Source: an uncultured Bacteroidales bacterium
GTDB taxonomy: Bacteria; Bacteroidota; Bacteroidia; Bacteroidales; Paludibacteraceae
Direction: 5' to 3'
Assembly (NCBI GenBank): GCA_900317745.1
Contig: ONHW01000005.1
Span: 62,001-126,000, forward strand
DNA: 64,000 nt
The stretch's first letter is position 1. Each line of letters starts with the position of its first letter. Of the stretch, positions 1-64,000 are shown one piece after another. Under the pieces are notes generated by a model, which was not told the DNA's origin, searched no databases, and saw only the letters and a list, made by a program, of their open reading frames with translations. The translations under genes and the position numbers were made by a program.

Positions 1-1
1 A

Positions 2-841
2 AACTTTGACCAGCTGCTTGAGGCAGGTTGCCACTTCGGTCACCTCAAGCGCAAATGGAACCCCGCCATGGCGCCGTACATCTATATGGAGCGCAATGGT
101 ATTCACATTATCGACCTCAACAAGACCGTTGTCAAGATCGAAGAGGCTGCAGAGGCGCTGAAAAACATCGCACGCTCAGGACGCAAGATCCTGTTCGTCA
201 GCACCAAGAAACAAGGACAGGAGATCATCGCTGCCAAGGCTCAGGAGATCGGCATGCCGTACATCACCGAGCGTTGGGCGGGCGGTATGCTCACCAACTT
301 CCCCACTATCCGCAAGGCTGTTAAGAAGATGGGCCAGATCGACAAAATGATGACCGACGGCACACTCGACAACGTTTCCAAACGTGAGAAACTGCAGATC
401 ACACGTCAGCGTGAGAAACTTGAGAAGAACCTCGGTTCTATCGCCGACCTCACTCGTCTGCCGAGCGCTCTGTTCGTTGTTGACGTTATGAAGGAGCACA
501 TCGCTGTTGCTGAGGCTAACCGTCTGGGTATTCCCGTATTCGGCATCGTTGATACCAACTCTGATCCCAATCCTATCGACTACGTTATCCCTGCCAACGA
601 CGACGCTCAGAAGTCTATCGAGGTTATCGTAGGCGCCGTTTGCGACGCTATCAAGGAGGGTCTCGAGGAGCGCAAGGTTGAGAAGGCTGACGAAGAAGCT
701 GCACAGGCTCAATCCAACGCCGAGGCTCCCGCACCACGCGAGCGCCGTACACGTGTACGCAAGGCCGCTGCCAAAACCGAAGAGGCTGAGAAGGTAGCCG
801 AAGCCAAAGCCGAAGCTCCCGCAGAAGAAACTGCTGAGTAA
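2..841 (+). CDS. rpsB: 30S ribosomal protein S2 (5'-truncated by window edge)
   Basis: Small-subunit ribosomal protein S2. The reading frame is open from base 2, so the start codon lies outside the window. The visible protein opens inside the conserved N-terminal segment (GCHFGHLKRKWNPAM), followed by the S2 core with FVSTKKQGQ and FGIVDTNSDPNPIDYVIPAND. The last 60 or so residues are an Ala/Glu/Lys/Arg-rich low-complexity tail, longer than in E. coli S2; such tails are common in Bacteroidetes S2. tsf follows after a 63-nt AT-rich gap, the usual rpsB-tsf order. The two are probably co-transcribed, because no terminator is visible between them. Confidence 0.98.
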   Translation, partial: NFDQLLEAGCHFGHLKRKWNPAMAPYIYMERNGIHIIDLNKTVVKIEEAAEALKNIARSGRKILFVSTKKQGQEIIAAKAQEIGMPYITERWAGGMLTNFPTIRKAVKKMGQIDKMMTDGTLDNVSKREKLQITRQREKLEKNLGSIADLTRLPSALFVVDVMKEHIAVAEANRLGIPVFGIVDTNSDPNPIDYVIPANDDAQKSIEVIVGAVCDAIKEGLEERKVEKADEEAAQAQSNAEAPAPRERRTRVRKAAAKTEEAEKVAEAKAEAPAEETAE

Positions 842-904
842 ATAGTCAATAAACAATAATTGTCAATCAATTGTCAATTGTAAATTTGTAAATCGTAAAT
901 TACT
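842..904. repeat. AT-rich degenerate repeat spacer between rpsB and tsf
   Basis: The gap holds short degenerate repeats of the types TTGTCAAT and GTAAATNNGTAAAT. It has the same style as spacers at 21714, 25484, 32419, 36132, 55750 and 63535, each with its own repeat word. No terminator or promoter is recognisable. Confidence 0.6.
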
Positions 905-1891
905 ATGGCTGTAACATTAGCTGATATCAAGAAACTGCGTGACATCACCGGTGCCGGTATGATGGACGTCAAGAAAGCCCTCGAAGAGGCTAACGGCGAC
1001 TTCGAGGTAGCCAAGGACCTGCTCCGCAAGCGCGGACAGGCTATCGCTGCCAAACGTTCGGAGCGCGAGGCTTCCGAGGGTTGCGTATTCGCCAAGGCGG
1101 AAGGCGGCTTCGGCTGCATCGTTGGCGTGAAGTGCGAGACCGACTTCGTTGCCAAGAACGCTGACTTCGTAGGTATGGTCAAACTCATCCTCGACGCAGC
1201 TTTCACCAACCGTCCCGCTGACCTCGAGGCGCTCAAGGCTCTCAAGATCGGTGACTTCACTGCTCAGGATCTCGTTACCGAGCGCTCGGGCGTTACCGGT
1301 GAGAAGATGGAACTGAGCGACTACACCTTCCTTCAGGGAGACGTAGTGGACGCTTACAACCACCTCGGTAACAAACTCTCTTCGCTCGTAGCTGCCAACG
1401 CAGGTGCCGACCACGAGACCGTTCACGGTATATCGATGCAGGTTGCCGCTATGGCTCCTATCGCACTCGACGCTGATCATGTAGCTGCCGAGGTTAAGGA
1501 GAAAGAACTGGCTGTTGCTATCGAAAAAACCAAACAGGACGAGATCAACAAGGCTGTTGAGAACGCTCTGCGCAAAGCCGGCTTGAACCCTGCTCACTGC
1601 GATAGCGACGATCATATCGCTTCCAACACCGCCAAGGGCTGGCTCACCGAGGAGCAGGCACAGGTCGCACGCGACATTCGCGCCAACGTTCCCGCTGAGG
1701 CTGAGGCTAACCTCAATATGAAGAAGATCGAGATGATCGCTCAAGGCCGTCTCGGTAAGTTCCTCAAGGAGAACACCCTCGTCGAGCAGGCATATATCAT
1801 GAGCGAGAGCAAGGAGCTCGTGAAGGACGTGCTCAAGAAGCAGAACGTTACCATCACCGACTTCCGTCGCGTCACGCTCAACCAGGAGTAA
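905..1891 (+). CDS. tsf: Translation elongation factor Ts
   Basis: EF-Ts is the nucleotide-exchange factor that regenerates EF-Tu-GTP; its partner tuf is at 61829. The 328-residue protein has the N-terminal UBA-like domain (LADIKKLRDITGAGMMDVKKALEE, residues 4-27) and the EF-Tu contact motif TDFVAKN around residue 80. Two core subdomains follow. It is longer than E. coli EF-Ts (283 aa), mostly in the C-terminal half, a common Bacteroidetes condition. The ATG comes directly after the AT-rich repeat spacer. It is the second gene of the rpsB-tsf operon and is closed by a strong terminator 23 nt downstream. Confidence 0.98.
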   Translation: MAVTLADIKKLRDITGAGMMDVKKALEEANGDFEVAKDLLRKRGQAIAAKRSEREASEGCVFAKAEGGFGCIVGVKCETDFVAKNADFVGMVKLILDAAFTNRPADLEALKALKIGDFTAQDLVTERSGVTGEKMELSDYTFLQGDVVDAYNHLGNKLSSLVAANAGADHETVHGISMQVAAMAPIALDADHVAAEVKEKELAVAIEKTKQDEINKAVENALRKAGLNPAHCDSDDHIASNTAKGWLTEEQAQVARDIRANVPAEAEANLNMKKIEMIAQGRLGKFLKENTLVEQAYIMSESKELVKDVLKKQNVTITDFRRVTLNQE

Positions 1892-1914
1892 TCTCCGTTA
1901 TTTCCTGTAATCCC

Positions 1915-1947
1915 GAGAGCTCAAGGATTTCCTTGGGCTCTCTTTTT
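1915..1947 (+). terminator. Rho-independent terminator of rpsB-tsf
   Basis: A 12-bp stem (GAGAGCTCAAGG pairing with CCTTGGGCTCTC, one G-U pair) closes a 4-nt loop and is followed by five T residues. It sits 23 nt after the tsf stop codon. Confidence 0.92.
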
Positions 1948-2012
1948 AGCTTGCAAAGCGTAATTAGCCGTTGGCATTTTTTTTTGTGTAGTAGATTTTT
2001 TTTACTGTCCGA

Positions 2013-2048
2013 TTAGGGGATAAGTCGTTTTGGGCTGTCCTAATAATG
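2013..2048 (+). promoter_or_regulatory. Putative ECF-sigma promoter, copy 1 (upstream of sigma gene)
   Basis: TTAGGGGATA, 12 nt, then CTGTCCTAATAAT, ending about 10 nt before the sigma-factor ATG. The same architecture with the same 12-nt spacing recurs at 2614 in front of the fecR-like gene (CTGTCTTACTAAT). Two conserved blocks at fixed spacing before both genes of a sigma/anti-sigma pair suggest an autoregulated ECF promoter; the function is inferred. Confidence 0.65.
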
Positions 2049-2058
2049 TATAGCAATC

Positions 2059-2586
2059 ATGGGACTATTCAGTAGTCATATAGCCGCAGTGCGTAAGCGG
2101 GATTTTGAGCAGATATACGACACGTACAGTCGTCGCATATACGGCTTCGCTTTGCGTATTTCGGACGGTGACACGTTTCTGGCGGAAGAGATTGTACAGG
2201 AGTCGTTTATTCGTTTGTGGGAGCATTGGGATGGATTGAGTGACCGCCAGGCGGCGCTGGGGTATCTTTTCTCCACGGCGAAACATATCTTCCTGAACTA
2301 TTGTGAGCATGAGATGGTGAAGTACGTGTATGAGGAGTATGTGCTTCAGCATGATTCTGAATTGACCGGTGAGTCCGAGAGCAGTCAAGACGCGCGTTCG
2401 CTGGAGGCATATCTGCGTCAGATAGTGGATAACATGCCACCCGTGCGGCAAAAAGTGTTTATGATGAGTCGTTATGAGCACAAGTCGAACAAGGAGATTG
2501 CGGCAACATTAGGCATCAGCGAAAAGACTGTGGAGGTGCATATCACCCTCGCCTTGCGCGAACTTCGTGCACACCTGAGTGACTAA
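2059..2586 (+). CDS. ECF RNA polymerase sigma factor, FecI-like (sigma-70 family)
   Basis: A 175-residue extracytoplasmic-function sigma factor. Region 2 lies at about residues 18-85 (FEQIYDTYSRRIYGFALRI and AEEIVQESFIRLWEHW). Region 4 lies at about 120-172 with the helix-turn-helix NKEIAATLGISEKTVEVHI. Length and motifs match the Bacteroidetes FecI-like group that works with FecR anti-sigma factors and STN-bearing TonB receptors. The anti-sigma gene follows at 2694, and an STN-bearing SusC is encoded at 9628. The promoter-like motif at 2013 suggests autoregulation. Its regulon probably includes the beta-helix and SusC/D genes downstream, but this is an inference from context. Confidence 0.93.
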   Translation: MGLFSSHIAAVRKRDFEQIYDTYSRRIYGFALRISDGDTFLAEEIVQESFIRLWEHWDGLSDRQAALGYLFSTAKHIFLNYCEHEMVKYVYEEYVLQHDSELTGESESSQDARSLEAYLRQIVDNMPPVRQKVFMMSRYEHKSNKEIAATLGISEKTVEVHITLALRELRAHLSD

Positions 2587-2613
2587 AATATTTACCATTT
2601 TTTTTCTTTCTGT

Positions 2614-2649
2614 TTAGGGGATACCCTTGTTTCGTCTGTCTTACTAATA
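2614..2649 (+). promoter_or_regulatory. Putative ECF-sigma promoter, copy 2 (upstream of fecR-like gene)
   Basis: TTAGGGGATA, 12 nt, then CTGTCTTACTAATAG: the same two blocks and spacing as the motif at 2013. It lies in the 107-nt gap between the sigma gene and the FecR gene, so the anti-sigma gene may have its own copy of the target promoter. Confidence 0.65.
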
Positions 2650-2693
2650 GACAGCCGAATAATCGGCGTGTCGTAAATCCAAAGATTATAAGT

Positions 2694-3665
2694 ATGAAAG
2701 CATTATTTGAGCAATACCTTTCCAACCGTGCGTCTGCCGAAGATCGTGAGCGGTTGTTGCGTTTCATTCGCAACGACGAGCAGATTGCCGGTTGGCTGCG
2801 TGCCGAACTTGAGTATAGTGACGGTGCGATGTCGTCCCCCATGCGCGAGCGCGTGTTAAGCAATATATACGCGCAGGCGTCTAAGCCGTCACCTGCGTTA
2901 GTTGTCAAGAACCGCCGGTGGAGTGTGGCTGCTGTTGTTACGGTGCTTGTGGCATTGTCTGTGGCTGTCACATGGATGGTCGGCGTTCGTAAGCAGCAGT
3001 CGCCTGAGCAGCCGATAGCGTCCGGAGATATTGTTGTCAGCACCGGCATGGGCGAGCATAGCCGTGTCACTCTTCCCGACGGCACTGCGCTTACGTTGAA
3101 CGCGCTGACTACGGTTCGGTACAACACGCAAGGGGACAAACGCCATGCGCAGGTTGACGGTGAGGCGTACTTTGAGGTAGCGCGCGACGAGAAGCATCCG
3201 TTTGTCGTGCAGGCGTCGGAAGCTGATATCACCTGCTTGGGCACAGCGTTCAACGTGCGTAACTATGCAGACGAGGGCAATGTGTCAGTGGTTCTGAATA
3301 ATGGTAAGGTTCGCGTGAGCGCGCGTGAGGCTGATGTCACGATGGAGCCTGACAGCCGTGTGGTGATGGACAGACAGACGCTGGCATTGTCGAAGCATAC
3401 GGTCAATGCTTCCGACTATACCGCATGGCTCAACGGTGAGGTGAAGTACAACAATCAGACTCTCGAAGATATAGCCGCTGAACTGTCGCGTAACTATAAC
3501 ATTTCAATGGTTATCACCAGCGATGAACTCAAGCATGAGCGTTTCACCGGATACCTCGGCCGTGCTTCGTTGCGTAATATCTTGGATGTGTTGTGCCTCG
3601 CATCGGATGTAAGCTACTATGTTGACAACGACACAATGGTGTACGTCTATCCGCGACGTAAGTAG
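2694..3665 (+). CDS. FecR-family anti-sigma factor / transmembrane regulator
   Basis: A single-pass inner-membrane regulator of 323 residues. Residues 1-70 form the cytoplasmic sigma-binding region. A hydrophobic span at about 78-97 (VAAVVTVLVALSVAVTWMVGV) is the membrane segment. Residues about 115-215 are the periplasmic FecR domain (VVSTGMGEHSRVTLPDGTALTLNA, YFEVARDEKHPFVV). The C-terminal 75 residues match the STN-like DUF4974 region (YNNQTLEDIAAELSRNYNI). In known systems this protein receives a signal from the STN domain of a TonB-dependent receptor and releases the ECF sigma factor. The only STN-bearing receptor seen here is the SusC at 9628. Confidence 0.93.
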   Translation: MKALFEQYLSNRASAEDRERLLRFIRNDEQIAGWLRAELEYSDGAMSSPMRERVLSNIYAQASKPSPALVVKNRRWSVAAVVTVLVALSVAVTWMVGVRKQQSPEQPIASGDIVVSTGMGEHSRVTLPDGTALTLNALTTVRYNTQGDKRHAQVDGEAYFEVARDEKHPFVVQASEADITCLGTAFNVRNYADEGNVSVVLNNGKVRVSAREADVTMEPDSRVVMDRQTLALSKHTVNASDYTAWLNGEVKYNNQTLEDIAAELSRNYNISMVITSDELKHERFTGYLGRASLRNILDVLCLASDVSYYVDNDTMVYVYPRRK

Positions 3666-3704
3666 CCTGTTTTTGCATGTTTTATACTTCTTGTATCGGG
3701 CTAA

Positions 3705-3748
3705 ACACGTAAACGACACGTAAACGACATGTAAACGAGTCGTAAACG
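3705..3748. repeat. Four tandem 11-bp repeats upstream of the beta-helix gene
   Basis: Consecutive units ACACGTAAACG, ACACGTAAACG, ACATGTAAACG and AGTCGTAAACG end 56 nt before the ATG at 3805. The 11-bp period is about one helical turn, so regulator binding on one DNA face is possible. Resemblance to degenerate spacers elsewhere in the window means it could also be neutral. Confidence 0.75.
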
Positions 3749-3804
3749 GATAGAACTTTCATAATACTATCTATCGAGCACTAACTAACATAATCTATAA
3801 TCTT

Positions 3805-6800
3805 ATGAAAAACTATTTGTTACCCTTATTTGCAGGCTTGCTGTGTATAACGTTCGCTCAAGCTGCAACAAGAACGCTTGCGTATGATGCAGGCAAAACT
3901 GCCGCTGAGAACGGCACAGCCTTACAAGCAGCTATCAATGCCGCTTCATCTGGTGACGAATTAAAGGTGCAAGCCGGTACGTACATCGGCAACTTCACAA
4001 TGAAAGAGGGCGTAAACGTCAGTGGAGGTTGGAACGCAGGTTTCACTGCACAAACCGACTACGCAACCATTCTTGACGCAAATGCCAGCGGACGTGTACT
4101 CCATCAGGCTGCTGCGTTCAGCACACTGACTGTTTGGAGCAACCTGACGATCCAGAATGGCAAATATACGGCACAACAAACCGACAAAGCCGGCTCGGGT
4201 GTGTTCTTGTGCGACAAAGGACAAGTCAAACACTGCCTTATTCAGAACAACCTTTTCGATGCAGCTTCGGGCGAGGCGAGCGGTGGCGGTGTGTATGAAA
4301 ATGCATACACCACGTCAGTCTTGATAGATGATTGCATCATCCGTGGCAATTCAGCCTCTCATGGTGGAGGTGTGCGAATATGTGGTGTGATGCAGAACTC
4401 CATCATAGAGAACAATACCACGAGTATCAATGCATGCGGCGGTGTGCAACTGCACTATGGCGGTGCGATGTACAATTGCATCGTCCGCAACAACACAGGT
4501 AAGGATACCGGTGGTGTACGTTTGACAGGAAATAAAGCATGCACAGTTGCCAACTGCCTCATTGTCGGAAATTTGGCCAAAGGCAGTATTGGTGGCATGT
4601 CATTGGAGTCTGGAGTACACTATGTGTACAACAATACCATTGTCAACAATAATCAGGTTTCCTCATCTAATACTTCGCGTTGCGGCGTACGTTTGAATGT
4701 CAATTCTAATCTCGTATTTGCCAATAACGTCGTCTGGGGCAATAAAGCCAATGGCGAAGTGCAGGCTGACCAGATGGAGATTAATGCAACCTACGCTTCT
4801 GACAGAGCTGCCACATATTTCCTCAACAACGCAGTGGTTCATGCAAGCGTAGGAACGAACACTATCGCCTTGTCAAGTGCTGACCCTGGCTTTACGAATG
4901 CAGCAAGCGCTGATTTTACACTGCTTGAAACATCATCATTGGTAGATGCAGGAGAGAATACCAAAGCACAAGGCATAGAGGATCTTGCAGGCAATGCTCG
5001 TATCTCCGGCACAACGGTTGATATAGGCTGCTATGAATACCAATATCCTGTTTTGGCTGACAACTATGTTCACCCCGACGAGGATCTGCAAGAAGCCATT
5101 GACGCTACATCAGCAGGCACAACTGTTTATGTGCAAGCTGGTACGTACTATGGTAACTTCACCATGAAGGACGGTGTGAATGTCAGTGGCGGTTGGAACG
5201 AAGATTTCACTGCTCAAACCGATTTCTCCACTATCCTTGATGCAAACAATAGTGGACGAGTAGTCACACAATCAGCAGCATTTGCGAACAATACAGTATG
5301 GGAGAATCTTACCATCCAACACGGAAATGTGACAGGAGCAGGTGGTGGCGTTATGCTATGCAAGAACGGCAAGTTGAACCATTGCATTGTGAGGGATAAT
5401 ACTTGCACAACTCAAGGAGGTGGTGTGTATTGTGACGATGGAAATGCCGGAGTGATTATAGATGATTGCGTTATCTCCGGTAATTCAGCAAATCAAGGCG
5501 GTGGTGCTCGAATAAGAGGTACAATTCAAAATTCAACAATAGAAGACAATACAATTACCGATTCTGGTGGAGGTATACACTTGCAATCTGCTACGGCAAT
5601 CAATTGTATCGTTCGCAACAATACTGCTGTATCTGCCGGAGGCATCAGGGCGTATGGTGGCTTAGTGGAAAATTGTGTGATAGAAAACAATACTACTACA
5701 ACAAGTAACACCGGTGGTGTTATGCTACAGGTCGGTGCTGCGATGTATAATAGTATTGTCCGCGACAACATTAGCGGTGAGAACACGGGAGGCGTTCGAA
5801 TGACTTATAATAACGACAAATCTTGCACATTGGCCAATTGCCTCATAGTAGGAAACAATGCTGCCCAGAAAATTGGAGGTTTGTCGTTGGAAGGTGGACC
5901 GCATTTTGTGTTTGGCAATACGATTGTATGTAACAATCAGAACTTGACAACTAATCCCGACTGGTGCGGCGTGCGCCTGAATGTCGGTGGTTCGCTGCAA
6001 TTCTGCAACAACATCGTTTGGGGCAATAAGGCAAACGGTGTGGTACAAGCCAGCCAGATACTTGTTTTGGCATCCTATGCCGCACAAGCCAACAACTTTG
6101 TTAACAACGCATTGGTTTGGAGTGGTAAACTCTCTGATGGCAATGATTTCGTGGTCCCGAGCACTATCTTCCTAACCGAAGATCCGTTCAAGGATGCTGC
6201 CAATGGTGATTACACGCCTACTGCCGGTTCCGGCTTGATTGACTCCGGTCACGGCGGTTACTTCCATGGCACAACAGATCTTGCAGGCAACACGCGCAAG
6301 CAAGGAACGATTGACCGTGGCTGCTATGAGCAGGCTGCGTATAGCCGTGAGGTTACAGAAGGACGGTTCGGAACGATCTGCCTCCCGTATGATGTGCCGG
6401 CTGATGCCATTGTCGGCGCAAAAGTATATAAGGTCATATCGTTTGCCAGTGATGCAAAGGCAGGCTTGCTACTTGAGCAGGTCAACGCTATGACTGCAGG
6501 CAAACCCTATTTCTTCTCTTCGGAAGCAGACAAGGTTGTATTTGCCTATCTTGCTACAGGCGATGCCGCAACCGCTGGCAGAGAGAACGGCTTGCATGGC
6601 ACTATAGCCGGAGTTACCGTAGAAAATGGCGAAGGCAACTACGTATTGCAGAACAATCTGCTTTGTCCTGTAACGGCTGGTGATATAACATTGGCGGCCA
6701 ACCGTGCATACTTGAAGTTCTCCGAGGTGCCGGACTATGAGGAGGCTGCTCCTTCACCGATTCGTCGCGTGATTACTATTCAGCAGACTGAAAACACCGC

Positions 6801-6912
6801 AACTGGCGTAGAAGACGCTATGCATCAGCCACATTTGGCTGATAAGGTCCTCCGTGATGGACAACTCCTCATCATTCGTGACGGTAAGACATATAATGTA
6901 TTAGGATTCTAA
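3805..6912 (+). CDS. Secreted protein with two right-handed beta-helix modules
   Basis: A 1035-residue predicted surface or secreted protein. Residues 1-20 are a signal peptide (MKNYLLPLFAGLLCITFAQA). Two homologous parallel beta-helix modules follow, at about 30-415 and 420-850. Each opens with a TYxGNFTMKxGVNVSGGWN block and contains many GGGV/NN rungs of the Pmp/pectate-lyase-like type. Residues about 860-990 form a further C-terminal module beginning GRFGTICLPYDVP. The last residues (KVLRDGQLLIIRDGKTYNV) match a tail found on other secreted proteins here and are probably a sorting or anchoring signal. The first module is very similar to the protein at 7107. No catalytic motif is evident; an adhesin or glycan-binding role is possible. 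Confidence 0.85.
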   Translation: MKNYLLPLFAGLLCITFAQAATRTLAYDAGKTAAENGTALQAAINAASSGDELKVQAGTYIGNFTMKEGVNVSGGWNAGFTAQTDYATILDANASGRVLHQAAAFSTLTVWSNLTIQNGKYTAQQTDKAGSGVFLCDKGQVKHCLIQNNLFDAASGEASGGGVYENAYTTSVLIDDCIIRGNSASHGGGVRICGVMQNSIIENNTTSINACGGVQLHYGGAMYNCIVRNNTGKDTGGVRLTGNKACTVANCLIVGNLAKGSIGGMSLESGVHYVYNNTIVNNNQVSSSNTSRCGVRLNVNSNLVFANNVVWGNKANGEVQADQMEINATYASDRAATYFLNNAVVHASVGTNTIALSSADPGFTNAASADFTLLETSSLVDAGENTKAQGIEDLAGNARISGTTVDIGCYEYQYPVLADNYVHPDEDLQEAIDATSAGTTVYVQAGTYYGNFTMKDGVNVSGGWNEDFTAQTDFSTILDANNSGRVVTQSAAFANNTVWENLTIQHGNVTGAGGGVMLCKNGKLNHCIVRDNTCTTQGGGVYCDDGNAGVIIDDCVISGNSANQGGGARIRGTIQNSTIEDNTITDSGGGIHLQSATAINCIVRNNTAVSAGGIRAYGGLVENCVIENNTTTTSNTGGVMLQVGAAMYNSIVRDNISGENTGGVRMTYNNDKSCTLANCLIVGNNAAQKIGGLSLEGGPHFVFGNTIVCNNQNLTTNPDWCGVRLNVGGSLQFCNNIVWGNKANGVVQASQILVLASYAAQANNFVNNALVWSGKLSDGNDFVVPSTIFLTEDPFKDAANGDYTPTAGSGLIDSGHGGYFHGTTDLAGNTRKQGTIDRGCYEQAAYSREVTEGRFGTICLPYDVPADAIVGAKVYKVISFASDAKAGLLLEQVNAMTAGKPYFFSSEADKVVFAYLATGDAATAGRENGLHGTIAGVTVENGEGNYVLQNNLLCPVTAGDITLAANRAYLKFSEVPDYEEAAPSPIRRVITIQQTENTATGVEDAMHQPHLADKVLRDGQLLIIRDGKTYNVLGF

Positions 6913-6924
6913 CTCGTAAGCATC

Positions 6925-7062
6925 ATGAAAAAGACTATGTATATAGCTCCGTGTACGGAGCAAGAAATTGTGCTCAATGCGTGCCGCCTGTTAGGAGGTA
7001 GTGGCAATTTGGGCGTGTCGCAAACCCCGGCTAACCCGTCCTATCCCGGCGGCGGTGATTAG
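6925..7062 (+). CDS. Small 45-residue ORF with Gly-Gly motif (candidate short peptide)
   Basis: An ATG ORF of 45 codons starts 13 nt after the preceding stop codon. It begins MKKTMYIAPCTEQEIVLNAC, continues through a leader-like LLGGSG segment and ends in a Gly/Pro-rich tail (PSYPGGGD). The opening 'MKK-x-Y-x-x-P-x-x-E' followed by a hydrophobic stretch resembles short uncharacterised peptides often seen in Bacteroidales genomes; this is from memory, without a search. The Gly-Gly pair at residues 24-25 resembles the cleavage position of double-glycine leaders, but no peptidase/ABC exporter is in the window. It lies between the two related beta-helix genes and could be co-transcribed with them. 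Confidence 0.55.
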   Translation: MKKTMYIAPCTEQEIVLNACRLLGGSGNLGVSQTPANPSYPGGGD

Positions 7063-7106
7063 AAGATTGATAACAAAATACATATAACCTCAAAAATTTA
7101 TTACGT

Positions 7107-9185
7107 ATGAAAAAGATTTTCCTTTTTGCACTAAGCCTGTTGGCAAGTGCAGGGCTATTCGCCCAAGTGCAGGTAACTGCAGACAAGTCTGGTACGGAAC
7201 TGCAGGCTGCCATTGATGCAGCGGAAGCAGGTACAACCGTGTATGTGCAAGCCGGTACGTACTTCGGCAACTTCACAATGAAGGAAGGCGTGAACGTCAG
7301 TGGAGGTTGGAACGAAGGTTTCACCGCACAAACCGACTACGCCACTATCCTTGATGCCAAAGCCAATGGTCGCGTGTTGCATCAGGCAGCAGCGTTCACC
7401 ACGTTGACTGTTTGGAGTAACCTGACCATTCAGAATGGCAAGTTCACAGCACAGCAGACCGACAAAGCCGGTTCGGGTGTGTTCCTCTGCGACAAAGGGC
7501 AAGTAAAACACTGCCTGATCCAGAACAACCTGTTCGATGCCACCTCGGGTGAAGCCAGCGGTGGAGGTGTGTACGAAAACGGCTACACGACATCTGTCCT
7601 TGTGGACGATTGCATCATTCGAGGCAACACAGCATCACACGGTGGCGGTGTACGTATCTGCGGTGTTATTCAGAACTCCATCATTGAGAACAACACCACA
7701 ACCATCAACGCGTGCGGAGGCGTGCAACTGCACTATGGCGGTGCGATGTACAACTGCATCGTTCGTGGGAACACTGGCAAGGATACCGGTGGCGTACGCC
7801 TGACCGGAACAAAAGCTTGCACAGTGGCCAACTGCCTAATCGTGGGTAACACAGCAACAGGTACTATCGGCGGTGTATCGGTAGAAGGCGGATTACAGAA
7901 TATATATAACTGCACAATCGTTGGCAACAATCAGAAAAGCACAAACAGTACCGGTCGTTGCGGAGTACGTATCAATGTGAACGCAGATGCGCCTTTCTAC
8001 AACAATATTGTTTGCGGAAATATGGCTAACGGCGAGATACAAGCCGCACAGTTAGAGCTCCATGCCACGTATCAGTCAGAGCGTGCAGCACGTGTGTTCA
8101 AAAACAATGCCATTGTATTCGGCTCAGAAGTCGGTGTAAATACCATCCTTTTGGCTAAAGAGGCTGACCCGGGGTTCGTGGATGCTTCGCACAGCGACTT
8201 CCATTTGCTGTACACCTCCGCTCTGATAAACAAAGGCGATGACAGCCAGGCAAAAGGCGAGACCGATCTTGACGGCAAAGCCCGTAAGGCAGGTCCTGCC
8301 GTTGACCTCGGATGCTATGAGTTACCGTATTATAAATTAACCATTGCGGCCTTTGAGCACGCTACGCTGACCGCCGGTACCGACCCGCTGACAGCAGGCG
8401 CATACGAGTTACCGCAAGGCTATACAACCACTGCAACTATTGTGGCTGACGAGGGCTATAGCATCAAGAGTGTGAAACTCGGCGATGCCACGCTCGAACC
8501 CGTTGAGGGCGTTTATACCCTGCCGGCACTGACCGCTGACGTTACTCTGACCATCACTGTGGAGCAGATCATGGTTAATCTGACGATTGCCGCTTTCGAG
8601 CACGCTACGCTCACCGTAACAGGCCAAGGTGTGTTGCCCGCAGGCACTTACCCCGTTCCTTATGGCTATACAACTACAGCGACCCTGGCAGCTGACGAAG
8701 GCTGGAATATCAAATCCGTTAAACTCGGTGCTGAGGAACTCGTTGCTGTTGAGGGCGTTTATACGTTGCCTGCAATCAAGGCAGACGCTACACTTACAAT
8801 AGAGGTGGAGCAGATCATGGTTAACCTGACCGTTGCCGCCTTCGAACACGCTACGCTAACTGTAGAAGGCGTTGGAGTAACGGTAGCCGGCACATACCCC
8901 GTGCCCTACGGCTATACCACAACCGCAACCCTCGTGGCTGACGAAGGCTACACCATCAAGAGCGTGAAGCTCGGTGAAGACGAACTCGTGCCGGTGGAAG
9001 GTGTTTATACTATTCCTGCGCTGAAGGCTGATGTCACAATTACCATTACTGTTGAGAAAAACGAGGTAACCGCTATCATCAACGGCCAACAGCAAGCCGT
9101 GAGCCGTAAGGTGCTGCGTGACGGGCAACTGCTCATCATCCGCAACGAGGCAACCTTCAATGCTCAAGGACAAGTCGTTAAGTAA
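7107..9185 (+). CDS. Secreted right-handed beta-helix protein with three C-terminal tandem repeats
   Basis: A 692-residue predicted surface protein. Residues 1-19 are a signal peptide (MKKIFLFALSLLASAGLFA). About 25-405 is a beta-helix module closely matching the first module of the protein at 3805, including TDYATILDA and FTTLTVWSNLTIQNGK. From about 411 to 655 there are three tandem 81-82-residue repeats, each starting LT(I/V)AAFEHATLT and ending near VTLTI-VE, resembling bacterial Ig-like surface repeats. The C-terminus (KVLRDGQLLIIRNEATFNAQ) is the shared tail. It probably arose with 3805 by tandem duplication, after which the C-terminal halves diverged. Function unknown; binding or adhesion is inferred. 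Confidence 0.85.
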   Translation: MKKIFLFALSLLASAGLFAQVQVTADKSGTELQAAIDAAEAGTTVYVQAGTYFGNFTMKEGVNVSGGWNEGFTAQTDYATILDAKANGRVLHQAAAFTTLTVWSNLTIQNGKFTAQQTDKAGSGVFLCDKGQVKHCLIQNNLFDATSGEASGGGVYENGYTTSVLVDDCIIRGNTASHGGGVRICGVIQNSIIENNTTTINACGGVQLHYGGAMYNCIVRGNTGKDTGGVRLTGTKACTVANCLIVGNTATGTIGGVSVEGGLQNIYNCTIVGNNQKSTNSTGRCGVRINVNADAPFYNNIVCGNMANGEIQAAQLELHATYQSERAARVFKNNAIVFGSEVGVNTILLAKEADPGFVDASHSDFHLLYTSALINKGDDSQAKGETDLDGKARKAGPAVDLGCYELPYYKLTIAAFEHATLTAGTDPLTAGAYELPQGYTTTATIVADEGYSIKSVKLGDATLEPVEGVYTLPALTADVTLTITVEQIMVNLTIAAFEHATLTVTGQGVLPAGTYPVPYGYTTTATLAADEGWNIKSVKLGAEELVAVEGVYTLPAIKADATLTIEVEQIMVNLTVAAFEHATLTVEGVGVTVAGTYPVPYGYTTTATLVADEGYTIKSVKLGEDELVPVEGVYTIPALKADVTITITVEKNEVTAIINGQQQAVSRKVLRDGQLLIIRNEATFNAQGQVVK
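8337..9056 (+). repeat. Three in-frame ~245-bp coding repeats
   Basis: Repeat starts are at 8337, 8580 and 8826, each encoding an 81-82-residue unit starting LT(I/V)AAFEHATLT, with a shared YGYTTTAT-type block and VEGVYT(L/I)P. The units are well conserved at DNA level, making the array a candidate for copy-number change by recombination. Confidence 0.85.
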
Positions 9186-9203
9186 ACCGCAAACACGCTC
9201 GTT

Positions 9204-9620
9204 ATGCAAAAGCAACTATTTATACTTCTCTTGTTGGTGCCGGTGCTGTTTTGCGCCTGCACCGACAAGACGGGCGTGACCTTGCCCACGTTCAGTGCGA
9301 TAAAGGTCAGTCCTGAGCAGACGGTCTATCATGTCGGCGATTCAGTGGTATGCACCATAGACATGCTTACGTCAGGTGACCCATCATTGAAGGCTGCAAC
9401 GTACTGGTTCTACACCTCGTGGTGGGGCAGCGACCCGAATCTTACCGCCGACTTCCAAACGCCCGAAACAATCGACGGCGTTACGCGTTTCACTTCATCT
9501 AAGATTGAATTGGCCGCTAAGGGAGAGGTGAGAATTTACTTCTGGGGAAGGCTGGAGTACCCTAATTGGGATTTCCAACCGATACAGATTCCTGTAAGCC
9601 TAAAAGTAATTGATAATTGA
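9204..9620 (+). CDS. Small lipoprotein of unknown function
   Basis: A 138-residue protein with a lipoprotein signal peptide; the lipobox is LFCAC with acylated Cys19. The rest is a small beta-rich domain (VYHVGDSVVCTIDML, YFWGRLEYPNWDF) that I do not recognise, though it could be Ig-like. It starts 18 nt after the beta-helix gene, and its stop codon lies 7 nt before the SusC ATG, so it is very likely in one operon with them. By position it could be an accessory surface lipoprotein of the SusC/D pair. Confidence 0.8.
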   Translation: MQKQLFILLLLVPVLFCACTDKTGVTLPTFSAIKVSPEQTVYHVGDSVVCTIDMLTSGDPSLKAATYWFYTSWWGSDPNLTADFQTPETIDGVTRFTSSKIELAAKGEVRIYFWGRLEYPNWDFQPIQIPVSLKVIDN

Positions 9621-9627
9621 CATTGTT

Positions 9628-12600
9628 ATGAAACGCATATTTACAACCATAGTAGCCATCTTGTTTCTGTTGGCGACGATGCATGCGCAGACTGTGTCGC
9701 TGAATGTGACCGACATGCCGTTGCGTGATGTGCTGCCGATGGTAGAACAGCAGTCTGACTATCACTTCTTTTACAATAGCAGTCTCGCGGGGTTGGACAG
9801 TCGGGTGACTGTCAGCCTGAACAGCACGCCTATTGAGCAAGCACTCAGGCAACTGTTCAGCGGTACCGGAATAACGTACCGGATAACTGACAACCACGTC
9901 ATTGTGCTAACGGCAGAAGAAAAGAAAAGCACCACTCGGCAAATCAGTGGAACCGTGCTGGACAAGGCTACCAACGAACCGGTTATTGGCGCATCTGTCA
10001 TCATACGAGGTACCACACAGGGAACAATCACCGACTACAACGGACAGTTCATCCTGGACAATGTTGCCACCGGCCAGTATATCGAATGCGCCTACCTCGG
10101 CTACGAGACACAGGACATCCGAGTAACTGTCAACTCCGACTCGTACAAGGTTTTTATGGTCGAGTCGACCGCCGAATTGGATGAGGTGGTGGTGGTCGGC
10201 TATGGCGCACAGAAAAAGGTGAACCTCACCGGTGCCGTCAGTGTTGTGGACCAGAAAGATATTGTCGGCCGCCCGACGCCAAACATGGTCACAGCCTTGC
10301 AGGGTGCTGACCCGGCACTGAACATCACCATGTCTGGAGGTGGGCCGGGTGCCTCATACAACTACAACATCCGTGGCCTCGCTTCCATCAACAACTCCTC
10401 AACCACCAAACCGCTTGTGCTTGTCGATGGCGTGGAGATGGACCTGTCGCGAGTCAATAGTAATGACATCGAATCCGTCAGTATCCTCAAGGACGCTTCC
10501 GCATCCGCTATCTACGGCTCAAAGGCTGCGGCAGGTGTCATTCTTGTCACTACCAAGTCTGGCAGTGAAGGCAAGGCTCCGCAAGTGACCATCGATGCCA
10601 AGGCCGGTTGGAAGTCTTCGACTACGGAGCATGACTTTATCACACAAGGATTCTGGTCGGCGTACATAAGCGACATCTTTATGATGCAGCATACAAAAAC
10701 GGCTATGACCACTTATTCCGATGCCGATTATGCGGAACTCTGGATGCGACTCAATGACGTCACCGAGAATCCCGAGCGGCCATGGACAGTGGTCCAGAAC
10801 GATGGCTCATACAAGTATTATGCAAACTTCGACTGGTATGACCATTATTACAAGACCATCCGTCCAATGCAGGACTACAACGTCAGTCTCAAAGGTGGCA
10901 ACGAAAAGGTAAACTACTTCGTCAGTGCACGTTACTACACCGAGGATGGTATGATTCGTATCGACAACGATAAATGGCATCAGATTTCCACACGTGCCAA
11001 GGTGAATGTCAACATCCAACCTTGGATGCATTATGGTGTGAACTTCTCGTTCTTCTCATCAAGATACACCTATCCGGGCACTACCTCATCGCGAGAGATT
11101 TTCCGTGTTGGCTCATTACATGCCATGGCGTATATCCCTGCCACGAACCCCGACGGCTCGGCTGTGTACCTCAACCCATGGATATACTCCGGTCAAGGTA
11201 CAGTGGGCGATGGTGTGAACGCTTTGCTCCTTTATGGCAAGCACAAGAACTTGAACATCAACCGCGAAATGGTGATGCAACACATGCTGACGTTCGACCT
11301 TGCCAAGAATCTCACCCTCAATGCCGACTACTCACTCACATGGCGCATGAAGGAGATAAGCAACCGCTCGGTCAAGGTGCCTTACAGCGCCAAGGAAGGA
11401 ACAACCGACCTGATTGAGAACTTCCGCTCAGTTAACTCCTATCATCAGCAGTTGGCACGCTACATGACCCACAACTATAATGTCTATTTCCGTTGGTCAC
11501 CCACATGGGATAAGCACCATCTGACCCTCACTGCCGGTTACAACGGTGAGATGTATCGTTACCATTCATTGGAAGCGGAGCGTATGGATCTGATGACTGA
11601 AGATCTCTCGTCTTTTAACTTCGCCAAAGGAGAGGTTACTGACCTCAGCGAAAGCATCAAGACAGTCGCCACCAACGGCTTCTTCGGCCGTCTGAACTAC
11701 GACTGGAACGGACGCTATCTCTTCGAACTCAGCGTGAGGGCAGATGCATCGTCTCGATTCGCTCCGGGGTATCGCTGGGCTGTAACACCCGGAGGAAGTA
11801 TAGGTTGGCGTATGTCCGAAGAACCGTTCTGGGAACCGATACACGACTGGTGGGACAACGCCAAACTGCGCCTCTCTGCCGGACAACTTGCCAACCAGAT
11901 GACCGGATACTACGATTATATCCAGTCGGTTGATGCCGATGGTATGTTCACGCAGGCTATCACCCTTGACGGTGCTACCGTCCTGTCGTATGCTACCGAA
12001 TCTGACCCCAATGCCGGAACGCTGACTTGGGAGAAGATGACCACCTACGATGCAGGTCTGGACCTCGCTTTTCTGGGAAACCGCCTGTCATTCACCGGTG
12101 ACCTGTATATCCGCAACACCGAGGGAATGCTCAATACAGGTACGGCATTGCCTTCTGTCTATGGTGCAGCCGACCCCAAGCAGAACTCCGCAAATATGTC
12201 CACTAAGGGCTGGGAGTTCGCTATCACATGGCGTGACAAACATCGTGTGGCCGGAAAGGACCTCAGTTACGAGATTAGCGGTGGTGTTGGTAACTACAAA
12301 ACGTTTATCACCAAGTATAACAACCCCGAGAAATTGCTTTCCACTTACTACGAAGGACAGGAACTTGGAGAACTCTGGGGATATGAGATCGACGGCTTGT
12401 TTGCCGACCAACAGGAGGTGGATGACTATCTGACCAAGGTGGATCCTGTCAATTCAATGGTTTATACCGACATCGTTGGTGTGCTCGACTCCAAAGCACC
12501 GGGACTGCATCCGGGCGATGTCCGCTATGTCGATCTCAATGGCGATGGAGTAATCACATCCGGCAACAACACTGTCGATAATCCGGGCGACCGAAAGATT

Positions 12601-13125
12601 ATTGGCAACACCCTGCCTAAGTATAACTACAACTTCCACCTTAGTGCCGAGTGGTATGGAGTGGATCTGAGTATCTACTTCCAAGGAATAGGCCGTCGCG
12701 ACTGGTATCCGATGACCGAGGCGACAACCTTCTGGGGACCGTATTCGCGCCCGTATCAAGGATTCATGGCAAAGGACTTCATGCAGAACGTATGGAGTGA
12801 GGACAACCCTGATGCCTACTTCCCGCGTTATCGTGCATACGAGGCACTCGGCTCGGCTAACTCGCTCGGACCGACCAATACCCGCTACACGCTCAACGTT
12901 GGCTATCTGCGACTGAAGAACGTGACAATCGGTTACACCCTGCCGTGCTGGAAGAATGTGTTCTCCGATTTCCGTCTCTACTTCTCGGCTGAGAACCCAT
13001 GGTGTTGGAGCGCCCTGCAGAAGTATTGCCGCAGTATTGACCCCGAGCAGGCTGTGGTCAGCTCGCAGGCTATCACTTACGGCTTTGCGCGTTCGTTTAC
13101 GTTTGGTCTAACAGCAACATTCTAA
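9628..13125 (+). CDS. SusC-like TonB-dependent outer-membrane receptor with STN domain
   Basis: A TonB-dependent oligosaccharide importer in the outer membrane. The ATG at 9628 is chosen because it gives a clean signal peptide (MKRIFTTIVAILFLLATMHA); an upstream TTG would add six residues. Domain order: STN signalling domain at about 22-92 (LNVTDMPLRDVLPMVEQQ, TYRITDNHVIVLT), carboxypeptidase-regulatory-like domain at about 105-175, plug with VVVVGYGAQKKVNLTGAV and PLVLVDGVEMD, then a 22-strand-type barrel. The total of 1165 aa is usual for STN-bearing SusC. The STN domain is the FecR contact module, which points to the sigma/FecR pair at 2059-3665. SusD follows at 13138. Confidence 0.95.
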   Translation: MKRIFTTIVAILFLLATMHAQTVSLNVTDMPLRDVLPMVEQQSDYHFFYNSSLAGLDSRVTVSLNSTPIEQALRQLFSGTGITYRITDNHVIVLTAEEKKSTTRQISGTVLDKATNEPVIGASVIIRGTTQGTITDYNGQFILDNVATGQYIECAYLGYETQDIRVTVNSDSYKVFMVESTAELDEVVVVGYGAQKKVNLTGAVSVVDQKDIVGRPTPNMVTALQGADPALNITMSGGGPGASYNYNIRGLASINNSSTTKPLVLVDGVEMDLSRVNSNDIESVSILKDASASAIYGSKAAAGVILVTTKSGSEGKAPQVTIDAKAGWKSSTTEHDFITQGFWSAYISDIFMMQHTKTAMTTYSDADYAELWMRLNDVTENPERPWTVVQNDGSYKYYANFDWYDHYYKTIRPMQDYNVSLKGGNEKVNYFVSARYYTEDGMIRIDNDKWHQISTRAKVNVNIQPWMHYGVNFSFFSSRYTYPGTTSSREIFRVGSLHAMAYIPATNPDGSAVYLNPWIYSGQGTVGDGVNALLLYGKHKNLNINREMVMQHMLTFDLAKNLTLNADYSLTWRMKEISNRSVKVPYSAKEGTTDLIENFRSVNSYHQQLARYMTHNYNVYFRWSPTWDKHHLTLTAGYNGEMYRYHSLEAERMDLMTEDLSSFNFAKGEVTDLSESIKTVATNGFFGRLNYDWNGRYLFELSVRADASSRFAPGYRWAVTPGGSIGWRMSEEPFWEPIHDWWDNAKLRLSAGQLANQMTGYYDYIQSVDADGMFTQAITLDGATVLSYATESDPNAGTLTWEKMTTYDAGLDLAFLGNRLSFTGDLYIRNTEGMLNTGTALPSVYGAADPKQNSANMSTKGWEFAITWRDKHRVAGKDLSYEISGGVGNYKTFITKYNNPEKLLSTYYEGQELGELWGYEIDGLFADQQEVDDYLTKVDPVNSMVYTDIVGVLDSKAPGLHPGDVRYVDLNGDGVITSGNNTVDNPGDRKIIGNTLPKYNYNFHLSAEWYGVDLSIYFQGIGRRDWYPMTEATTFWGPYSRPYQGFMAKDFMQNVWSEDNPDAYFPRYRAYEALGSANSLGPTNTRYTLNVGYLRLKNVTIGYTLPCWKNVFSDFRLYFSAENPWCWSALQKYCRSIDPEQAVVSSQAITYGFARSFTFGLTATF

Positions 13126-13137
13126 TGCCCTATAAGT

Positions 13138-14952
13138 ATGAAAAACTATAAATCTTTCAGTGCAACGGTCTTTGCTCTTACAGCGATAGCGGTCTTTGCT
13201 CTCAGTAGCTGCAACATGGATCTCTATCCCGAGGACCAACTGTCCACAGCTACATACTTCACGTCAGGGACAGCCCTGCAGGAATATAGTAATTATTTCT
13301 ACCGCCTGCTGCCTGACCCTGAGACGATGTACGCTGAGGAGGGTGAACACTTTGTGGCTCCTGTGCCAAACGATGAGATGCGCGGCATACGGGATATACA
13401 TAGTGGTGAGGCATATTGGAAAAAAGACACATGGAAGACTCTCCGCAAGATTAACTATCTGTTGGAGAACGCCGACCAGTGTGCGGACATCGAGGCGCGC
13501 AACCACTATGTGGGCGTGGCGCATTTCTTCCGCGCGTACTTCTACTTCGATATGCTCCGGCATTTCGGCGCTGTACCTTGGTACGACCACGTTATCAATG
13601 CCGATGATACCGAAGCGCTCAACCGTCCGCGTGACTCGCGAGATGTGGTGATTGACAATATTATCAGCGACCTGGATCAAGCCATTGACGAACTCCCGGC
13701 CACACGCACGCCCTATGAGGTCAACCGCTGGACAGCTCTGGCACTCAAGTCGCGCGTCTGTCTCTTCGAAGGCACGTTCCGCAAGTACCACGCCGGCACG
13801 ACGTTCAACGGCGGAAGTGCTATCTACAGCGAAACGCTCCCTTGGGAAAACCTGCTCCGGCTTAGTGCCGATGCCTCGCTCACCCTGATGAAGGATGGCG
13901 GGTACTCGCTCTATACCACCGGCTCCGAACCATATCGCACGCTTTTCGCTACACTCACACCACAAACGGAGGAGGTCATCTGGGCACGAGCATATAGCAA
14001 GGACCTTGATATCAAGCACAACGCACAAGCCTGGTCGGTTGCTCGCGCTACAGGATTCACCAAGCGCTTCGCCGACCTCTATCTCATGCAGGACGGGACG
14101 CCGTTCACAGCCAAGACGCGATTCGACACTTTGTCGTACATCGAGGTGTTCAACGGCAGAGACCGCCGTATGGCACAGACGATTCACGCTCCGGGATATA
14201 TCCAGATGGGCGCAGACAAATCCTATGCCGTCAACCTGCAGATGAGCCTCACAGGATACAAGTACATCAAGTACATCATGGAGTCCACCTACAATACATG
14301 GGGAGGAAGCGTTTGTGCTATACCTGTCATACGACTCGCTGAGGTCTATCTCAATTATGCCGAGGCCAAAGCCGAACTGGGATCGCTCACACAGGCTGAC
14401 CTCGACATCTCGGTCAACCGCTTGCGTGACAGGGCTGGAGTGGCACACCTTAACCTGAGTGACGCCAACGCACATCCCGATGATTACATGACTTCCCAGA
14501 GCGGATACGGATTCTCTTCACCCGTACTACTCGCATCCGACAACAAAGGCGTAATACTCGAGATCCGACGCGAACGACTCGTCGAGACGCCTCTCGAAGG
14601 ACTGCATTACTGGGATATAATCCGCTGGAGAGAGGGACACCTGTTCACTCTGCCGCGTCTCGGACTGTTCTTCCCGCGCGAAGGCAAGTACGACCTGACA
14701 GGCGACGGCAAGGCAAACATCCTCCTGTCACCCACCAAGAAAAGCGGAGGTATCGGAGTGACATGTCTTGTTTTTGACCAGGACATCTTCCTCTCCAACG
14801 GCACATCCGGCAATATGGTTGCTTACAAAGATATGATTATGCAGTGGAATGAGGACAAGGATTATCTCTATCCCGTTCCTATCACCGACCGCACCATGAC
14901 CATGGGCGCACTCACGCAGAACCCCGGATGGATTGATGGTGTGCAGTATTAA
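13138..14952 (+). CDS. SusD/RagB-family surface lipoprotein
   Basis: The glycan-binding lid lipoprotein of the SusC/D complex. Residues 1-26 form a lipoprotein signal peptide with lipobox ALSSC. SusD-typical features include YPEDQLSTATYFTSGTALQ near the N-terminus, the TPR-like helices with ALALKSRVCLFEGTFRKYH, and the C-terminal segment RRERLVETPLEGLHYWDIIRW. It has 604 residues, on the long side for the family. The gene starts 13 nt after susC, so the two are co-transcribed. The bound substrate cannot be read from sequence. Confidence 0.94.
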   Translation: MKNYKSFSATVFALTAIAVFALSSCNMDLYPEDQLSTATYFTSGTALQEYSNYFYRLLPDPETMYAEEGEHFVAPVPNDEMRGIRDIHSGEAYWKKDTWKTLRKINYLLENADQCADIEARNHYVGVAHFFRAYFYFDMLRHFGAVPWYDHVINADDTEALNRPRDSRDVVIDNIISDLDQAIDELPATRTPYEVNRWTALALKSRVCLFEGTFRKYHAGTTFNGGSAIYSETLPWENLLRLSADASLTLMKDGGYSLYTTGSEPYRTLFATLTPQTEEVIWARAYSKDLDIKHNAQAWSVARATGFTKRFADLYLMQDGTPFTAKTRFDTLSYIEVFNGRDRRMAQTIHAPGYIQMGADKSYAVNLQMSLTGYKYIKYIMESTYNTWGGSVCAIPVIRLAEVYLNYAEAKAELGSLTQADLDISVNRLRDRAGVAHLNLSDANAHPDDYMTSQSGYGFSSPVLLASDNKGVILEIRRERLVETPLEGLHYWDIIRWREGHLFTLPRLGLFFPREGKYDLTGDGKANILLSPTKKSGGIGVTCLVFDQDIFLSNGTSGNMVAYKDMIMQWNEDKDYLYPVPITDRTMTMGALTQNPGWIDGVQY

Positions 14953-15002
14953 TCATGTAAAAATGCAAACATATAATGTTTAACCAATAAACAATTACTA
15001 TT

Positions 15003-16661
15003 ATGAAAAAAACTCTCTTTCTTGTGCTCAGCCTGGCATTGAGCACCTGTCTCTTCGCTGATGAAGAGGTGGTCCGTTACTTCTTCGCTCCCACCGGACA
15101 AGGTGAGGAAGATGGCTCGTCATGGGAAAACGCTGCGGCTGCAGAGTACCTTGGCGCAACGCTCGCAGGAGCTGAACCCGGTATGGAATTCTACCTCATG
15201 GAAGGCAACTATGCTCCGGACATCAACACCAATAAGTGGGTTATCCCGCAAGGTGTGGTGCTCAAAGGCGGTTATCCTTCCACGATGAAAGGCACCAAGA
15301 CATCGTACAATTACGCACTTGGCGGACAATCCGTCTTCTCTGCCGACCTCGATGGCGACGGCAAGGGCGATAACACCGACTATGCATTCGTATATATAGG
15401 CGAGGGACCCGCTACGGAAAAAAGCGAAGCCTACTACAAGGATTGGCAGAAAACCGAAATCTGGGGTATCACCTTCCGCGATGGCATGCGTCTGAACAGC
15501 AAGTATTGGGGAAATATGGTATTCGTGCAGTCCGCACAGGTGGACTTCCACTTCTGCCGTTTCCTGAACAATGATTCGCAAACCAATGATGATGCAAATG
15601 GTTCGAACGGTGCTATCGAAATCTGGGGTAGTGCTGTTCGATGCTTCGACTGCATCTTCCGCGACAATATTACCGCCAAGGGGTCAGGTGCCGCCTTCCA
15701 GGTACGTGCCCGTCAGTCGAACTCATCCGCTCACGGACCGGAAGACAATGCTATCGCCTACTTCGAGCGTTGCGAGTTCCGCAACAACATTGCATACAGC
15801 ACGCTGACGAGCGAACCAGGGAACGAGAAGTGGGGCACCTATGGCGGCAACTGCTCCGTAGCCGACAACGGAGGTGCAGTGTACTTCGTCAACTGCCTTA
15901 TAGCAGATGCCAAATGCTGGTATCGTGGCGTAGGAATTCGTGTAGGCGGCAACAACACGGCGTATTTCATCAACAGCACCTTCTACAACAACCCCTGCCG
16001 CCAACGCAGCAGCCGGGGATCGAACAACGGATCGGCTGTCTCTGCCGGTACAGACTCAAAGAACTATTTCGCCGGCAACATCATGGTTGAATACGCTGCC
16101 AACGATGACTTTACCCCATCCGATGCTGTGGTCTTCATCCAGACTGCCGGTACGGCTGTATATAGCGCAGGCTACAATGTATTAGGTACGGTAATGAACA
16201 ACAGCACAGTGGAGAACAGCGGCTTCGCGGCTACCGATAAGGTTCCGACCTCGCTGGAAACTGTCAATACTATCGAGAAGGTATTTGGCACAAATGCTAT
16301 CGCCAACCAAGGCGGTGTGAGCGACGTCATTGCTCCGTTGGCTGATGCTGCGCCTATCGACATCGCTGCTGTCAAAGCTACTGTCAACACATGGCCGATT
16401 GATGAGATGGCTAAGGTGATGGATCTCGATAAGGACCAGCGCGGATACACGCGTGCTGCTACATCTGTCGCCGGCTCGTATGATCCCAATGGCGTCGCTC
16501 CTGAATGGAAAGATGATCCGGTTGAGGAGGCTGTTGAGAATGTTTACGGCAATGCTGCCCGTACGGGTGTGTACTCGCTGCTCGGCAACTATCTGGGTGA
16601 AGATGCTACCGCACTGCCCGCTGGTGTTTATATCATCGACGGCAAAAAGGTTGTCAAGTAA
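15003..16661 (+). CDS. Secreted beta-helix-like protein with C-terminal tail
   Basis: A 552-residue secreted protein. It has a signal peptide of about 19 residues (MKKTLFLVLSLALSTCLFA). A parallel beta-helix region follows (YFFAPTGQGEEDGSSWENA near the start, later CIFRDN, CEFRNN, GGAVYFVNCLI rungs). The opening 'apt-GxGEEDGSSWENA' block is typical of secreted beta-helix proteins in Bacteroidota. The C-terminus (GVYSLLGNYLGED, LPAGVYIIDGKKVVK) is the longer T9SS-like sorting-domain variety, shared with the protein at 17285. No catalytic residues identified. It lies 50 nt after susD and probably belongs to the same locus. Confidence 0.82.
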   Translation: MKKTLFLVLSLALSTCLFADEEVVRYFFAPTGQGEEDGSSWENAAAAEYLGATLAGAEPGMEFYLMEGNYAPDINTNKWVIPQGVVLKGGYPSTMKGTKTSYNYALGGQSVFSADLDGDGKGDNTDYAFVYIGEGPATEKSEAYYKDWQKTEIWGITFRDGMRLNSKYWGNMVFVQSAQVDFHFCRFLNNDSQTNDDANGSNGAIEIWGSAVRCFDCIFRDNITAKGSGAAFQVRARQSNSSAHGPEDNAIAYFERCEFRNNIAYSTLTSEPGNEKWGTYGGNCSVADNGGAVYFVNCLIADAKCWYRGVGIRVGGNNTAYFINSTFYNNPCRQRSSRGSNNGSAVSAGTDSKNYFAGNIMVEYAANDDFTPSDAVVFIQTAGTAVYSAGYNVLGTVMNNSTVENSGFAATDKVPTSLETVNTIEKVFGTNAIANQGGVSDVIAPLADAAPIDIAAVKATVNTWPIDEMAKVMDLDKDQRGYTRAATSVAGSYDPNGVAPEWKDDPVEEAVENVYGNAARTGVYSLLGNYLGEDATALPAGVYIIDGKKVVK

Positions 16662-16667
16662 AAACCT

Positions 16668-17285
16668 ATGGTCTTCGTATTTGACCTCGGCGGCGTGCTT
16701 TCGGACATCGACGTGCAAGGGTTTCTCAACCGTCTGCACCGTCTGATGCCCGAAGGCGGGCATGCGGGGCTTGACCCTGATGTACTCCTGGCTGGTGGCG
16801 GTGACTCGTTCCTGCATGAGTACGAGTTGGGTAATATCACGTCGGCAGAGGCGCTGCAACACTTCCACGCGTTCTGCCGCCCGGAGATAACCGACGAGCA
16901 GATACGACAAGTATGGCTGTCCGAGCTGGCACCTATACAAGAAAGCAGAAAAGTGCTGCTCCGTCATTTGCGTCAACAGGGACACACTGTTTGCCTGCTA
17001 TCCAACACCAATGATATGCATTGGCAGTTTATCGAACCGATGTTCTGCTACGACGGCTATACCTTGGCTGATCATTTCGACCATGTATTCCTATCCTTCC
17101 GCTTGCATCTACACAAACCCGAGAGACCGATCTTCGACGAGGTGTGCCGTACTGTACCGCAAGGACAGGAGATCATTTATATCGACGATGCCGAACGTAA
17201 CCGCAAGGCGGGTGAGGCCATGGGATGGCGAACGTTCGCTTCGATCGACGAATGTATATTCGAACTCTTAAGTAACAATAAGTGA
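16668..17285 (+). CDS. HAD-superfamily hydrolase, YihX-like phosphatase
   Basis: A 205-residue HAD phosphatase. Motif I is FDLGGVLSDID (nucleophile Asp6); as in the YihX subgroup, the usual second Asp of DxD is replaced by Gly. Motif II is LLSNTND, motif III Lys in HLHKPE, and motif IV IYIDDAERN. No signal peptide, so it is cytoplasmic. YihX relatives dephosphorylate sugar phosphates such as alpha-glucose-1-phosphate, but the substrate here is unknown. It starts 7 nt after the beta-helix gene, and its stop codon overlaps the next start (TGATG), so translation is probably coupled. Confidence 0.9.
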   Translation: MVFVFDLGGVLSDIDVQGFLNRLHRLMPEGGHAGLDPDVLLAGGGDSFLHEYELGNITSAEALQHFHAFCRPEITDEQIRQVWLSELAPIQESRKVLLRHLRQQGHTVCLLSNTNDMHWQFIEPMFCYDGYTLADHFDHVFLSFRLHLHKPERPIFDEVCRTVPQGQEIIYIDDAERNRKAGEAMGWRTFASIDECIFELLSNNK

Positions 17286-19642
17286 TGAAACGGATTCTAT
17301 TTATTCTGCCGTTGCTGATGGCAATAACATTACACGCCGAAGAAGCCGGTGTGCACCGGTTTGCCAACTATAACATCCGTTATGTCAATGCATCTAACGG
17401 AGATACGGGTGAGAAACTCTGGGCAAACCGACGGACGTATGTGGTGAAGAACATTACAGGCTACGACTTCGACATCGTTGGCATGGAGGAGGTAACTGGT
17501 AACAACAAGGATGCTTCCACCGGCAAGTCACAACTGCAAGACCTGAGAGATATGCTCACAGGCTACGCAGATTATTCGGTAGAGCGTGAGGGAAAGAGTT
17601 ATTCCTATAATTCGATCTTCTACAAGACCGCCAAATACACGGTGTTGGACAAAGGATTCTTCTATGTCAACTCGCATCCGGATACGCCGGGGGCAGACTG
17701 GGGCGAGTCTATTGCACGAACCTGTATTTGGCTGCACCTGAAGGACAAAGCTTCCGGGCAGGATTTCTATTTCGTGTGCACGCATGTCAACTACGGTGCT
17801 ACCGAGTGCGGCATACAATCCGGCAAGCTTATCGGCAATCGTATTCGTGCATTGGTCGGGCAGACCCCGATGGTGCTGGTGGGCGACTTCAACATGTCGC
17901 GTTCCGCCCACGAAGAGGCGTATCGCGGCTATGCTGCGCACTTCTACGATCTTGCGCTGACAGCACCGGTCAACCAGTGCCTGCCTACCGATGGACCGCA
18001 GATTACGGCTACCACCACCGAGTGGACGCCGGCGGTGCAGAAGCAGACGGGTAGTGAGTACGACTATATCTTCTACGATCACATGCAACCCTTGTCGCGA
18101 CATATCATCACGGAGTATTATCCTGAGTCCGGACGTACGGTCAATCCTTCGGATCACTATCCGGTGCTGGGCCGTTTCCGTTTAGGTACGGCTGAGCACC
18201 CGACGGCATATTACGCTACCGATAAAGCGACATTTCTGACAGCACTGGCGTCTGCCACCCCTGAAGACACCGTCTATATGGTTGAGGGCACCTGCGATGT
18301 CACTGCATCAATTTCGCCTGAGTGCTCGCTCACATTGAGCGGCGGGTGGAATAGCTCGTTCACGCAACAAACCGGCAGGACTCATTTCCGTGCAAACGAC
18401 TTGACTGCGGCAATCATCAATATCCCTCATTATTATAATCTTGCGTTGGATCATATCGAGTTGTCGGGCGGCAACAACACGTCGCTCACCGGTGGCGGAG
18501 CAATCTATTCGTACGGACCGAACATGAGCCTTACGGATTGTTATATTCATAACAACTCGGCGTCAGGTACAGGCGGTGCCGTTGTGCACAAGGGCGAGCA
18601 ACTGACGGTTAGCGGCTGCCTGTTTGAGCAGAACAGTGCATCTACAGGCGGTGCCGTGTGGTGCCAGAACAGAGATAAACTGACTGTTCATGACAGCCGT
18701 TTTATGTCGAACAGTGCCAACTCTGCCGGCGGCGCTGTCGAGGCTTTGGGATTCACCATCCTTGATGTGCAGCGCTGTGCCTTCGTCGGCAATAGTGCTA
18801 CGACACGCGGCGCGTTGGATATATCGCCCGCTGCGACACCGCAGTCCGCCAATATCCTCAACTGCTCGTTTCTGGGTAACACACTCAATGCCAAGAAGGG
18901 ACTGGCAACCGTGACCAAGCGCTACGGCGGTGCCGCACTATGGGCGGATATGACCGAAACAACCATACCGCTGAATATCGGACTTTGTACGTTCATGGGT
19001 AACCATCTGACCTTTGATGGCACAGACGCGAACTTCGGCGGCGCTGCCGTGGCTATATACAAAGGCAAGGTTTGCCTGATGGATAATCTTATTCTTGCCA
19101 ACGACCGGAAGATTGGCTCTGATGCCCCTGCATGGAATGATCTTTACACGGTAACCAACGATGCCAATGTGTGGCGGGATACCTATAATCTGTATTCTGC
19201 GTCGGCTGAGATTGATGGTTGGGAGAACACAATAACCGCCACCTTCGGCGGAACGCTCAACGCCGGGCAATATTCTCCGCAGGTCAAGGATGACGGCAGT
19301 TATCCTATCTATCAAAAATCGCTCGGCACGTACTCCATCGCTTGCCTGCCCGCCAATCAACGGCTCTGCGAGTCAGCATTCATCTACGATCTCAACGGCG
19401 ATGGCAGTATAAGCGGCTCGGTCACACGTGATATGCTGAATCGGCAACGGGGCATACAATCCTGTATCGGGGCGGTCGAATTTACCGGCAATGACCACCC
19501 GGCAGCAACCGACAATCTGTTTGTCCGCCCAACCATCACCGATGGAGCCATTTACTCCGTTACCGGACAATATATGGGAACCGACATCCATACCCTTCCG
19601 CATGGTATATATATCGTGAACGGACAAAAAATAATACAATGA
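17285..19642 (+). CDS. Secreted endonuclease/exonuclease/phosphatase (EEP) domain fused to beta-helix
   Basis: A 785-residue secreted protein. The ATG at 17285 overlaps the HAD stop codon and gives a signal peptide (MKRILFILPLLMAITLHA). Residues about 25-300 are an EEP/DNase-I-like phosphodiesterase domain with FANYNIRYVNASNGD, GMEEV, the metal-site motif GDFNMS and the terminal SDHYPV. About 310-700 is a parallel beta-helix with repeated GGAV rungs (SGTGGAVVHKGEQ, TGGAVWCQNRDK). The C-terminal tail (LPHGIYIVNGQKIIQ) is the shared sorting-like signal. EEP enzymes hydrolyse phosphodiesters of nucleic acids, inositol phosphates or sphingolipids; the substrate here is open. The fusion to a beta-helix is unusual. 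Confidence 0.88.
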   Translation: MKRILFILPLLMAITLHAEEAGVHRFANYNIRYVNASNGDTGEKLWANRRTYVVKNITGYDFDIVGMEEVTGNNKDASTGKSQLQDLRDMLTGYADYSVEREGKSYSYNSIFYKTAKYTVLDKGFFYVNSHPDTPGADWGESIARTCIWLHLKDKASGQDFYFVCTHVNYGATECGIQSGKLIGNRIRALVGQTPMVLVGDFNMSRSAHEEAYRGYAAHFYDLALTAPVNQCLPTDGPQITATTTEWTPAVQKQTGSEYDYIFYDHMQPLSRHIITEYYPESGRTVNPSDHYPVLGRFRLGTAEHPTAYYATDKATFLTALASATPEDTVYMVEGTCDVTASISPECSLTLSGGWNSSFTQQTGRTHFRANDLTAAIINIPHYYNLALDHIELSGGNNTSLTGGGAIYSYGPNMSLTDCYIHNNSASGTGGAVVHKGEQLTVSGCLFEQNSASTGGAVWCQNRDKLTVHDSRFMSNSANSAGGAVEALGFTILDVQRCAFVGNSATTRGALDISPAATPQSANILNCSFLGNTLNAKKGLATVTKRYGGAALWADMTETTIPLNIGLCTFMGNHLTFDGTDANFGGAAVAIYKGKVCLMDNLILANDRKIGSDAPAWNDLYTVTNDANVWRDTYNLYSASAEIDGWENTITATFGGTLNAGQYSPQVKDDGSYPIYQKSLGTYSIACLPANQRLCESAFIYDLNGDGSISGSVTRDMLNRQRGIQSCIGAVEFTGNDHPAATDNLFVRPTITDGAIYSVTGQYMGTDIHTLPHGIYIVNGQKIIQ

Positions 19643-19643
19643 T

Positions 19644-21713
19644 ATGAAACACGTACGATGGGCTTTCCTCTGCTCGCTATGCATTGTATCATGCTCACTG
19701 TCGGCGCAAGACCCGTGGATAGTTAGGACCGATCAACCCCTGCAAGGAAACTACTATGGCATCACTTCTGCCAACGGACAAATAGGTTTGCTCAGCAGCC
19801 GTAATCCCCTGCAAGTGGATAAGGTGGTTATCGGCGGATTGTACGACATCTACGGTACGGTGCGCGTCAACAACTACTTCCCGAACATCAATCCGCTGGA
19901 CATTGAGCTGCGCGTTGACGGTGAGAAAATAGGCAAAAGCAATATATCTGCCTACACCCAGCAGATGAACTTCAGGAACGCTGTTTTCAGCGGGACTTTT
20001 GATTACGCCGATAAGGTGTCTGTTACGTACTCGACCATGGCGCTCCGTCATATGCCCTACGGGTTTATGACCGATGTGACGGTTGTTGCTAAAGCAGACT
20101 GCCAACTGCAGGTGCTCAATCAGCACCGGGCACCGGAAGCACTGTGTGATCCGCAAGGCTATATCTCATACATCGACAACAAAGCCAACCCTTTCACCGA
20201 GCAGTATCCATCTTACTGCCTGATGACTACCACGGCTCTGTCCCCGGGAGGAAGACATCAGTTGGCTGCCACCACGGCGTTTATGTTCCCCGGTGAGGAG
20301 GCTGTCGGCACACCGTACCCGATCATCCACCGCGACAATCGGGGTGTGGGCAGGCATACCATGGAGTTCGCCCGCAACATGGCGGCTGGCGATACGCTGC
20401 ATTTCTGTCTTGTGGGGTCTATCATCGCTTCCAATGTCGTGCCGGATACACGCAACGAGGCGGAGCGACTCACCGTCTATCAACTGCTGGAGGGATACGA
20501 ACGGATCCTCAGCCGACACAACAAGGCTTGGGACGAACTCTGGCAATCGGATATCATCATTGAGGGCGATGCGCAGGCACAACAGGATATCCACTCCATG
20601 CTCTACCACCTCTACGCTTTCTTCCGCGAGGGTAATCCCTTCGGCTGCTCGCCTATGGGACTGTCGGGCTTGGGCTACGCAGGACATGTGTTCTGGGATA
20701 GCGAAACATGGATGTTCCCCGTTCTGCTGCTCATGCAGCCCGATCTCGCACGGGAGATGTTGCAGTATCGTTCCGAGCGCCTGCCTATGGCTATGAACAA
20801 CGCATACATGCACGGATACAAAGGTGCCATGTTTCCGTGGGAAAGTGCCGACTCCGGACAGGAAGAGACAAGCCCACATGCGATGTATCCGTCGCTCGAA
20901 CAACACGTATCGGGCGATATAGCCATCGCGTGCTGGCAATACTACCAACTCACCCAGGATAAACAATGGTTGCATGATATAGGCTACCCTATATTGCGCA
21001 GTACGGCTGACTTCTGGGTGAGCCGTATCGAAGATAACGGCGATATCATTTGTGTTACCGGCGCTGACGAGTGGAATAGCAATTCTTTCGGCGGTAAACA
21101 GGTGAATAATGATGCATTCACCATCGGTGTGGCGAAAACGAACCTCCAATACGCAACAAAAGCTGCCAAGGCACTCGGCGAACAAGCCGATGCCGCATGG
21201 CAAACTACTGCCGACAAACTCCGGCTGAAGAATATTGACGGCGACATCATTGCTTCGCATGACGGCTATCATGGTGAGGTTACCAAACAGGCATCCGTCG
21301 CCTTGCTCGCTTATCCGCTGCAGATGATTACGGATAAACAGGCTATCCTGCATAATCTGGAGTATTACATCGCTACGGTGCCGGAGCAGAAAACTCCCGC
21401 TATGTCCAAATCTATCTACGCCACGCTATACGCCCGGCTCGATATGCCGGACAAAGCCCTGTACTGGTGGCGCGACTCCTACCTGCCTAACCTCAATCCG
21501 CCGTTCCGCGTAGTGGCAGAATTTAACGGCGGTACGAACCCGTACTTCATAACAGGTGCAGGCGGGACACTACAAGCCCTGCTATTCGGCTTTGCAGGAC
21601 TCGATATAACCGACAAAGGACTCAAGCAAACATACAAACCTGTCTTGCCGGACGAGTGGACCGCACTCACCATACGACGCAAAGGGCAGAAAGATATCCG
21701 CCTCACCAAATGA
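19644..21713 (+). CDS. Secreted GH65-family glycoside hydrolase/phosphorylase
   Basis: A 689-residue protein with an N-terminal secretion signal of about 21 residues (MKHVRWAFLCSLCIVSCSLSA, possibly a lipoprotein). The (alpha/alpha)6 barrel shows GH65 signatures: GHVFWDSETWMFPVLLL, FPWESADSGQE, and the catalytic block GADEWN with Glu476 as probable general acid, followed by NNDAFT. The family contains maltose, kojibiose and trehalose phosphorylases and the hydrolase PGGHG, which removes glucose from glucosylgalactosyl-hydroxylysine. The FPWESA-SGQE segment and secretion fit the hydrolase side better, because phosphorylases are normally cytosolic. It sits one base after the EEP gene, in one operon. 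Confidence 0.85.
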   Translation: MKHVRWAFLCSLCIVSCSLSAQDPWIVRTDQPLQGNYYGITSANGQIGLLSSRNPLQVDKVVIGGLYDIYGTVRVNNYFPNINPLDIELRVDGEKIGKSNISAYTQQMNFRNAVFSGTFDYADKVSVTYSTMALRHMPYGFMTDVTVVAKADCQLQVLNQHRAPEALCDPQGYISYIDNKANPFTEQYPSYCLMTTTALSPGGRHQLAATTAFMFPGEEAVGTPYPIIHRDNRGVGRHTMEFARNMAAGDTLHFCLVGSIIASNVVPDTRNEAERLTVYQLLEGYERILSRHNKAWDELWQSDIIIEGDAQAQQDIHSMLYHLYAFFREGNPFGCSPMGLSGLGYAGHVFWDSETWMFPVLLLMQPDLAREMLQYRSERLPMAMNNAYMHGYKGAMFPWESADSGQEETSPHAMYPSLEQHVSGDIAIACWQYYQLTQDKQWLHDIGYPILRSTADFWVSRIEDNGDIICVTGADEWNSNSFGGKQVNNDAFTIGVAKTNLQYATKAAKALGEQADAAWQTTADKLRLKNIDGDIIASHDGYHGEVTKQASVALLAYPLQMITDKQAILHNLEYYIATVPEQKTPAMSKSIYATLYARLDMPDKALYWWRDSYLPNLNPPFRVVAEFNGGTNPYFITGAGGTLQALLFGFAGLDITDKGLKQTYKPVLPDEWTALTIRRKGQKDIRLTK

Positions 21714-21753
21714 CCCAATCGTAAATCGTAAATAACCAAATCGTAAATATATC
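21714..21753. repeat. Degenerate CGTAAAT spacer repeats
   Basis: Repeats of the word AAATCGTAAATAACC (three partial copies) fill the gap. The same word recurs at 25484-25537. No terminator is visible. Confidence 0.6.
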
Positions 21754-23184
21754 GTGACACGTAAAGAATTTCTTCAAACTCTTGGCATCGGTGCTGCTAC
21801 ATTAGCTGTCAGCAATCTGCCCGGAGTCTCGCTCGTGCAGGCAGCTGAGGCTGCTACACCCGACAAACCGCTCCCGAAAAATACCGAGCGGCTCGCGTTT
21901 GGTCTGCCTGATCAGGAGGCAAAAGTGTTGCGACCTGTTACTGCCATCGTCATTGGTGCAGGCTCGCGCGGCTCGGTCTATGCTTCGTATAGCGGGCAGT
22001 ATCCGGCATCGCTGAAGATAGTAGGCGTAGCCGACATCAATCCCGTTCGTCGCGAACAGATGGCTCAAGAGTACAACATACCACCCGAGCACCGGTTCAG
22101 CGATTGGGCGGAGGTGTTCCGTCTGCCTAAGTTTGCCGATGCGGTGATCATCGCTACGCCCGACAATCTGCATTACAAACCTTGTATGCAGGCTTTGGCG
22201 GCAGGATACGATGTGCTCCTGGAGAAACCTATCGCCCAAACAGCCAAAGAGTGTACCGACATCCTCCGGCAGGCACGCAAGTACGGACGGCTGGTCGGCG
22301 TGTGCCACGTACTGCGGTATGCACCGTACTTCCGGGCCCTCAAGCGCGTGATTGACGAGGGCAGAGTAGGCGACATCGTCAGCATACAGCACCTCGAACC
22401 CGTTCGCTTCCACCACATGGCACACTCCTACGTGCGCGGCAACTGGCACTCATCCAAGCAGACCACGCCTATCATCATCGCTAAGGCGTGTCACGATCTG
22501 GATATCGTCCGCTGGTTGCTCGGCAAACCATGCAAGCGCGTGTCCGCTTTCGGATCGTTGTCGTTCTTCACGCGCAAAAACGAACCCCAAGGGGCTGCTG
22601 ACCGATGCTTTGATTGCGCGGCTGAGAAGCAATGCCCGTTCTCTGCACTGAAGATCTATATCCGTGAGCACAGATACCTGTATGTGTTTGACGCTCTGCC
22701 CAAGGATCGTGCCGCCAAGGATGCAAAGATTGCCGAGTACCTGCGCACCACTGATTACGGGCGTTGCGTCTTCCGCTGTCAGAACGACCAGTGCGACCAT
22801 TATGTCTGCAACCTCGAGTTCGACGGACCGGACGGTACGGCTCACTCTACCGCCTCACTGCAAGTGGAGGCGCTCACCTCCTACGGCGGACGCAAAACGC
22901 GTATCATGGGAACAAAAGGCGACATAGTCGGCGATATGCAGACCTTTACTCTCACCGATTTTCTTACCGGCAAGAAGTATGTCTGGGATGAGGATATCAG
23001 CCAACTCCCGGGCTATGAAGGACATGCCGGTGGTGATTGGGGCATAGTCAAAGATTTTGTGCTCGCCGTAGCGCATCAGGACGAGAAGTATCTCAGCTCC
23101 ACCATCGATGTATCGGTCGAATCCCACGTCATGGGCTTCCGTGCCGAGGAAGCACGACTCAAATCAAAAATAGTGAATATGTAA
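21754..23184 (+). CDS. Gfo/Idh/MocA-family oxidoreductase with Tat-like signal
   Basis: A 476-residue NAD(P)-dependent oxidoreductase. It starts with GTG, since no in-frame ATG lies upstream of the signal region. The N-terminus TRKEFLQTLGIGAATLAVS resembles a Tat signal but has Arg-Lys in place of twin Arg. The Rossmann motif is at about 69-75 (GAGSRG), and the family motif EKPIA carries the catalytic Lys. HDLDIVRWLLGKP follows in the C-terminal domain. Two Cys-rich clusters (CFDCAAEKQCPFSA; CVFRCQNDQCDH) are typical of one subgroup and may bind metal. Some Gfo/Idh members are GH109 glycosidases; this one cannot be assigned. A tatA gene lies three genes downstream. Confidence 0.88.
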   Translation: MTRKEFLQTLGIGAATLAVSNLPGVSLVQAAEAATPDKPLPKNTERLAFGLPDQEAKVLRPVTAIVIGAGSRGSVYASYSGQYPASLKIVGVADINPVRREQMAQEYNIPPEHRFSDWAEVFRLPKFADAVIIATPDNLHYKPCMQALAAGYDVLLEKPIAQTAKECTDILRQARKYGRLVGVCHVLRYAPYFRALKRVIDEGRVGDIVSIQHLEPVRFHHMAHSYVRGNWHSSKQTTPIIIAKACHDLDIVRWLLGKPCKRVSAFGSLSFFTRKNEPQGAADRCFDCAAEKQCPFSALKIYIREHRYLYVFDALPKDRAAKDAKIAEYLRTTDYGRCVFRCQNDQCDHYVCNLEFDGPDGTAHSTASLQVEALTSYGGRKTRIMGTKGDIVGDMQTFTLTDFLTGKKYVWDEDISQLPGYEGHAGGDWGIVKDFVLAVAHQDEKYLSSTIDVSVESHVMGFRAEEARLKSKIVNM

Positions 23185-23196
23185 ACTGTTGCAGTC

Positions 23197-24099
23197 ATGA
23201 AACATTACACCGTTCTTTTTGCCGTCGCACTGCTGCTGGGCTTTACGTCATGCACACCCAAGCAGGATATCACCCGTGCAGAGCAGATCCGTGCCGACCT
23301 GCTTAACCCGAATAATCAGCGCGTGCTTGTCGTTTCCCACAGGGCAGATTGGCGTGGATGGCCCGAGAACTCTCTGCCTGCCATTGAGTCCGCTATCAAT
23401 ATGGGCGTGGATGTCGTAGAACTTGACCTCCAGTGCACCGCTGACAGCCAACTCATTATCATGCATGATCCCAAACTCAACCGGACAACGACCGGCAAAG
23501 GCGTAATTGCCGAACTGACTCTCGACTCCATACGCACCTTCCGCCTCAAGAACGGCGTCTCCATCAAGACCCGCCACGAGATACCCACTCTCCGTGATGC
23601 GCTCCTCCTCTGCAAGGACCGCGTACTCATCAACCTCGACAAGGCTGACCGTTACTTCGATCTTGTCGTACCTGTGCTTGAGGAAACAGGCACTACACGC
23701 CAGATCATTATGAAAGGCAGGAAACCCGCCAATGAGGTACAACAACTATACGGCAAGTATCTCGCGGATGTTATCTACATGCCTATCGTGGATATGAACG
23801 ACTCTGCCTCCGTCGAGGCGTTTCGCGCGCACATGCAGAGCCATCCTTGCGCCTTCGAACTATGCTGGCGTGGCAGTGACGAGTATGTCCGTCAGGCTTC
23901 TGCGCTCGCCCAAGGCAAATCGCTCCTGTGGGCGAACTGCCTCTGGGATACCCTCTGCGGCGGACACGAAGATGATCAGGCAATGAAAGATCCCGATGCT
24001 CATTACGGCTATCTTATCGATTCCCTCGGGTTCCGTATCATCCAGACTGACCGCCCGGAGTATCTGATCAGTTACCTCAAATCAAAGCACAGACGATGA
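23197..24099 (+). CDS. Glycerophosphodiester phosphodiesterase lipoprotein (GDPD)
   Basis: A 300-residue GDPD-family TIM-barrel enzyme that hydrolyses glycerophosphodiesters to glycerol-3-phosphate and an alcohol. The lipobox is GFTSC, so it is probably a periplasmic or surface lipoprotein. Catalytic motifs: SHRADWRGWPENSLPA (His-Arg and Glu-Asn), VELDLQ (Glu-Asp metal ligands) and MHDPKLNRTT (catalytic His). The stop codon overlaps the next start (ATGA), coupling it to the organophosphate transporter, which could import the released phosphate ester. Confidence 0.93.
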   Translation: MKHYTVLFAVALLLGFTSCTPKQDITRAEQIRADLLNPNNQRVLVVSHRADWRGWPENSLPAIESAINMGVDVVELDLQCTADSQLIIMHDPKLNRTTTGKGVIAELTLDSIRTFRLKNGVSIKTRHEIPTLRDALLLCKDRVLINLDKADRYFDLVVPVLEETGTTRQIIMKGRKPANEVQQLYGKYLADVIYMPIVDMNDSASVEAFRAHMQSHPCAFELCWRGSDEYVRQASALAQGKSLLWANCLWDTLCGGHEDDQAMKDPDAHYGYLIDSLGFRIIQTDRPEYLISYLKSKHRR

Positions 24100-25478
24100 G
24101 TTTCTTTTCCAAATCACCCGCCGCCCCTCTACGTGACGAATCTGAGGAGCAACGCAGCACGCGCTTCAAACGCATGCAGTGGGCTTCGTTCTTTGCCATA
24201 ACCCTTGGTTATAGCATGTACTACGTTTGCCGCACATCGCTCAATGTGGTAAAGAAACCCATCATGGATGCCGGCATCCTTGATGCAAGGCAACTCGGTG
24301 TTATCTCTTCCGCATTACTCTTCACCTACGCTATCGGTAAGTTCGTCAACGGCTTTCTGGCGGATCACTCCAACATTCGCCGGTTCATGGCAACAGGTTT
24401 GCTCATCTCTACGGTCGCAAATATAGTTGTCGGATTGCTCGGACTGATCACCGTCTCGCAGATGGCTATATCCCAAGTAGCGTTCTACACCGTCTTTGCT
24501 GTATTGTGGGCTGTTAACGGCTGGACACAATCCATGGGCGCACCGCCGTCGATTGTCGCACTCTCACGCTGGTATCCGCTCTCCAATAGAGGTACGTTCT
24601 ACGGGTTCTTCTCGGCATCGCATAATCTCGGCGAGTTCTTCTCGTTTCTGCTCGTGGGCGGACTTGTCAGCCTTTTCGGTTGGCAATACGGGTTTGTCGG
24701 CGCGGCAATTGCAGGATCCATAGGATTCCTGTTGATTGTTTTTCTGCTGCACGATTCGCCGGAAGCGGAAGGTATGCCTTCCGTGGCGGTCATGGCGGGC
24801 GAGGAGCTACCTTCTGATGATAAGCCCGGGTCCATCGGACTCTCGCAGCGTGCCGTGCTGCGTAATCCATACGTCTGGGTGCTTGCTTTTGCCTCTGCTT
24901 TTATGTACGTGTCGCGTTATGCAGTCAATGGCTGGGGGGTACTTTTCCTGCAGGAGACCAAAGGGTTCACCCTTGCCACTGCTACGCAGATCATATCCGT
25001 CAATGCGCTGCTCGGAATCATCGGTACCGTGTTCTCCGGCTGGCTTAGCGATGTGGCTTTCAAGGGCAATCGGTATATTCCCGCAGTCGCGGCAGGTGTG
25101 CTTGAGGTGCTCTCGCTCATCCTCTTTGCATTCGGCGGCAATAGCGCTTGGGTGAATATTCTGGCTATGGTACTGTTCGGGATAGCTATAGGTGTTCTCA
25201 TCTGTTTCTTGGGCGGACTGATGGCTGTAGATATCGTTCCGCGTGAGGCGGCAGGTGCGGCTCTCGGAGTTGTCGGCATTGCATCCTATGCTGCTGCAGG
25301 ACTGCAGGACATCGCTTCCGGACTGCTCATTGACGGCAACAAAACGCTCGTCTCTGTCACTGACGGAGTAGAGCAATATACCTACAACTTCACACCTGCA
25401 CTTATCTTCTGGATCGTTGCTGCCACACTCTCTGTCCTGTTGGTATGTGTCGTGTGGCGCAAAGCCCGGGGGAAATAA
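24096..25478 (+). CDS. MFS organophosphate:phosphate antiporter (GlpT/UhpT type)
   Basis: A 460-residue, 12-TM major-facilitator transporter of the organophosphate:Pi antiporter family. The diagnostic N-terminal segment is YSMYYVCRTSLNVVKKPI, with the family's conserved Arg in helix 1. GWTQSMGAPPSIVALSRWYP and the FYGFFSASHNLGEF loop follow. The family imports glycerol-3-phosphate, hexose-6-phosphates or phosphoglycerate in exchange for phosphate. Overlap with the GDPD gene by 4 nt makes glycerol-3-phosphate the simplest substrate guess. Confidence 0.92.
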   Translation: MSFFSKSPAAPLRDESEEQRSTRFKRMQWASFFAITLGYSMYYVCRTSLNVVKKPIMDAGILDARQLGVISSALLFTYAIGKFVNGFLADHSNIRRFMATGLLISTVANIVVGLLGLITVSQMAISQVAFYTVFAVLWAVNGWTQSMGAPPSIVALSRWYPLSNRGTFYGFFSASHNLGEFFSFLLVGGLVSLFGWQYGFVGAAIAGSIGFLLIVFLLHDSPEAEGMPSVAVMAGEELPSDDKPGSIGLSQRAVLRNPYVWVLAFASAFMYVSRYAVNGWGVLFLQETKGFTLATATQIISVNALLGIIGTVFSGWLSDVAFKGNRYIPAVAAGVLEVLSLILFAFGGNSAWVNILAMVLFGIAIGVLICFLGGLMAVDIVPREAAGAALGVVGIASYAAAGLQDIASGLLIDGNKTLVSVTDGVEQYTYNFTPALIFWIVAATLSVLLVCVVWRKARGK

Positions 25479-25483
25479 ATGAA

Positions 25484-25537
25484 AAATCGTAAATAACCAA
25501 ATGGTACATCGTAAATAACCAAATCGTAAATAGTTTT
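25484..25537. repeat. Degenerate CGTAAATAACCAAAT spacer repeats
   Basis: Three tandem copies of about 18 bp built on (A)TCGTAAATAACCAAAT (one with ATGGTACATCG) fill the gap before tatA. They match the words at 21714. Confidence 0.65.
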
Positions 25538-25720
25538 ATGTTAGGTACATGGGAAATCATATTGATAGCGCTGGCTGTTCTTCTCATTTTCGGTGGTAAG
25601 AAGATTCCCGAACTTATGAAAGGAATAGGCAAGGGTATGCGCTCGTTCCGCGAAGGCGTGGAAGGCAAAGAGGATAAAGAGAATAACGACGAAAAAGAAG
25701 AAGCCGGAAACGAAAGGTAA
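25538..25720 (+). CDS. tatA: Sec-independent translocase subunit TatA/E
   Basis: A 60-residue TatA-type protein. It has one N-terminal membrane helix (IILIALAVLLIFGGKKIPEL), the FGGKKIPE hinge, an amphipathic helix (GIGKGMRSFREGV) and a highly charged Glu/Lys tail. It forms the translocation pore of the twin-arginine pathway. No tatC is in the window. Its neighbour three genes upstream has a Tat-like but non-canonical signal. Confidence 0.95.
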   Translation: MLGTWEIILIALAVLLIFGGKKIPELMKGIGKGMRSFREGVEGKEDKENNDEKEEAGNER

Positions 25721-25809
25721 AACCCTCGAACAGATCACCGCCATGTGGCGTGACAGGAAAACGGTAGCCTAAATTCTACTTCGTTTATCAAGATAGTCAA
25801 TAACAAAAA

Positions 25810-25866
25810 GTCGGTAAAGGGTCGATAAAAGTACGATAAAACCCCGATTATCCTGCACGTTTTTGG
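25810..25866. repeat. Interspersed intergenic element, copy 1 (CGATAAAACCCCGAT type)
   Basis: The core CGATAAAACCCCGATTATCC runs into TGCACGTTTTTGG. It is preceded by partial tandem words GGTAAAG, GTCGATAAAA and GTACGATAAAA. Closely related copies are at 51862-51907 and 61014-61060, all in gaps after coding regions. Confidence 0.75.
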
Positions 25867-25924
25867 CGAATTTGGGTGAAAAATGAATTTTTTTGTCAAA
25901 AAAATGAAAAAAAGTTGGTAAGAG

Positions 25925-25956
25925 TTTGCATATTCAAAAAAAACTTTGTATCTTTG
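25925..25956 (+). promoter_or_regulatory. Bacteroidetes-type promoter for the second PUL
   Basis: TTTG at 25925-25928, 20 nt, then TATCTTTG at 25949-25956, the Bacteroidetes primary-sigma -33/-7 consensus. Transcription would start near 25963, leaving a leader of about 68 nt before the ATG at 26031. Confidence 0.85.
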
Positions 25957-26030
25957 TGGAGAAAATGGTCAGATTTGACCGGATAGATGCGTTAACAACC
26001 AATCTTATTAACCATAAAACATTAGTATCC

Positions 26031-27788
26031 ATGAAAAAACATTTACTATTCGTTGCATTGGCAACAATTTTTTCAATTAACTTGTTTGCTCAGGAACCAG
26101 CCAAACCCACGACTGCTCCTGCTGCTCCGACAATGGCAGAGGAGCATGTGATGGCTCTGTATTGCAATCATTATGAGGGCAATACGCTTAATTTCGCAGC
26201 ACAAGGCTGGGGAACACAATGGGAAACTCTGACTATTGAAGGAACTAAAGTGCTTTATGCTTCCAGTATGGCATGGGATGCTGTAAAAGGTGCAGAAGAC
26301 TCCAACGACTTGAGTGGTTATGAGAAACTGCACTTCGACCTTTGGGTGCCTGAGGCTGCACATGTTAAGTTCACCATCGAAGCTCTCAATGGTTACAAGA
26401 AACCCGTTGATTTCAATCTAAATCAGGGTTGGAACACCATCGACGCCGATACGGCTTGGTGGGGCCCCTATGACTGGAAAGACCTGAAGTGTGTTATTTT
26501 TGAAGGCTATACCAAAGATGGTACACAAAGCTTTGAGGGCAATCCGTTTGCGTTCGCCAATGTTTACTTCTGGAGCACAACAACGACCGTTGAGGTGCCT
26601 GACAAACCATCAGTGGCTAAGCCTGAGACTGCACCAGCCGTTCCGACTCTGCCCGAGGAGAACGTCATGGCGTTGTATTGCAACCATTATCAGACCAACA
26701 ACCTGAACTTCAATGTACTGGGTTGGGGCGGTGTACTGACTTGGGAAACTCTGGAACTGGGCGAAGAGAAAACAAAAGTGCTCTATTGCCAGGATATGAA
26801 GTGGGAGATTCTGACGAACTGGGATAAATCATCGTATGACTTCAGTGGCTACGAGAAGTTCCACTTCGACATCTGGGCTCCGTTTGCATGCAACATAAAG
26901 GTTAAGTTTGAGGCTCTGAGTGCAGGCGACGGCGGTAGCGGTTGGCAGAATAGCATTAATTTCAAACTCAACGAGGGGTGGAACACTGTTGATTGTGACC
27001 CCGCTTGGTGGATTACCGAGGAAAAACCCTATGATTGGAAGGACGTGCGGTACATCGCCTTCGAAGGCTACAAGCAAGAGGACGGCGAGACTTCTGCTGA
27101 AGGCAGCCCATTTGCATTTGCTAACCTGTATTGGTGGAACACTCCGGCTCCGCAAGGCATACCCGAACAGGCTCCTGCAGCGCCGACCATGGCCGAGAAA
27201 AATATCCAGGCATTGTTCTCTACAACCTATCAGGAGCGTACATTCAATTTCGCACCTGTCAGCTGGGGTTCACAATGGGTGGACTATGAGTATGAAAATG
27301 GTCAGCACATATGGTTCTCGGAGCATTTCAACTGGGACGGCTTTACCAACTGGGATGCCACTAGCTATGACCTGAATGACTACGACATGATGCATGCTGA
27401 CATCTATGTAACCGTTGACTCGAAGATGAAAATTACGTATGAGGCTCTGGGCGCAGGCGACGGCGGTAGCGGTTGGAAGAACGGCGGTCTTGTTGAACTG
27501 AAAGCCAACCAGTGGAACAAGGTTGAGGTTGATTTGCTGAACGCTCCGTATGACAGCTTTGACTTCAAAGATCTGCGTTACATGATTCTGGAAGGCTTCG
27601 TTAAGAGTGAAGACGGTTCGTCGGCAGAAGGTACTCCGCTGGCTATCGCCAATGTTTATTTCTGGAACACGATGACCCCGGTTGACAACATCAGCATCGA
27701 GAAAGTTGCCGTTAAGCGTATTGTGGACGGACAACTGATGATTGAGGCTAATGGCAAGCAATTCAATGCACAAGGTGTGCAATTCTAA
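26031..27788 (+). CDS. Secreted three-repeat protein, candidate surface glycan-binding protein
   Basis: A 585-residue secreted protein. The ATG at 26031 is preferred because an earlier in-frame ATG at 25926 lies inside the promoter, and 26031 gives a signal peptide (MKKHLLFVALATIFSINLFA). Three tandem repeats of about 165-180 residues follow, each with A-P-x-(M/L)-(A/P)-E, SGYEK-HFD, an aromatic WG/WWG block, a DWKD segment and AFANVYFW. The aromatic-rich beta-sandwich look suggests carbohydrate-binding modules, though I cannot name the family. The C-terminus (KRIVDGQLMIEANGKQFNAQ) is the shared tail. It lies directly upstream of SusC/D, so a glycan-capture role is inferred. Confidence 0.8.
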   Translation: MKKHLLFVALATIFSINLFAQEPAKPTTAPAAPTMAEEHVMALYCNHYEGNTLNFAAQGWGTQWETLTIEGTKVLYASSMAWDAVKGAEDSNDLSGYEKLHFDLWVPEAAHVKFTIEALNGYKKPVDFNLNQGWNTIDADTAWWGPYDWKDLKCVIFEGYTKDGTQSFEGNPFAFANVYFWSTTTTVEVPDKPSVAKPETAPAVPTLPEENVMALYCNHYQTNNLNFNVLGWGGVLTWETLELGEEKTKVLYCQDMKWEILTNWDKSSYDFSGYEKFHFDIWAPFACNIKVKFEALSAGDGGSGWQNSINFKLNEGWNTVDCDPAWWITEEKPYDWKDVRYIAFEGYKQEDGETSAEGSPFAFANLYWWNTPAPQGIPEQAPAAPTMAEKNIQALFSTTYQERTFNFAPVSWGSQWVDYEYENGQHIWFSEHFNWDGFTNWDATSYDLNDYDMMHADIYVTVDSKMKITYEALGAGDGGSGWKNGGLVELKANQWNKVEVDLLNAPYDSFDFKDLRYMILEGFVKSEDGSSAEGTPLAIANVYFWNTMTPVDNISIEKVAVKRIVDGQLMIEANGKQFNAQGVQF

Positions 27789-27811
27789 TTCGCCAATAAT
27801 TTGACTGACAG

Positions 27812-27837
27812 AGCCCTATGCCGTGGCGTAGGGCTTT
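27812..27837 (+). terminator. Hairpin between surface protein and susC (terminator/attenuator-like)
   Basis: AGCCCTATGCC pairs with GGCGTAGGGCT, a near-perfect stem with one G-U pair, followed by a weak T-run (TTTGTT). It may partly end transcription after the highly expressed surface-protein gene and reduce susC expression. Confidence 0.6.
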
Positions 27838-27863
27838 GTTGGTTACTCATTAGATTCAATACC

Positions 27864-30800
27864 ATGAACATGAAAAGATTACACCTGTTGTTGCCCGTAT
27901 TGTTACTTCCGTTGCTAGTGTGTGCACAACGTACAGTCAGCGGAAGAGTGGTGGACGATAGCGGTGAACCGCTGATAGGTGCCACCGTGCGAGTGCAGGG
28001 GACAACTGCCGGAACAATTACAGACTTTGACGGTCTGTTCAGTATATCGGATGTGGCTGATGACGCTATAGTCGAAGTGTCGTACATGGGCTACTTGCCG
28101 CAGCAGCTGAAAGCCGCCTCCGACATGCGCGTCGTGCTGCAGGAAGATGTGCAGCGGCTCGAGGATGTGATAGTAGTGGGCTACGGTGCAGCGAAAATCA
28201 AAGACTTGACATCCCCGATTGATGTGGTGAAAGGCGAGGAACTGACAGCCGTGCCGACCTCGTCGCCGATGTCCGCTCTGCAAGGTAAGGTCGCCGGCGT
28301 GAATATCGTCAACTCCGGTGTGCCCGGATCAGGACCGACCGTGCAGATTCGAGGCATAGGGTCGTTCTCCAACAATACTCCGCTGTTTGTCGTGGATGGT
28401 ATGTTCTACGACAACATCAACTTCCTGAACAACGGCGATATCGAGGATATGTCGATCATGAAAGACGCGTCAGCCGCCGCTATCTACGGTGTGCGTGCCG
28501 CCAACGGCGTGGTAATCATCACCACCAAACGCGGCAAACACAACCAGCGTCCGGACGTGACCTACGACGGTTACGTGGGCGTGCAGACCGTGAGCAACCT
28601 GATAGATATGTGCTCGTCGGATCAGTATGCCGAGATGCTGCTGGAGGTGAACAAACGCTCGTACACGCGCATGTTCCGTAATTCAATGACCATGTACGGT
28701 GGCACGTACGATGCCGAGGCAGGTGTGTTCCACCTCGATCAAAACACCAACTGGTACAAGCAACTGTTGCGTCCGGCGGTGATGACCAACCACAGCCTGA
28801 CCATCAACGGCGGTAGCGAAAAAGCTACCTACGGCGTGGGTATGAGTTACTTGTATCAGAATGGTATAATGAACACCCCGAACAGTTACAACCGTATGAA
28901 CCTGCGCGGTAACCTCGAGTACAAACCGTTCAAGTGGCTGACAGTCGGATTCAACGGCATATTCGTGCAGAGCAAGCAGCAGTTCCCGAACAACGCTGCA
29001 TGGCAGCAGGCGTACAACATGCCGGGTATCTTCCCCGTATATGACCCGACAACCGCCGAACTCTATACCGACGGTTTTGCTTCGCCTATGACATTGCAAC
29101 TGACGAACAACTTCTACAACCCCGTAGCCACTGCCAAGTATTACGACAGCCGCAATACCACCAATCAGATGATGGCATCGGCGTACGCGCAGTTCAATAT
29201 CCTGCCGGACAAACTCAACCTGCGTACCTCGTACAACTACGACTACACGGGCATGGAGGCTACAACGTTCATACCCGAATACTACATCAGCAACAATCAG
29301 AAGAACGAGACGAGTAACCTGACAAAGAGCACCACATCGTTCAACAACTGGATATGGGATAACACCCTGACCTACAGCAATCAATGGGGTAAGCACGGCT
29401 TCAAAGCCATGCTCGGTCTGAGTTTGCGCGAGGAGCGCTACCGTAACCTCTGGGCTGTGGCTCAAGATGTGCCCGCCGGCAAGGACAGTTACAAGTACAT
29501 CAGTCTGGGCAACACCGAAGGGCGTGTTACCGGCGATGACGGCAACCGCTACCGCGGATTCTCGTACTTCGGACGACTGAACTACAACTACGACGACCGG
29601 TATATGCTCATGTTCACTATCCGCCGTGACGGCTCGAGCAAGTATAACGAGAAGTGGGGCACTTTCCCCTCGGTAGGTGCGGCGTGGGTGCTGACGAACG
29701 AGGAGTGGCTCAAGGGCGTGGAAGGTGTGGATTACCTCAAGCTCCGCGCCAGTTGGGGACTGCTGGGTAACGATAAGATCGGCGCTTCGTTCGGCACCAC
29801 CAGCAGCGACCTGGCACGTGCCGTGTTCGGCACAAACACAGCCGTAAGCGGGTACGTCAATTCCTCAAACTTCAGTTGGCTGAGTTGGGAGGTGGTCAAC
29901 GAGACGAACGTAGGTACGAACTTTGCGTTCTTCGGCAACCGCCTGACCGGTGACATCGACTGGTACTACCGCCTCACGCAGAACGCCGTTGTGTCGCCTA
30001 TGCTGCCTATGCAGGAGCAGTCGATAGCCGGCAACTGGGGCGAGATACTGAATATGGGCGTGGATATCAACCTCAACTGGGAGCAACGCATCGGCAAGGA
30101 CTTTACGTACTTCGTAGGCGGCAATGTCAGCTGGCTGCGTAACCGCGTGATGAGCCTGCGCGAAGGCGTGAATATCATCAAGGGCGGCAAAACGGTGCAG
30201 ATGGTAGGGCAGAAGATGAACAGTTACTATGGCTTCAAGGTAATAGGTGTCTATCAGACCGACGAGGAGTGCGCTACCGACCCGATAGCCGTAGCCAACG
30301 GACTGGTGCCCGGCGACTTCAAGTACGAGGATGTCAACAAAGATAACGTCATTGATGACAGCGACAAGCAGATCCTCGGTTCGTACATCCCCGACTGGAC
30401 GTACGGCATTAACATGGGCTTCCGATACAAAGGTCTGGATCTGAACATCGTGTTCACCGGCAAAGCCGGCGGACAGATCTGGAACAGAAAACGTGCACTG
30501 CGCTACGCCAGCAACACGTATAACTTCGACCTCGACCAATACACGCGCCGCTGGCACGGCGAGGGCACGTCAAACACCGATCCCTCGGCTGCCGGACTGA
30601 TGAAGAGCTGGAACATCGGCGACAGTCAGAACGCCAGTTACTTCGTGGAGAGTGCTGACTACTTCCGTATTCAGAACATCACTCTGGGGTACACGTTCAC
30701 CAACGTAGGTGCCGGTTCGTACAAGATGCCGAGCATACGCCTCAGCCTGAGTGCAGAGAAGCCGTTCACAACCTACACGGCACATGCACTCACACCGGAG

Positions 30801-30881
30801 ATCAGCGATCCCGAAGGATGGGATACAGAGGTGTATCCGCTGACATCGACATGGTCGTTTGCTGTACAACTGAAGTTCTAA
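27864..30881 (+). CDS. SusC-like TonB-dependent outer-membrane receptor (no STN domain)
   Basis: A TonB-dependent glycan importer of about 1005 residues. The ATG at 27864 is preferred because it gives a signal peptide (KRLHLLLPVLLLPLLVCAQ), whereas the longer frame starts inside the preceding hairpin region. Domains: carboxypeptidase-regulatory-like at about 25-95 (GRVVDDSGEPLIGATVRVQG), plug with VIVVGYGAAKIKDLTSPIDV and PLFVVDGMFYDN, then barrel. Unlike the SusC at 9628 there is no STN domain, so it should not use the FecI/FecR route. SusD follows 34 nt later. Confidence 0.95.
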   Translation: MNMKRLHLLLPVLLLPLLVCAQRTVSGRVVDDSGEPLIGATVRVQGTTAGTITDFDGLFSISDVADDAIVEVSYMGYLPQQLKAASDMRVVLQEDVQRLEDVIVVGYGAAKIKDLTSPIDVVKGEELTAVPTSSPMSALQGKVAGVNIVNSGVPGSGPTVQIRGIGSFSNNTPLFVVDGMFYDNINFLNNGDIEDMSIMKDASAAAIYGVRAANGVVIITTKRGKHNQRPDVTYDGYVGVQTVSNLIDMCSSDQYAEMLLEVNKRSYTRMFRNSMTMYGGTYDAEAGVFHLDQNTNWYKQLLRPAVMTNHSLTINGGSEKATYGVGMSYLYQNGIMNTPNSYNRMNLRGNLEYKPFKWLTVGFNGIFVQSKQQFPNNAAWQQAYNMPGIFPVYDPTTAELYTDGFASPMTLQLTNNFYNPVATAKYYDSRNTTNQMMASAYAQFNILPDKLNLRTSYNYDYTGMEATTFIPEYYISNNQKNETSNLTKSTTSFNNWIWDNTLTYSNQWGKHGFKAMLGLSLREERYRNLWAVAQDVPAGKDSYKYISLGNTEGRVTGDDGNRYRGFSYFGRLNYNYDDRYMLMFTIRRDGSSKYNEKWGTFPSVGAAWVLTNEEWLKGVEGVDYLKLRASWGLLGNDKIGASFGTTSSDLARAVFGTNTAVSGYVNSSNFSWLSWEVVNETNVGTNFAFFGNRLTGDIDWYYRLTQNAVVSPMLPMQEQSIAGNWGEILNMGVDINLNWEQRIGKDFTYFVGGNVSWLRNRVMSLREGVNIIKGGKTVQMVGQKMNSYYGFKVIGVYQTDEECATDPIAVANGLVPGDFKYEDVNKDNVIDDSDKQILGSYIPDWTYGINMGFRYKGLDLNIVFTGKAGGQIWNRKRALRYASNTYNFDLDQYTRRWHGEGTSNTDPSAAGLMKSWNIGDSQNASYFVESADYFRIQNITLGYTFTNVGAGSYKMPSIRLSLSAEKPFTTYTAHALTPEISDPEGWDTEVYPLTSTWSFAVQLKF

Positions 30882-30915
30882 ATAGTGGTTTCTACTCAAG
30901 ATAAAGGCAAAATAA

Positions 30916-32418
30916 ATGAAGATGAATATGAAAGCAAAACATATTTTGGTTATAACCTTTGCAGCAGTGCTGACAGGTTGCTCGTTTCTGGAGATAGATA
31001 CCGAGAACAAGATCGCCAGTTCGGAGGTTGATTACACCAAGACTTCCGAGATGTATCAGCCGGTGGTAGGCGCATACTCCAAGCTTCGCTGGCCCGGCAT
31101 GCACTGGGTGGACAACCTGATGTGGACAGGTCGTGACGATGATATGACTTCCGGCCGTGACAACGACCAGCAGGACCTGCTCCGTTACGGCTATCGTGGC
31201 GGCTACCAGAACCCGAACTCGTACTGGGGACTGAACAACGCCTGGATCAATGCCTACGAGATTATCCGTGCTTGCAACTCGACTTTGGAGGCATTGGATA
31301 AGTATGCCGAGCATATCCCTCAAGGTTCTGCCGACTACAAGAAGTACCTCAGTTACCGCGGCGAGACCGTAACAATCAGCATGTGGGCGTACTACATGAT
31401 GAGCACCTCCTTCGGCGCGTGTGTGCTGCTGACGGATAACAACCAGTCGCGCTTCGTGCGCTCCACACGCGAGCATGTGTGTCAGTACGCGCTCGAACAA
31501 TTGGAAAAAGTGATACCCGACATGCAGCGTATGCGTCCTAACCAGATGGAGTATCCGGGTGCGTTCACGGCGTTCTCCGCCGAAGCACTGGCGGCACGCT
31601 TCGCGTTGCTGCTGGAGGATTATCCGAAGGTGGAAACGCTCACGCAGGATATCATCGACAACGGCGGGTTCGAACTGTACAGCGACTACTACAACCTGTT
31701 CAAGATTCCAGGCAAACTGTGCAACGAGAGCCTGATGGAGGTGCAGGTGACCGATTTCGGTTTGGCTACAGGCGACTATTTAGGTATCGACCAGTGGTAC
31801 GTATCCATGGGTGCCACAATGAGCGGTACGGTGGACGGTAATCCTGTATCCATCTCAGGTTGGAACTTTATGCAATACAACCGGCAGTTCGTTGACTGGT
31901 GCAAAGCCCGCGGCGAGACGATCCGTCTGGAGACGTCCTGTCTGGAGGGCGGCAGCAAGACGCGCGAGGGATTTCTGGTAGAGGGCTCGGCTATCTTCAA
32001 CGGCAAAGCCTATCTGCCTTACAACCAGATGACACCGGGCACTACCGACTGGGGACGCAACAACAACGTCCGCTTGCTCCGTTATGCTGAGGTGCTATTG
32101 ATGAACGCCGAGGCGAAAGTACGTAATGGCAAGAGCGGTGATGAACCGTTCAACGAGGTGCGCACGCGTGCTGCCATGTCAACCATAACCGGCGTTACGC
32201 TGGAGCAGATACTCGACGAACGGCGTATGGAGCTTTGCTCCGAGTGGGGATTGCGTTACACCGACCTTGTACGTACCGGGCTGGCAGCCGAGGTACTGAA
32301 CCAACCGACGCTTGTGCGCGACCAGGCTAACGGCGAGTGGACACCCGCCAAAGCCTACTGGCCTGTGCCCGGCTTGCAACTGCTTAACTTGCCTGACCTG
32401 GGCAAAGAACCGGAATAA
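30916..32418 (+). CDS. SusD/RagB-family surface lipoprotein
   Basis: The SusD partner of the SusC at 27864, 500 residues. The lipoprotein signal has lipobox VLTGC. In-frame ATGs at 30916, 30922 and 30928 all precede it, so the exact start is uncertain; 30928 gives the most usual signal peptide. SusD features include WPGMHWVDNLMW, a central YPGAFTAFSAEALAARFALL helix and the C-terminal block DERRMELCSEWGLRYTDLVR. It is adjacent to GH144- and GH3-type enzymes, which suggests a beta-glucan ligand. Confidence 0.93.
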   Translation: MKMNMKAKHILVITFAAVLTGCSFLEIDTENKIASSEVDYTKTSEMYQPVVGAYSKLRWPGMHWVDNLMWTGRDDDMTSGRDNDQQDLLRYGYRGGYQNPNSYWGLNNAWINAYEIIRACNSTLEALDKYAEHIPQGSADYKKYLSYRGETVTISMWAYYMMSTSFGACVLLTDNNQSRFVRSTREHVCQYALEQLEKVIPDMQRMRPNQMEYPGAFTAFSAEALAARFALLLEDYPKVETLTQDIIDNGGFELYSDYYNLFKIPGKLCNESLMEVQVTDFGLATGDYLGIDQWYVSMGATMSGTVDGNPVSISGWNFMQYNRQFVDWCKARGETIRLETSCLEGGSKTREGFLVEGSAIFNGKAYLPYNQMTPGTTDWGRNNNVRLLRYAEVLLMNAEAKVRNGKSGDEPFNEVRTRAAMSTITGVTLEQILDERRMELCSEWGLRYTDLVRTGLAAEVLNQPTLVRDQANGEWTPAKAYWPVPGLQLLNLPDLGKEPE

Positions 32419-32455
32419 TTTATAAATTAGAAATCATAAATTAGAAATCTTAGGA
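32419..32455. repeat. Degenerate AAATTAGAAATC spacer repeats
   Basis: Two to three copies of a 15-bp word (TAAATTAGAAATCAT) fill the gap before the GH144-type gene. The same word family is at 36132-36175. Confidence 0.6.
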
Positions 32456-32457
32456 AG

Positions 32458-33801
32458 ATGTCTGCCAAGTTTATCTGTGTTCTGACATTGACAGGTGCGC
32501 TGCTGAGTGCATGCAGCCCGCAGCCGTCCGTCACGCCATCCAAGCCCGTCACACCTCAGGTGCTGACCGATGAGGCGTTGATGGATACCTTGCAGCGCGC
32601 GCACTTCAATTATATGTGGAACGGTGCCGATCCTTCTACAGGCATGGCGTATGAGCGTATCCATATTGATGGCGACTATGGTTACGACGACCCGACCATC
32701 ATCACCACCGGAGGTTCGGGCTTCGGTATAGCCGGTATAATAGTGGCAATGGATCGAGAGTTCATCACGCGTGAAGAGGGCGTTGCAAGGCTGCAGAAGA
32801 TTGTCACGTTCCTCACACGCGCCAAACGTTTTCACGGCGTGTGGCCGCACTGGCTCTATCCGTCCGGCAGGGTAGCACCGTTCGGCCAGAAGGATAATGG
32901 CGGTGATCTGGTGGAGAGCTCGTTCCTGATGGAGGGCTTGCTGTGCGCAAGGCAGTATATGAACCCTGAGGTTGAGGCGGAAAAACGGGTGATTGACGGT
33001 ATCAACACCCTGTGGCAGGAGATGGAGTTCGACTGGTATCGCCGTGGCGGACAGGACGTGCTCTACTGGCACTGGTCGCCGGATTATGGCTGGGAGATGA
33101 ACTTGCCCATTCAGGGGTACAACGAGTGCATGATCGTGTATATCCTGGCAGCCTCTTCACCCACACATCCGTGTCCTGCCTCCTGTTACCACAAGGGCTG
33201 GGCGCGCAACGGCAATATCCGCAGCGATGCCGTGTATCGCGGCTATCCGTTGCAACTCTGCCACAACGGCGCTGAGGCTACCGGCGGACCGCTGTTCTGG
33301 GCGCACTACAGCTGGTTCGGTTTGTGCCCGATCGGGCTGAGCGACCGGTATGCCGATTATGGCGAAGCAATGAAAGCGCACGTGCTAAGCGACTATGCCT
33401 ATTGCGTGGATAACCCCAAAGGGTACATCAACTATTCGGACAGTTGCTGGGGACTGACAGCCGGTTACTCTATCAACGGCTATGAGGCACACGCGCCGAA
33501 CAATGACCTCGGCGTGATCACACCTACGGCAGCACTGTCCAGTTTCCCCTACGCTCCGGCAGAGGCAATGGCGGCTGCACGGTACTGGTATAACCGCAAG
33601 AACCTGCTTTGGGGCGATTATGGCTTCTACGACGGCTATAGCGCCACTGCCAAGTGGTACCCGCGCCGATACCTGGCTATCGACCAGCTGACCATCGCAC
33701 CGATGATTGAGAACTATCGGACAGGACTGCTCTGGAGACTGTTCATGTCCTGCCCGGAGATTCAGCAAGGACTGCAGGTGCTGGAGATAGAGTATAATTG
33801 A
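32458..33801 (+). CDS. Glucoamylase-like lipoprotein, candidate GH144 endo-beta-1,2-glucanase
   Basis: A 447-residue lipoprotein (lipobox LLSAC) with the (alpha/alpha)6 'glucoamylase family' fold of COG5368. Recognisable blocks: HFNYMWNGADPSTGMAYER, TTGGSGFGIAGIIVAMDR, RFHGVWPHWL, DLVESSFLMEGLL, WHWSPDYGWEMNLPIQGYNE and GLTAGYSINGYEAHAP. This group includes the characterised endo-beta-1,2-glucanase from Chitinophaga (GH144), which frees sophorooligosaccharides. The neighbouring GH3 gene fits a pathway in which short beta-1,2-glucans are then cut to glucose. Specificity is inferred from family and context. Confidence 0.83.
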   Translation: MSAKFICVLTLTGALLSACSPQPSVTPSKPVTPQVLTDEALMDTLQRAHFNYMWNGADPSTGMAYERIHIDGDYGYDDPTIITTGGSGFGIAGIIVAMDREFITREEGVARLQKIVTFLTRAKRFHGVWPHWLYPSGRVAPFGQKDNGGDLVESSFLMEGLLCARQYMNPEVEAEKRVIDGINTLWQEMEFDWYRRGGQDVLYWHWSPDYGWEMNLPIQGYNECMIVYILAASSPTHPCPASCYHKGWARNGNIRSDAVYRGYPLQLCHNGAEATGGPLFWAHYSWFGLCPIGLSDRYADYGEAMKAHVLSDYAYCVDNPKGYINYSDSCWGLTAGYSINGYEAHAPNNDLGVITPTAALSSFPYAPAEAMAAARYWYNRKNLLWGDYGFYDGYSATAKWYPRRYLAIDQLTIAPMIENYRTGLLWRLFMSCPEIQQGLQVLEIEYN

Positions 33802-33830
33802 CTGTAGATAATTGATATAGATATTTTGAA

Positions 33831-36131
33831 ATGAAGAAATCTTTTTTCGTTGTAGCGTTTGCCTGTTTGGCAGTAACGGTTGTGTTGTCAGGTTGCCGGC
33901 ATGAGAACACTGCCTGCGAAGATGCGCAGATGCGCGTGTTTGTTGACAAACTAATGGCACAGATGACCCTCGAGGAGAAACTTGGGCAACTCAACCTGCC
34001 TGTAACCGGCAACATCGTGACCGGTGCTGCCCGCGAGAGTAACGTGGCGGAAGATATACGTCAGGGCAGGGTAGGCGGTCTGTTCAACCTCAAGGGGGCC
34101 AAACCTATACGCGAGGTGCAGCGCATAGCCGTCGAGGAGAGCCGACTTGGTATTCCTCTGCTGTTCGGTATGGATGTTATTCACGGCTACGAGACCGTCT
34201 TTCCTATCCCATTGGCACTCGCCTGCTCGTGGGATATGGACGCCGTTGAGCAATCGGCGCGAATCGCTGCCCGTGAGGCGACAGCCGATGGTATATGCTG
34301 GACGTTCTCGCCGATGGTGGACGTCTGTCATGACGGTCGCTGGGGACGTATCAGTGAGGGCAGCGGTGAAGACCCGTATCTGGGCAGCCGCATAGCCGAA
34401 GCTATGGTGCACGGCTATCAGGGCGCCTCGCTGGCCGACTCGGCAACGATGATGGCGTGCGTCAAGCACTTTGCACTGTACGGACTGGTGGAAGCCGGAC
34501 GAGAGTACAACAATGTCTATCCCGACGATTTTCATGCTTTCAACGAATATATGCGTCCCTACAAAGCCGCTATCGATGCCGGTGCAGGCTCTGTAATGGC
34601 GGCGTTCAACACCGTACACGGTATTCCCGCTACAGGCAACCGTTGGCTGCTGACCGACCTGCTGCGTGGGCAGTGGGGATTCCGCGGATTCGTGGTGTCG
34701 GACTATACAGCCGTGGAGGAGTTACAGGAGAACGGCGTATGCTCGTCGCTCGAGCAGAGCGCTATCCAATGCTTGGATGCAGGGTTGGATATGGATATGG
34801 TGTCCAACGGGCTGGTGTCGTTGGCTGATGCCGTACGCGCCGGACGCTGCAGCATGCAGCAGGTGGACGCTGCCTGCCGAAGAATGCTTGAGGCGAAGTA
34901 CAAACTCGGGCTGTTCGACGACCCGTACCGCTACTGCGACACCACGTTGCGCGAGTCGGTCATTCTCAGCGATACGCACCGCGCCGTGGCACGACGCATA
35001 GCCGGCGAGAGTATGGTGCTGCTCAAGAATGACAACCGACTCCTCCCACTCAGCAAACGCGGCACGATAGCACTGATCGGTCCGCTGGCGGATACGCGTC
35101 CGAACATGTCGGGCACATGGGCTGTGGCGGCTGTACCCGAGCGGTACAAAACCGTTCGTGAGGGACTGCAGGACGCCTTGCGCGGCACGGGTGCACGGCT
35201 GCTGTATGCCAAAGGATCGAACCTGATGTACGACGCGCAGGCGGAGGCTATCGGTACGATGTTCGGCCGTGAGATGCGCGACCCGCGTAGTGCCGAAGTA
35301 ATGCGTGCCGAGGCGTTGAGCATTGCTCGTCAGGCGGATATCATTATTGCCGCTATGGGCGAAGCCAGCGAGATGAGCGGCGAGTGCTCCTCGCGTGTGA
35401 ACATCGAGATGCCCGATGCGCAGCACGACCTGCTTCTCGAGCTTGCCAAACTTGGCAAGCCTATAGTGCTCGTGCACTTTGCCGGTCGGCCCACTGTGCT
35501 GAACTGGGAGACCGACCATCTGCCCGCCATCCTCGAGAGCTGGTTCTGCGGCAGCGAGAGTGCCGACGCCATAGCCGACGTGCTGTTCGGCGATGTTAAT
35601 CCGTCCGGCAAGCTTGTTGTACAACTGCCGCGGCACGTGGGGCAATATCCGTTCTCGTACCGCCAGTACCGCACCTCGCGCCCGAACACCGGCGGAGGAT
35701 TCGGCAAGTTCAGTACCTGCTATGCCGATGTCAGCAGCCATCCACTGTATCCGTTTGGCTACGGACTGAGTTACACGCAGTTTGCGTACTCGAACTTCTA
35801 CCTCACCGACAGTATCATGCCGCTTGACGGTAAGGTGGAGGCACATATCACCGTTACGAACACAGGCGACCGCACCGGTGCAGAGATCGTGCAACTGTAC
35901 ATCGGCGACCGCGTGGCGAAAGGTGTGCGGCCCTACAAAGAACTGCGGGGCTTTGAGCGACTCATGCTGCAACCCGGCGAGAGCCGCGAGGTGGTGTTCA
36001 CACTCGATGCCGACCTGATGGGATACTACGAGCCTTACGACCTCACATGGACGCTCGAACCCGGAGAGGTAGAGGTGATGGTTGGCTGCAACAGCCGCGA
36101 CACGCAGATGCAACTGCTGAAGATAAATTAG
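33831..36131 (+). CDS. GH3-family beta-glucosidase lipoprotein
   Basis: A 766-residue exo-acting beta-glucosidase. The lipoprotein signal has lipobox VLSGC. The N-terminal TIM barrel carries KHFALYG and the nucleophile motif GFVVSDYTA, with Asp291 as likely nucleophile. The alpha/beta sandwich includes GEASEMSGECSSR, where the acid Glu is expected. A C-terminal fibronectin-III-like domain follows (YPFGYGLSYTQFAYSN, VTNTGDRTGAEIVQLYI). Domain order and length are normal. Beside a GH144-type endoglucanase, it probably removes glucose from beta-linked oligosaccharides in the periplasm. Confidence 0.95.
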   Translation: MKKSFFVVAFACLAVTVVLSGCRHENTACEDAQMRVFVDKLMAQMTLEEKLGQLNLPVTGNIVTGAARESNVAEDIRQGRVGGLFNLKGAKPIREVQRIAVEESRLGIPLLFGMDVIHGYETVFPIPLALACSWDMDAVEQSARIAAREATADGICWTFSPMVDVCHDGRWGRISEGSGEDPYLGSRIAEAMVHGYQGASLADSATMMACVKHFALYGLVEAGREYNNVYPDDFHAFNEYMRPYKAAIDAGAGSVMAAFNTVHGIPATGNRWLLTDLLRGQWGFRGFVVSDYTAVEELQENGVCSSLEQSAIQCLDAGLDMDMVSNGLVSLADAVRAGRCSMQQVDAACRRMLEAKYKLGLFDDPYRYCDTTLRESVILSDTHRAVARRIAGESMVLLKNDNRLLPLSKRGTIALIGPLADTRPNMSGTWAVAAVPERYKTVREGLQDALRGTGARLLYAKGSNLMYDAQAEAIGTMFGREMRDPRSAEVMRAEALSIARQADIIIAAMGEASEMSGECSSRVNIEMPDAQHDLLLELAKLGKPIVLVHFAGRPTVLNWETDHLPAILESWFCGSESADAIADVLFGDVNPSGKLVVQLPRHVGQYPFSYRQYRTSRPNTGGGFGKFSTCYADVSSHPLYPFGYGLSYTQFAYSNFYLTDSIMPLDGKVEAHITVTNTGDRTGAEIVQLYIGDRVAKGVRPYKELRGFERLMLQPGESREVVFTLDADLMGYYEPYDLTWTLEPGEVEVMVGCNSRDTQMQLLKIN

Positions 36132-36177
36132 AAATTAGAAATTTGAAATCATAAATTTGAAATTATAAATTCGAATT
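36132..36177. repeat. Degenerate AAATTAGAAATTTGAAAT spacer repeats
   Basis: About four copies of a 7-11-bp word (AAATTTGAAAT / ATAAATT) fill the gap between the GH3 and esterase genes. No promoter is visible. Confidence 0.6.
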
Positions 36178-37053
36178 ATGCGCTATCTATCCATCTTATT
36201 GGTCATGAGTATCTGTGCGGTGATGCAAGCCGTCACGCCTGTACGAACAGTTTTGCTTTACCCGAACGGTGCGCCGGACAGCAACGGTTATGCGCCTGAG
36301 GATGAGTATGTCAAGGAAGGAACGAAGTTCTTCCGCACCTCTGTGCCGCGTCTGGATCTGTATGTGCCTGCGTCTGCCACGGCTCAGTCGCCGTGTCCGG
36401 TGTTGCTGGTGTGCCCGGGCGGTGGGTACAGTTTTACATCCACCGGCAACGAGGGCATAGATGTTGCCAACTACTTCTTACCTCGCAACATAGCGATAGC
36501 CGTGCTTAAGTACCGTATGCCTAACGGACACGAGACTATCCCTCTCGCCGATGCGATGCAGGCTATGCATCTGTTACGCGACAGTGCCGACGCGTGGCAC
36601 CTCAAGGCGCAGCATATAGGTGTGATGGGTTTCTCTGCCGGCGGACATCTGGCTGCCAGTCTGGTGACGAAATTTGCCGATGCCAAGTCGCGCCCCGACT
36701 ACGGAGTGCTCATCTATCCCGTCATATCGATGGCTGACGAACTGACGCACCGGGGCTCGTGCCGCGAGTTGCTGGGGCAGAACCCCACAGCGGAACAACG
36801 CGAACGCTGGTCGGCTGATCGACAGGTGACTGCCGATACGCCGCCGTGTGTGATCGTGGCTTGTCAGGACGACCGGACGGTGAAGGTTGCCAACTCGCTG
36901 CGGATGTTCGAGGCACTAACCGCCAACCATGTGCCGGCTACACTCGTAGTCGTGCCTACGGGCGGTCACGGCTGGGGATACCTGCGCCAGTTTGCCGACC
37001 GCGAGCAGATCGACCAGGCTGTACTCTCGTTCATCCAATCGCATTGCCGCTGA
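36178..37053 (+). CDS. Secreted alpha/beta-hydrolase, esterase/lipase-type
   Basis: A 291-residue secreted hydrolase with a signal peptide of about 18 residues (MRYLSILLVMSICAVMQA). BD-FAE/acetyl-esterase-like fold: oxyanion segment CPGGGYSFTST, nucleophile elbow GFSAGG (Ser153), acid Asp231 or Asp232 in CQDDRTV, and base His264 in GGHGWGY. Such enzymes remove acyl groups from glycans. It ends the second PUL. An acetylated or succinylated beta-glucan would explain its presence, but the substrate is not readable from sequence. Confidence 0.85.
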   Translation: MRYLSILLVMSICAVMQAVTPVRTVLLYPNGAPDSNGYAPEDEYVKEGTKFFRTSVPRLDLYVPASATAQSPCPVLLVCPGGGYSFTSTGNEGIDVANYFLPRNIAIAVLKYRMPNGHETIPLADAMQAMHLLRDSADAWHLKAQHIGVMGFSAGGHLAASLVTKFADAKSRPDYGVLIYPVISMADELTHRGSCRELLGQNPTAEQRERWSADRQVTADTPPCVIVACQDDRTVKVANSLRMFEALTANHVPATLVVVPTGGHGWGYLRQFADREQIDQAVLSFIQSHCR

Positions 37054-37066
37054 CCTACATTCGAAC

Positions 37067-37309
37067 ACGGATCTTCACGGAGTGTCACGGAATCTCTGTC
37101 CACCTGCCTCCGTGTTTTTCCGTGTGTTCCGTGGGTTGTTTAATTCTGTACGGATCTTTCGGATCTTACGGAATCTTTGTCCCTCTGCCTCCGTTTAATC
37201 CGTGCGATCCGTGGGGTGTTTAATTCTGTACAGATCTTTCGGATCTCCCGGAATCTATGTTCATCTGCCTCCGTTTAATCCGCGTGATCCGTACAGTTCC
37301 CTCATGCGA
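37067..37309. repeat. Three tandem ~80-bp intergenic repeats
   Basis: Units start at 37067, 37150 and 37230. Each runs AC(G/A)GATCTT, CGGAATCT, TGCCTCCGTTTAATCCG, GATCCGT and ends TTTAATTCTGT before the next begins; each is itself made of degenerate CGGATC words. The repeats lie between the end of the PUL and a convergent small reverse-strand gene. No spacer/repeat alternation, so not CRISPR. Confidence 0.85.
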
Positions 37310-37319
37310 TGCCGGCATC

Positions 37320-37541
37320 CTAATTGTCGGTAATTGTCGATAATGGTTGACCCACCTTCTTCTTCCTGTACCGTTCCACGAACCGCTCCTGGTTCGCCTG
37401 CTCCGCTTCGGTCTTCACATGTCCTTTTCGGTTCGGGCACCGCTGCACAATCTGCTTGCCTTTGTACATCCTGAAGTAGTACCCGTCTTTCCGCAGTTGT
37501 CCTCTCAGCGTCTCTATCGGTGTGATCAGTTCTGCTATCAT
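37320..37541 (-). CDS. Small conserved-type hypothetical protein, basic
   Basis: A reverse-strand ORF of 73 residues from the ATG at 37541 (an upstream in-frame ATG at 37631 would add 30 charged residues). It begins MIAELITPIETLRGQLRKDG and continues YYFRMYKGKQIVQRCPNRKG, with a Lys/Arg/Glu-rich end. I recognise the RKDGYYFRMY-G-QIVQRCPNRK pattern from small Bacteroidales proteins of unknown function. A good Bacteroidetes promoter lies upstream on the same strand (37716-37748), supporting a real gene with a leader of about 165 nt. Possibly nucleic-acid binding, given its charge. Confidence 0.7.
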   Translation of the reverse strand: MIAELITPIETLRGQLRKDGYYFRMYKGKQIVQRCPNRKGHVKTEAEQANQERFVERYRKKKVGQPLSTITDN

Positions 37542-37715
37542 TTTCTTTTTCTCATTTTCCTTTTCGGTTGCATATTTGCAACCGTTGTCAGTCTTATACT
37601 TCCGTGCTTGGCGTCTCAGTTCATGTAGCACCGTTGTCGAAAGCGCGACGCGACCATCTCGCGACCATCGCGTACGTGACCGTCATCTGTGCGACCCGAT
37701 TACCGAACGCGACTG

Positions 37716-37748
37716 CAAAGATACGATGAACAAATTGTGTTTTGCAAA
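37716..37748 (-). promoter_or_regulatory. Bacteroidetes-type promoter for the reverse-strand small gene
   Basis: On the reverse strand, TTTG (37748-37745), 21 nt, then TATCTTTG (37723-37716). It points to the small gene ending at 37320. The leader between contains GCGACCAT repeats. Confidence 0.75.
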
Positions 37749-37798
37749 TTTTTTTTCGCAAAAAATGCAAAAAAATGCAAAGAGAAATGCACCACAAA

Positions 37799-37928
37799 AT
37801 TCACATTTTCACATTTCCACGCATCGCTGTATCTTCATTTTTTTATATAATAATATAATATTATATATTATAATTATTATCCATATTTCCCAACCCACAC
37901 AGATGTGTGGAAATGTGAAAATGTGAAT
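37799..37928. repeat. Perfect 22-bp inverted repeat around an AT-rich palindromic core
   Basis: Left arm 37799-37820 begins ATTCACATTTTCACATTTCC. Right arm 37907-37928 is its exact reverse complement. The 86-bp spacer includes a very AT-rich, partly self-complementary stretch (ATATAATATTATAT). The element lies between two divergent promoters (37716 reverse, 38274 forward), at the left edge of the defence island. It could be a MITE, a regulatory cruciform or a recombination site; no transposase is nearby. Confidence 0.85.
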
Positions 37929-38063
37929 ATTTCTATTCATTTGACTTTTCCACTCGCGCCCCAATAAATTTTTATTACTTCATTGTAAACGATTGTATTT
38001 AAGCATATTATTAAAACATATAGAGCGAACGGATTCGATCTAACCATGTTTTTGTGTTTGTGT

Positions 38064-38185
38064 CTTTGAGTGCTTTATACTCGCAGAGTTGTACAAATTG
38101 GTGGTAAAAACTGTCTGTAAGCTTGCTTATAAGCAGGTTTTAGTAGCAATTTGTGCAGGAAGTAAGGCTTCTAAAGCACTCAAAG
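38064..38185. ncRNA. Candidate structured RNA / palindromic element (nested stems)
   Basis: Three nested complementarities. An outer perfect 14-bp pair (38064-38077 CTTTGAGTGCTTTA with 38172-38185). An inner 11-bp pair with one G-U (38090-38100 TGTACAAATTG with 38147-38157). A central hairpin around TAAAA...TTTTA with the palindrome TGCTTATAAGCA. T-rich sequence follows (38201-38214). The strand is not settled because the structure is nearly symmetric. No clear promoter directly upstream. A retron-like RNA was considered, but no reverse transcriptase is present. Confidence 0.45.
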
Positions 38186-38244
38186 GGTTTTATGGGTTTT
38201 TGTTTATTTTTTTACGCACCAGTACTAATTTCCATTCAAAAACT

Positions 38245-38351
38245 CACTTTCTCTCACATTTCTTCTCATATGATTTGCTTTTTTGATATTTTTTTCGTAT
38301 CTTTGTAGCGTCTTTCCCGAATGGGATGGACAAATTACATAAAAGGCGTTT
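38245..38351. repeat. Direct repeat copy 1 (promoter plus RNA 5' leader)
   Basis: About 107 bp, from CACTTTCTCTCACATTTCTT through the -7 element to CATAAAAGGCGTTT, highly similar to 40309-40416. The two copies flank a segment of about 2 kb with the AlbA_2 gene and a gene remnant. Confidence 0.85.
38274..38305 (+). promoter_or_regulatory. Bacteroidetes-type promoter of the AlbA_2 gene
   Basis: TTTG 38274-38277, 20 nt, TATCTTTG 38298-38305. It predicts a structured leader of about 190 nt before the ATG at 38506, including a perfect 7-bp hairpin (GTCGTAC with GTACGAC, 38420-38437). Confidence 0.85.
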
Positions 38352-38505
38352 GTCCTGTCGATCGGCTTAGCAGTGCAATAAGTTGCTTTGCAATAAACGC
38401 TCTGGTAGATGCGTGACCGTCGTACTTTTGTACGACTGAAACAAACTTTGCACGAAATTAGCGTGCGACACGAAACTAAAAAGTAGAATCATTCGAGCAA
38501 CCACA

Positions 38506-39939
38506 ATGAATAACGAGAATCAAAATATTGAATACAAACGGATATGGCAAGATGATAATCTGAAATCCGTCTGCGCTTTTGCCAACTCGCAAGGTGGTAT
38601 GATGTATATTGGTATTGACGACGATGGTCAAGTGCTGGGGCTCGATAATGTTCATAAATGGCAAGAAGACATACCTAACAAGATTGTGCAGAACCTTGGT
38701 ATCGTATGTGAAATTAACACCCAAGAGGAGTTCGGTAAAACATATCTGGAGATTAGCGTCCTGCCAAGCAATGTACCTATTTCTTACAAGGGTATCTACT
38801 ATGTCCGTTCGGGTGCAACCAAGCAAGAACTGAAAGGAACAGCCCTACAACAGTTCCTATTGGTAAAGATGGGTAAGAGTTGGGATGATATTGTTTGCGA
38901 AGGAGCAACAATGGAAGATATTGACCGCCACGCTATTGATTATTTCTTGCGCAAGTCAGCGGATTACGGTCGTATGCCGGGGCTATCGCCAAGTGACTCT
39001 ACAGAGATTGTTCTTGACAATTTGGATTTGCTAACCTCTACCGGAGAACTGAAGAACGCAGCTGTTTTACTCTTTGGCAAGCGTCCAAGCCGGTTCTTCT
39101 CCGGTATTGATTTTCGTATTTGTCGTTTGGGTAATAGCGAGTCCGACATCATTGTGCAAGATATGGTTTCGGGTAATCTGATTGAGATGGCAGACAAAGT
39201 AATGGATATTCTCAAAGCCAAGTACCTCTATTCTCCTATTCATTATCAAGGTTTGCAACGAATTGAACCACTGGAGATTCCTGAAGATTCTCTGCGAGAG
39301 GCAATCTTCAATGCTATTATCCACAAGGACTACATGCGTGGAGTGGACATCCAAATGAAAGTTTATGCCGATTCTTTGTGGTTATGGAATAATGGCAATT
39401 TGCCGGAGAGCTACACGGTTGAGACATTATTGATTCCGCATTCATCACGTCCGCGCAACCCCAAAATAGCCAATGCTTTTTTCCGCGCGGGATTTATTGA
39501 ATCGTGGGGCCGAGGTATTGAAAAGATACGCAATGCCGGAAACACAAAAGGAATGTCGGCGCCTGTTATCCAAACCGAAATGGGCGGTTTGTCTGTCCGC
39601 TTTTTCCGTGCCGGTTTGCCGCAGACATCAGATGTTAATGGTACAAGCGGTACAAGTGATATAACCTTACAACCTTACAACCTTACAAGCTCATGCGGTA
39701 ACCCGTTGAAAAATAAGGGAGACAACCTTACAACCATTCAAGCTAACAACCTTACAAGCTTGATGAGTCAGATAACTGATTTTTGTGCTCAATGGCGTTC
39801 TTTGAGTGAGATTGCCGAACATGTACAACGCAGTCGTCAGTATCTTCGTGGCGAGGTTATTCCTCAGATGTTTGATGTTTTGGAACGCAAGTATGACTCG
39901 CCCACTCATCCTAAACAGCAATATAGAGCTAAACGATAG
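38506..39939 (+). CDS. AlbA_2/Schlafen-like domain ATP-binding protein (RecG-like regulator)
   Basis: A 477-residue protein. The N-terminal AlbA_2 (Schlafen AlbA) nucleic-acid-binding domain is at about 4-115 (IEYKRIWQDDNLKSVCAFAN, GGMMYIGIDDDGQVLG, YYVRSGATKQEL). A central HATPase_c_4-type region is at about 250-360 (LREAIFNAIIHKDY, FFRAGFIESWGRGIEKI). A C-terminal winged-helix-like part is at about 420-477 (SLSEIAEHVQRSRQYLRGEV). A repetitive Asn/Leu/Thr linker at about 385-420 is encoded by AACCTTAC octamers. Such proteins are common in defence islands and as transcriptional regulators; the exact role is unknown. It has its own promoter and a structured leader. Confidence 0.88.
   Translation: MNNENQNIEYKRIWQDDNLKSVCAFANSQGGMMYIGIDDDGQVLGLDNVHKWQEDIPNKIVQNLGIVCEINTQEEFGKTYLEISVLPSNVPISYKGIYYVRSGATKQELKGTALQQFLLVKMGKSWDDIVCEGATMEDIDRHAIDYFLRKSADYGRMPGLSPSDSTEIVLDNLDLLTSTGELKNAAVLLFGKRPSRFFSGIDFRICRLGNSESDIIVQDMVSGNLIEMADKVMDILKAKYLYSPIHYQGLQRIEPLEIPEDSLREAIFNAIIHKDYMRGVDIQMKVYADSLWLWNNGNLPESYTVETLLIPHSSRPRNPKIANAFFRAGFIESWGRGIEKIRNAGNTKGMSAPVIQTEMGGLSVRFFRAGLPQTSDVNGTSGTSDITLQPYNLTSSCGNPLKNKGDNLTTIQANNLTSLMSQITDFCAQWRSLSEIAEHVQRSRQYLRGEVIPQMFDVLERKYDSPTHPKQQYRAKR
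39663..39755 (+). repeat. Octamer repeats AACCTTAC inside the AlbA_2 gene
   Basis: Three perfect tandem copies at 39663-39686 and further copies at 39724-39731 and 39748-39755. Eight is not a multiple of three, so gain or loss of one unit would shift the reading frame ahead of the C-terminal domain, a pattern seen in phase-variable genes. Confidence 0.8.
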
Positions 39940-40041
39940 ATTAGTCCATCGAAAGATTCATAGACTTGTTCACAGGACTACTTACACACCGATTCACGCT
40001 GATCACATGAAAGACGAAATAGTTTTATAGAATCCAACTGA
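39940..40041. other. Short non-coding gap after the AlbA_2 gene
   Basis: No gene, promoter or terminator recognised. It may contain decayed sequence belonging to the remnant that follows. Confidence 0.5.
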
Positions 40042-40245
40042 CGCAAAATTTGCGACACCCTACGTTCTTCCGGTCTTGAACCGATTGATACGCACATTTG
40101 GAAAAATGCGTCGCACGATAGGTGGCTAATCATTGATGATACAGTTTATCACTGCGGTCATTCGCTCAAAGATATGGGGCAAAAACTATGTGCAGTATCT
40201 TTGTTATCCATCGATGCGGAAGATATACTGAAGCACGTACGATAA
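40042..40245 (+). pseudogene. C-terminal remnant of an ORF6N / PLD-like domain protein
   Basis: A 67-codon open stretch without a usable start, bounded upstream by an in-frame TGA at 40039. It encodes THIWKNASHDRWLIIDDTVY followed by HCGHSLKDMGQKLCAVSLL. The 'HDRxLIID-xVYHxGxSLKDxGKK' pattern is the PLD-like (HxK-type) C-terminal motif that I recall from ORF6N-domain proteins of Bacteroidetes. The N-terminal ORF6N domain is missing, so this is a decayed gene fragment. A normal terminator still follows 17 nt after its stop codon. Confidence 0.65.
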
Positions 40246-40262
40246 ATCTGCACCCCATCCCC

Positions 40263-40288
40263 ACGAGCATTCCGGTGCTCGTTTTTTT
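40263..40288 (+). terminator. Rho-independent terminator
   Basis: ACGAGCA pairs with TGCTCGT around a 6-nt loop, followed by seven T residues. It ends transcripts from the AlbA_2/remnant segment. Confidence 0.88.
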
Positions 40289-40308
40289 GCGGCTTGGACA
40301 TAAAAATG

Positions 40309-40416
40309 CACTTTCTCTCACATTTCTTCTCATAAGATTTGCTTTTTTGATATTTTTTTCGTACCTTTGTAGCGTCTTTCCAGAGAGGGGACTGACAAAT
40401 GACATAAAAGGCGTTT
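40309..40416. repeat. Direct repeat copy 2 (promoter plus RNA 5' leader)
   Basis: Matches 38245-38351 through promoter and early transcribed region (AGCGTCTTTCC, CATAAAAGGCGTTT). Here it drives the candidate RNA at 40377. Confidence 0.85.
40338..40369 (+). promoter_or_regulatory. Bacteroidetes-type promoter of the candidate leader RNA
   Basis: TTTG 40338-40341, 20 nt, TACCTTTG 40362-40369. It lies in the repeated block and predicts a start near 40377. Confidence 0.85.
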
Positions 40417-40636
40417 ATTGACGCTTGTTTTGGCGGTTAGAAACTTCGCAACTTTCAAAAACTCAGTTCAAAACAATGCAACAATAGATGTCTGCGTTGG
40501 GTATATAACTGCACCTGTTAGGGGGTACTATATACTTATGCAGCGTAGGCTCTGTGTTGCTTGTATCTGACTGAGATAGGCAATGCGAAGGCCTCTAACC
40601 GCAGGACAAGCAAAATTACAGGTCCTGCGCTTTTTG
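40377..40636 (+). ncRNA. Candidate structured leader RNA ending in an intrinsic terminator
   Basis: About 260 nt between a strong promoter and a perfect terminator (CGCAGGAC 40600-40607 with GTCCTGCG 40622-40629, then CTTTTT). Internal pairings: CTGC + GTATATA with TATATAC + GCAG (40493-40545 region), and TTGC + TATC with GATA + GCAA (40558-40583 region), flanked by AGGC/GCCT. No ORF fills it. It could be a free small RNA or a leader attenuating the 93-residue ORF that starts 26 nt after the terminator. It may match an existing Rfam family; I could not check. Confidence 0.6.
40600..40636 (+). terminator. Rho-independent terminator of the candidate leader RNA
   Basis: Perfect 8-bp stem CGCAGGAC/GTCCTGCG with a 14-nt loop, followed by CTTTTTG. 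It stands 26 nt before the ATG at 40662. Confidence 0.85.
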
Positions 40637-40661
40637 TGTATGTACCTATACGAAGTAAATC

Positions 40662-40943
40662 ATGGCTAATTGGCAAGACATACGAGCATTAGAAGAACGA
40701 ATCTACGAGCAAGTAGAGGAGTTTCTGAATAATCAGGAGGCTTATGCTATGCCTGTGCTGAACGTCTATCTGGATCATGACGACATGACCTACAAGGCTG
40801 CCGCCGAAGACGGATTGCAAGGCACAGAAGATGAAGGCATTTATCCGATTCCGGAACTCATCCGCATGGGTGATGATGGCAAGAAAGAGCCTGATATTGA
40901 TAAGATTAGCGATGTAGCTAATAGTTGGATATTTTTAGATTGA
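40662..40943 (+). CDS. Small acidic hypothetical protein
   Basis: 93 residues, strongly acidic (roughly 27 Asp/Glu against about 9 Lys/Arg). It begins MANWQDIRALEERIYEQVEE and contains PVLNVYLDHDDMTYKAAAED and IYPIPELIRMGDDGK. No domain recognised; mainly helical by appearance. It lies between two candidate structured RNAs and upstream of the restriction-modification operon. Acidity and location make a DNA-mimic or modulator role conceivable, but that is speculation. It is probably transcribed by read-through of the terminator at 40600 from the promoter at 40338. Confidence 0.75.
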   Translation: MANWQDIRALEERIYEQVEEFLNNQEAYAMPVLNVYLDHDDMTYKAAAEDGLQGTEDEGIYPIPELIRMGDDGKKEPDIDKISDVANSWIFLD

Positions 40944-41014
40944 AATATAAGAAACAGAAATTGATTAACTAACATATAAAATTCGCATAGTCAAATAGGC
41001 ATATACCTTGAGCA

Positions 41015-41122
41015 GCAAGTCGGCAAAACAAAACTGAAAACAAGGAGATATATGTCCCTGCTATCCGTGTGTTGCATGGGGAAGCGGGGTATTGTTTTCA
41101 AGTTTGCCGACTGTGCTTTTTT
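41015..41122 (+). ncRNA. Candidate long-hairpin RNA upstream of the restriction-modification operon
   Basis: One extended hairpin with four helices: AGTCGGCAAA (41018-41027) with TTTGCCGACT (41103-41112); TGAAAACAA (41035-41043) with TTGTTTTCA (41092-41100); CCCTGC (41056-41061) with GCGGGG (41084-41089); CCGTG with CATGG at the tip. GCA/TGC extends the base across a bulge. Six T residues follow, so the 3' end looks like an intrinsic terminator. No coding potential. Could act as an attenuator of the methyltransferase genes or as an independent RNA. Confidence 0.65.
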
Positions 41123-41135
41123 CTCATCAGAGATC

Positions 41136-41168
41136 AACCGGATAGTACACGCTATCCGGTTTTTTTTG
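41136..41168 (+). terminator. Rho-independent terminator directly before the methyltransferase operon
   Basis: Perfect 10-bp stem AACCGGATAG/CTATCCGGTT with a 6-nt loop and eight T residues, ending 12 nt before the ATG at 41180. No promoter is recognisable between it and the operon. Confidence 0.92.
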
Positions 41169-41179
41169 ATTTTTGAAGA

Positions 41180-42250
41180 ATGAAAAAATATACAGTATTA
41201 GATCTATTCTGTGGTTGTGGTGGAATTAGTTATGGTTTTGAGCTTGCTGGGTTCAAAATCATAGGTGGTATCGATTTCAATGAAGATGCCACCAAAACAT
41301 TCAAACACAATTTTAAGGACGCGAAGGTTCGTCATGGTTACATAGAAAAAGTAACCGATGACGAAGTCCTGAGAGATTATGGAGGTGTTGATGTAATAGT
41401 AGGCGGACCTCCCTGTCAAGGATTCTCTACCGCTAATAGATGGCAAAAAGAAGAGGATGATCCTCGTAATAAGTTATTCTTTGAGTATATTCGATTTGTT
41501 AAATTATTGCGTCCCAAGATTATTCTCATAGAGAACGTCCGTGGTATATTGACGCGCAACAATGGCTATGCAAAAGAGCGTATTACTACCATTCTTGGAG
41601 AAGAAGGGTATTCTTTAAACATGCAAGTGCTTGATGCCTCTGAGTATGGTGTACCTCAAAATCGAAAACGCGCCATTATCGTGGGTGTTCGTAACGATTA
41701 CAAGGACATGCTTTTTGATTTTGCGAAACTCAAAAAGAAACCCAAGGTTACCGTTGAAGATGCGATAGGAGAATTGTATCAGTTTGAACAAGAGAATCCT
41801 GAAAACAAAATCCTTACTGAGAAGCCATCTACTCAATACCGGAAATATCTAAGAGCGACCGATAATGAAGTATTATCGCACGATGTGCGTTATCCCGCGG
41901 ATATCGTGCAACGCCGTATCAGTTTTGTTCCGCAAGGAGGAAACTGGGAAGATGTTCCTGCAGAGTTATGGAAGAACAACCGTCAGAACCGACATTCGTC
42001 AGCCTACAAACGTTTAGATCCGAACACACAATCGTGCACGATTGATACTGGAAATGCACATAGCAACTACTTCCATCCCCTGTTTAATCGTATTCCGAGT
42101 GTCAGGGAATCTGCTCGTTTGCAATCGTTCTCAGATAGATTTGAATTTATGGGATCGCGCGGTAGTCAGTATAAACAAGTAGGAAATGCAGTACCACCGC
42201 TACTTGCAAAAGCAATCGCGGATGCTATTATGGAAATTTTGAAGTCATGA
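41180..42250 (+). CDS. DNA (cytosine-5-)-methyltransferase, LlaJI-type M1
   Basis: A 356-residue C5-cytosine methyltransferase. Motif I is DLFCGCGGISYGFELAG (SAM binding), motif IV is GGPPCQGFST with catalytic Cys79, motif VI is ENVRG, motif VIII is QNRKRAIIVG, and motif X is GSRGSQYKQVGNAVPPLL. Its stop codon overlaps the next methyltransferase start by 4 nt. Two m5C enzymes in tandem before McrB-like and DUF2357 genes is the LlaJI layout, where each enzyme modifies one strand of an asymmetric site. Codon use is visibly more AT-rich than in the flanking PULs. Confidence 0.95.
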   Translation: MKKYTVLDLFCGCGGISYGFELAGFKIIGGIDFNEDATKTFKHNFKDAKVRHGYIEKVTDDEVLRDYGGVDVIVGGPPCQGFSTANRWQKEEDDPRNKLFFEYIRFVKLLRPKIILIENVRGILTRNNGYAKERITTILGEEGYSLNMQVLDASEYGVPQNRKRAIIVGVRNDYKDMLFDFAKLKKKPKVTVEDAIGELYQFEQENPENKILTEKPSTQYRKYLRATDNEVLSHDVRYPADIVQRRISFVPQGGNWEDVPAELWKNNRQNRHSSAYKRLDPNTQSCTIDTGNAHSNYFHPLFNRIPSVRESARLQSFSDRFEFMGSRGSQYKQVGNAVPPLLAKAIADAIMEILKS

Positions 42251-43287
42251 AGATAATAGATTTATTTTGTGGAATCGGAGGTTTGAGTCTCGGTTTTGAA
42301 CAAGCCGGTTTTGAAGTTGTTTCCGCTGTGGACATGTGGGAAGATGCCGTTAAGACATATAACCACAATCGGGAGCAGAAAGTGGCTCAGGTTATTTCTG
42401 TCGAGGACTACAACGACCTCGTATTACCAACCGTTCTTGCACATCAAGGACATATTACCGGTATTATTGGAGGTCCCCCTTGTCAAGGTTTCTCAACTGT
42501 AGGTCGTCGTGTGGTAGATGATCCTCGTAATAAAATGTACCTTGAGTTCTATAAGGCCGTTAAGTTGGCTAAACCTGACTTCTTTGTCATCGAGAACGTA
42601 AAGGGCATGTTAACATTGAACAAAGGTGCATTTGTGAAAGATTTGTTAGCTCGCTTTGGCAAAGAAGGTGTTGATGGCGAGAAAGGGTTAGGATATACTA
42701 TTTCTTATCAATTAGTGAACGCAGCAGACTATGGTGTTCCTCAAAATAGATACCGTGTATTCTATGTCGGAATAAAAAACAAAAAGTTTGTTTTCCCTGA
42801 ACCATTTGGATATCAATTAACCGCTAAAGATGGTATTAGTGACTTGTTGCACTCTACGAACGAATACTACGGCTCTGAACCTGTAAATGATTTCCAGAGA
42901 GCAATGCGCGGAAACATGACGCATCCAATCAATCAAGATTACACAGACCATAGCCAACAAACTATTGATATTATCAGTAAAATTCCTGATGGCGGTAACA
43001 TTCGGAGTTTACCCCGTGAGTATTGGGAAGTACGAAAGTATAATAAGGCATTTGAAAGGATGGGAACTTTCAAGCCATCTAATACAATAGATACGGGCCA
43101 TAGAAATTATTTCCACTATGCAGAACCACGTATCCCCACATTGAGGGAGTCTGCCCGATTACAGAGTTTCCCAGATTCCTTTGAAGTGTTAGGTACTCGT
43201 GGTAGTCAGTATAAACAAGTCGGAAATGCAGTACCGCCTATGTTGGCTTATGTTATTGCACAGAATATCAAACAAATCCTAGAATAA
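42247..43287 (+). CDS. DNA (cytosine-5-)-methyltransferase, LlaJI-type M2
   Basis: A second C5-cytosine methyltransferase of 346 residues. Motif I is DLFCGIGGLSLGFEQAG, motif IV is GGPPCQGFSTVGRRVV with catalytic Cys79, motif VI is ENVKG, motif VIII is QNRYRVFYVG, and motif X is GTRGSQYKQVGNAVPPML. It overlaps M1 by ATGA. The target-recognition region (about 190-270) differs from that of M1, as expected if each reads a different strand of a non-palindromic site. M1 and M2 share length and motif placement and are likely old paralogues. Confidence 0.95.
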   Translation: MKIIDLFCGIGGLSLGFEQAGFEVVSAVDMWEDAVKTYNHNREQKVAQVISVEDYNDLVLPTVLAHQGHITGIIGGPPCQGFSTVGRRVVDDPRNKMYLEFYKAVKLAKPDFFVIENVKGMLTLNKGAFVKDLLARFGKEGVDGEKGLGYTISYQLVNAADYGVPQNRYRVFYVGIKNKKFVFPEPFGYQLTAKDGISDLLHSTNEYYGSEPVNDFQRAMRGNMTHPINQDYTDHSQQTIDIISKIPDGGNIRSLPREYWEVRKYNKAFERMGTFKPSNTIDTGHRNYFHYAEPRIPTLRESARLQSFPDSFEVLGTRGSQYKQVGNAVPPMLAYVIAQNIKQILE

Positions 43288-43289
43288 GT

Positions 43290-44036
43290 ATGAGAGTAGT
43301 AATTCCAAATAATACATACAAGGGGATTGCTGATGGATCTAGTTTAACCAATGATAGACGTAAACAGATTCTATCTATATACGATTTTGTCAATACTTTA
43401 GGCAACGAGCCATTAACATACAAATCCCTACAAGAGAGAGTGGCAGATGAAGATTACGGCATATCTGATAGTGCCATCCGAACTTTCTTCCCACTATTAG
43501 GAAAATTGGGGTTCGTTGATTACAAAGATACTTTCCCTGCATGTGAACTATTCACAAAGACAGGAAAAGTGTTTATGGAAACTTTCAAATCTTTGCTTTA
43601 TGCGGAAGATCTTCATCCTCAAAACAAGCGACTGATTGATGAAATAAACCATTGCTTAACAACTATCCAAAGATATGGCCTCTTGTACATGAATAGCCAA
43701 GAAGAATTTAAACAACATGGCATTTGGCTCGCTCTTGCTATCTTAAAACAGGAGCAGGAAATATATTGGTCTGAGTTTTTATTCTTCCTGCATCTGTGTA
43801 AAGACAAGCATATGTCTATCAAAGATGCCGCAAAAGAGGTTAAAGCGAATAGATTAAAGAATGTAGAGTACGAATACTATAATTCAGATAACAAGCCTAT
43901 AGCAGGTACTTCTTACTCGTACACGCATGCTTTTCTCGAAGAAGCCGGTATCCTCCGTGACATCGAAGTTAATCACTCTCTATTGAACGAGGGTATGTTT
44001 GATTTTATCGAATTAATTGACAACTACTATGAATAA
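43290..44036 (+). CDS. Restriction-operon protein of unknown function, winged-helix-like
   Basis: 248 residues, no signal peptide or membrane span. It begins MRVVIPNNTYKGIADGSSLT. A segment at about 40-85 (YKSLQERVADEDYGISDSAI, then LLGKLGFVDY) looks like a winged helix. The middle is helical (WLALAILKQEQEIYWSEF), and the C-terminus is AGILRDIEVNHSLL. It starts 2 nt after M2 and its 3' end overlaps the McrB-like gene, so it belongs to the operon. It may supply DNA recognition or control; no family name can be given. Confidence 0.8.
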   Translation: MRVVIPNNTYKGIADGSSLTNDRRKQILSIYDFVNTLGNEPLTYKSLQERVADEDYGISDSAIRTFFPLLGKLGFVDYKDTFPACELFTKTGKVFMETFKSLLYAEDLHPQNKRLIDEINHCLTTIQRYGLLYMNSQEEFKQHGIWLALAILKQEQEIYWSEFLFFLHLCKDKHMSIKDAAKEVKANRLKNVEYEYYNSDNKPIAGTSYSYTHAFLEEAGILRDIEVNHSLLNEGMFDFIELIDNYYE

Positions 44037-45744
44037 GGAAACCATTGAAGGCAACATTAGAGATAGTTTATCTCGTGCCTTAAAATTAATGAATGGCGAG
44101 GATGTCCTTACGTCCATGGCAAACACTATTCTCTTCCAATCCAACAATGCAAAGGACTTTGTATGGGGATCTGTGAAGGCTTTGCACAAAGAAGGTGTAT
44201 TTAGAGAACTATTTGACTCAAAATGGAAGAAACGTTGGTATAACAATTACATTCTTATCAATGATTGTTATGTGGCTTGCACTACACCAGATGGAACAGA
44301 TGGTGATACCATTGGCATGTATGATGACGAATTCCTAAATGATAATTTCCGAGTTGATGGCGGAATATTGGATGTTAAGAAATTTGCCAAAGCTGTTAAT
44401 GATGTATATGCAGATCGCTATAAAGTAGTCATTGAAGAAGATAACTTCAAGCTAATTAAGTTACAGAATAAAAAGCAGATAACTCCCATAGTCGAAGTGC
44501 CTGCAATGACATCGCAAGACTATCAATACATGGCAGCCATCAAGACTAAACCATTTTTGATTCTTGGCGGTTTCTCCGGCACAGGTAAGAGTATTGCGGT
44601 TAAGTCGCTCGCGTTTGCCACTTGCCCATGCGATGGATATTTGAACGCATCTGAAACAACTCCGGGGAACTATCTCTTGTTATCCGTAAAACCCAATTGG
44701 CACGATGCAACTGAGATAACCGGATTCCGTTCGTCAGTTAACCATAACTACTACGTCACGGATTATATGAAGTTCGTGATTAAGGCTAAAATGTACGAAG
44801 ATCAAAATGTGCCTTTCTTCGTTTGTTTGGATGAGATGAACTTGGCACCGGTAGAGGAATATTTTGCAGACTTCCTCAGCGTTATCGAAAGCCGCACAAA
44901 GAGACAAGATGGTAGAATCGTCACCGACGCATTGATTTCAAAGAGCGTATTTAACGATTCCAATTATGCGGATGACTTCAACATTTTCCTTGAACTTGGA
45001 ATTCATCCAACGATTGAAGTAAATGATCTCACGGAATTCAATGCCCAATTAAAAGCAAGTGAGGAAGAGGCGTTCTATCAAGAACAATGGCTTGTAGATG
45101 AACTTAAGGAACACGGCATGACTATTCCGCAGAACTTGATCGTTATCGGCACGGTCAATATGGACGACACCACCAATAGTTTCAGCCGTAAGGTGATTGA
45201 CCGCGCCATGACATTTGAGACCGTAGTTGGTGAGTTTGATGTCGATGATTATTTTGCTGATGGTTCAGGTATTCTTATGGAATACTGCCAGAAACCTTCA
45301 AAAGGCGAGTTATATATTTCCGATGAAGTGCGTGCAACGGATTTGGATAGCAATTATTTGAACGATAAGGAGAAAAAGCAAATCATTGACTTCATCAACA
45401 ATATCAATAAAGATCTTGATGGTACTCCGTTCCAAATCAGTTACCGCATTCTCAACGAAACTATCTTACTCTATCGGTCTAAGAAAGAGATAGACCACAT
45501 TATTGGTAGCGGGTTTGAATTAGGTGTTGAATTCTCGCTTGACTTGAATGACATATTCGACGATATCCTGATGCAAAAGATTCTGCCGCGTATTGAAGGC
45601 GATTATGACAAGTGTCATACCGCTATCGAAAACCTAAGTAGACGCGCCAAAGATTCCGAATGGAAACGCAGCATTGACAAATTAGCGTTTATGGAGCGCC
45701 GATTTGGACCTGACAAGAGTGGATTTACTTCATTCTGGAATTAA
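44029..45744 (+). CDS. McrB-like AAA+ NTPase, restriction subunit R1 (LlaJI type)
   Basis: A 571-residue motor subunit. The ATG at 44029 is preferred over an in-frame TTG at 44017. The N-terminal about 150 residues are probably the DNA-recognition part. The AAA+ core has Walker A GGFSGTGKS (Lys187), Walker B FVCLDEMN (Asp268, Glu269) and the McrB-type signature TVNMDDTTNSFSRKVIDRA, which marks the GTP-using McrB branch. Known homologues form hexamers, translocate on DNA and activate the partner nuclease. The nuclease gene follows 3 nt downstream. Confidence 0.9.
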   Translation: MNKETIEGNIRDSLSRALKLMNGEDVLTSMANTILFQSNNAKDFVWGSVKALHKEGVFRELFDSKWKKRWYNNYILINDCYVACTTPDGTDGDTIGMYDDEFLNDNFRVDGGILDVKKFAKAVNDVYADRYKVVIEEDNFKLIKLQNKKQITPIVEVPAMTSQDYQYMAAIKTKPFLILGGFSGTGKSIAVKSLAFATCPCDGYLNASETTPGNYLLLSVKPNWHDATEITGFRSSVNHNYYVTDYMKFVIKAKMYEDQNVPFFVCLDEMNLAPVEEYFADFLSVIESRTKRQDGRIVTDALISKSVFNDSNYADDFNIFLELGIHPTIEVNDLTEFNAQLKASEEEAFYQEQWLVDELKEHGMTIPQNLIVIGTVNMDDTTNSFSRKVIDRAMTFETVVGEFDVDDYFADGSGILMEYCQKPSKGELYISDEVRATDLDSNYLNDKEKKQIIDFINNINKDLDGTPFQISYRILNETILLYRSKKEIDHIIGSGFELGVEFSLDLNDIFDDILMQKILPRIEGDYDKCHTAIENLSRRAKDSEWKRSIDKLAFMERRFGPDKSGFTSFWN

Positions 45745-45747
45745 AGC

Positions 45748-48051
45748 ATGGAGGTTCTTCGGTTACATAATGATCAATATACGATAACCATCTCCACCGC
45801 TACAAGCGGGTCAGCATGGGAACGGTTCGAACGTCGCGTCGGAAATGAGGCGTTGCGTTACTGCGACTATGCCTCGTCCTACGCAAGCAAGTTGTCGCTT
45901 AGTCATCCCAAGGCGCATTTTACTCTGCAACCGGTATCAAACAATGAGGCTACGGAGTGGAAAGAGAAACATCCCGTCCTCTTTGAAACCAATGAGTACC
46001 AGTTTGCTGTTGAGTTCCATAACTCGCTGACGCTTGATGGGAACGAAAAGCACACCCCACACGTGCGTCACCCGCTCAAATCAGTAGTGGATTCCTTCAA
46101 GTTCTATCAAAGCGGCTCCGATAGTGGTTTCCTTGTTGGCTCAATTGATTTCCTTAACTCACCGGGTAAGTTCCGCTTTGCCTTTGAATACTACGACTTG
46201 GAAGGACAATTATGCGAGCAATGGTTTGAACTATATGTGGCATCGCCGAAGTTAGATACCAAGAACGATCTAAAGAAGATTACCGCTCTCATCAATCGGG
46301 AGTACGAAAACTATGTCTTTGACTATCTGACGCTCACGTTCTCCAGCTACAACCTCCAACGCGCGGAACGCAATAACCAAATCATTTGGCTCAGCATATT
46401 CAAGTCAGTTGTGAATCTGTATTTTCGGAACGTACGGTACATTATGCCCAAGCCGAACAACAAACCAATCCGCAGGACATACGTGTCGCGACCGGAACGT
46501 ATCCGCAGATGGAATCAACAGGAAGAAGAACGGTTTAAGAACCTTGGCGCTGATGCTGATAAGCACTTCTTCCGATACGAGCAAACGGAAAATACGGCAG
46601 ACACCAAGGAGAATCGTTTCGTCAAATACTCGCTCCACGTCTTAGGCAAGAAATACCGCCAAGTGTTCAAGGAAGTGCGCAGCCTATATTCTGAAATGGA
46701 TTCTGAGGAGATAGCTGCATTTGAGAACTATAGCCGAATCTTTGCCAATCTGGAGTCCGCTCCGTTCTTCCGTCAAGTAGGCGCGTTCGAGGGATTCCGG
46801 CAAGAGAGCGCTATCCTGCAACAACGAACCGGCTATAGCCAGATATATAAGGCCTGGCTGATGTTACGCAATTCGCTTGATTTGGTGGAAGGCAAGACCG
46901 AAATCGGAATGAAGAAGATATGGGAACTCTACGAGATTTGGTGTTTCCTCATAATGAAACGACTCATCGCCAAGACCCTTTCTATTGACATCGATGCCGA
47001 GCTTGCTAAACCTGCTGACGAACATCCGCGTATCCGAGAAGATAAATCGGAAATGCTCGTATCATTGGCGCAAAGCGATGTGAACCATATCGTGGAATTC
47101 GATGCTCCCAATGGAGATATAGTGCGGTTGGAATACCAACACACCTATAATCGTCGTTCCACTGAAACAAAGACGGTCACCACCGAACAACGTCCAGACA
47201 TCCAAATCACCATCACCAAACCAGATGGATTTGTCTTGACCTATCTCTATGACGCCAAGTACAGAGTGCAAGACGACAAGAAGAGTCAAGAGGAAGACAT
47301 GGATATTGACATCGCCGACTTCCCGTTACCAGACGCGATCAACCAAATGCACCGCTATCGCGACGCCATCTACTATAGTATAAAAGCCGAAGAACGACCG
47401 GAAGCCAAAGAGATCATCGGTGGTTATATTCTCTTCCCCGGGCGCACCTTTGGTGATGCAATTGAGAATCGGTATTTCTATAAGTCAATCGCACAAGTAA
47501 ACATTGGTGCGTTCCCATTGCTACCGGCAGAGGAAGGTGTTGATGGTTTAATACAGTGCGACCTCTTGGAGAAACACTTGCAGGACATCTTACTTAACAA
47601 CACGGCTTACGAGCAAATCAAAGATTCGATCCCGCAGAAAGGTTTGCAATATAACCATGCTATCCATAATCAAACGGAATTGGTTATTGTCAACCAAGCG
47701 AAAGAACTCAAGCGCACGCGTATGGTTGACCAACAAATCTGCTATGCACCTGCTGCTTTTGAAAAGGGTTCATTGCGGCTTGTTCCGGGATACGAAACAA
47801 CCAGATATGCATTGCTGCACAATGGCACAAAGGGAGACTTGTTCGAACTGAAAGATACCGGTGTGCGTATTGCACCTAAAGCAGAGTTGAGCAACAAACT
47901 CGCCATTGATCCGAGTGAACTATCGCACGATTATTACCTCATTTTTGATCTCAAATCAAAGACTCCGTGCGCAACCGAAATCCTCGTACCCAAACGTGGT
48001 GCTCTTACTTCCGCCCCACATTTTATTAAATATAGTGATTTGATTATATAA
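45748..48051 (+). CDS. DUF2357 PD-(D/E)XK nuclease, restriction subunit R2 (LlaJI/McrC-like)
   Basis: A 767-residue protein with an N-terminal DUF2357 region (about 60-330) and a C-terminal PD-(D/E)XK-type nuclease core. Probable metal-site residues are Glu462 in VRLEYQHTYN and Asp502/Lys504 in YDAKYR. It is the functional counterpart of McrC: it binds the McrB-like subunit and cleaves DNA. It ends 4 nt before vsr. Length and partner fit LlaJI R2-like proteins rather than the shorter classical McrC. Confidence 0.88.
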   Translation: MEVLRLHNDQYTITISTATSGSAWERFERRVGNEALRYCDYASSYASKLSLSHPKAHFTLQPVSNNEATEWKEKHPVLFETNEYQFAVEFHNSLTLDGNEKHTPHVRHPLKSVVDSFKFYQSGSDSGFLVGSIDFLNSPGKFRFAFEYYDLEGQLCEQWFELYVASPKLDTKNDLKKITALINREYENYVFDYLTLTFSSYNLQRAERNNQIIWLSIFKSVVNLYFRNVRYIMPKPNNKPIRRTYVSRPERIRRWNQQEEERFKNLGADADKHFFRYEQTENTADTKENRFVKYSLHVLGKKYRQVFKEVRSLYSEMDSEEIAAFENYSRIFANLESAPFFRQVGAFEGFRQESAILQQRTGYSQIYKAWLMLRNSLDLVEGKTEIGMKKIWELYEIWCFLIMKRLIAKTLSIDIDAELAKPADEHPRIREDKSEMLVSLAQSDVNHIVEFDAPNGDIVRLEYQHTYNRRSTETKTVTTEQRPDIQITITKPDGFVLTYLYDAKYRVQDDKKSQEEDMDIDIADFPLPDAINQMHRYRDAIYYSIKAEERPEAKEIIGGYILFPGRTFGDAIENRYFYKSIAQVNIGAFPLLPAEEGVDGLIQCDLLEKHLQDILLNNTAYEQIKDSIPQKGLQYNHAIHNQTELVIVNQAKELKRTRMVDQQICYAPAAFEKGSLRLVPGYETTRYALLHNGTKGDLFELKDTGVRIAPKAELSNKLAIDPSELSHDYYLIFDLKSKTPCATEILVPKRGALTSAPHFIKYSDLII

Positions 48052-48055
48052 AAAT

Positions 48056-48493
48056 ATGCCCGATGTACTCACCCCACAACAACGCCACCGCTGCATGTCG
48101 CATATTCGCAGCAAGGCAACCAAGCCGGAGATACTGGTTCGGAAATGGCTGTGGGCGCACGGGTACAGATACAGGTTGAACGTAAAGAGTGTACCTGGTA
48201 AGCCGGACATAGTGATGCGCAAGTACAGAACGGCAATCTTCGTCAATGGCTGTTTCTGGCACGGACATGAAGGATGCAAATATTTCATAATGCCGAAAAC
48301 AAACACAGCATTTTGGCAAAACAAAATAGAGAACAATCGTCAACGCGACAAGCGGAACTACTACATACTTCTCCAAAATGGTTGGCAAGTGATTGTCCTT
48401 TGGCAATGCGAGCTATCCCATGAAAGGATAGAAAAGACCATGCAAGCCGTAGCACTGTCGCTGAACGTGAGCTTTTTGACGATTGCTAAATAG
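48056..48493 (+). CDS. vsr: Very-short-patch mismatch repair endonuclease Vsr
   Basis: A 145-residue Vsr endonuclease that nicks next to T:G mismatches formed when 5-methylcytosine deaminates. Motifs: MSHIRSKATKPEI, GKPDIV (catalytic Asp51), FVNGCFWHGHEGC (Trp68, His69, His71 match the E. coli numbering) and the C-terminal VIVLWQCEL. Position 64, His in E. coli Vsr, is Asn here, as in a number of homologues I recall. It is the last gene of the operon and repairs the mutagenic by-product of its two methyltransferases. Confidence 0.95.
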   Translation: MPDVLTPQQRHRCMSHIRSKATKPEILVRKWLWAHGYRYRLNVKSVPGKPDIVMRKYRTAIFVNGCFWHGHEGCKYFIMPKTNTAFWQNKIENNRQRDKRNYYILLQNGWQVIVLWQCELSHERIEKTMQAVALSLNVSFLTIAK

Positions 48494-48554
48494 CCTAACA
48501 TTATTAGCATATCATTTGCGGTATGCTTGTCTTGTATATTTTCCACCACCACCT

Positions 48555-48596
48555 TGCACCTTTTGCAAAAAAATACGCAAAAGGTGCATTTTTTTT
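48555..48596 (+). terminator. Rho-independent terminator of the restriction-modification operon
   Basis: Perfect 12-bp stem TGCACCTTTTGC/GCAAAAGGTGCA with a 10-nt loop and eight T residues, 62 nt after the vsr stop codon. Confidence 0.93.
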
Positions 48597-48629
48597 GAGC
48601 TTGTGACAAGATATAGCACTTTCTTGTTG

Positions 48630-48637
48630 TATCTTTG
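48630..48637 (+). promoter_or_regulatory. Bacteroidetes-type -7 element upstream of the microprotein
   Basis: TATCTTTG followed by TGG. The nearest upstream TTG lies at non-standard spacing, so only the -7 half is convincing. It predicts transcription starting near 48644, 70 nt before the microprotein ATG. Confidence 0.6.
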
Positions 48638-48713
48638 TGGTCGAAATCGTGCTGTGTCCGCTCGATCGGACGCTAACGAATGACTGATGTTGAACACTCA
48701 AAATCACACAACC

Positions 48714-48797
48714 ATGCAAGAGATTTTAACTACCCTTCTCGCCCTCGGTGAAGTGGCGCTGTACGTCTATCTGCTTATCGCCCTGTGCTTATGTTAG
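48714..48797 (+). CDS. Hydrophobic microprotein (27 residues)
   Basis: ATG ORF MQEILTTLLALGEVALYVYL continuing LIALCLC and a stop codon. It is almost entirely one hydrophobic helix, long enough to cross a membrane. It lies in the otherwise empty gap between the restriction operon and AbiE, behind a TATCTTTG element. Small single-helix peptides in such places are sometimes type-I toxins or membrane regulators. Existence as a gene is supported only by promoter, start context and hydrophobicity. Confidence 0.4.
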   Translation: MQEILTTLLALGEVALYVYLLIALCLC

Positions 48798-49007
48798 CGT
48801 TTTGCGTCTTTCATTTATGTGCGACTGCACTCCGTCAATCATTCCCTGCTTGAACATGATCATTCACCCAGAGTGTATAAGTGCTCGAAAAGAAATACTG
48901 CATAGCCAAGTAGGGAGCTGGGGTGCACTCAAGCGGGTGGGAATCATCATGTAGAATTAGGCAATTTCAACGAAAAGACACTTTTCTTGCAAAAATGTTC
49001 GTAAATA
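48798..49007. other. Intergenic stretch without recognised features
   Basis: About 210 nt. No convincing ORF, hairpin terminator or repeat found. Overlapping short frames here are not supported. Confidence 0.6.
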
Positions 49008-49039
49008 TTTGCATAATTGAAGAAAATGTTGTATCTTTG
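49008..49039 (+). promoter_or_regulatory. Bacteroidetes-type promoter of the abiE operon
   Basis: TTTG 49008-49011, 20 nt, TATCTTTG 49032-49039. The -33 region shares an 18-bp run (AAATATTTGCATAATTGA) with the promoter at 50835. It fixes the AbiEi start at 49077, because upstream in-frame ATGs precede the transcription start. Confidence 0.88.
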
Positions 49040-49076
49040 CGTAGATTTTCGAAAATTTGCGGTGATTTTCACTACT

Positions 49077-49838
49077 ATGGCGACAAAAATTAAGCAAATA
49101 ACAGAGCAGACAGGCTTGGATGGTCTATTGTTCGGAAGCTGGATGAACCAGCAAGGAATAGATAGTAAACGGCAGCTTGAATACGTCCAAAGCGGTTGGT
49201 TGGAGCGGATAGCACGCGGCGTGTATAAGTTTGCTGGAAGCCATCCGACGCTCTATAGTGCCATTTCTTGCTACAACACGCAGTTGAACAAACAATGTAT
49301 TGTGGGTGCAAGAAGTGCTATCGAACTACGAGGTTACAGCCATTATGTTCCAATGGGTAAGCCTGTCGCATTTCTTTTTACGGACAATACCCACAAACTG
49401 CCAGAATGGTTACTACTTGGTCAATGGGACATGACAGTCCGTTACCAGACCACCTCATTTCTGGGCGAGGATCTGCTTGGTGTAGAAACGCAGATGGTGG
49501 ATAGTCGCCCATTGTTGGTTTCATCACCGGAAAGGGCAATGCTTGAATGGCTAAACATGCCGAGTATCAATTCTTCGCTACTCGACGTGTATTATGTTAT
49601 GGAGATGTTAGCCACCTTGCGTTCGGACTTAGTACAACAGTTATTGGAGCGATGTACTTCTGTCAAGGCGAAACGCTTGTTTATGTACATGGCTGAAAAA
49701 ACCGGCTTTACGTGGGTAGATGATATAGACAAGACAAAAATAGATTTCGGAAGCGGACGCCGAATGATAGTGCCCAAAGGCAAATATATCAAGCAATATG
49801 ACATGACTATTCCAACCGGTTTAGCAGAATATGAATGA
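49077..49838 (+). CDS. abiEi: AbiEi-type antitoxin (type IV toxin-antitoxin)
   Basis: A 253-residue AbiEi-family antitoxin/transcription repressor. The start at 49077 (MATKIKQITEQTGLDGLLF) is chosen because the -7 element lies upstream inside the longer frame. The N-terminal winged helix is at about 20-55 (RQLEYVQSGWLERIARGVYK), followed by the AbiEi domain with LYSAISCYNTQLNKQCIVGA, ELRGYSHYVPMGKP and SSPERAMLEWLN. AbiEi proteins repress the operon and counteract the AbiEii nucleotidyltransferase. Overlaps the toxin gene by 8 nt. Confidence 0.88.
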   Translation: MATKIKQITEQTGLDGLLFGSWMNQQGIDSKRQLEYVQSGWLERIARGVYKFAGSHPTLYSAISCYNTQLNKQCIVGARSAIELRGYSHYVPMGKPVAFLFTDNTHKLPEWLLLGQWDMTVRYQTTSFLGEDLLGVETQMVDSRPLLVSSPERAMLEWLNMPSINSSLLDVYYVMEMLATLRSDLVQQLLERCTSVKAKRLFMYMAEKTGFTWVDDIDKTKIDFGSGRRMIVPKGKYIKQYDMTIPTGLAEYE

Positions 49839-50731
49839 TGTGTACCAAAACAAAGTGGGGTTACTAATCCGTCTCATGCCTTATGTGATGAACGAAGGCG
49901 TGTTTGCGGTTCATGGAGGTAGCGCAATCAATCTTTTTGTCAAAGACATGCCGCGATATTCGGTGGATATAGACTTGACTTACATGCCATTAGCCGGTCG
50001 TGAGGAGAGTCTCAACGATATATAACAACCACCTCCTCCACATAGCCGAAGAAGCGAAGAAAGGCATACCCGGACTACATATCGTACCCAAATTGGCAAC
50101 GTGCAAACTTCTTTGTGAATATCATGGATTTCAAATAAAAGTTGAGGTAAATCAAACCAAACGTGGTATTGTTGGAGGAAATATATTGACACTGCCTTTG
50201 TGTAATAACGCTAAGACAGAGTTTAGACTTTCTTGCAAGGCACAAATCGTTCCTTTGACACTTCTCTATGGCGGCAAGATAGCAGCAGCTCTATCGCGCC
50301 AACACCCGCGAGACTTGTTTGATGTCAAGTATATGGATGTGCCTTTATCTGAAGTTCGAGAAGGACTCATCTTTTGCCTTTTAGGTAGCGACCGTCCTAT
50401 TCATGAGTCGTTTGCTCCCACTTTGATTGACCAACGAGATACGATGTCGAACCAGTTTGATGGTATGACGGATTTTCAGTTCTCTTATGAGGATTTTGAG
50501 CAAACACGCGCTAAATTGATAGCGGATGTACGTTCGTTGATGACAGACGCCGACAAACAGTTTCTCTTGAGTTTTGAAGCCGTAGAACCATTGTGGGAGA
50601 ACTATGAGTTTGAGTATTTCCAAAACTACCCTTCTGTCCAATGGAAACTGCTCAATCTTGCCAAACTCAAGAAACAGAATCCCGCCAAACTATATGCCGA
50701 AGTGGAGAAACTGCAAGAAATATTTGGCTGA
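49831..50731 (+). pseudogene. abiEii: AbiEii nucleotidyltransferase toxin gene, frameshifted
   Basis: The AbiEii/AbiGii toxin is split over two frames. Frame 1 (49831-50025) holds the nucleotidyltransferase motif VHGGSAINLFVKD and YSVDIDLTYMP, then stops after REESLNDI. The second frame continues as NNHLLHIAEEAKKGIPGLH through LLYGGKIAAALSRQHPRDLFD, the family's conserved later motif, and ends at 50731. The join is near 50018-50024 (GATATATAAC), where one extra base separates the frames. Either a genuine inactivating mutation or a sequencing/assembly error; translation of the second part from GTG at 50000 is possible but would lack the catalytic core. Confidence 0.85.
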
Positions 50732-50834
50732 GGCTATTGATGCATTGCAAGTTTGCAGAACGAAACGCATAAGATAGGTAAGGGAGTTCAATAAGGGAGT
50801 ATAGACGGAGAAAAGAAAAAAATCTCACGAAATA

Positions 50835-50866
50835 TTTGCATAATTGAGATTTTTTTTGTATCTTTG
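50835..50866 (+). promoter_or_regulatory. Bacteroidetes-type promoter of the DUF4886 gene
   Basis: TTTG 50835-50838, 20 nt, TATCTTTG 50859-50866. The predicted leader is about 50 nt to the ATG at 50924. Confidence 0.88.
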
Positions 50867-50923
50867 TGCCGATTTTTGTAAACACTCCTGACATTCAACC
50901 TTCAGACTGAAAAATACCGTTCA

Positions 50924-51829
50924 ATGAGAAAGATTCACTATATTCTGATTGTTCTTCTGCTCGCCGTGGCAGAGGTGCTGTTAGTGGCAGTTCGTCAGCC
51001 TGCGCACAACGTGCCGCGTGAGATGAAGGTGCTGTGTATAGGCAACAGCTTTTCCATCGATGCGGTGGAGAACAACCTTGTGGAACTGGCAGCGGAGCGC
51101 GGCATAGACCTCACGGTAGGCAACCTGTACATAGGCGGTTGTTCGCTGGAGCGTCACGCGATGAACATGCGCGGCGACTCGGCGGTATATTCCTACCGCC
51201 TGATGAGGAACCCTCTCCGGCTCTCCCCTCAAAAGGGAGAGAGCGATTGCCCTGATGTGCAGGATATGACCTGCGAGCGGATAGTGACGGACAGCGTATC
51301 GATCCTTTGGGCTCTGGCGAGCGACGAGTGGGATGTGGTAACCATGCAGCAGGCGAGTCACTACAGCGGGCAATGGTTCACCTACGAGCCGTGGCTGAGC
51401 GAACTGATAGACAGCGTGCGGCTGCATATACAGGACAAAACGAAGATCTACTGGTACATGACCTGGGCGTATCAGCAGGACGCCAAGCATCCGGCGTTCG
51501 TGCCGAACTACAACGGCAGTCAGGCGTATATGTACGACGAGATACTCGGCTGCAACCGTCAGGTGCTGGCTAACCATCCGTTCGACGGTTTCATACCCGG
51601 CGGCATAGCCGTTCAGCAGGCACGCGCCACGAAGTTGGGCGACACGTTCTGCCGCGACGGATATCACCTGAGTTACACCTGCGGCAGATACCTGATGGCG
51701 TGTCTGTGGCTGGAGGTGCTGACCGGGCAGAGTGCCGTGGGCTGCACGTTCATGCCCGAAGGAATGACGGCAGAGGAGAGGCGGATCGTGCAGCAGGTTG
51801 CTCACCGCGCTGCAACGCAAAGGCCGTAA
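50924..51829 (+). CDS. DUF4886 / SGNH-like hydrolase domain protein
   Basis: A 301-residue protein with an N-terminal signal or anchor helix (YILIVLLLAVAEVLLVAV). The SGNH-type GNSFS (Ser of block I) is near residue 42 and the C-terminal DGYHLS (Asp-x-x-His, block V) near 245, with VVTMQQASHYSGQW between. These match DUF4886 secreted hydrolases with probable esterase activity. Residues about 96-107 (NPLRLSPQKGES) are an in-frame insertion encoded by a palindromic repeat and interrupt the domain at a likely surface loop. Transcribed alone from its own promoter. Confidence 0.85.
   Translation: MRKIHYILIVLLLAVAEVLLVAVRQPAHNVPREMKVLCIGNSFSIDAVENNLVELAAERGIDLTVGNLYIGGCSLERHAMNMRGDSAVYSYRLMRNPLRLSPQKGESDCPDVQDMTCERIVTDSVSILWALASDEWDVVTMQQASHYSGQWFTYEPWLSELIDSVRLHIQDKTKIYWYMTWAYQQDAKHPAFVPNYNGSQAYMYDEILGCNRQVLANHPFDGFIPGGIAVQQARATKLGDTFCRDGYHLSYTCGRYLMACLWLEVLTGQSAVGCTFMPEGMTAEERRIVQQVAHRAATQRP
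51209..51245. repeat. Palindromic repeat inserted in frame within the DUF4886 gene
   Basis: AACCCTCTCCGG is followed by a perfect hairpin CTCTCCC-CTCAAAA-GGGAGAG (51221-51241). It resembles GC-rich intergenic palindromes of Bacteroidales and sits inside an otherwise normal coding sequence without breaking the frame. Confidence 0.7.
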
Positions 51830-51861
51830 GGCAAACTCACACACGAGAATGCTTCGATAAC

Positions 51862-51907
51862 GGATCGATATTCCCTCGATAAACCCCCGATCGAACGGAA
51901 CGTTTTT
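51862..51907. repeat. Interspersed intergenic element, copy 2
   Basis: GGATCGATATTCCCTCGATA, then AACCCCCGATCGAAC and ending ACGTTTTTA. Aligns closely with 61014-61060 and with the core at 25834-25865. Confidence 0.8.
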
Positions 51908-51951
51908 ACGAGAGTTATGTCAAATAGGAAGATTAAGAGACAAGCAATACA

Positions 51952-52581
51952 ATGTACATAGCAATAGCAGGCAATATTGGTGCAGGCAAGACCACGCTGA
52001 CAAAGATGTTGGCAAAGTATTACGGCTGGGAACCGCGCTTTGAGAGCGTGGGGTTCAATCCGTATCTGGAGGACTACTACAAGGATATTAAGCGCTGGTC
52101 GTTCTGCCTGGAGACGTACTTCCTGAAGGAGCGCTTCAAGGATATGCTGGCTGTGAACGCCTCGACGCATACGATCGTTCAGGACCGGAGTATATTTGAG
52201 GGCGTGTACGTGTTTGTGGCGAACAACTACCGCCGCGGCGACTTGAGCGACCGCGACTACACGACGTACATGGAGCTGTTCGAGCACATGAAACGGCTGA
52301 TGAAACTGCCCGACCTGATGATCTATCTGCGCAAATCCGTGCCCACGCTGATAGCGCAGATCCAGAAGCGCGGCAGAGATTATGAGCAGGGCATGCAGCT
52401 CGACTACCTGAAAGACCTGAACGAGCGCTACGAGGAGTTTATCTTCAAGCAGTACGAGGGTAGGGTGCTGGTGATTGAGAGCGATAATATGGACTTTGAG
52501 AACAATCCCGAGGACTTCCGGTCGATCGTCAACAAGATTGATGCGCAACTGTTCGGGTTGTTCTCGGAGCAACAATGGTAA
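51952..52581 (+). CDS. Deoxynucleoside kinase (dGK/dAK family), paralogue 1
   Basis: A 209-residue deoxynucleoside kinase that phosphorylates deoxynucleosides for the salvage pathway. P-loop IAGNIGAGKTTLT (residues 5-17), ERF/RFESV region and the DRS motif IVQDRSIFEG, lid RGRDYEQG. A closely similar paralogue follows at 52729, an arrangement known from bacteria with paired purine-deoxynucleoside kinases that act as a heterodimer or with split specificity (dAdo/dGuo). Substrate preference cannot be assigned here. Confidence 0.92.
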   Translation: MYIAIAGNIGAGKTTLTKMLAKYYGWEPRFESVGFNPYLEDYYKDIKRWSFCLETYFLKERFKDMLAVNASTHTIVQDRSIFEGVYVFVANNYRRGDLSDRDYTTYMELFEHMKRLMKLPDLMIYLRKSVPTLIAQIQKRGRDYEQGMQLDYLKDLNERYEEFIFKQYEGRVLVIESDNMDFENNPEDFRSIVNKIDAQLFGLFSEQQW

Positions 52582-52728
52582 CGATAGAATAAACTTAAAA
52601 CCTCCTAATCGTCATGGAGGGTTCTTCCCTCTCGGGACGCAAAACGGAATTTGTGGACCGAAGAGCGAAGGCATGGGGAGCCCCGATGAGCGAAACGCTC
52701 AGCCCGTGCGACCCATTGGCGAACGCGA
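52582..52728. other. GC-rich gap with small palindromes between the two kinases
   Basis: It contains GAGCG-AAA-CGCTC and GGGGAGCCCC palindromes and ends with CCATTGGCGAACGCGA (52713-52728). That word recurs exactly inside xerC at 53725-53740. Confidence 0.7.
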
Positions 52729-53376
52729 ATGCATATAGCAGTAGCAGGCAACATCGGTTGCGGAAAAACAACGCTGACAAGCATGTTGGCGAAACATTAC
52801 GGTTGGGAACCGCGCTTCGAGAGCGTGGAGTATAACCCGTATCTGGCAGACTTCTATGCCGATATGGCGAGGTGGTCGTTCAATCTGCAGATATACTTCC
52901 TGAACAAGCGTTTCAAGGATGTAGTGGATATTCTCAACTCCGACAAGTACGTCATTCAGGACCGTACGATCTACGAAGATGCGCGTATCTTTGCGCCCAA
53001 CCTGCACAAGCAGGGATTCATGTCCGACAGGGATTTTGACAACTACACCGACCTGTTCAACCTTATGACCTCGCTGATCCGCAACCCGGATCTGATGATC
53101 TATGTACGTGCCTCGGTGCCGACACTCGTTCAGCAGATTCAGAAACGCGGCCGCCGGTACGAGGCAAGTATCCGAATCGATTATCTGCAAGGTCTGAACG
53201 ACCTGTACGAAGATTGGATAAAGGACTACAAGGGCAAACTGCTGATTGTGGACGGTGACAAGATCAAGTTCGGCGACAACCCCGCCGACTTCCAGCAAGT
53301 GGTTGACCGCATAGATGCCGAACTGTTCGGTCTGTTCCCCTTTGAGCCTGCTGACACCCAGGGCAAAGATATATGA
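52729..53376 (+). CDS. Deoxynucleoside kinase (dGK/dAK family), paralogue 2
   Basis: A 215-residue paralogue of the upstream kinase. P-loop VAGNIGCGKTTLT, YGWEPRFESVEYNPYLADFY, VIQDRTIYEDARIF and lid RGRRYEAS. The pair share about half their residues and nearly identical openings (YGWEPRFESV). It ends with a 4-nt overlap with the recombinase gene (ATGA), so the two are translationally coupled. Confidence 0.93.
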   Translation: MHIAVAGNIGCGKTTLTSMLAKHYGWEPRFESVEYNPYLADFYADMARWSFNLQIYFLNKRFKDVVDILNSDKYVIQDRTIYEDARIFAPNLHKQGFMSDRDFDNYTDLFNLMTSLIRNPDLMIYVRASVPTLVQQIQKRGRRYEASIRIDYLQGLNDLYEDWIKDYKGKLLIVDGDKIKFGDNPADFQQVVDRIDAELFGLFPFEPADTQGKDI

Positions 53377-54305
53377 TCCAGCGTTTTCTCGACTATCTGC
53401 AGTACGAACGCCGTTACTCGCTTCGCACGGTGAGCGAGTATGGCGACGACTTGCGTGCGTTTGCCGAAATGCTGGGTGGTGAGGATAAGTTCGATCCCTC
53501 GCGGGCAGATACCACGGATGTCAAGACTTGGATGGTTGATATGCTGGACAACGATCTGTCGCCACGTACAGTCAAGCGCCGGTTGTCGGCGCTTCGCTCA
53601 TTCTATAAGTATCTGCTCCGGCAAGGATTGGTGAAGCGGGATATAACCCAAGGCGTGATAGCACCGAAGACCGACCAGCCGTTGCCTGTGTTCTTCCGCG
53701 AGAGCGAGATGGAGCGCGAGCAAGCCATTGGCGAACGCGAGTTGGACGAGTTGATGCATCAGCCTGACGGCGAGGCTTCGCCGCGCGAGGTGTATGAACT
53801 GACGCGCGACAACCTGATCATCTCGCTGCTGTACCAGACAGGCATGCGTCGAGCGGAACTGGTCGGGTTGACAGACGGAGATGTTGACCTTGCAGCAGGT
53901 CAGATACGTGTGTTCGGCAAGCGGCGGAAAGAACGAATAGTACCCATAGGCGCGCGGCTGATTGACGAGATCAAGGCGTACATGGAGGTCAGGCAGGGTT
54001 TTGAGTCGCCCGACCACCGGCTGCTGACCGCCATACACCGCGACGGCAGTACAGGTGCGATGGACGCACACGCCGTGTACAGGATGGTCAGACGCAGGAT
54101 GGGTGAGGTATCCACGCTGAAGAAACACTCGCCGCACGTGCTGCGCCACACGTTCGCCACCACAATGCTCAACAACGGCGCGGATATACGCACTATTCAG
54201 ACCCTGCTCGGGCACGCCAGCCTCTCGGCTACGCAGGTCTATACCCACACCACGTTTGAGCAGATCCAGCAAGCATACAAAGCCGCTCACCCACGGTCGA
54301 AATAA
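53373..54305 (+). CDS. Tyrosine recombinase XerC/XerD
   Basis: A 310-residue site-specific recombinase of the Xer type that resolves chromosome dimers at dif with FtsK. N-terminal SAM-like domain at 1-90 (FLDYLQYERRYSLRTVSEY), catalytic residues Arg159 (TGMRRAEL), His255 and Arg258 (HVLRHTF), His281 (LLGHASL) and Tyr290 (TQVYTHTTF). About 117-130 (EREQAIGERELDE) looks longer than usual between domains and carries a repeat word shared with the gap at 52713. Chromosomal context favours a housekeeping Xer over a phage integrase; C or D cannot be chosen. Confidence 0.92.
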   Translation: MIQRFLDYLQYERRYSLRTVSEYGDDLRAFAEMLGGEDKFDPSRADTTDVKTWMVDMLDNDLSPRTVKRRLSALRSFYKYLLRQGLVKRDITQGVIAPKTDQPLPVFFRESEMEREQAIGERELDELMHQPDGEASPREVYELTRDNLIISLLYQTGMRRAELVGLTDGDVDLAAGQIRVFGKRRKERIVPIGARLIDEIKAYMEVRQGFESPDHRLLTAIHRDGSTGAMDAHAVYRMVRRRMGEVSTLKKHSPHVLRHTFATTMLNNGADIRTIQTLLGHASLSATQVYTHTTFEQIQQAYKAAHPRSK

Positions 54306-54318
54306 GAATATGACAACA

Positions 54319-55749
54319 ATGAAAAAGATACTTTTATTCCTACCTCTGCTTATCCTCTCAGCCTGTTCGGGCGGAGGGGACAAAGGTCTTGACATCCATT
54401 CGGAGGACGATTTAGCCGGATTGACACTATCCACCACAGCCGGTTCGTATTACCAAGCCAAGTTCGAACAAAGAGGCGATGTAAAGATGTTCCTTACCAA
54501 CTCGGAGAGCGACGCTGTGCAGGCTGTCCGTCAGGGTTTGGCGGATGTGTATGTGAGCGACGAGGTAATGCTAACCGCCGCCGATCAGCAGCGTTTGGGT
54601 ATGCGTCAGGCGTTCCGCGGCGACGAGTGCTTTGATGTAGCGTTTGTGATAAAGAAAGGCAACAATGAACTGGCTCGGCAGATGAATGCGTTTATCGCAT
54701 CGTTGCCGCTGGACAGCATAACCGAGCATTGGATACACGGTGGTCCGGCTGTGGCTGAACCGCCATACGTGATCAAACCCGGTGCGAAGCCGCTACGCTG
54801 CGTATGTTGCGTCAATCTGTCACCTGTATGCTTCATGGGCGACGGCAGCGAGTGGCAGGGAATAGATGCGGATGTGTTACGCCGTTTTGCCCACTCGCAA
54901 GGACGACCGTTCGAGATGAATTTTCAGGAGGTGAGCGCCGGCGTAATCGCTATCCAGACAGGTCTGGCGGATGTGCTCTCGGGATTCCTGTTCGTAACGG
55001 ATGAGCGTAAGAAATCCATGGACTTTACTATGCCATACTACCGGTGCCACCCGGGATACTTCGTTGCGGATAAAAGCAGTTCGGGCGCTATGTCGCAAAT
55101 CGAACGCTGGAAGATGAACCTGCTGACAGAGAACCGCTGGCGACTGATAACCGACGGTCTGGTGGAGACGATCATCATAACTATATTCTCCATTCTGCTG
55201 GGCACGGCATTGGGCGCAGGAGTATGTGCCTGCCGCCGCAGTAAGCGCAAGTGGCTAAGGAAGTTTGCTGATGTGTATAGCGACTTTATCAACGGAATAC
55301 CTACGCTGGTGTTGCTGCTGATCATGTTCTATGTCGTGCTGGCGTCCTCCGGACTGAGTGCCACCGTAGTAGCAATCATAACTTTCGCCCTGTGCTTGGC
55401 ATCTTCTACGGGCAATATCTTCGACAGTGCTATTTCGTCAGTACCCATCGGTCAGACGGAGGCAGGACTGAGTCTTGGCTTTACACCCTTGAAGACGTTT
55501 ACCGGCATTGTGTTCCCGCAGGCGTTGCAGAAAGGTCTGCCGCTGTATATAGGCGAGTGCGTGTCGCTGCTGAAGAGTACGTCGATTGTCGGATATATCT
55601 CCATAGCCGACCTGACGCGTGCCAGCGACCTGATCCGCAGCCGTACGTTCGATGCGCTGATCCCGCTGCTGATAGTTACGATACTGTACTTCCTGCTGGC
55701 GTGGCTGCTGAGCAAGACACTGTCGTTGCTGGTAACCAAGAAGCAGTGA
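54319..55749 (+). CDS. Fused substrate-binding protein and permease of an amino-acid-type ABC transporter
   Basis: A 476-residue fusion. ATG 54319 gives a lipoprotein signal with lipobox LLILSAC (ATG 54310 adds three residues). About 25-155 is one SBP-like segment (LSTTAGSYYQAKFEQ, AVQAVRQGLADVYVSD). About 165-265 is a second (GIDADVLRRFAHSQ, ADVLSGFLFVTDERKKSMDFTMPYY). About 275-470 is an HisM/GlnP-type permease with five or so membrane helices and the EAA-like loop GQTEAGLSLGFTPLKTF-IVFPQAL. SBP-permease fusions are known for polar amino-acid importers. The ATPase gene follows after a repeat-filled gap. Confidence 0.9.
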   Translation: MKKILLFLPLLILSACSGGGDKGLDIHSEDDLAGLTLSTTAGSYYQAKFEQRGDVKMFLTNSESDAVQAVRQGLADVYVSDEVMLTAADQQRLGMRQAFRGDECFDVAFVIKKGNNELARQMNAFIASLPLDSITEHWIHGGPAVAEPPYVIKPGAKPLRCVCCVNLSPVCFMGDGSEWQGIDADVLRRFAHSQGRPFEMNFQEVSAGVIAIQTGLADVLSGFLFVTDERKKSMDFTMPYYRCHPGYFVADKSSSGAMSQIERWKMNLLTENRWRLITDGLVETIIITIFSILLGTALGAGVCACRRSKRKWLRKFADVYSDFINGIPTLVLLLIMFYVVLASSGLSATVVAIITFALCLASSTGNIFDSAISSVPIGQTEAGLSLGFTPLKTFTGIVFPQALQKGLPLYIGECVSLLKSTSIVGYISIADLTRASDLIRSRTFDALIPLLIVTILYFLLAWLLSKTLSLLVTKKQ

Positions 55750-55820
55750 GCATACTATTTGTGATTTGTGATTTGTTATTTGTGATTTGAGATTTGTAAT
55801 TTGTCAATTATTCCTAATCA
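55750..55820. repeat. Degenerate ATTTGTGATTTG spacer repeats
   Basis: Six or so copies of an 8-10-bp word ((A/G)TTTGTGATTTG and variants) fill the gap between the permease and ATPase genes. Confidence 0.7.
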
Positions 55821-56891
55821 ATGATACGCATCAGACATCTAAGCAAAACGTTTCAGGATCCGGACGGCAGCCTGCTGACCGTGCTGAAAGATGTGAATTG
55901 TGATATACAAAAAGGCGAGGTGATCAGTATTATCGGTCCTTCGGGCACCGGCAAGAGTACGTTCCTCCGCGCCCTGAATATGCTGGAGCCACCGACCTCG
56001 GGTGAGATACTTGTGGACGGCGAAAACATTACTGCGCCGGGTTATCCGCTCCACAAACTCCGTCAGAAGATGGGTATGGTGTTTCAGTCGTTCAACCTGT
56101 TCGAGCACATGACAGTGCTGGAGAATATCATCTATGCTCCCACCGAACTGCTGCATCTGAGTCGTGAGCAAGCCGTAGCGGAAGCAATGGAGCTGCTGAA
56201 GAAAGTAGGAATGGCTCAGAAGGCTGATGTTTATCCTGCGTCGCTCTCGGGCGGTCAGAAGCAGCGTGTGGCGATAGCCCGTTCGCTGGCTATGCACCCG
56301 CAGGTTATTCTGTTCGATGAGCCGACCTCCGCACTCGATCCAACGATGGTAGGCGAGGTGCTGTCGGTGATCCGCCAGTTGGCGAAGAGCGGACTGACCA
56401 TGCTCATCGTTACGCATGAGATGCGTTTTGCGCGCGACGTGAGCAGTAGGATATTTTTCATGAACGAAGGAGTGATCTATGAGGACGGTACGCCCGAGCA
56501 GATATTCGAGCACCCCGTGCACAGTGCCACAAAGGCGTTTGTCAACCGGATACAGAAACTGGTGTACGAGATCGACTCCGACGAGTTCGACTACCTGCAG
56601 ATTCACACGGGTATCAACCGCTTCTGCATCAAATACAACATTACCGACAAACAGGATCTGGCGTACTCGCTGACCAAACAGATGTTGTTTGAGTACATGC
56701 GCGACATACGTCCGCTGACCGTCAGGATGACTCACGCAGAGTTGTCCGGCGAGACGGCTATGGACTATATGGTGGAGAACATGACCGCATCACCGCTTGC
56801 GGAAGAGGCACGCAAGAAACTGAAGACGCAAGTTGCCGAACTGATAGAAGAACCGACTACGCGCGGTTTCCGAATAAAACTTATTCTGTAA
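55821..56891 (+). CDS. Amino-acid ABC transporter ATP-binding protein with C-terminal extension
   Basis: A 356-residue ABC ATPase. Walker [12 protein letters not shown] (about 37-47), Q-loop [12 protein letters not shown], signature [16 protein letters not shown], Walker [14 protein letters not shown] and switch His in [10 protein letters not shown]. The first 245 residues match GlnQ/HisP-type ATPases. The extra 110 residues (from about [19 protein letters not shown] to the end) form a C-terminal domain that I do not recognise, possibly a regulatory sensor. It pairs with the fused SBP-permease upstream. Confidence 0.92.
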
Positions 56892-56892
56892 G

Positions 56893-58407
56893 ATGGAGGG
56901 ATTTGAGTTTCTTGGTTTCGGAATGAACGCATGGATAACCATTGCCGTTGTGCTGGCGATGTTCGCTATCCTGCTGTTCACGAAGTTACGTACGGATATC
57001 GTGTTTCTCGGTGCAATATTCGTATTGTACATAACGGGTGTGCTGGACGCTAAAGAGGCATTCTCGGGTCTGAGTCAGTCGTCGGTAGTGGTGATAGGCG
57101 TGCTGTTCATTGTGGTGGCAGGTCTGACTTATACGGGCGTGCTGCAATGGATAGTCAAGAACCTGTTAGGTCAGCCGAAAGGTTGGCATCAGGCGGTAGT
57201 CAGGCTTATGCTGCCGGTAGCTGTGCTGAGCTCGTTTCTGAGCAACACGACGGTTGTGGCGTTGTTCATAGGCATAGTGAAAATGTGGTCGAAGAAGTTG
57301 GGCATTACTCCGTCCAAACTGCTTATACCGCTCAGTTATGCCGCGGGTATGGGTGGTGTATGTACGTTGATCGGTACGCCGCCGAACCTGATTATCAGCG
57401 GTCTGTACGCCGAGCAGACAGGTGTGCACATGAACGTGCTGGCGACAACAATCCCGGGTCTGTTCTGTCTGGGCGTGGGTGTGCTGTCAATCATCGCCAT
57501 GCGCAGGTTGCTGCCGGAGCGGGAAGCACCGAAAGAGCAGTTTGATGACACGACGGAATATACGGTTGAGATGACTGTGCCCTCGAACAACAAGTTCATA
57601 GGCGAGACCTTGGGCTACGCCGGTCTGCTGAACGTGAAAGGCGGCAAACTGATAAAGATGCACCACTTTGACAATGTGCCGGTGCCGATCGATGAGAACG
57701 AATTCATCATGGGTGGCGACAAGATGGTGTTTGCGGGGCAGATCAAAGATATCATGGAACTTGCCAAGACGCACGGTCTGGTGCCCGGTGAGGAGGTGAT
57801 CAATGTGGGTGTGAAAACGATCATCTCGTCGCTGATTATGTTGGCGATGATTGTGGTGTCGGCATTGGGAATACTGCCACTACTCAAGTGCGCCTGTATA
57901 GCGGCTCTACTCATGCTGATTGCGCGCTGCTGTACGCCTAACCAGGCCATGAAATCGATAGAGTGGAATATACTGGTGATTTTTGCGGCATCGGTAGTGT
58001 TAGGCGTGGCAATCGAGAAGACCGGTATAGCCGAGCGTCTGGCTACAGGTCTGTTGAACGTGTGCGGCACAAATCCGATCGTTGTGATGACAGCCGTTTG
58101 CCTGGTGGCTACGTTCATCACGGAGTTTATCTCGAACACGGCAGCCGGCGCAATGTTCTTCCCGATCATGTATCAGGCAGCTGTGCAATTAGGTTATGAT
58201 CCGAAGACGTTTCTGATAGCCCTGATGATAAGCGTGAGCAGCAGTTTTGCAACACCTATCGGTTCGCCTACACACATGATGGTTTATGCTCCGGGCGGGT
58301 ACAGGTTCAGCGATTTTCTGCGTATAGGAATTTGGATGAATCTGATTATTCTGGCGGCTAACCTGCTGATAACGAATATCGTTTATCCGCTCACTCCGTT
58401 GCCCTGA
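56893..58407 (+). CDS. SLC13-family (divalent anion:Na+) transporter with RCK-C domain
   Basis: A 504-residue membrane protein of the sodium:sulfate/dicarboxylate symporter group. N-terminal helices include LSQSSVVVIGVLFIVVAGL, and the first signature is SNTTVVALFIGIV with LLIPLSYAAGMGGVCTLIGTPPNL. A cytosolic RCK/TrkA-C-like domain lies at about 215-295 (IGETLGYAGLLNVKGGKLIK, GDKMVFAGQIKDIMELAK). The second half repeats the signature (FISNTAAGAMFFPIM, SSSFATPIGSPTHMMV). One regulatory domain is present where many homologues have two. It begins one base after the ATPase gene. Confidence 0.9.
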   Translation: MEGFEFLGFGMNAWITIAVVLAMFAILLFTKLRTDIVFLGAIFVLYITGVLDAKEAFSGLSQSSVVVIGVLFIVVAGLTYTGVLQWIVKNLLGQPKGWHQAVVRLMLPVAVLSSFLSNTTVVALFIGIVKMWSKKLGITPSKLLIPLSYAAGMGGVCTLIGTPPNLIISGLYAEQTGVHMNVLATTIPGLFCLGVGVLSIIAMRRLLPEREAPKEQFDDTTEYTVEMTVPSNNKFIGETLGYAGLLNVKGGKLIKMHHFDNVPVPIDENEFIMGGDKMVFAGQIKDIMELAKTHGLVPGEEVINVGVKTIISSLIMLAMIVVSALGILPLLKCACIAALLMLIARCCTPNQAMKSIEWNILVIFAASVVLGVAIEKTGIAERLATGLLNVCGTNPIVVMTAVCLVATFITEFISNTAAGAMFFPIMYQAAVQLGYDPKTFLIALMISVSSSFATPIGSPTHMMVYAPGGYRFSDFLRIGIWMNLIILAANLLITNIVYPLTPLP

Positions 58408-58431
58408 TAAGCAATCACAACATGCTTTGAT

Positions 58432-61023
58432 ATGAAAAACACGACACTCATACTCCTTTGTCTGCTGGCAGTGTTGCCGGCAATGGCAGCCACGTTGTTT
58501 CCGTCGCGTACAGATTTTCGCGACGAGCAGATCTATTTCGTTATCACCACGCGTTTCTATGACGGCGATCCGACGAACAATACCCAGTGCTGGGATAACC
58601 AGGCGAAGAACGCAGGCGATCCTGCATGGCGCGGCGACTTCAAGGGTCTGATAGAGAAACTCGATTATATCAAGGCATTGGGATTCACGGCTATATGGAT
58701 AACGCCTGTGGTGCAGAACGCTTCAGGATACGATTATCACGGTTACCACGCCATGGATTTTTCGCAAGTGGATCATCGCTACGAGTCGGAAGACGTGCAG
58801 TTTCAGACATTGATTGACGAGATACACAAGCGCGGAATGAAGATCATTCTGGATATTGTGCTCAACCACACGGGTAACTTCGGCGAGGCTAACCTGTGCA
58901 AGTTGTTTGAGCGCGACAATAGTGCCGACCAAAGTGCGTTGGACGAATGTATGATTCCGCAGACGGTTTCGAAAGGCGGTTTGCTGCCGGACAACTATGC
59001 CGATCTGGACGGTGGACGTCAATACGCGGCACGACTGTCGAAGATGAAAAACTCGTCGGACGAGAACGGACAAAAGAAAAACTACGATTCGCACAACTAC
59101 TGGCACCACTATGGCAACTTCAACTGGGATGAACCCAACCGCTGGTTTGCGCAGATAGCCGGCGACTGTGTGGATCTGAATACCGAGAATCCGGCCGTAT
59201 ATAACTACCTTATACAATGCTACTCGACGTTCATCCGGATGGGAGTGGACGGTTTCCGCATTGATACCGGCGGACATATACCCCGCCTGACGTTCAACAA
59301 GGCTTTTGTTCCTGCTTTTGCAGCCGCCGGAGCAGAAGCTGCAGACAAACGCGGCGGCACGCCGTTCTATATGTTTGCGGAGGTTTGTGCGCGTTACAGC
59401 GATATTCTTTACCGCGGTCAGTCTTGTCTGAGTCCGTTCTACTACACATGGGCTGAGAACCGCGACTATGCCTGGGACAGCGGAGCGTCGAGTTGGGATA
59501 ATCTGGTGGAGATGGAAGGTTCGGTGTGCACCTCGCACGCCAACTGGGCATCGTGCTGGCAACAAGGTCAGGACGATAGCGGCGGGCTGAGTACACAACG
59601 CACCTCGCAAAACGCTTTGCTCAACGGCAACAGTTATCATACGCCGGACTACTCGCAAGCGTCCGGGTTGCATGTGATTGATTTTACCGAACACTGGAAC
59701 TTCACCACCGCCGAAGAAGCGTGGCGTATAGCCAAACCGTCGAACGACAAGTATTACAACGATGCCAGTTGGAACGTTGTGTATGTCGATTCGCACGACT
59801 ACGCGCCGGATCATGCTCCGCAGGAGAAACGCTTCAGCGGATCACAAGACACGTGGGCGGAGAACCTGAGTCTGATGTTCACCCACCGCGGAATACCTTG
59901 TGTATATTATGGCTCGGAAGTAGAGTTCCAGAAGGGAAAATTGATTGATCAGGGAACGAACATTGCTTTGCAGGAGTCGGGTCGCGCCTATTTCGGCGGA
60001 TATATCAAAGGTGACATATGCACGACGGATTTTGCGGAGTATAACTCTGCCACGGGGAACATGGCCGTCTCTCTGTCGCATCCGCTGGCGCAACATATCC
60101 AGCGGCTGAGTTTGATACGTATGGCTGTGCCGGCATTACGTAAAGGGCAATATTCGGTTGAAGGCTGTTCGGGTTCGTTTGCGTTCAAGCGCCGTTATAC
60201 CGATGCGACGACTGACAGTTATGCCTTGGTATGTATATCCGGCAACGGCACGTTCACCGGCATACTCAACGGCACCTATACCGACTGTGTGACAGGTGAT
60301 ACGAAAGTGGTGACGGACGGCAAGCTGAATGTGAGCTGCAGCGGCAAGGGTAATCTGCGCGTGTATGTGCTGACGACCGACAAGACGCCTGCTCCCGGCA
60401 AGATTGGCAAGGACGGCAAGTATATCTATTCCACCACGGCAGCGTCTATTCCTACGCCGGTCTGGGACGGCACGGAGATGGAGTTGACGGATGATCCGAG
60501 TGGCGGCGGTTCGACACCGATTGAGCCAATAGCGCCGTGTCTAAGTAATGCGGATGAGCATGCGGCGTTCCTGCATAAGTCAAGTGACTTCGGTGCGACT
60601 ATTTACTGCTACATCTGGCATACAGGCACCGGCAAGACTGTGCAGGTATGCGGCGGCTGGCCGGGACAAAAGGCGCAGACGTTAGGTGACGACAACTATA
60701 AGTTCGCTATTCCCGAATCAGCCGGTGAGCCTGACAACTCGTGGATGATCATCTGGAACGACGGCAGTGGCAACCAGACACAGGATCTGGTGTATAAGGA
60801 CCAATACCTCTATTCAGGCGCGAACAAAGGCAGTATAAAAGCAAGTGAAGCAGTAACGGAACTATGCGAGTCTTTGACCGGAGTGCAGGAGATTGTTCAG
60901 CCTGCGGGTACTACGGAGTGCCGCAAGCTGGTTCGCGACGGCAGATTGTATATTCTTTTGCCTGACGGCAGGAGTTATGATATGCTGGGACAGACTATGA
61001 TTACCCCGATAATGGATCGATAA
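58432..61023 (+). CDS. Secreted GH13 alpha-amylase with starch-binding module and C-terminal tail
   Basis: An 863-residue secreted amylase. Signal peptide of about 20 residues (MKNTTLILLCLLAVLPAMAA). The GH13 barrel carries DIVLNHTG (from Asp141), DGFRID (nucleophile Asp278), MFAEVCAR (acid Glu317) and DSHD (Asp456; Ser replaces the common Asn). A C-terminal beta domain is at about 600-690. A CBM26-like starch-binding module at about 700-800 shows IYCYIWHTGTGKTVQVCGGW and the diagnostic WPG. A tail (KLVRDGRLYILLPDGRSYD) resembles the shared sorting-like signal, but its last residues (TPIMDR) are encoded by an interspersed repeat. Confidence 0.92.
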   Translation: MKNTTLILLCLLAVLPAMAATLFPSRTDFRDEQIYFVITTRFYDGDPTNNTQCWDNQAKNAGDPAWRGDFKGLIEKLDYIKALGFTAIWITPVVQNASGYDYHGYHAMDFSQVDHRYESEDVQFQTLIDEIHKRGMKIILDIVLNHTGNFGEANLCKLFERDNSADQSALDECMIPQTVSKGGLLPDNYADLDGGRQYAARLSKMKNSSDENGQKKNYDSHNYWHHYGNFNWDEPNRWFAQIAGDCVDLNTENPAVYNYLIQCYSTFIRMGVDGFRIDTGGHIPRLTFNKAFVPAFAAAGAEAADKRGGTPFYMFAEVCARYSDILYRGQSCLSPFYYTWAENRDYAWDSGASSWDNLVEMEGSVCTSHANWASCWQQGQDDSGGLSTQRTSQNALLNGNSYHTPDYSQASGLHVIDFTEHWNFTTAEEAWRIAKPSNDKYYNDASWNVVYVDSHDYAPDHAPQEKRFSGSQDTWAENLSLMFTHRGIPCVYYGSEVEFQKGKLIDQGTNIALQESGRAYFGGYIKGDICTTDFAEYNSATGNMAVSLSHPLAQHIQRLSLIRMAVPALRKGQYSVEGCSGSFAFKRRYTDATTDSYALVCISGNGTFTGILNGTYTDCVTGDTKVVTDGKLNVSCSGKGNLRVYVLTTDKTPAPGKIGKDGKYIYSTTAASIPTPVWDGTEMELTDDPSGGGSTPIEPIAPCLSNADEHAAFLHKSSDFGATIYCYIWHTGTGKTVQVCGGWPGQKAQTLGDDNYKFAIPESAGEPDNSWMIIWNDGSGNQTQDLVYKDQYLYSGANKGSIKASEAVTELCESLTGVQEIVQPAGTTECRKLVRDGRLYILLPDGRSYDMLGQTMITPIMDR

Positions 61024-61060
61024 TCCCTCGATAAAACCCCGATTGAACTGCACGTTTTTT
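61014..61060. repeat. Interspersed intergenic element, copy 3, overlapping the amylase stop
   Basis: GGATCGATAATCCCTCGATA, then AAACCCCGATTGAAC and ending TGCACGTTTTTT. It contains the amylase stop codon (61021-61023). Confidence 0.8.
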
Positions 61061-61233
61061 ATATTCTGCACGATCATTATTTAATGTATAAATGCGCGCG
61101 CGTATAATAGAGTATCAGCGGTGAAGATTATGGGTGTCGGGTGCAATAAATTGGTTGCGTTGTGCAAAAATGTAAGCACAAGATAGCAGATTTGCCAAAT
61201 TTGCAAATCGTCAGGCGGTTTTTGCGGAAATAA
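61061..61233. other. Gap before the tRNA cluster, no gene seen
   Basis: AT-rich sequence with a GCGCGCGCGTATAATA run (about 61094-61109) and no convincing ORF or hairpin. It separates the amylase gene from the tRNA-tuf operon promoter. Confidence 0.6.
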
Positions 61234-61265
61234 TTTGCGTGAATGAAAAAAATGTTGTACCTTTG
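61234..61265 (+). promoter_or_regulatory. Bacteroidetes-type promoter of the tRNA-tuf operon
   Basis: TTTG 61234-61237, 20 nt, TACCTTTG 61258-61265, 45 nt before the first tRNA. Confidence 0.85.
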
Positions 61266-61309
61266 CATCCGCTTTCGCGCCAAACGTCGATCTGGCTGCT
61301 GAAACAATC

Positions 61310-61382
61310 GCCTCTTTAGCTCAGTTGGTAGAGCACTCGATTTGTAATCAAGCGGTCGTTGGTTCGAGTCCGACAAGAGGCT
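61310..61382 (+). tRNA. tRNA-Thr (anticodon TGT)
   Basis: Full cloverleaf: acceptor GCCTCTT/AAGAGGC, D arm GCTC-AGTTGGTA-GAGC, anticodon loop TTTGTAA, T arm GTTGG-TTCGAGT-CCGAC. The anticodon stem has one C-A mismatch (position 29 with 41). Confidence 0.95.
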
Positions 61383-61422
61383 CTTCGCGCTCGGCAGGAG
61401 TGAACATTGATAAATTGAAATT

Positions 61423-61505
61423 GGGTGTGTTCCAGAGTGGCCAAATGGGGCAGACTGTAAATCTGCTGCTTTTCAGCTTCGGTGGTTCGAATCCATCCGC
61501 ACCCA
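61423..61505 (+). tRNA. tRNA-Tyr (anticodon GTA)
   Basis: Class II tRNA with a long variable arm: acceptor GGGTGTG/CGCACCC (one G-U), anticodon stem GCAGA-CTGTAAA-TCTGC, variable arm GCTTTTCAGC, T arm GGTGG-TTCGAAT-CCATC. Confidence 0.95.
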
Positions 61506-61560
61506 CACAAAGACACCGCTAACGCGGAGGAGATGTGAAGGTCTCGCGTTTCGCGGAATT

Positions 61561-61633
61561 GCGGAAATAGCTCAGTCGATAGAGCACTAGCCTTCCAAGC
61601 TGGGGGTCGCGGGTTTGAGTCCCGTTTTCCGCT
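61561..61633 (+). tRNA. tRNA-Gly (anticodon TCC), with altered elbow pair
   Basis: Acceptor GCGGAAA/TTTCCGC, anticodon loop CTTCCAA, discriminator T and an encoded CCA (61634-61636). The D loop reads AGTCGATA, with A where G19 is expected, and the T loop reads TTTGAGT, with T where C56 is expected: the 19-56 tertiary pair is A-U in place of G-C. Confidence 0.95.
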
Positions 61634-61664
61634 CCATTGCTGAGGCCCCGATAGCTAAAGCGTT

Positions 61665-61736
<72 letters not shown>

Positions 61737-61828
61737 CAAAAGGACAAAAGGGGCGCATGCCTTGAGTCCTTTATTTTTTGTGAAAGAAAACCAATAACAA
61801 TTATTAACGTTAATAAAAAGTAATTACT

Positions 61829-63016
61829 ATGGCAAAAGAAAAATTTGACCGTTCGAAACCGCACGTTAACATCGGTACAATCGGTCACGTTGACCACGGA
61901 AAAACAACCCTGACGGCTGCTATTACGTTGGTTCTTTCGAAGAAGGGCCTCTCTGAGGTTAAGAGCTTCGATCAGATTGATAACGCTCCTGAGGAGAAAG
62001 AGCGTGGTATCACTATTAACACCGCTCACGTAGAGTATCAGACGGCTAACCGTCACTATGCTCACGTAGACTGCCCGGGTCACGCCGACTATGTAAAGAA
62101 CATGGTAACGGGTGCTGCCCAGATGGACGGTGCAATCATCGTAGTAGCTGCAACTGACGGTCCGATGCCTCAGACTCGTGAGCACATCCTGTTGGCTCGC
62201 CAAGTAAACGTTCCGCGTCTGGTTGTATTTATGAACAAGTGCGACCTCGTGGACGATCCCGAGATGCTCGACCTCGTAGAGATGGAGATGCGTGAGCTTC
62301 TGTCGTTCTATGATTTCGACGGCGACAACACTCCTGTAATCCGCGGTTCTGCTCTTGGCGCACTGAACGGTGTACCCGAGTGGGAAGAGAAGATTATGGA
62401 GCTCATGGATGCTTGCGACAACTGGATCCAACTTCCGGTTCGCGCCGTTGACAAACCGTTCCTGATGCCTGTTGAGGACGTATTCTCGATCACCGGTCGT
62501 GGTACTGTTGCTACAGGTCGTATCGAGACCGGCGTTGTTAAGGTAGGTGACGAGGTTCAGCTCATCGGTCTGGGTAGCGAAGGACGCAAGTCTGTTGTTA
62601 CCGGTGTTGAGATGTTCCGTAAGTTGCTCGACCAAGGTGAGGCTGGCGATAACGTAGGTCTGCTGCTCCGTGGTATTGACAAAGACGAAGTTCGTCGTGG
62701 TATGGTACTTACCCACCCGGGTGTAGTTAAACCTTACAGCGAGTTCAAGGCTTCTGTATATATCCTGAAGAAGGAAGAAGGTGGCCGTCACACTCCGTTC
62801 CACAACCACTATCGTCCTCAGTTCTACATCCGTACAATGGACGTTACCGGTGAGATCACTCTGCCGGAGGGAACTGAGATGGTAATGCCGGGTGACAACC
62901 TCGAGATCCAGGTTAAGCTGATCTATCCGGTTGCTTGCTCAGAGGGTCTGCGTTTCGCTATCCGTGAGGGTGGTCGTACCGTAGGTTCGGGTCAGATTAC
63001 CAAACTTATCGACTAA
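61829..63016 (+). CDS. tuf: Translation elongation factor Tu
   Basis: EF-Tu, 395 residues, the GTPase that delivers aminoacyl-tRNA to the ribosome. G1 GHVDHGKTT, switch segment [14 protein letters not shown]3 DCPGHADY, G4 NKCD, domain 2 with [14 protein letters not shown], and domain 3 with [13 protein letters not shown] and the C-terminal [17 protein letters not shown]. It lies in the conserved order tRNA-Thr, Tyr, Gly, Thr, tuf, tRNA-Trp, secE, nusG. The tsf product (905) is its exchange factor. Confidence 0.99.
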
Positions 63017-63082
63017 TTCGCGTTCGGCAACGCGGTCGCACAGATTGCGCATGGCGCAATAAAAGCGACGCGTGCCTTCGCT

Positions 63083-63092
63083 CCCCCCCCCC
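63083..63092. repeat. C10 homopolymer in the tuf-tRNA-Trp gap
   Basis: Ten consecutive C residues. It follows a perfect hairpin ATTGCGC-ATG-GCGCAAT (63044-63060). Homopolymers of this length are slippage-prone and also assembly-error-prone. Confidence 0.8.
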
Positions 63093-63145
63093 ATCGCAAA
63101 CAGCCTACGGCTTGGTTTACGCTGGGGACCCCAAAATGGGAAAAA

Positions 63146-63170
63146 TGCTCGGGGTGACGAGCCCCGAGCA
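63146..63170. other. 9-bp GC-rich hairpin between tuf and tRNA-Trp
   Basis: TGCTCGGGG pairs with CCCCGAGCA around a 7-nt loop, 5 nt before the tRNA. With no T-run it is more likely an RNA-processing or spacer palindrome than a terminator. Confidence 0.7.
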
Positions 63171-63175
63171 GATTT

Positions 63176-63246
63176 ACGGAAGTCCTCCAATGGTAGGAGA
63201 GCGGTCTCCAAAACCGTCAATGTGGGTTCGATTCCTGCCTTCCGTG
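63176..63246 (+). tRNA. tRNA-Trp (anticodon CCA)
   Basis: Acceptor ACGGAAG/CTTCCGT, D arm CTCC-AATGGTA-GGAG, anticodon stem GCGGT-CTCCAAA-ACCGT, T arm GTGGG-TTCGATT-CCTGC, discriminator G. Its place between tuf and secE is conserved in many bacteria. Confidence 0.95.
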
Positions 63247-63339
63247 CTGTTACATGACATAGCTTCCAAATTCTGGCTTTAGCTACGGCTGAGGTCGGAA
63301 TATTGGTGCGCAAAATAGAGAAATAAAAAATCTACAGAT

Positions 63340-63528
63340 ATGAGTCTAATTGATAACGTAAAAGAGTCGTACAACGAGATGGTTCACAAGGTAAGTTGGC
63401 CATCCTACAAAGAACTGACCCAGAGTGCCGCCTTGGTGCTGGTTGCTTCCATTATCCTTGCACTTGTAGTGTGGGCAATGGATTGGTGCTTCGAGGAGTT
63501 GATGACCCTGATTTACGGTCTGTTCTGA
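63340..63528 (+). CDS. secE: Preprotein translocase subunit SecE
   Basis: A 62-residue SecE of the short single-helix type. An amphipathic N-terminal helix (NVKESYNEMVHKVSWPSYKE) with the conserved KVSWP motif is followed by one membrane helix (ALVLVASIILALVVWAMDW). It is part of the SecYEG channel. It sits before nusG, as in most bacteria. Confidence 0.97.
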   Translation: MSLIDNVKESYNEMVHKVSWPSYKELTQSAALVLVASIILALVVWAMDWCFEELMTLIYGLF

Positions 63529-63534
63529 TCTTTT

Positions 63535-63600
63535 TGAGTTTAGCGTTTAGTGTTTAGAGTTTAGAGAAGTTCTAAAGTTTAAAGTTAAAAGTTTAAATAA
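63535..63600. repeat. Degenerate GTTTAG / TTTAAAG spacer repeats between secE and nusG
   Basis: Words GTTTAGCGTTTAGTGTTTAG and AGTTTAAAGTTAAAAG fill the 78-nt gap inside an essential operon. Confidence 0.7.
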
Positions 63601-63606
63601 GAAGAG

Positions 63607-64000
63607 ATGGCAGAATCAAATTACAAATGGTACGTGCTTCGCGCGATAGGCGGCAAGGAGAACAAGGTGAAAGAGTATATCGAAGGCGCCTTGGTCACCT
63701 CGAGTCTGTTTAAGGAGTACGTGTCTCAAGTGCTTTTGCCCACCGAGAAAGTGGTGAGCCAGAAGAATGGCAAGCGTACCGTGAAGGAGCGCAACAAACT
63801 GCCGGGCTACGTGCTGGTAGAGTGCAATCTGACCGACGAGTGCTATCCGTTGCTGCGCAATATCCCGAACGTCCTCGGATTCCTGAGCGAGCCCGCGAGT
63901 ATGAAACCGAAGCCAGTATCCCAGGAGGAGATCAACGCGATTGTCGGCGAGATTAATGACGAAGCTATTGCTGCCGAGATGAACGAGACCTTTATCGTTG
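63607..64000 (+). CDS. nusG: Transcription termination/antitermination protein NusG (3'-truncated by window edge)
   Basis: NusG, visible for 131 residues and still open at the window end. The NGN domain is clear: KWYVLRAIGGKENKVKEYIE at the start, QVLLPTEKVVSQKNGKRTVK, and LPGYVLVECNLTDECYPLLR followed by PNVLGFLS. It binds RNA polymerase and Rho or S10. The KOW domain lies beyond the edge. Confidence 0.97.
   Translation, partial: MAESNYKWYVLRAIGGKENKVKEYIEGALVTSSLFKEYVSQVLLPTEKVVSQKNGKRTVKERNKLPGYVLVECNLTDECYPLLRNIPNVLGFLSEPASMKPKPVSQEEINAIVGEINDEAIAAEMNETFIV

Follow-up and report, generated by a model that had tools for sequence, protein, structure and literature searches.

A modular restriction operon behind two putative transcription attenuators in an uncultured Bacteroidales bacterium

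How a restriction system can enter a new host without killing it is an old question. Known answers are C proteins, which are helix-turn-helix controllers of restriction systems, and autoregulation by the methyltransferase. A further known answer is antisense RNA, which holds the restriction genes of EcoRI and Eco29kI in check (PMC3874152, excerpt; a term search of this paper gives “riboswitch” 0 times and “attenuat” once). Here we consider a DNA-cutting anti-virus (restriction) operon of the uncultured gut Bacteroidales. It lies in a stretch of 64 kb, the whole of which is called the window. Up to three terminators precede its first gene, M1, and the question is how transcription reaches the methyltransferases.

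The elements follow each other in the order promoter, RNA1, small acidic gene, RNA2, strong terminator, and then six genes, all on the + strand:

41180..42250, +, M1, C5-cytosine DNA methyltransferase (PF00145, 6e-74; motifs I, IV, VI, VIII and X)
42247..43287, +, M2, C5-cytosine DNA methyltransferase (PF00145, 3e-69)
43290..44036, +, 248-aa protein without a family match
44029..45744, +, AAA+ NTPase, McrB/R1.LlaJI-like (motifs GFSGTGKS and NMDD; PADLOC PDC-M26A)
45748..48051, +, DUF2357 + PD-(D/E)XK nuclease, DUF2357+PDDEXK_7 (PF04411, 6.1e-31; PF09823, 2e-26)
48056..48493, +, Vsr mismatch endonuclease (TIGR00632, 4.9e-45)

The sequence-only reading of this DNA had described these genes as one operon, and its ORFs, tight packing and coordinates all agree with ours (gene calls in our scripts are simple ORF calls). 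Pfam, PADLOC and NCBIfam back the families of both methyltransferases, PDDEXK_7+DUF2357 and Vsr, and return zero matches for the 248-aa protein, which that reading had called winged-helix-like. In the AAA+ protein the McrB-type pattern GxxxxGK(S/T) is present as GFSGTGKS, while motif III, N(T)xD, is matched only loosely by NMDD. We took the ATG at 44029 as the start of this gene; a TTG is also present at 44017. The predicted PD-(D/E)XK residues of the DUF2357 protein are PD at 483 and DAK at 502.

LlaJI of Lactococcus pNP40 has two C5 methyltransferase genes, an McrB-like NTPase subunit and a PD-(D/E)XK subunit (PMC1459862, excerpt). The window operon resembles it in its two tandem C5 methyltransferases followed by an McrB-like NTPase and a PD-(D/E)XK subunit. 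It differs in having Vsr and a further 248-aa protein, and in being preceded by putative RNA attenuators and the acidic gene. Pfam PF09563 (RE_LlaJI), the family of the LlaJI nuclease, is matched by no window protein at E<=0.001 and weakly by two of 116 cassette proteins (best 6.9e-06; L339 and L342 are excluded from this set).

The region ahead of M1 contains the following features:

40338..40369, +, Bacteroidota-type promoter TTTG-N20-TACCTTTG, perfect consensus
40371..40635, +, RNA1 leader (~265 nt), long rod and terminator, its start inferred from the promoter
40410..40424, +, conserved 5' stem-loop of RNA1, GGCGTTTATTGACGC (alignment A1)
40423..40431, +, 5' strand of the putative antiterminator helix P0 (GCTTGTTTT), pairing with 40603-40611
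40601..40635, +, RNA1 terminator GCAGGAC..GTCCTGC-GC-TTTTT, its 5' arm also in the antiterminator 3' strand
40662..40943, +, gene of a 93-aa acidic protein (pI 4.05), common core of a second cassette
40985..41122, +, RNA2, structured RNA ending in T6 (10-copy alignment; part of the 3' domain is missing from the window copy)
41061..41069, +, CTATCCGTG strand of RNA2, found in 10 of 10 copies
41136..41169, +, strong intrinsic terminator, its T-run ending 12 nt before the M1 start

The promoter noticed earlier at 40338 is one of only six perfect consensus sites on the + strand of the window. In line with that reading, which saw no promoter shortly ahead of M1, a motif scan finds no perfect consensus between 40370 and 41180; the closest candidate, at 40930, matches weakly (5/6 + 3/4). 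In a sigma-70 scan, promoter-like sites were not above shuffles, and the sigma-70 model does not fit Bacteroidota promoters. A simple terminator scan gave 19 sites vs 9.8 +/- 3.0 in shuffles. Its first-listed match, 41136-41161 + T8, recovers the perfect terminator that had been reported at 41136-41168; the scan misses the RNA1 terminator (loop >8) and the T6 hairpin.

The terminator proposed at ~40600 is real and forms the 3'-terminal part of an RNA fold that is much larger (MFE z = -7.3; 0/200 shuffles equally good). The RNA1 covariance model, R1, matches 40410-40610 with 209 bits. Across copies, 95.7% of cells are paired vs 87.3% after shuffling, and 20 of 60 pairs changed on both sides. 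No shuffle out of 500 reached the observed pairing, the observed covariation score or the observed count of double-changed pairs; one of the five measures, that of further pair types, did no better than shuffles (292/500). An RNAalifold consensus has 23 of 65 pairs with changes on both sides. Cognate 5' and 3' strands pair at -25.5 kcal/mol vs -12.9 when swapped between loci (112 loci), and at -28.6 vs -14.6 in 20 loci from across the order, all RNA energies here being model values. Rfam 15, applied to the window and 14 further loci, yields only tRNAs above the gathering threshold, and a permissive search of 39900-41250 nothing beyond weak snoRNA matches. We regard RNA1, on the evidence of sequence, as a cis-RNA family with strong covariation and without an Rfam match.

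Compensatory changes also bear on whether the repeats are DNA elements, i.e. recombination or phase-variation sites or mobile repeats, whose RNA structure is incidental. RNA1 is multi-copy, a second version of the 88-nt promoter stretch lies about 2 kb upstream (38238-38325, 92% identical), and two G097 contigs start inside the same element. Against these observations stand the compensatory base changes, the fixed orientation to the gene and the conserved terminators; this reading is already disfavoured, and we give it hardly any weight. It is also highly improbable that expression is set by LlaJI-type methylation at the promoter. Both site halves do lie at the promoter and RNA1 start (GCGTC at 40372, GACGC at 40420), LlaJI recognizes GACGC/GCGTC (PMC1459862, excerpt), and the references of that paper include one on epigenetic control. 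However, GACGC is part of the conserved RNA1 stem-loop, it recurs ahead of unrelated cargo, and copies L040, L042 and L043 carry TAGCGC in its place.

The 3' end of RNA1 suggests a local switch. The terminator lies directly 3' of the element in 105 of 111 loci, and its 5' arm overlaps the rod-closing strand by at least 2 nt in 105/105 and at least 4 nt in 81/105 loci, a count taken without a null model. The arrangement recurs in 18 of 20 order-wide loci, and the overlap is shorter in tier 2 (at least 4 nt in 53/77). For the strand-swap and overlap tests six further near-duplicates and short elements were removed, and the overlap test also omitted loci with <50 nt of DNA 3' of the element. Because of this overlap, terminator and antiterminator would be mutually exclusive; the two window conformers are near-equal in modelled energy (-105.5 vs -101.1). 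Among ten P0/P1-base pairs, nine are kept in 25-28 of 28 copies and the tenth in 7. P0 is nearly invariant in type A (double changes in 0/10 pairs) and its pair 42-235 is broken in 21 of 28 type A copies, so the cognate-strand result reflects mainly P1. RNA1 combines two marks of an attenuator: a conserved structure with compensatory changes, and a terminator and antiterminator that share bases. Like riboswitch-type leaders and attenuators, it is promoter-proximal, has mutually exclusive alternatives and is followed by a same-strand gene. Unlike known attenuator leaders, it has no Rfam match, its cargo is largely restriction and surface genes, and two such RNAs stand in series.

The same leader could act by processive antitermination: a factor such as a NusG paralogue would be recruited, either by the 5' stem-loop (40410-40424) or by RNA1 as a whole, and the polymerase would then ignore all the stacked terminators up to M1. 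LoaP is a precedent: its leader hairpin (dfn) is required and it reads through intrinsic terminators (PMC12691694, excerpt). As in LoaP/UpxY systems, a leader RNA precedes an accessory operon that carries intrinsic terminators, and few type A parts of RNA1 are as well conserved as the 5' stem-loop. The own genome has one NusG paralogue besides a stronger NusG match in the window, and one NusG match occurs among the 34 genes that follow order-wide leaders. Unlike LoaP/UpxY, the window leader has no adjoining NusG paralogue and has instead the terminator/antiterminator overlap, a feature necessary for local attenuation but not for a processive system. The contig of the paralogue carries none of the 13 leaders of this genome. 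Type II/III acidic cassettes have the terminator without RNA1 (among L323-L342, R1 matches only L323). We consider processive antitermination possible, though somewhat doubtful.

RNA1 is widespread. It occurs in 13 copies in the own genome, in 117 of 175 family genomes and 48 of 295 Bacteroidales genomes, and its leader class in 30 of 177 sampled Bacteroidales genera. The promoter -7 motif lies at most 110 nt upstream in 60 of 116 loci vs 159 of 2360 control windows. A same-strand ORF follows shortly in 20/20 order-wide loci and 104/118 others (six duplicate records removed first). The median distance to the first gene is 86.5 nt. The close subtype is often found ahead of restriction genes of unrelated kinds, the distant subtype often ahead of LRR surface proteins; gene families were counted by alignment among the best 25 families, so that absence from the list is not absence. 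At least 80 loci (L118-L197) come from a scan for an exact 23-nt RNA1 motif, which biases motif conservation and tier-2 make-up; L108-L117, the own-genome copies and L350-L369 were picked by model or blastn score.

This distribution does not support the earlier view of the RNAs as part of LlaJI-type systems: the genes behind RNA1 are restriction genes of several kinds as well as surface genes. Among 19 fetched DUF2357-homologue loci (of 23 found outside the own genome) RNA1 is present in 3 and the acidic gene in 4. Neither was found in the fetched DNA of 13, some of which end at a contig edge. Homologues without the upstream RNA elements, named in that reading as a refutation, thus exist; they rule out an obligate LlaJI link and do not rule out attenuation. 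Judged by its genomic neighbors, RNA1 is better described as a leader class of the Bacteroidales in general that stands ahead of restriction and surface genes.

The acidic gene and its own RNA form a second cassette, strongly tied to C5-methyltransferase systems. Relatives of the protein occur in 34 of 358 family genomes; family, sequence and fold searches found no recognizable relative beyond these. Of 25 acidic-gene loci with at least 2 kb, 23 have a same-strand C5 methyltransferase downstream; upstream one is present in 0 of 30, where the control flank is short (median 1034 nt). Partial or dubious loci L339, L341 and L342 are excluded from the methyltransferase-link count, and some cassettes are near-duplicates of one another. 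Their nucleases are mutually unrelated. As in C-protein systems, a small protein is encoded ahead of the restriction genes; unlike C proteins it is very acidic and, in an AF2 model (pLDDT 86.7), alpha-beta-beta-beta-alpha, not evidently helix-turn-helix. It may take part in control, by feedback on RNA2 or as a guard against the enzymes.

RNA2 also folds far from chance (z = -6.35), with double-sided changes in 13 of 61 pairs over 10 copies. The hairpin ending in T6 at 41122 was correctly recognized before, and it is not stand-alone: it is the 3' part of the larger conserved RNA. Within the CTATCCGTG strand, CTATCCG and the downstream terminator's 5' arm are complementary. The apical AG[C/U]GGGG can alternatively pair with a downstream CCCC[G/A]CU, the variable pair being C-G in L081, L092, L094 and L323, and U-A in L259, L260, L268 and L261 (L261 with one further change). 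Covariation supports the alternative pairing expected of an attenuator. It is partial in L089 and absent from the window copy, which is shorter by ~22 nt present in the 9 other copies; the window switch may be broken or locked.

RNA1 and RNA2 are compact, strongly folded and terminated, as would suit independent small RNAs acting in trans or binding proteins, with the restriction genes using unseen promoters. They would then resemble type III antitoxin RNAs or the AbiF-associated RNA, which binds its protein directly and so neutralizes it, besides reducing its transcription (PMC12373285, excerpt), and TAnnTTTG does occur between the RNA1 terminator and the first gene in 8 of 104 loci. The regular same-strand ORF close behind RNA1 argues against this. 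So do the acidic cassettes: 26 loci have the terminator pattern (L334 and L335 have the acidic gene without the expected terminator), cargo start is visible in 25, and the terminator-to-cargo gap contains TAnnTTTG in 0/25 and is below 45 nt in 22/25, too short for a promoter. From locus to locus the cargo shows no relationship, which is not the pattern of a toxin paired with its own antitoxin RNA. We therefore find small RNAs of this kind unlikely. As with AbiF RNA and the EcoRI/Eco29kI antisense RNAs, defence genes would be under RNA control; each of those is described for a single system, whereas unrelated enzymes are found with RNA1 and with the acidic cassette.

The locus is probably a modular restriction cassette under two transcription attenuators in series. 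The attenuation-like arrangement first suggested for it holds, with two conserved structured RNAs and no consensus promoter before M1. The anatomy, the covariation, the terminator/antiterminator overlap, the lack of a consensus promoter before cargo and the modular reuse with unrelated cargo can be read directly from the DNA; that RNA1 and RNA2 switch is what we infer. Transcription would start at the 40338-40369 promoter and RNA1 would fold into the long rod. The helix that closes this rod, P1 with its extension P0 (40423-40431 with 40603-40611), would take bases of the terminator 5' arm, so that either this antiterminator or the terminator (40601-40607 with 40622-40628) forms. Read-through would yield the acidic gene and RNA2. 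Two partners would compete for the apical 3' strand of RNA2, the usual one on the 5' side and, in the 9 other copies, the downstream one; if the latter were taken, CUAUCCG would be released and could pair with the final terminator's 5' arm. Only transcripts past this terminator would reach M1, and methylase and nuclease genes would come on together from a gated transcript.

The first RNA belongs to a family without previous record, and both RNAs look like on/off transcription switches. The locus offers a testable RNA-level answer to the safe entry of restriction systems, reused with nucleases of unrelated families. The position of the RNA1 family ahead of many different defence and cell-surface genes suggests shared RNA-based control of phage-facing genes, and the RNA1 leader class marks a candidate regulon of such genes (restriction, surface LRR proteins, glycan genes). 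More speculatively, and we consider this rather unlikely, RNA1 would act as the sensor for a Bacteroidales regulon that spans the order: a single signal (phage attack or envelope stress, for instance) would flip many copies of one attenuator class simultaneously, and restriction systems would be switched along with variable surface proteins. In this view the cassette of acidic protein and RNA would be a universal plug-in controller for safe acquisition and switch-on of unrelated C5-methylating restriction systems. The shared signal of the candidate regulon can now be sought.

The genome that holds the window comprises 2.6 Mb in 38 contigs, with the window on contig G000:C15. The sequence-only reading had described a LlaJI-type restriction-modification operon behind two candidate RNAs and stacked terminators; the operon agrees with that description, and its genes are separated or overlapped by a few bases. 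The relevant features are the following.

40338-40369, promoter
40371-40635, RNA1, the first leader RNA (rod and terminator)
40662-40943, acidic gene
40985-41122, RNA2, the second structured RNA
41180-48493, operon

In the operon, M1 and M2 are both C5-cytosine methyltransferases and carry the standard motifs. The nuclease combines DUF2357 and PDDEXK_7, the AAA+ protein carries GFSGTGKS and an NxxD-like NMDD motif, and the identity of Vsr is clear; the 248-aa protein matched no family in our searches. The only consensus Bacteroidota promoter upstream of the operon is TTTG-N20-TACCTTTG at 40338-40369. No comparable site was found in 40370-41180, as had been proposed for the region before the first methyltransferase. 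A 43-codon ORF (41052-41183) with AAGGAG ahead of its start runs through the 3' half of RNA2 and the final terminator as far as the M1 start, with which it overlaps (ATGA); by eye, its frame is lost in other copies.

Further features lie on either side. In 38238-38506, ahead of a Schlafen/AlbA_2 gene (38506-39939), the promoter stretch of RNA1 is repeated (38238-38325; 88 nt, 92% identical) and the GGCGTTT motif is present, whereas the full RNA1 rod is absent. Within this gene (39646-39768) there are 8-nt tandem repeats, AACCTTAC-like, in 7 registers, at which slippage might bring about phase variation. Downstream of Vsr (49017-50731) lie AbiEi/AbiEii-like type IV toxin-antitoxin genes; by eye, the AbiEii-like gene appears to be split between 49831-50025 and 50000-50731, two ORFs that differ in frame.

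The 331 bases around RNA1 have three near full-length matches in their own genome (84-100% identity), besides weaker and partial ones. R1, a covariance model built from 28 RNA1 copies, found 13 copies there. Under stricter filters, R1 hits covered 19 of 28 genera in the family (117 of 175 genomes, completeness 90% or more) and 30 of 177 genera in the order (48 of 295 genomes); in the genus, blastn matched 134 of 151 genomes, many of them partially. Scores fall into two groups among the loci analyzed: close copies (type A, including the window locus) score 137-226 bits, and the broader, distant tier 2 about 47-113 bits. No Rfam family matched RNA1. Among the matches listed, records with the RNA motif come mostly from uncultured Paludibacteraceae or Bacteroidales of ruminant and other animal guts.

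By its position RNA1 is a 5' leader. The TAnnTTTG element occurs within 110 nt upstream of it in 60 of 116 loci versus 159 of 2360 random windows, and between its terminator and the first gene in 8 of 104. Behind RNA1, 104 of 118 loci have a gene of 80 aa or more on the same strand (within 150 nt in 77 of the 104), and all 20 order-wide loci have a same-strand ORF within 152 nt.

RNA1 is structured, and it also looks like an attenuator. Double-sided changes affect 23 of 65 predicted pairs in the 28-copy alignment. In the antiterminator form 95.7% of cells are paired and 20 of 60 pairs show double changes; none of 500 shuffles equaled it on pairing or covariation score, and its count of further pair types was no better than the shuffles. 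The mean pairing energy of cognate 5' and 3' strands is -25.5 kcal/mol, versus -12.9 for strands swapped between loci (112 loci); in the 20 order-wide loci the values are -28.6 and -14.6. The rod-closing helix is extended by helix P0, GCUUGUUUU with AGGACAAGC (40423-40431 with 40603-40611), and both share bases with the 5' arm of the terminator, GCAGGAC (40601-40607). Of 111 loci, 105 have a terminator-like hairpin behind RNA1. In every one of the 105 the hairpin overlaps the antiterminator strand, and in 81 the overlap reaches 4 nt or more (a count made with no null model); hairpin and overlap recur in 18 of 20 order-wide loci. The two conformers of the window copy differ by about 4 kcal/mol (antiterminator -105.5, terminator -101.1). 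P0 hardly varies within type A, which is a weak point of the attenuator reading. The main rival, processive antitermination, could operate alongside; we consider local attenuation the best and a fairly probable account of the mechanism. The second NusG-family gene of the genome (L292, G000:C13:35922-36104; the other is in the window) is a candidate antitermination factor.

Outside the acidic-cassette loci, the genes behind type A copies include parts of type I, II, IIG, and III restriction-modification systems (among 53 proteins: ResIII 8, Eco57I 6, N6_N4_Mtase 5, N6_Mtase 4, Methylase_S 3, TdeIII 2, MmeI 2). Type A is not confined to restriction genes: by eye, the first gene is ECF-sigma-like in five near-identical loci (L101, L103-L106) and encodes a large secreted-looking protein in L090 and L091. 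BspA-type LRR repeats, counted by regular expression in the first two genes, occur in 1 of 31 type A and 29 of 72 tier 2 loci, in agreement with LRR_5 matches in 26 of 96 first genes; five of the 96 are glycosyltransferases. Among the 25 most frequent families of the 106 upstream genes there was no LRR or restriction enzyme; the defense-type families there (AlbA_2 4, YhcG 3, HEPN 2) resemble an accessory-gene neighborhood.

RNA2 was aligned in 10 copies (210 columns), with double-sided changes in 13 of 61 pairs. Its apical strand AG[C/U]GGGG has an upstream partner, CCC[U/C]GCU, and a perfect alternative one downstream, CCCC[G/A]CU, the variable bases changing together (C-G in L081, L092, L094, and L323; U-A in L259, L260, and L268); L261 has CUCCACU and L089 CCCGCGCU as downstream partner. 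The alternative pairing is predicted to free CUAUCCG, which would then be available to the 5' arm of the final terminator, to which it is complementary in all 10 copies. Because the window copy no longer has the downstream partner, its predicted second switch may be locked.

Relatives of the acidic protein (93 aa, pI 4.05) occur in 34 of 358 family genomes, and the cassette takes three forms. Type I, that of the window, consists of RNA1, the acidic gene, RNA2, and a terminator; in L259 and L268 a different leader, with a tRNA-Ala(GGC) gene at its end, stands in place of RNA1. Such a gene lies directly or shortly 5' of the acidic gene at L259:2876-2950, L268:7791-7865, L326:547-621, and L327:949-1023. 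Types II and III, unmatched by R1, have a short leader, the acidic gene, and a hairpin terminator whose UUGGUC loop is complementary to GACCAA, found just 5' of the acidic start codon and again 3' of the gene. Both motifs are present in all 16 loci with the hairpin; in L334 and L335 the first motif occurs without the hairpin. The base adjoining the second motif covaries with the loop (A-U in 7 loci, C-G in 9); that adjoining the first is A in 7, C in 6, and U in 3. An ORF at L328:1319-1855 runs from after the second motif in frame across the terminator into the cargo gene.

The 116 cargo proteins of these cassettes include 25 C5 methyltransferases and the nuclease families NgoPII, NgoBV, EcoO109I, HaeIII, LlaJI, DUF2357/PDDEXK_7, DUF4420, and Vsr. 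Where 2 kb or more of downstream DNA is present (25 loci), 23 have a same-strand C5 methyltransferase there (exceptions L338 and L340); upstream, where the flank mostly spans about 1 kb, none of 30 rows has one. Near-duplicates among the loci (L325-L327 are identical in the protein) lower the number of independent cases. The cargo start was found in 25 of 26 loci with the terminator pattern. Since the terminator-cargo gap is below 45 nt in 22 of these and TAnnTTTG occurs in none of the 25 gaps, read-through of a terminator is the simplest way for the cargo to be transcribed.

As regards the link to LlaJI, DUF2357 has 23 homologues outside the genome of the window, and among the 19 loci fetched RNA1 accompanies three (L260, L264, L265) and the acidic gene four (L259, L260, L268, L274). 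Neither element is present at 13 loci, some of which are cut by contig ends. Tier 2 copies precede distant LlaJI-like operons of another genus of the family (L264:3441-3670, L265:6558-6787). Genome G054 (L259) holds the same operon, with five proteins 78-97% identical to those of the window and no Vsr match in the stretch; it has the acidic gene and RNA2 and a different leader. The RNA modules and the enzymes therefore seem to be exchanged separately from each other. The LlaJI recognition site has both its halves at the promoter and RNA1 start, but the sequence they are part of is conserved before unrelated cargo.

The original observation holds and extends further. Beyond it stand a leader-RNA class without an Rfam match, found across the order, which has the anatomy of an attenuator and precedes restriction and surface genes, and an acidic-protein/RNA unit that is a modular cassette tied to C5-methylating restriction systems.
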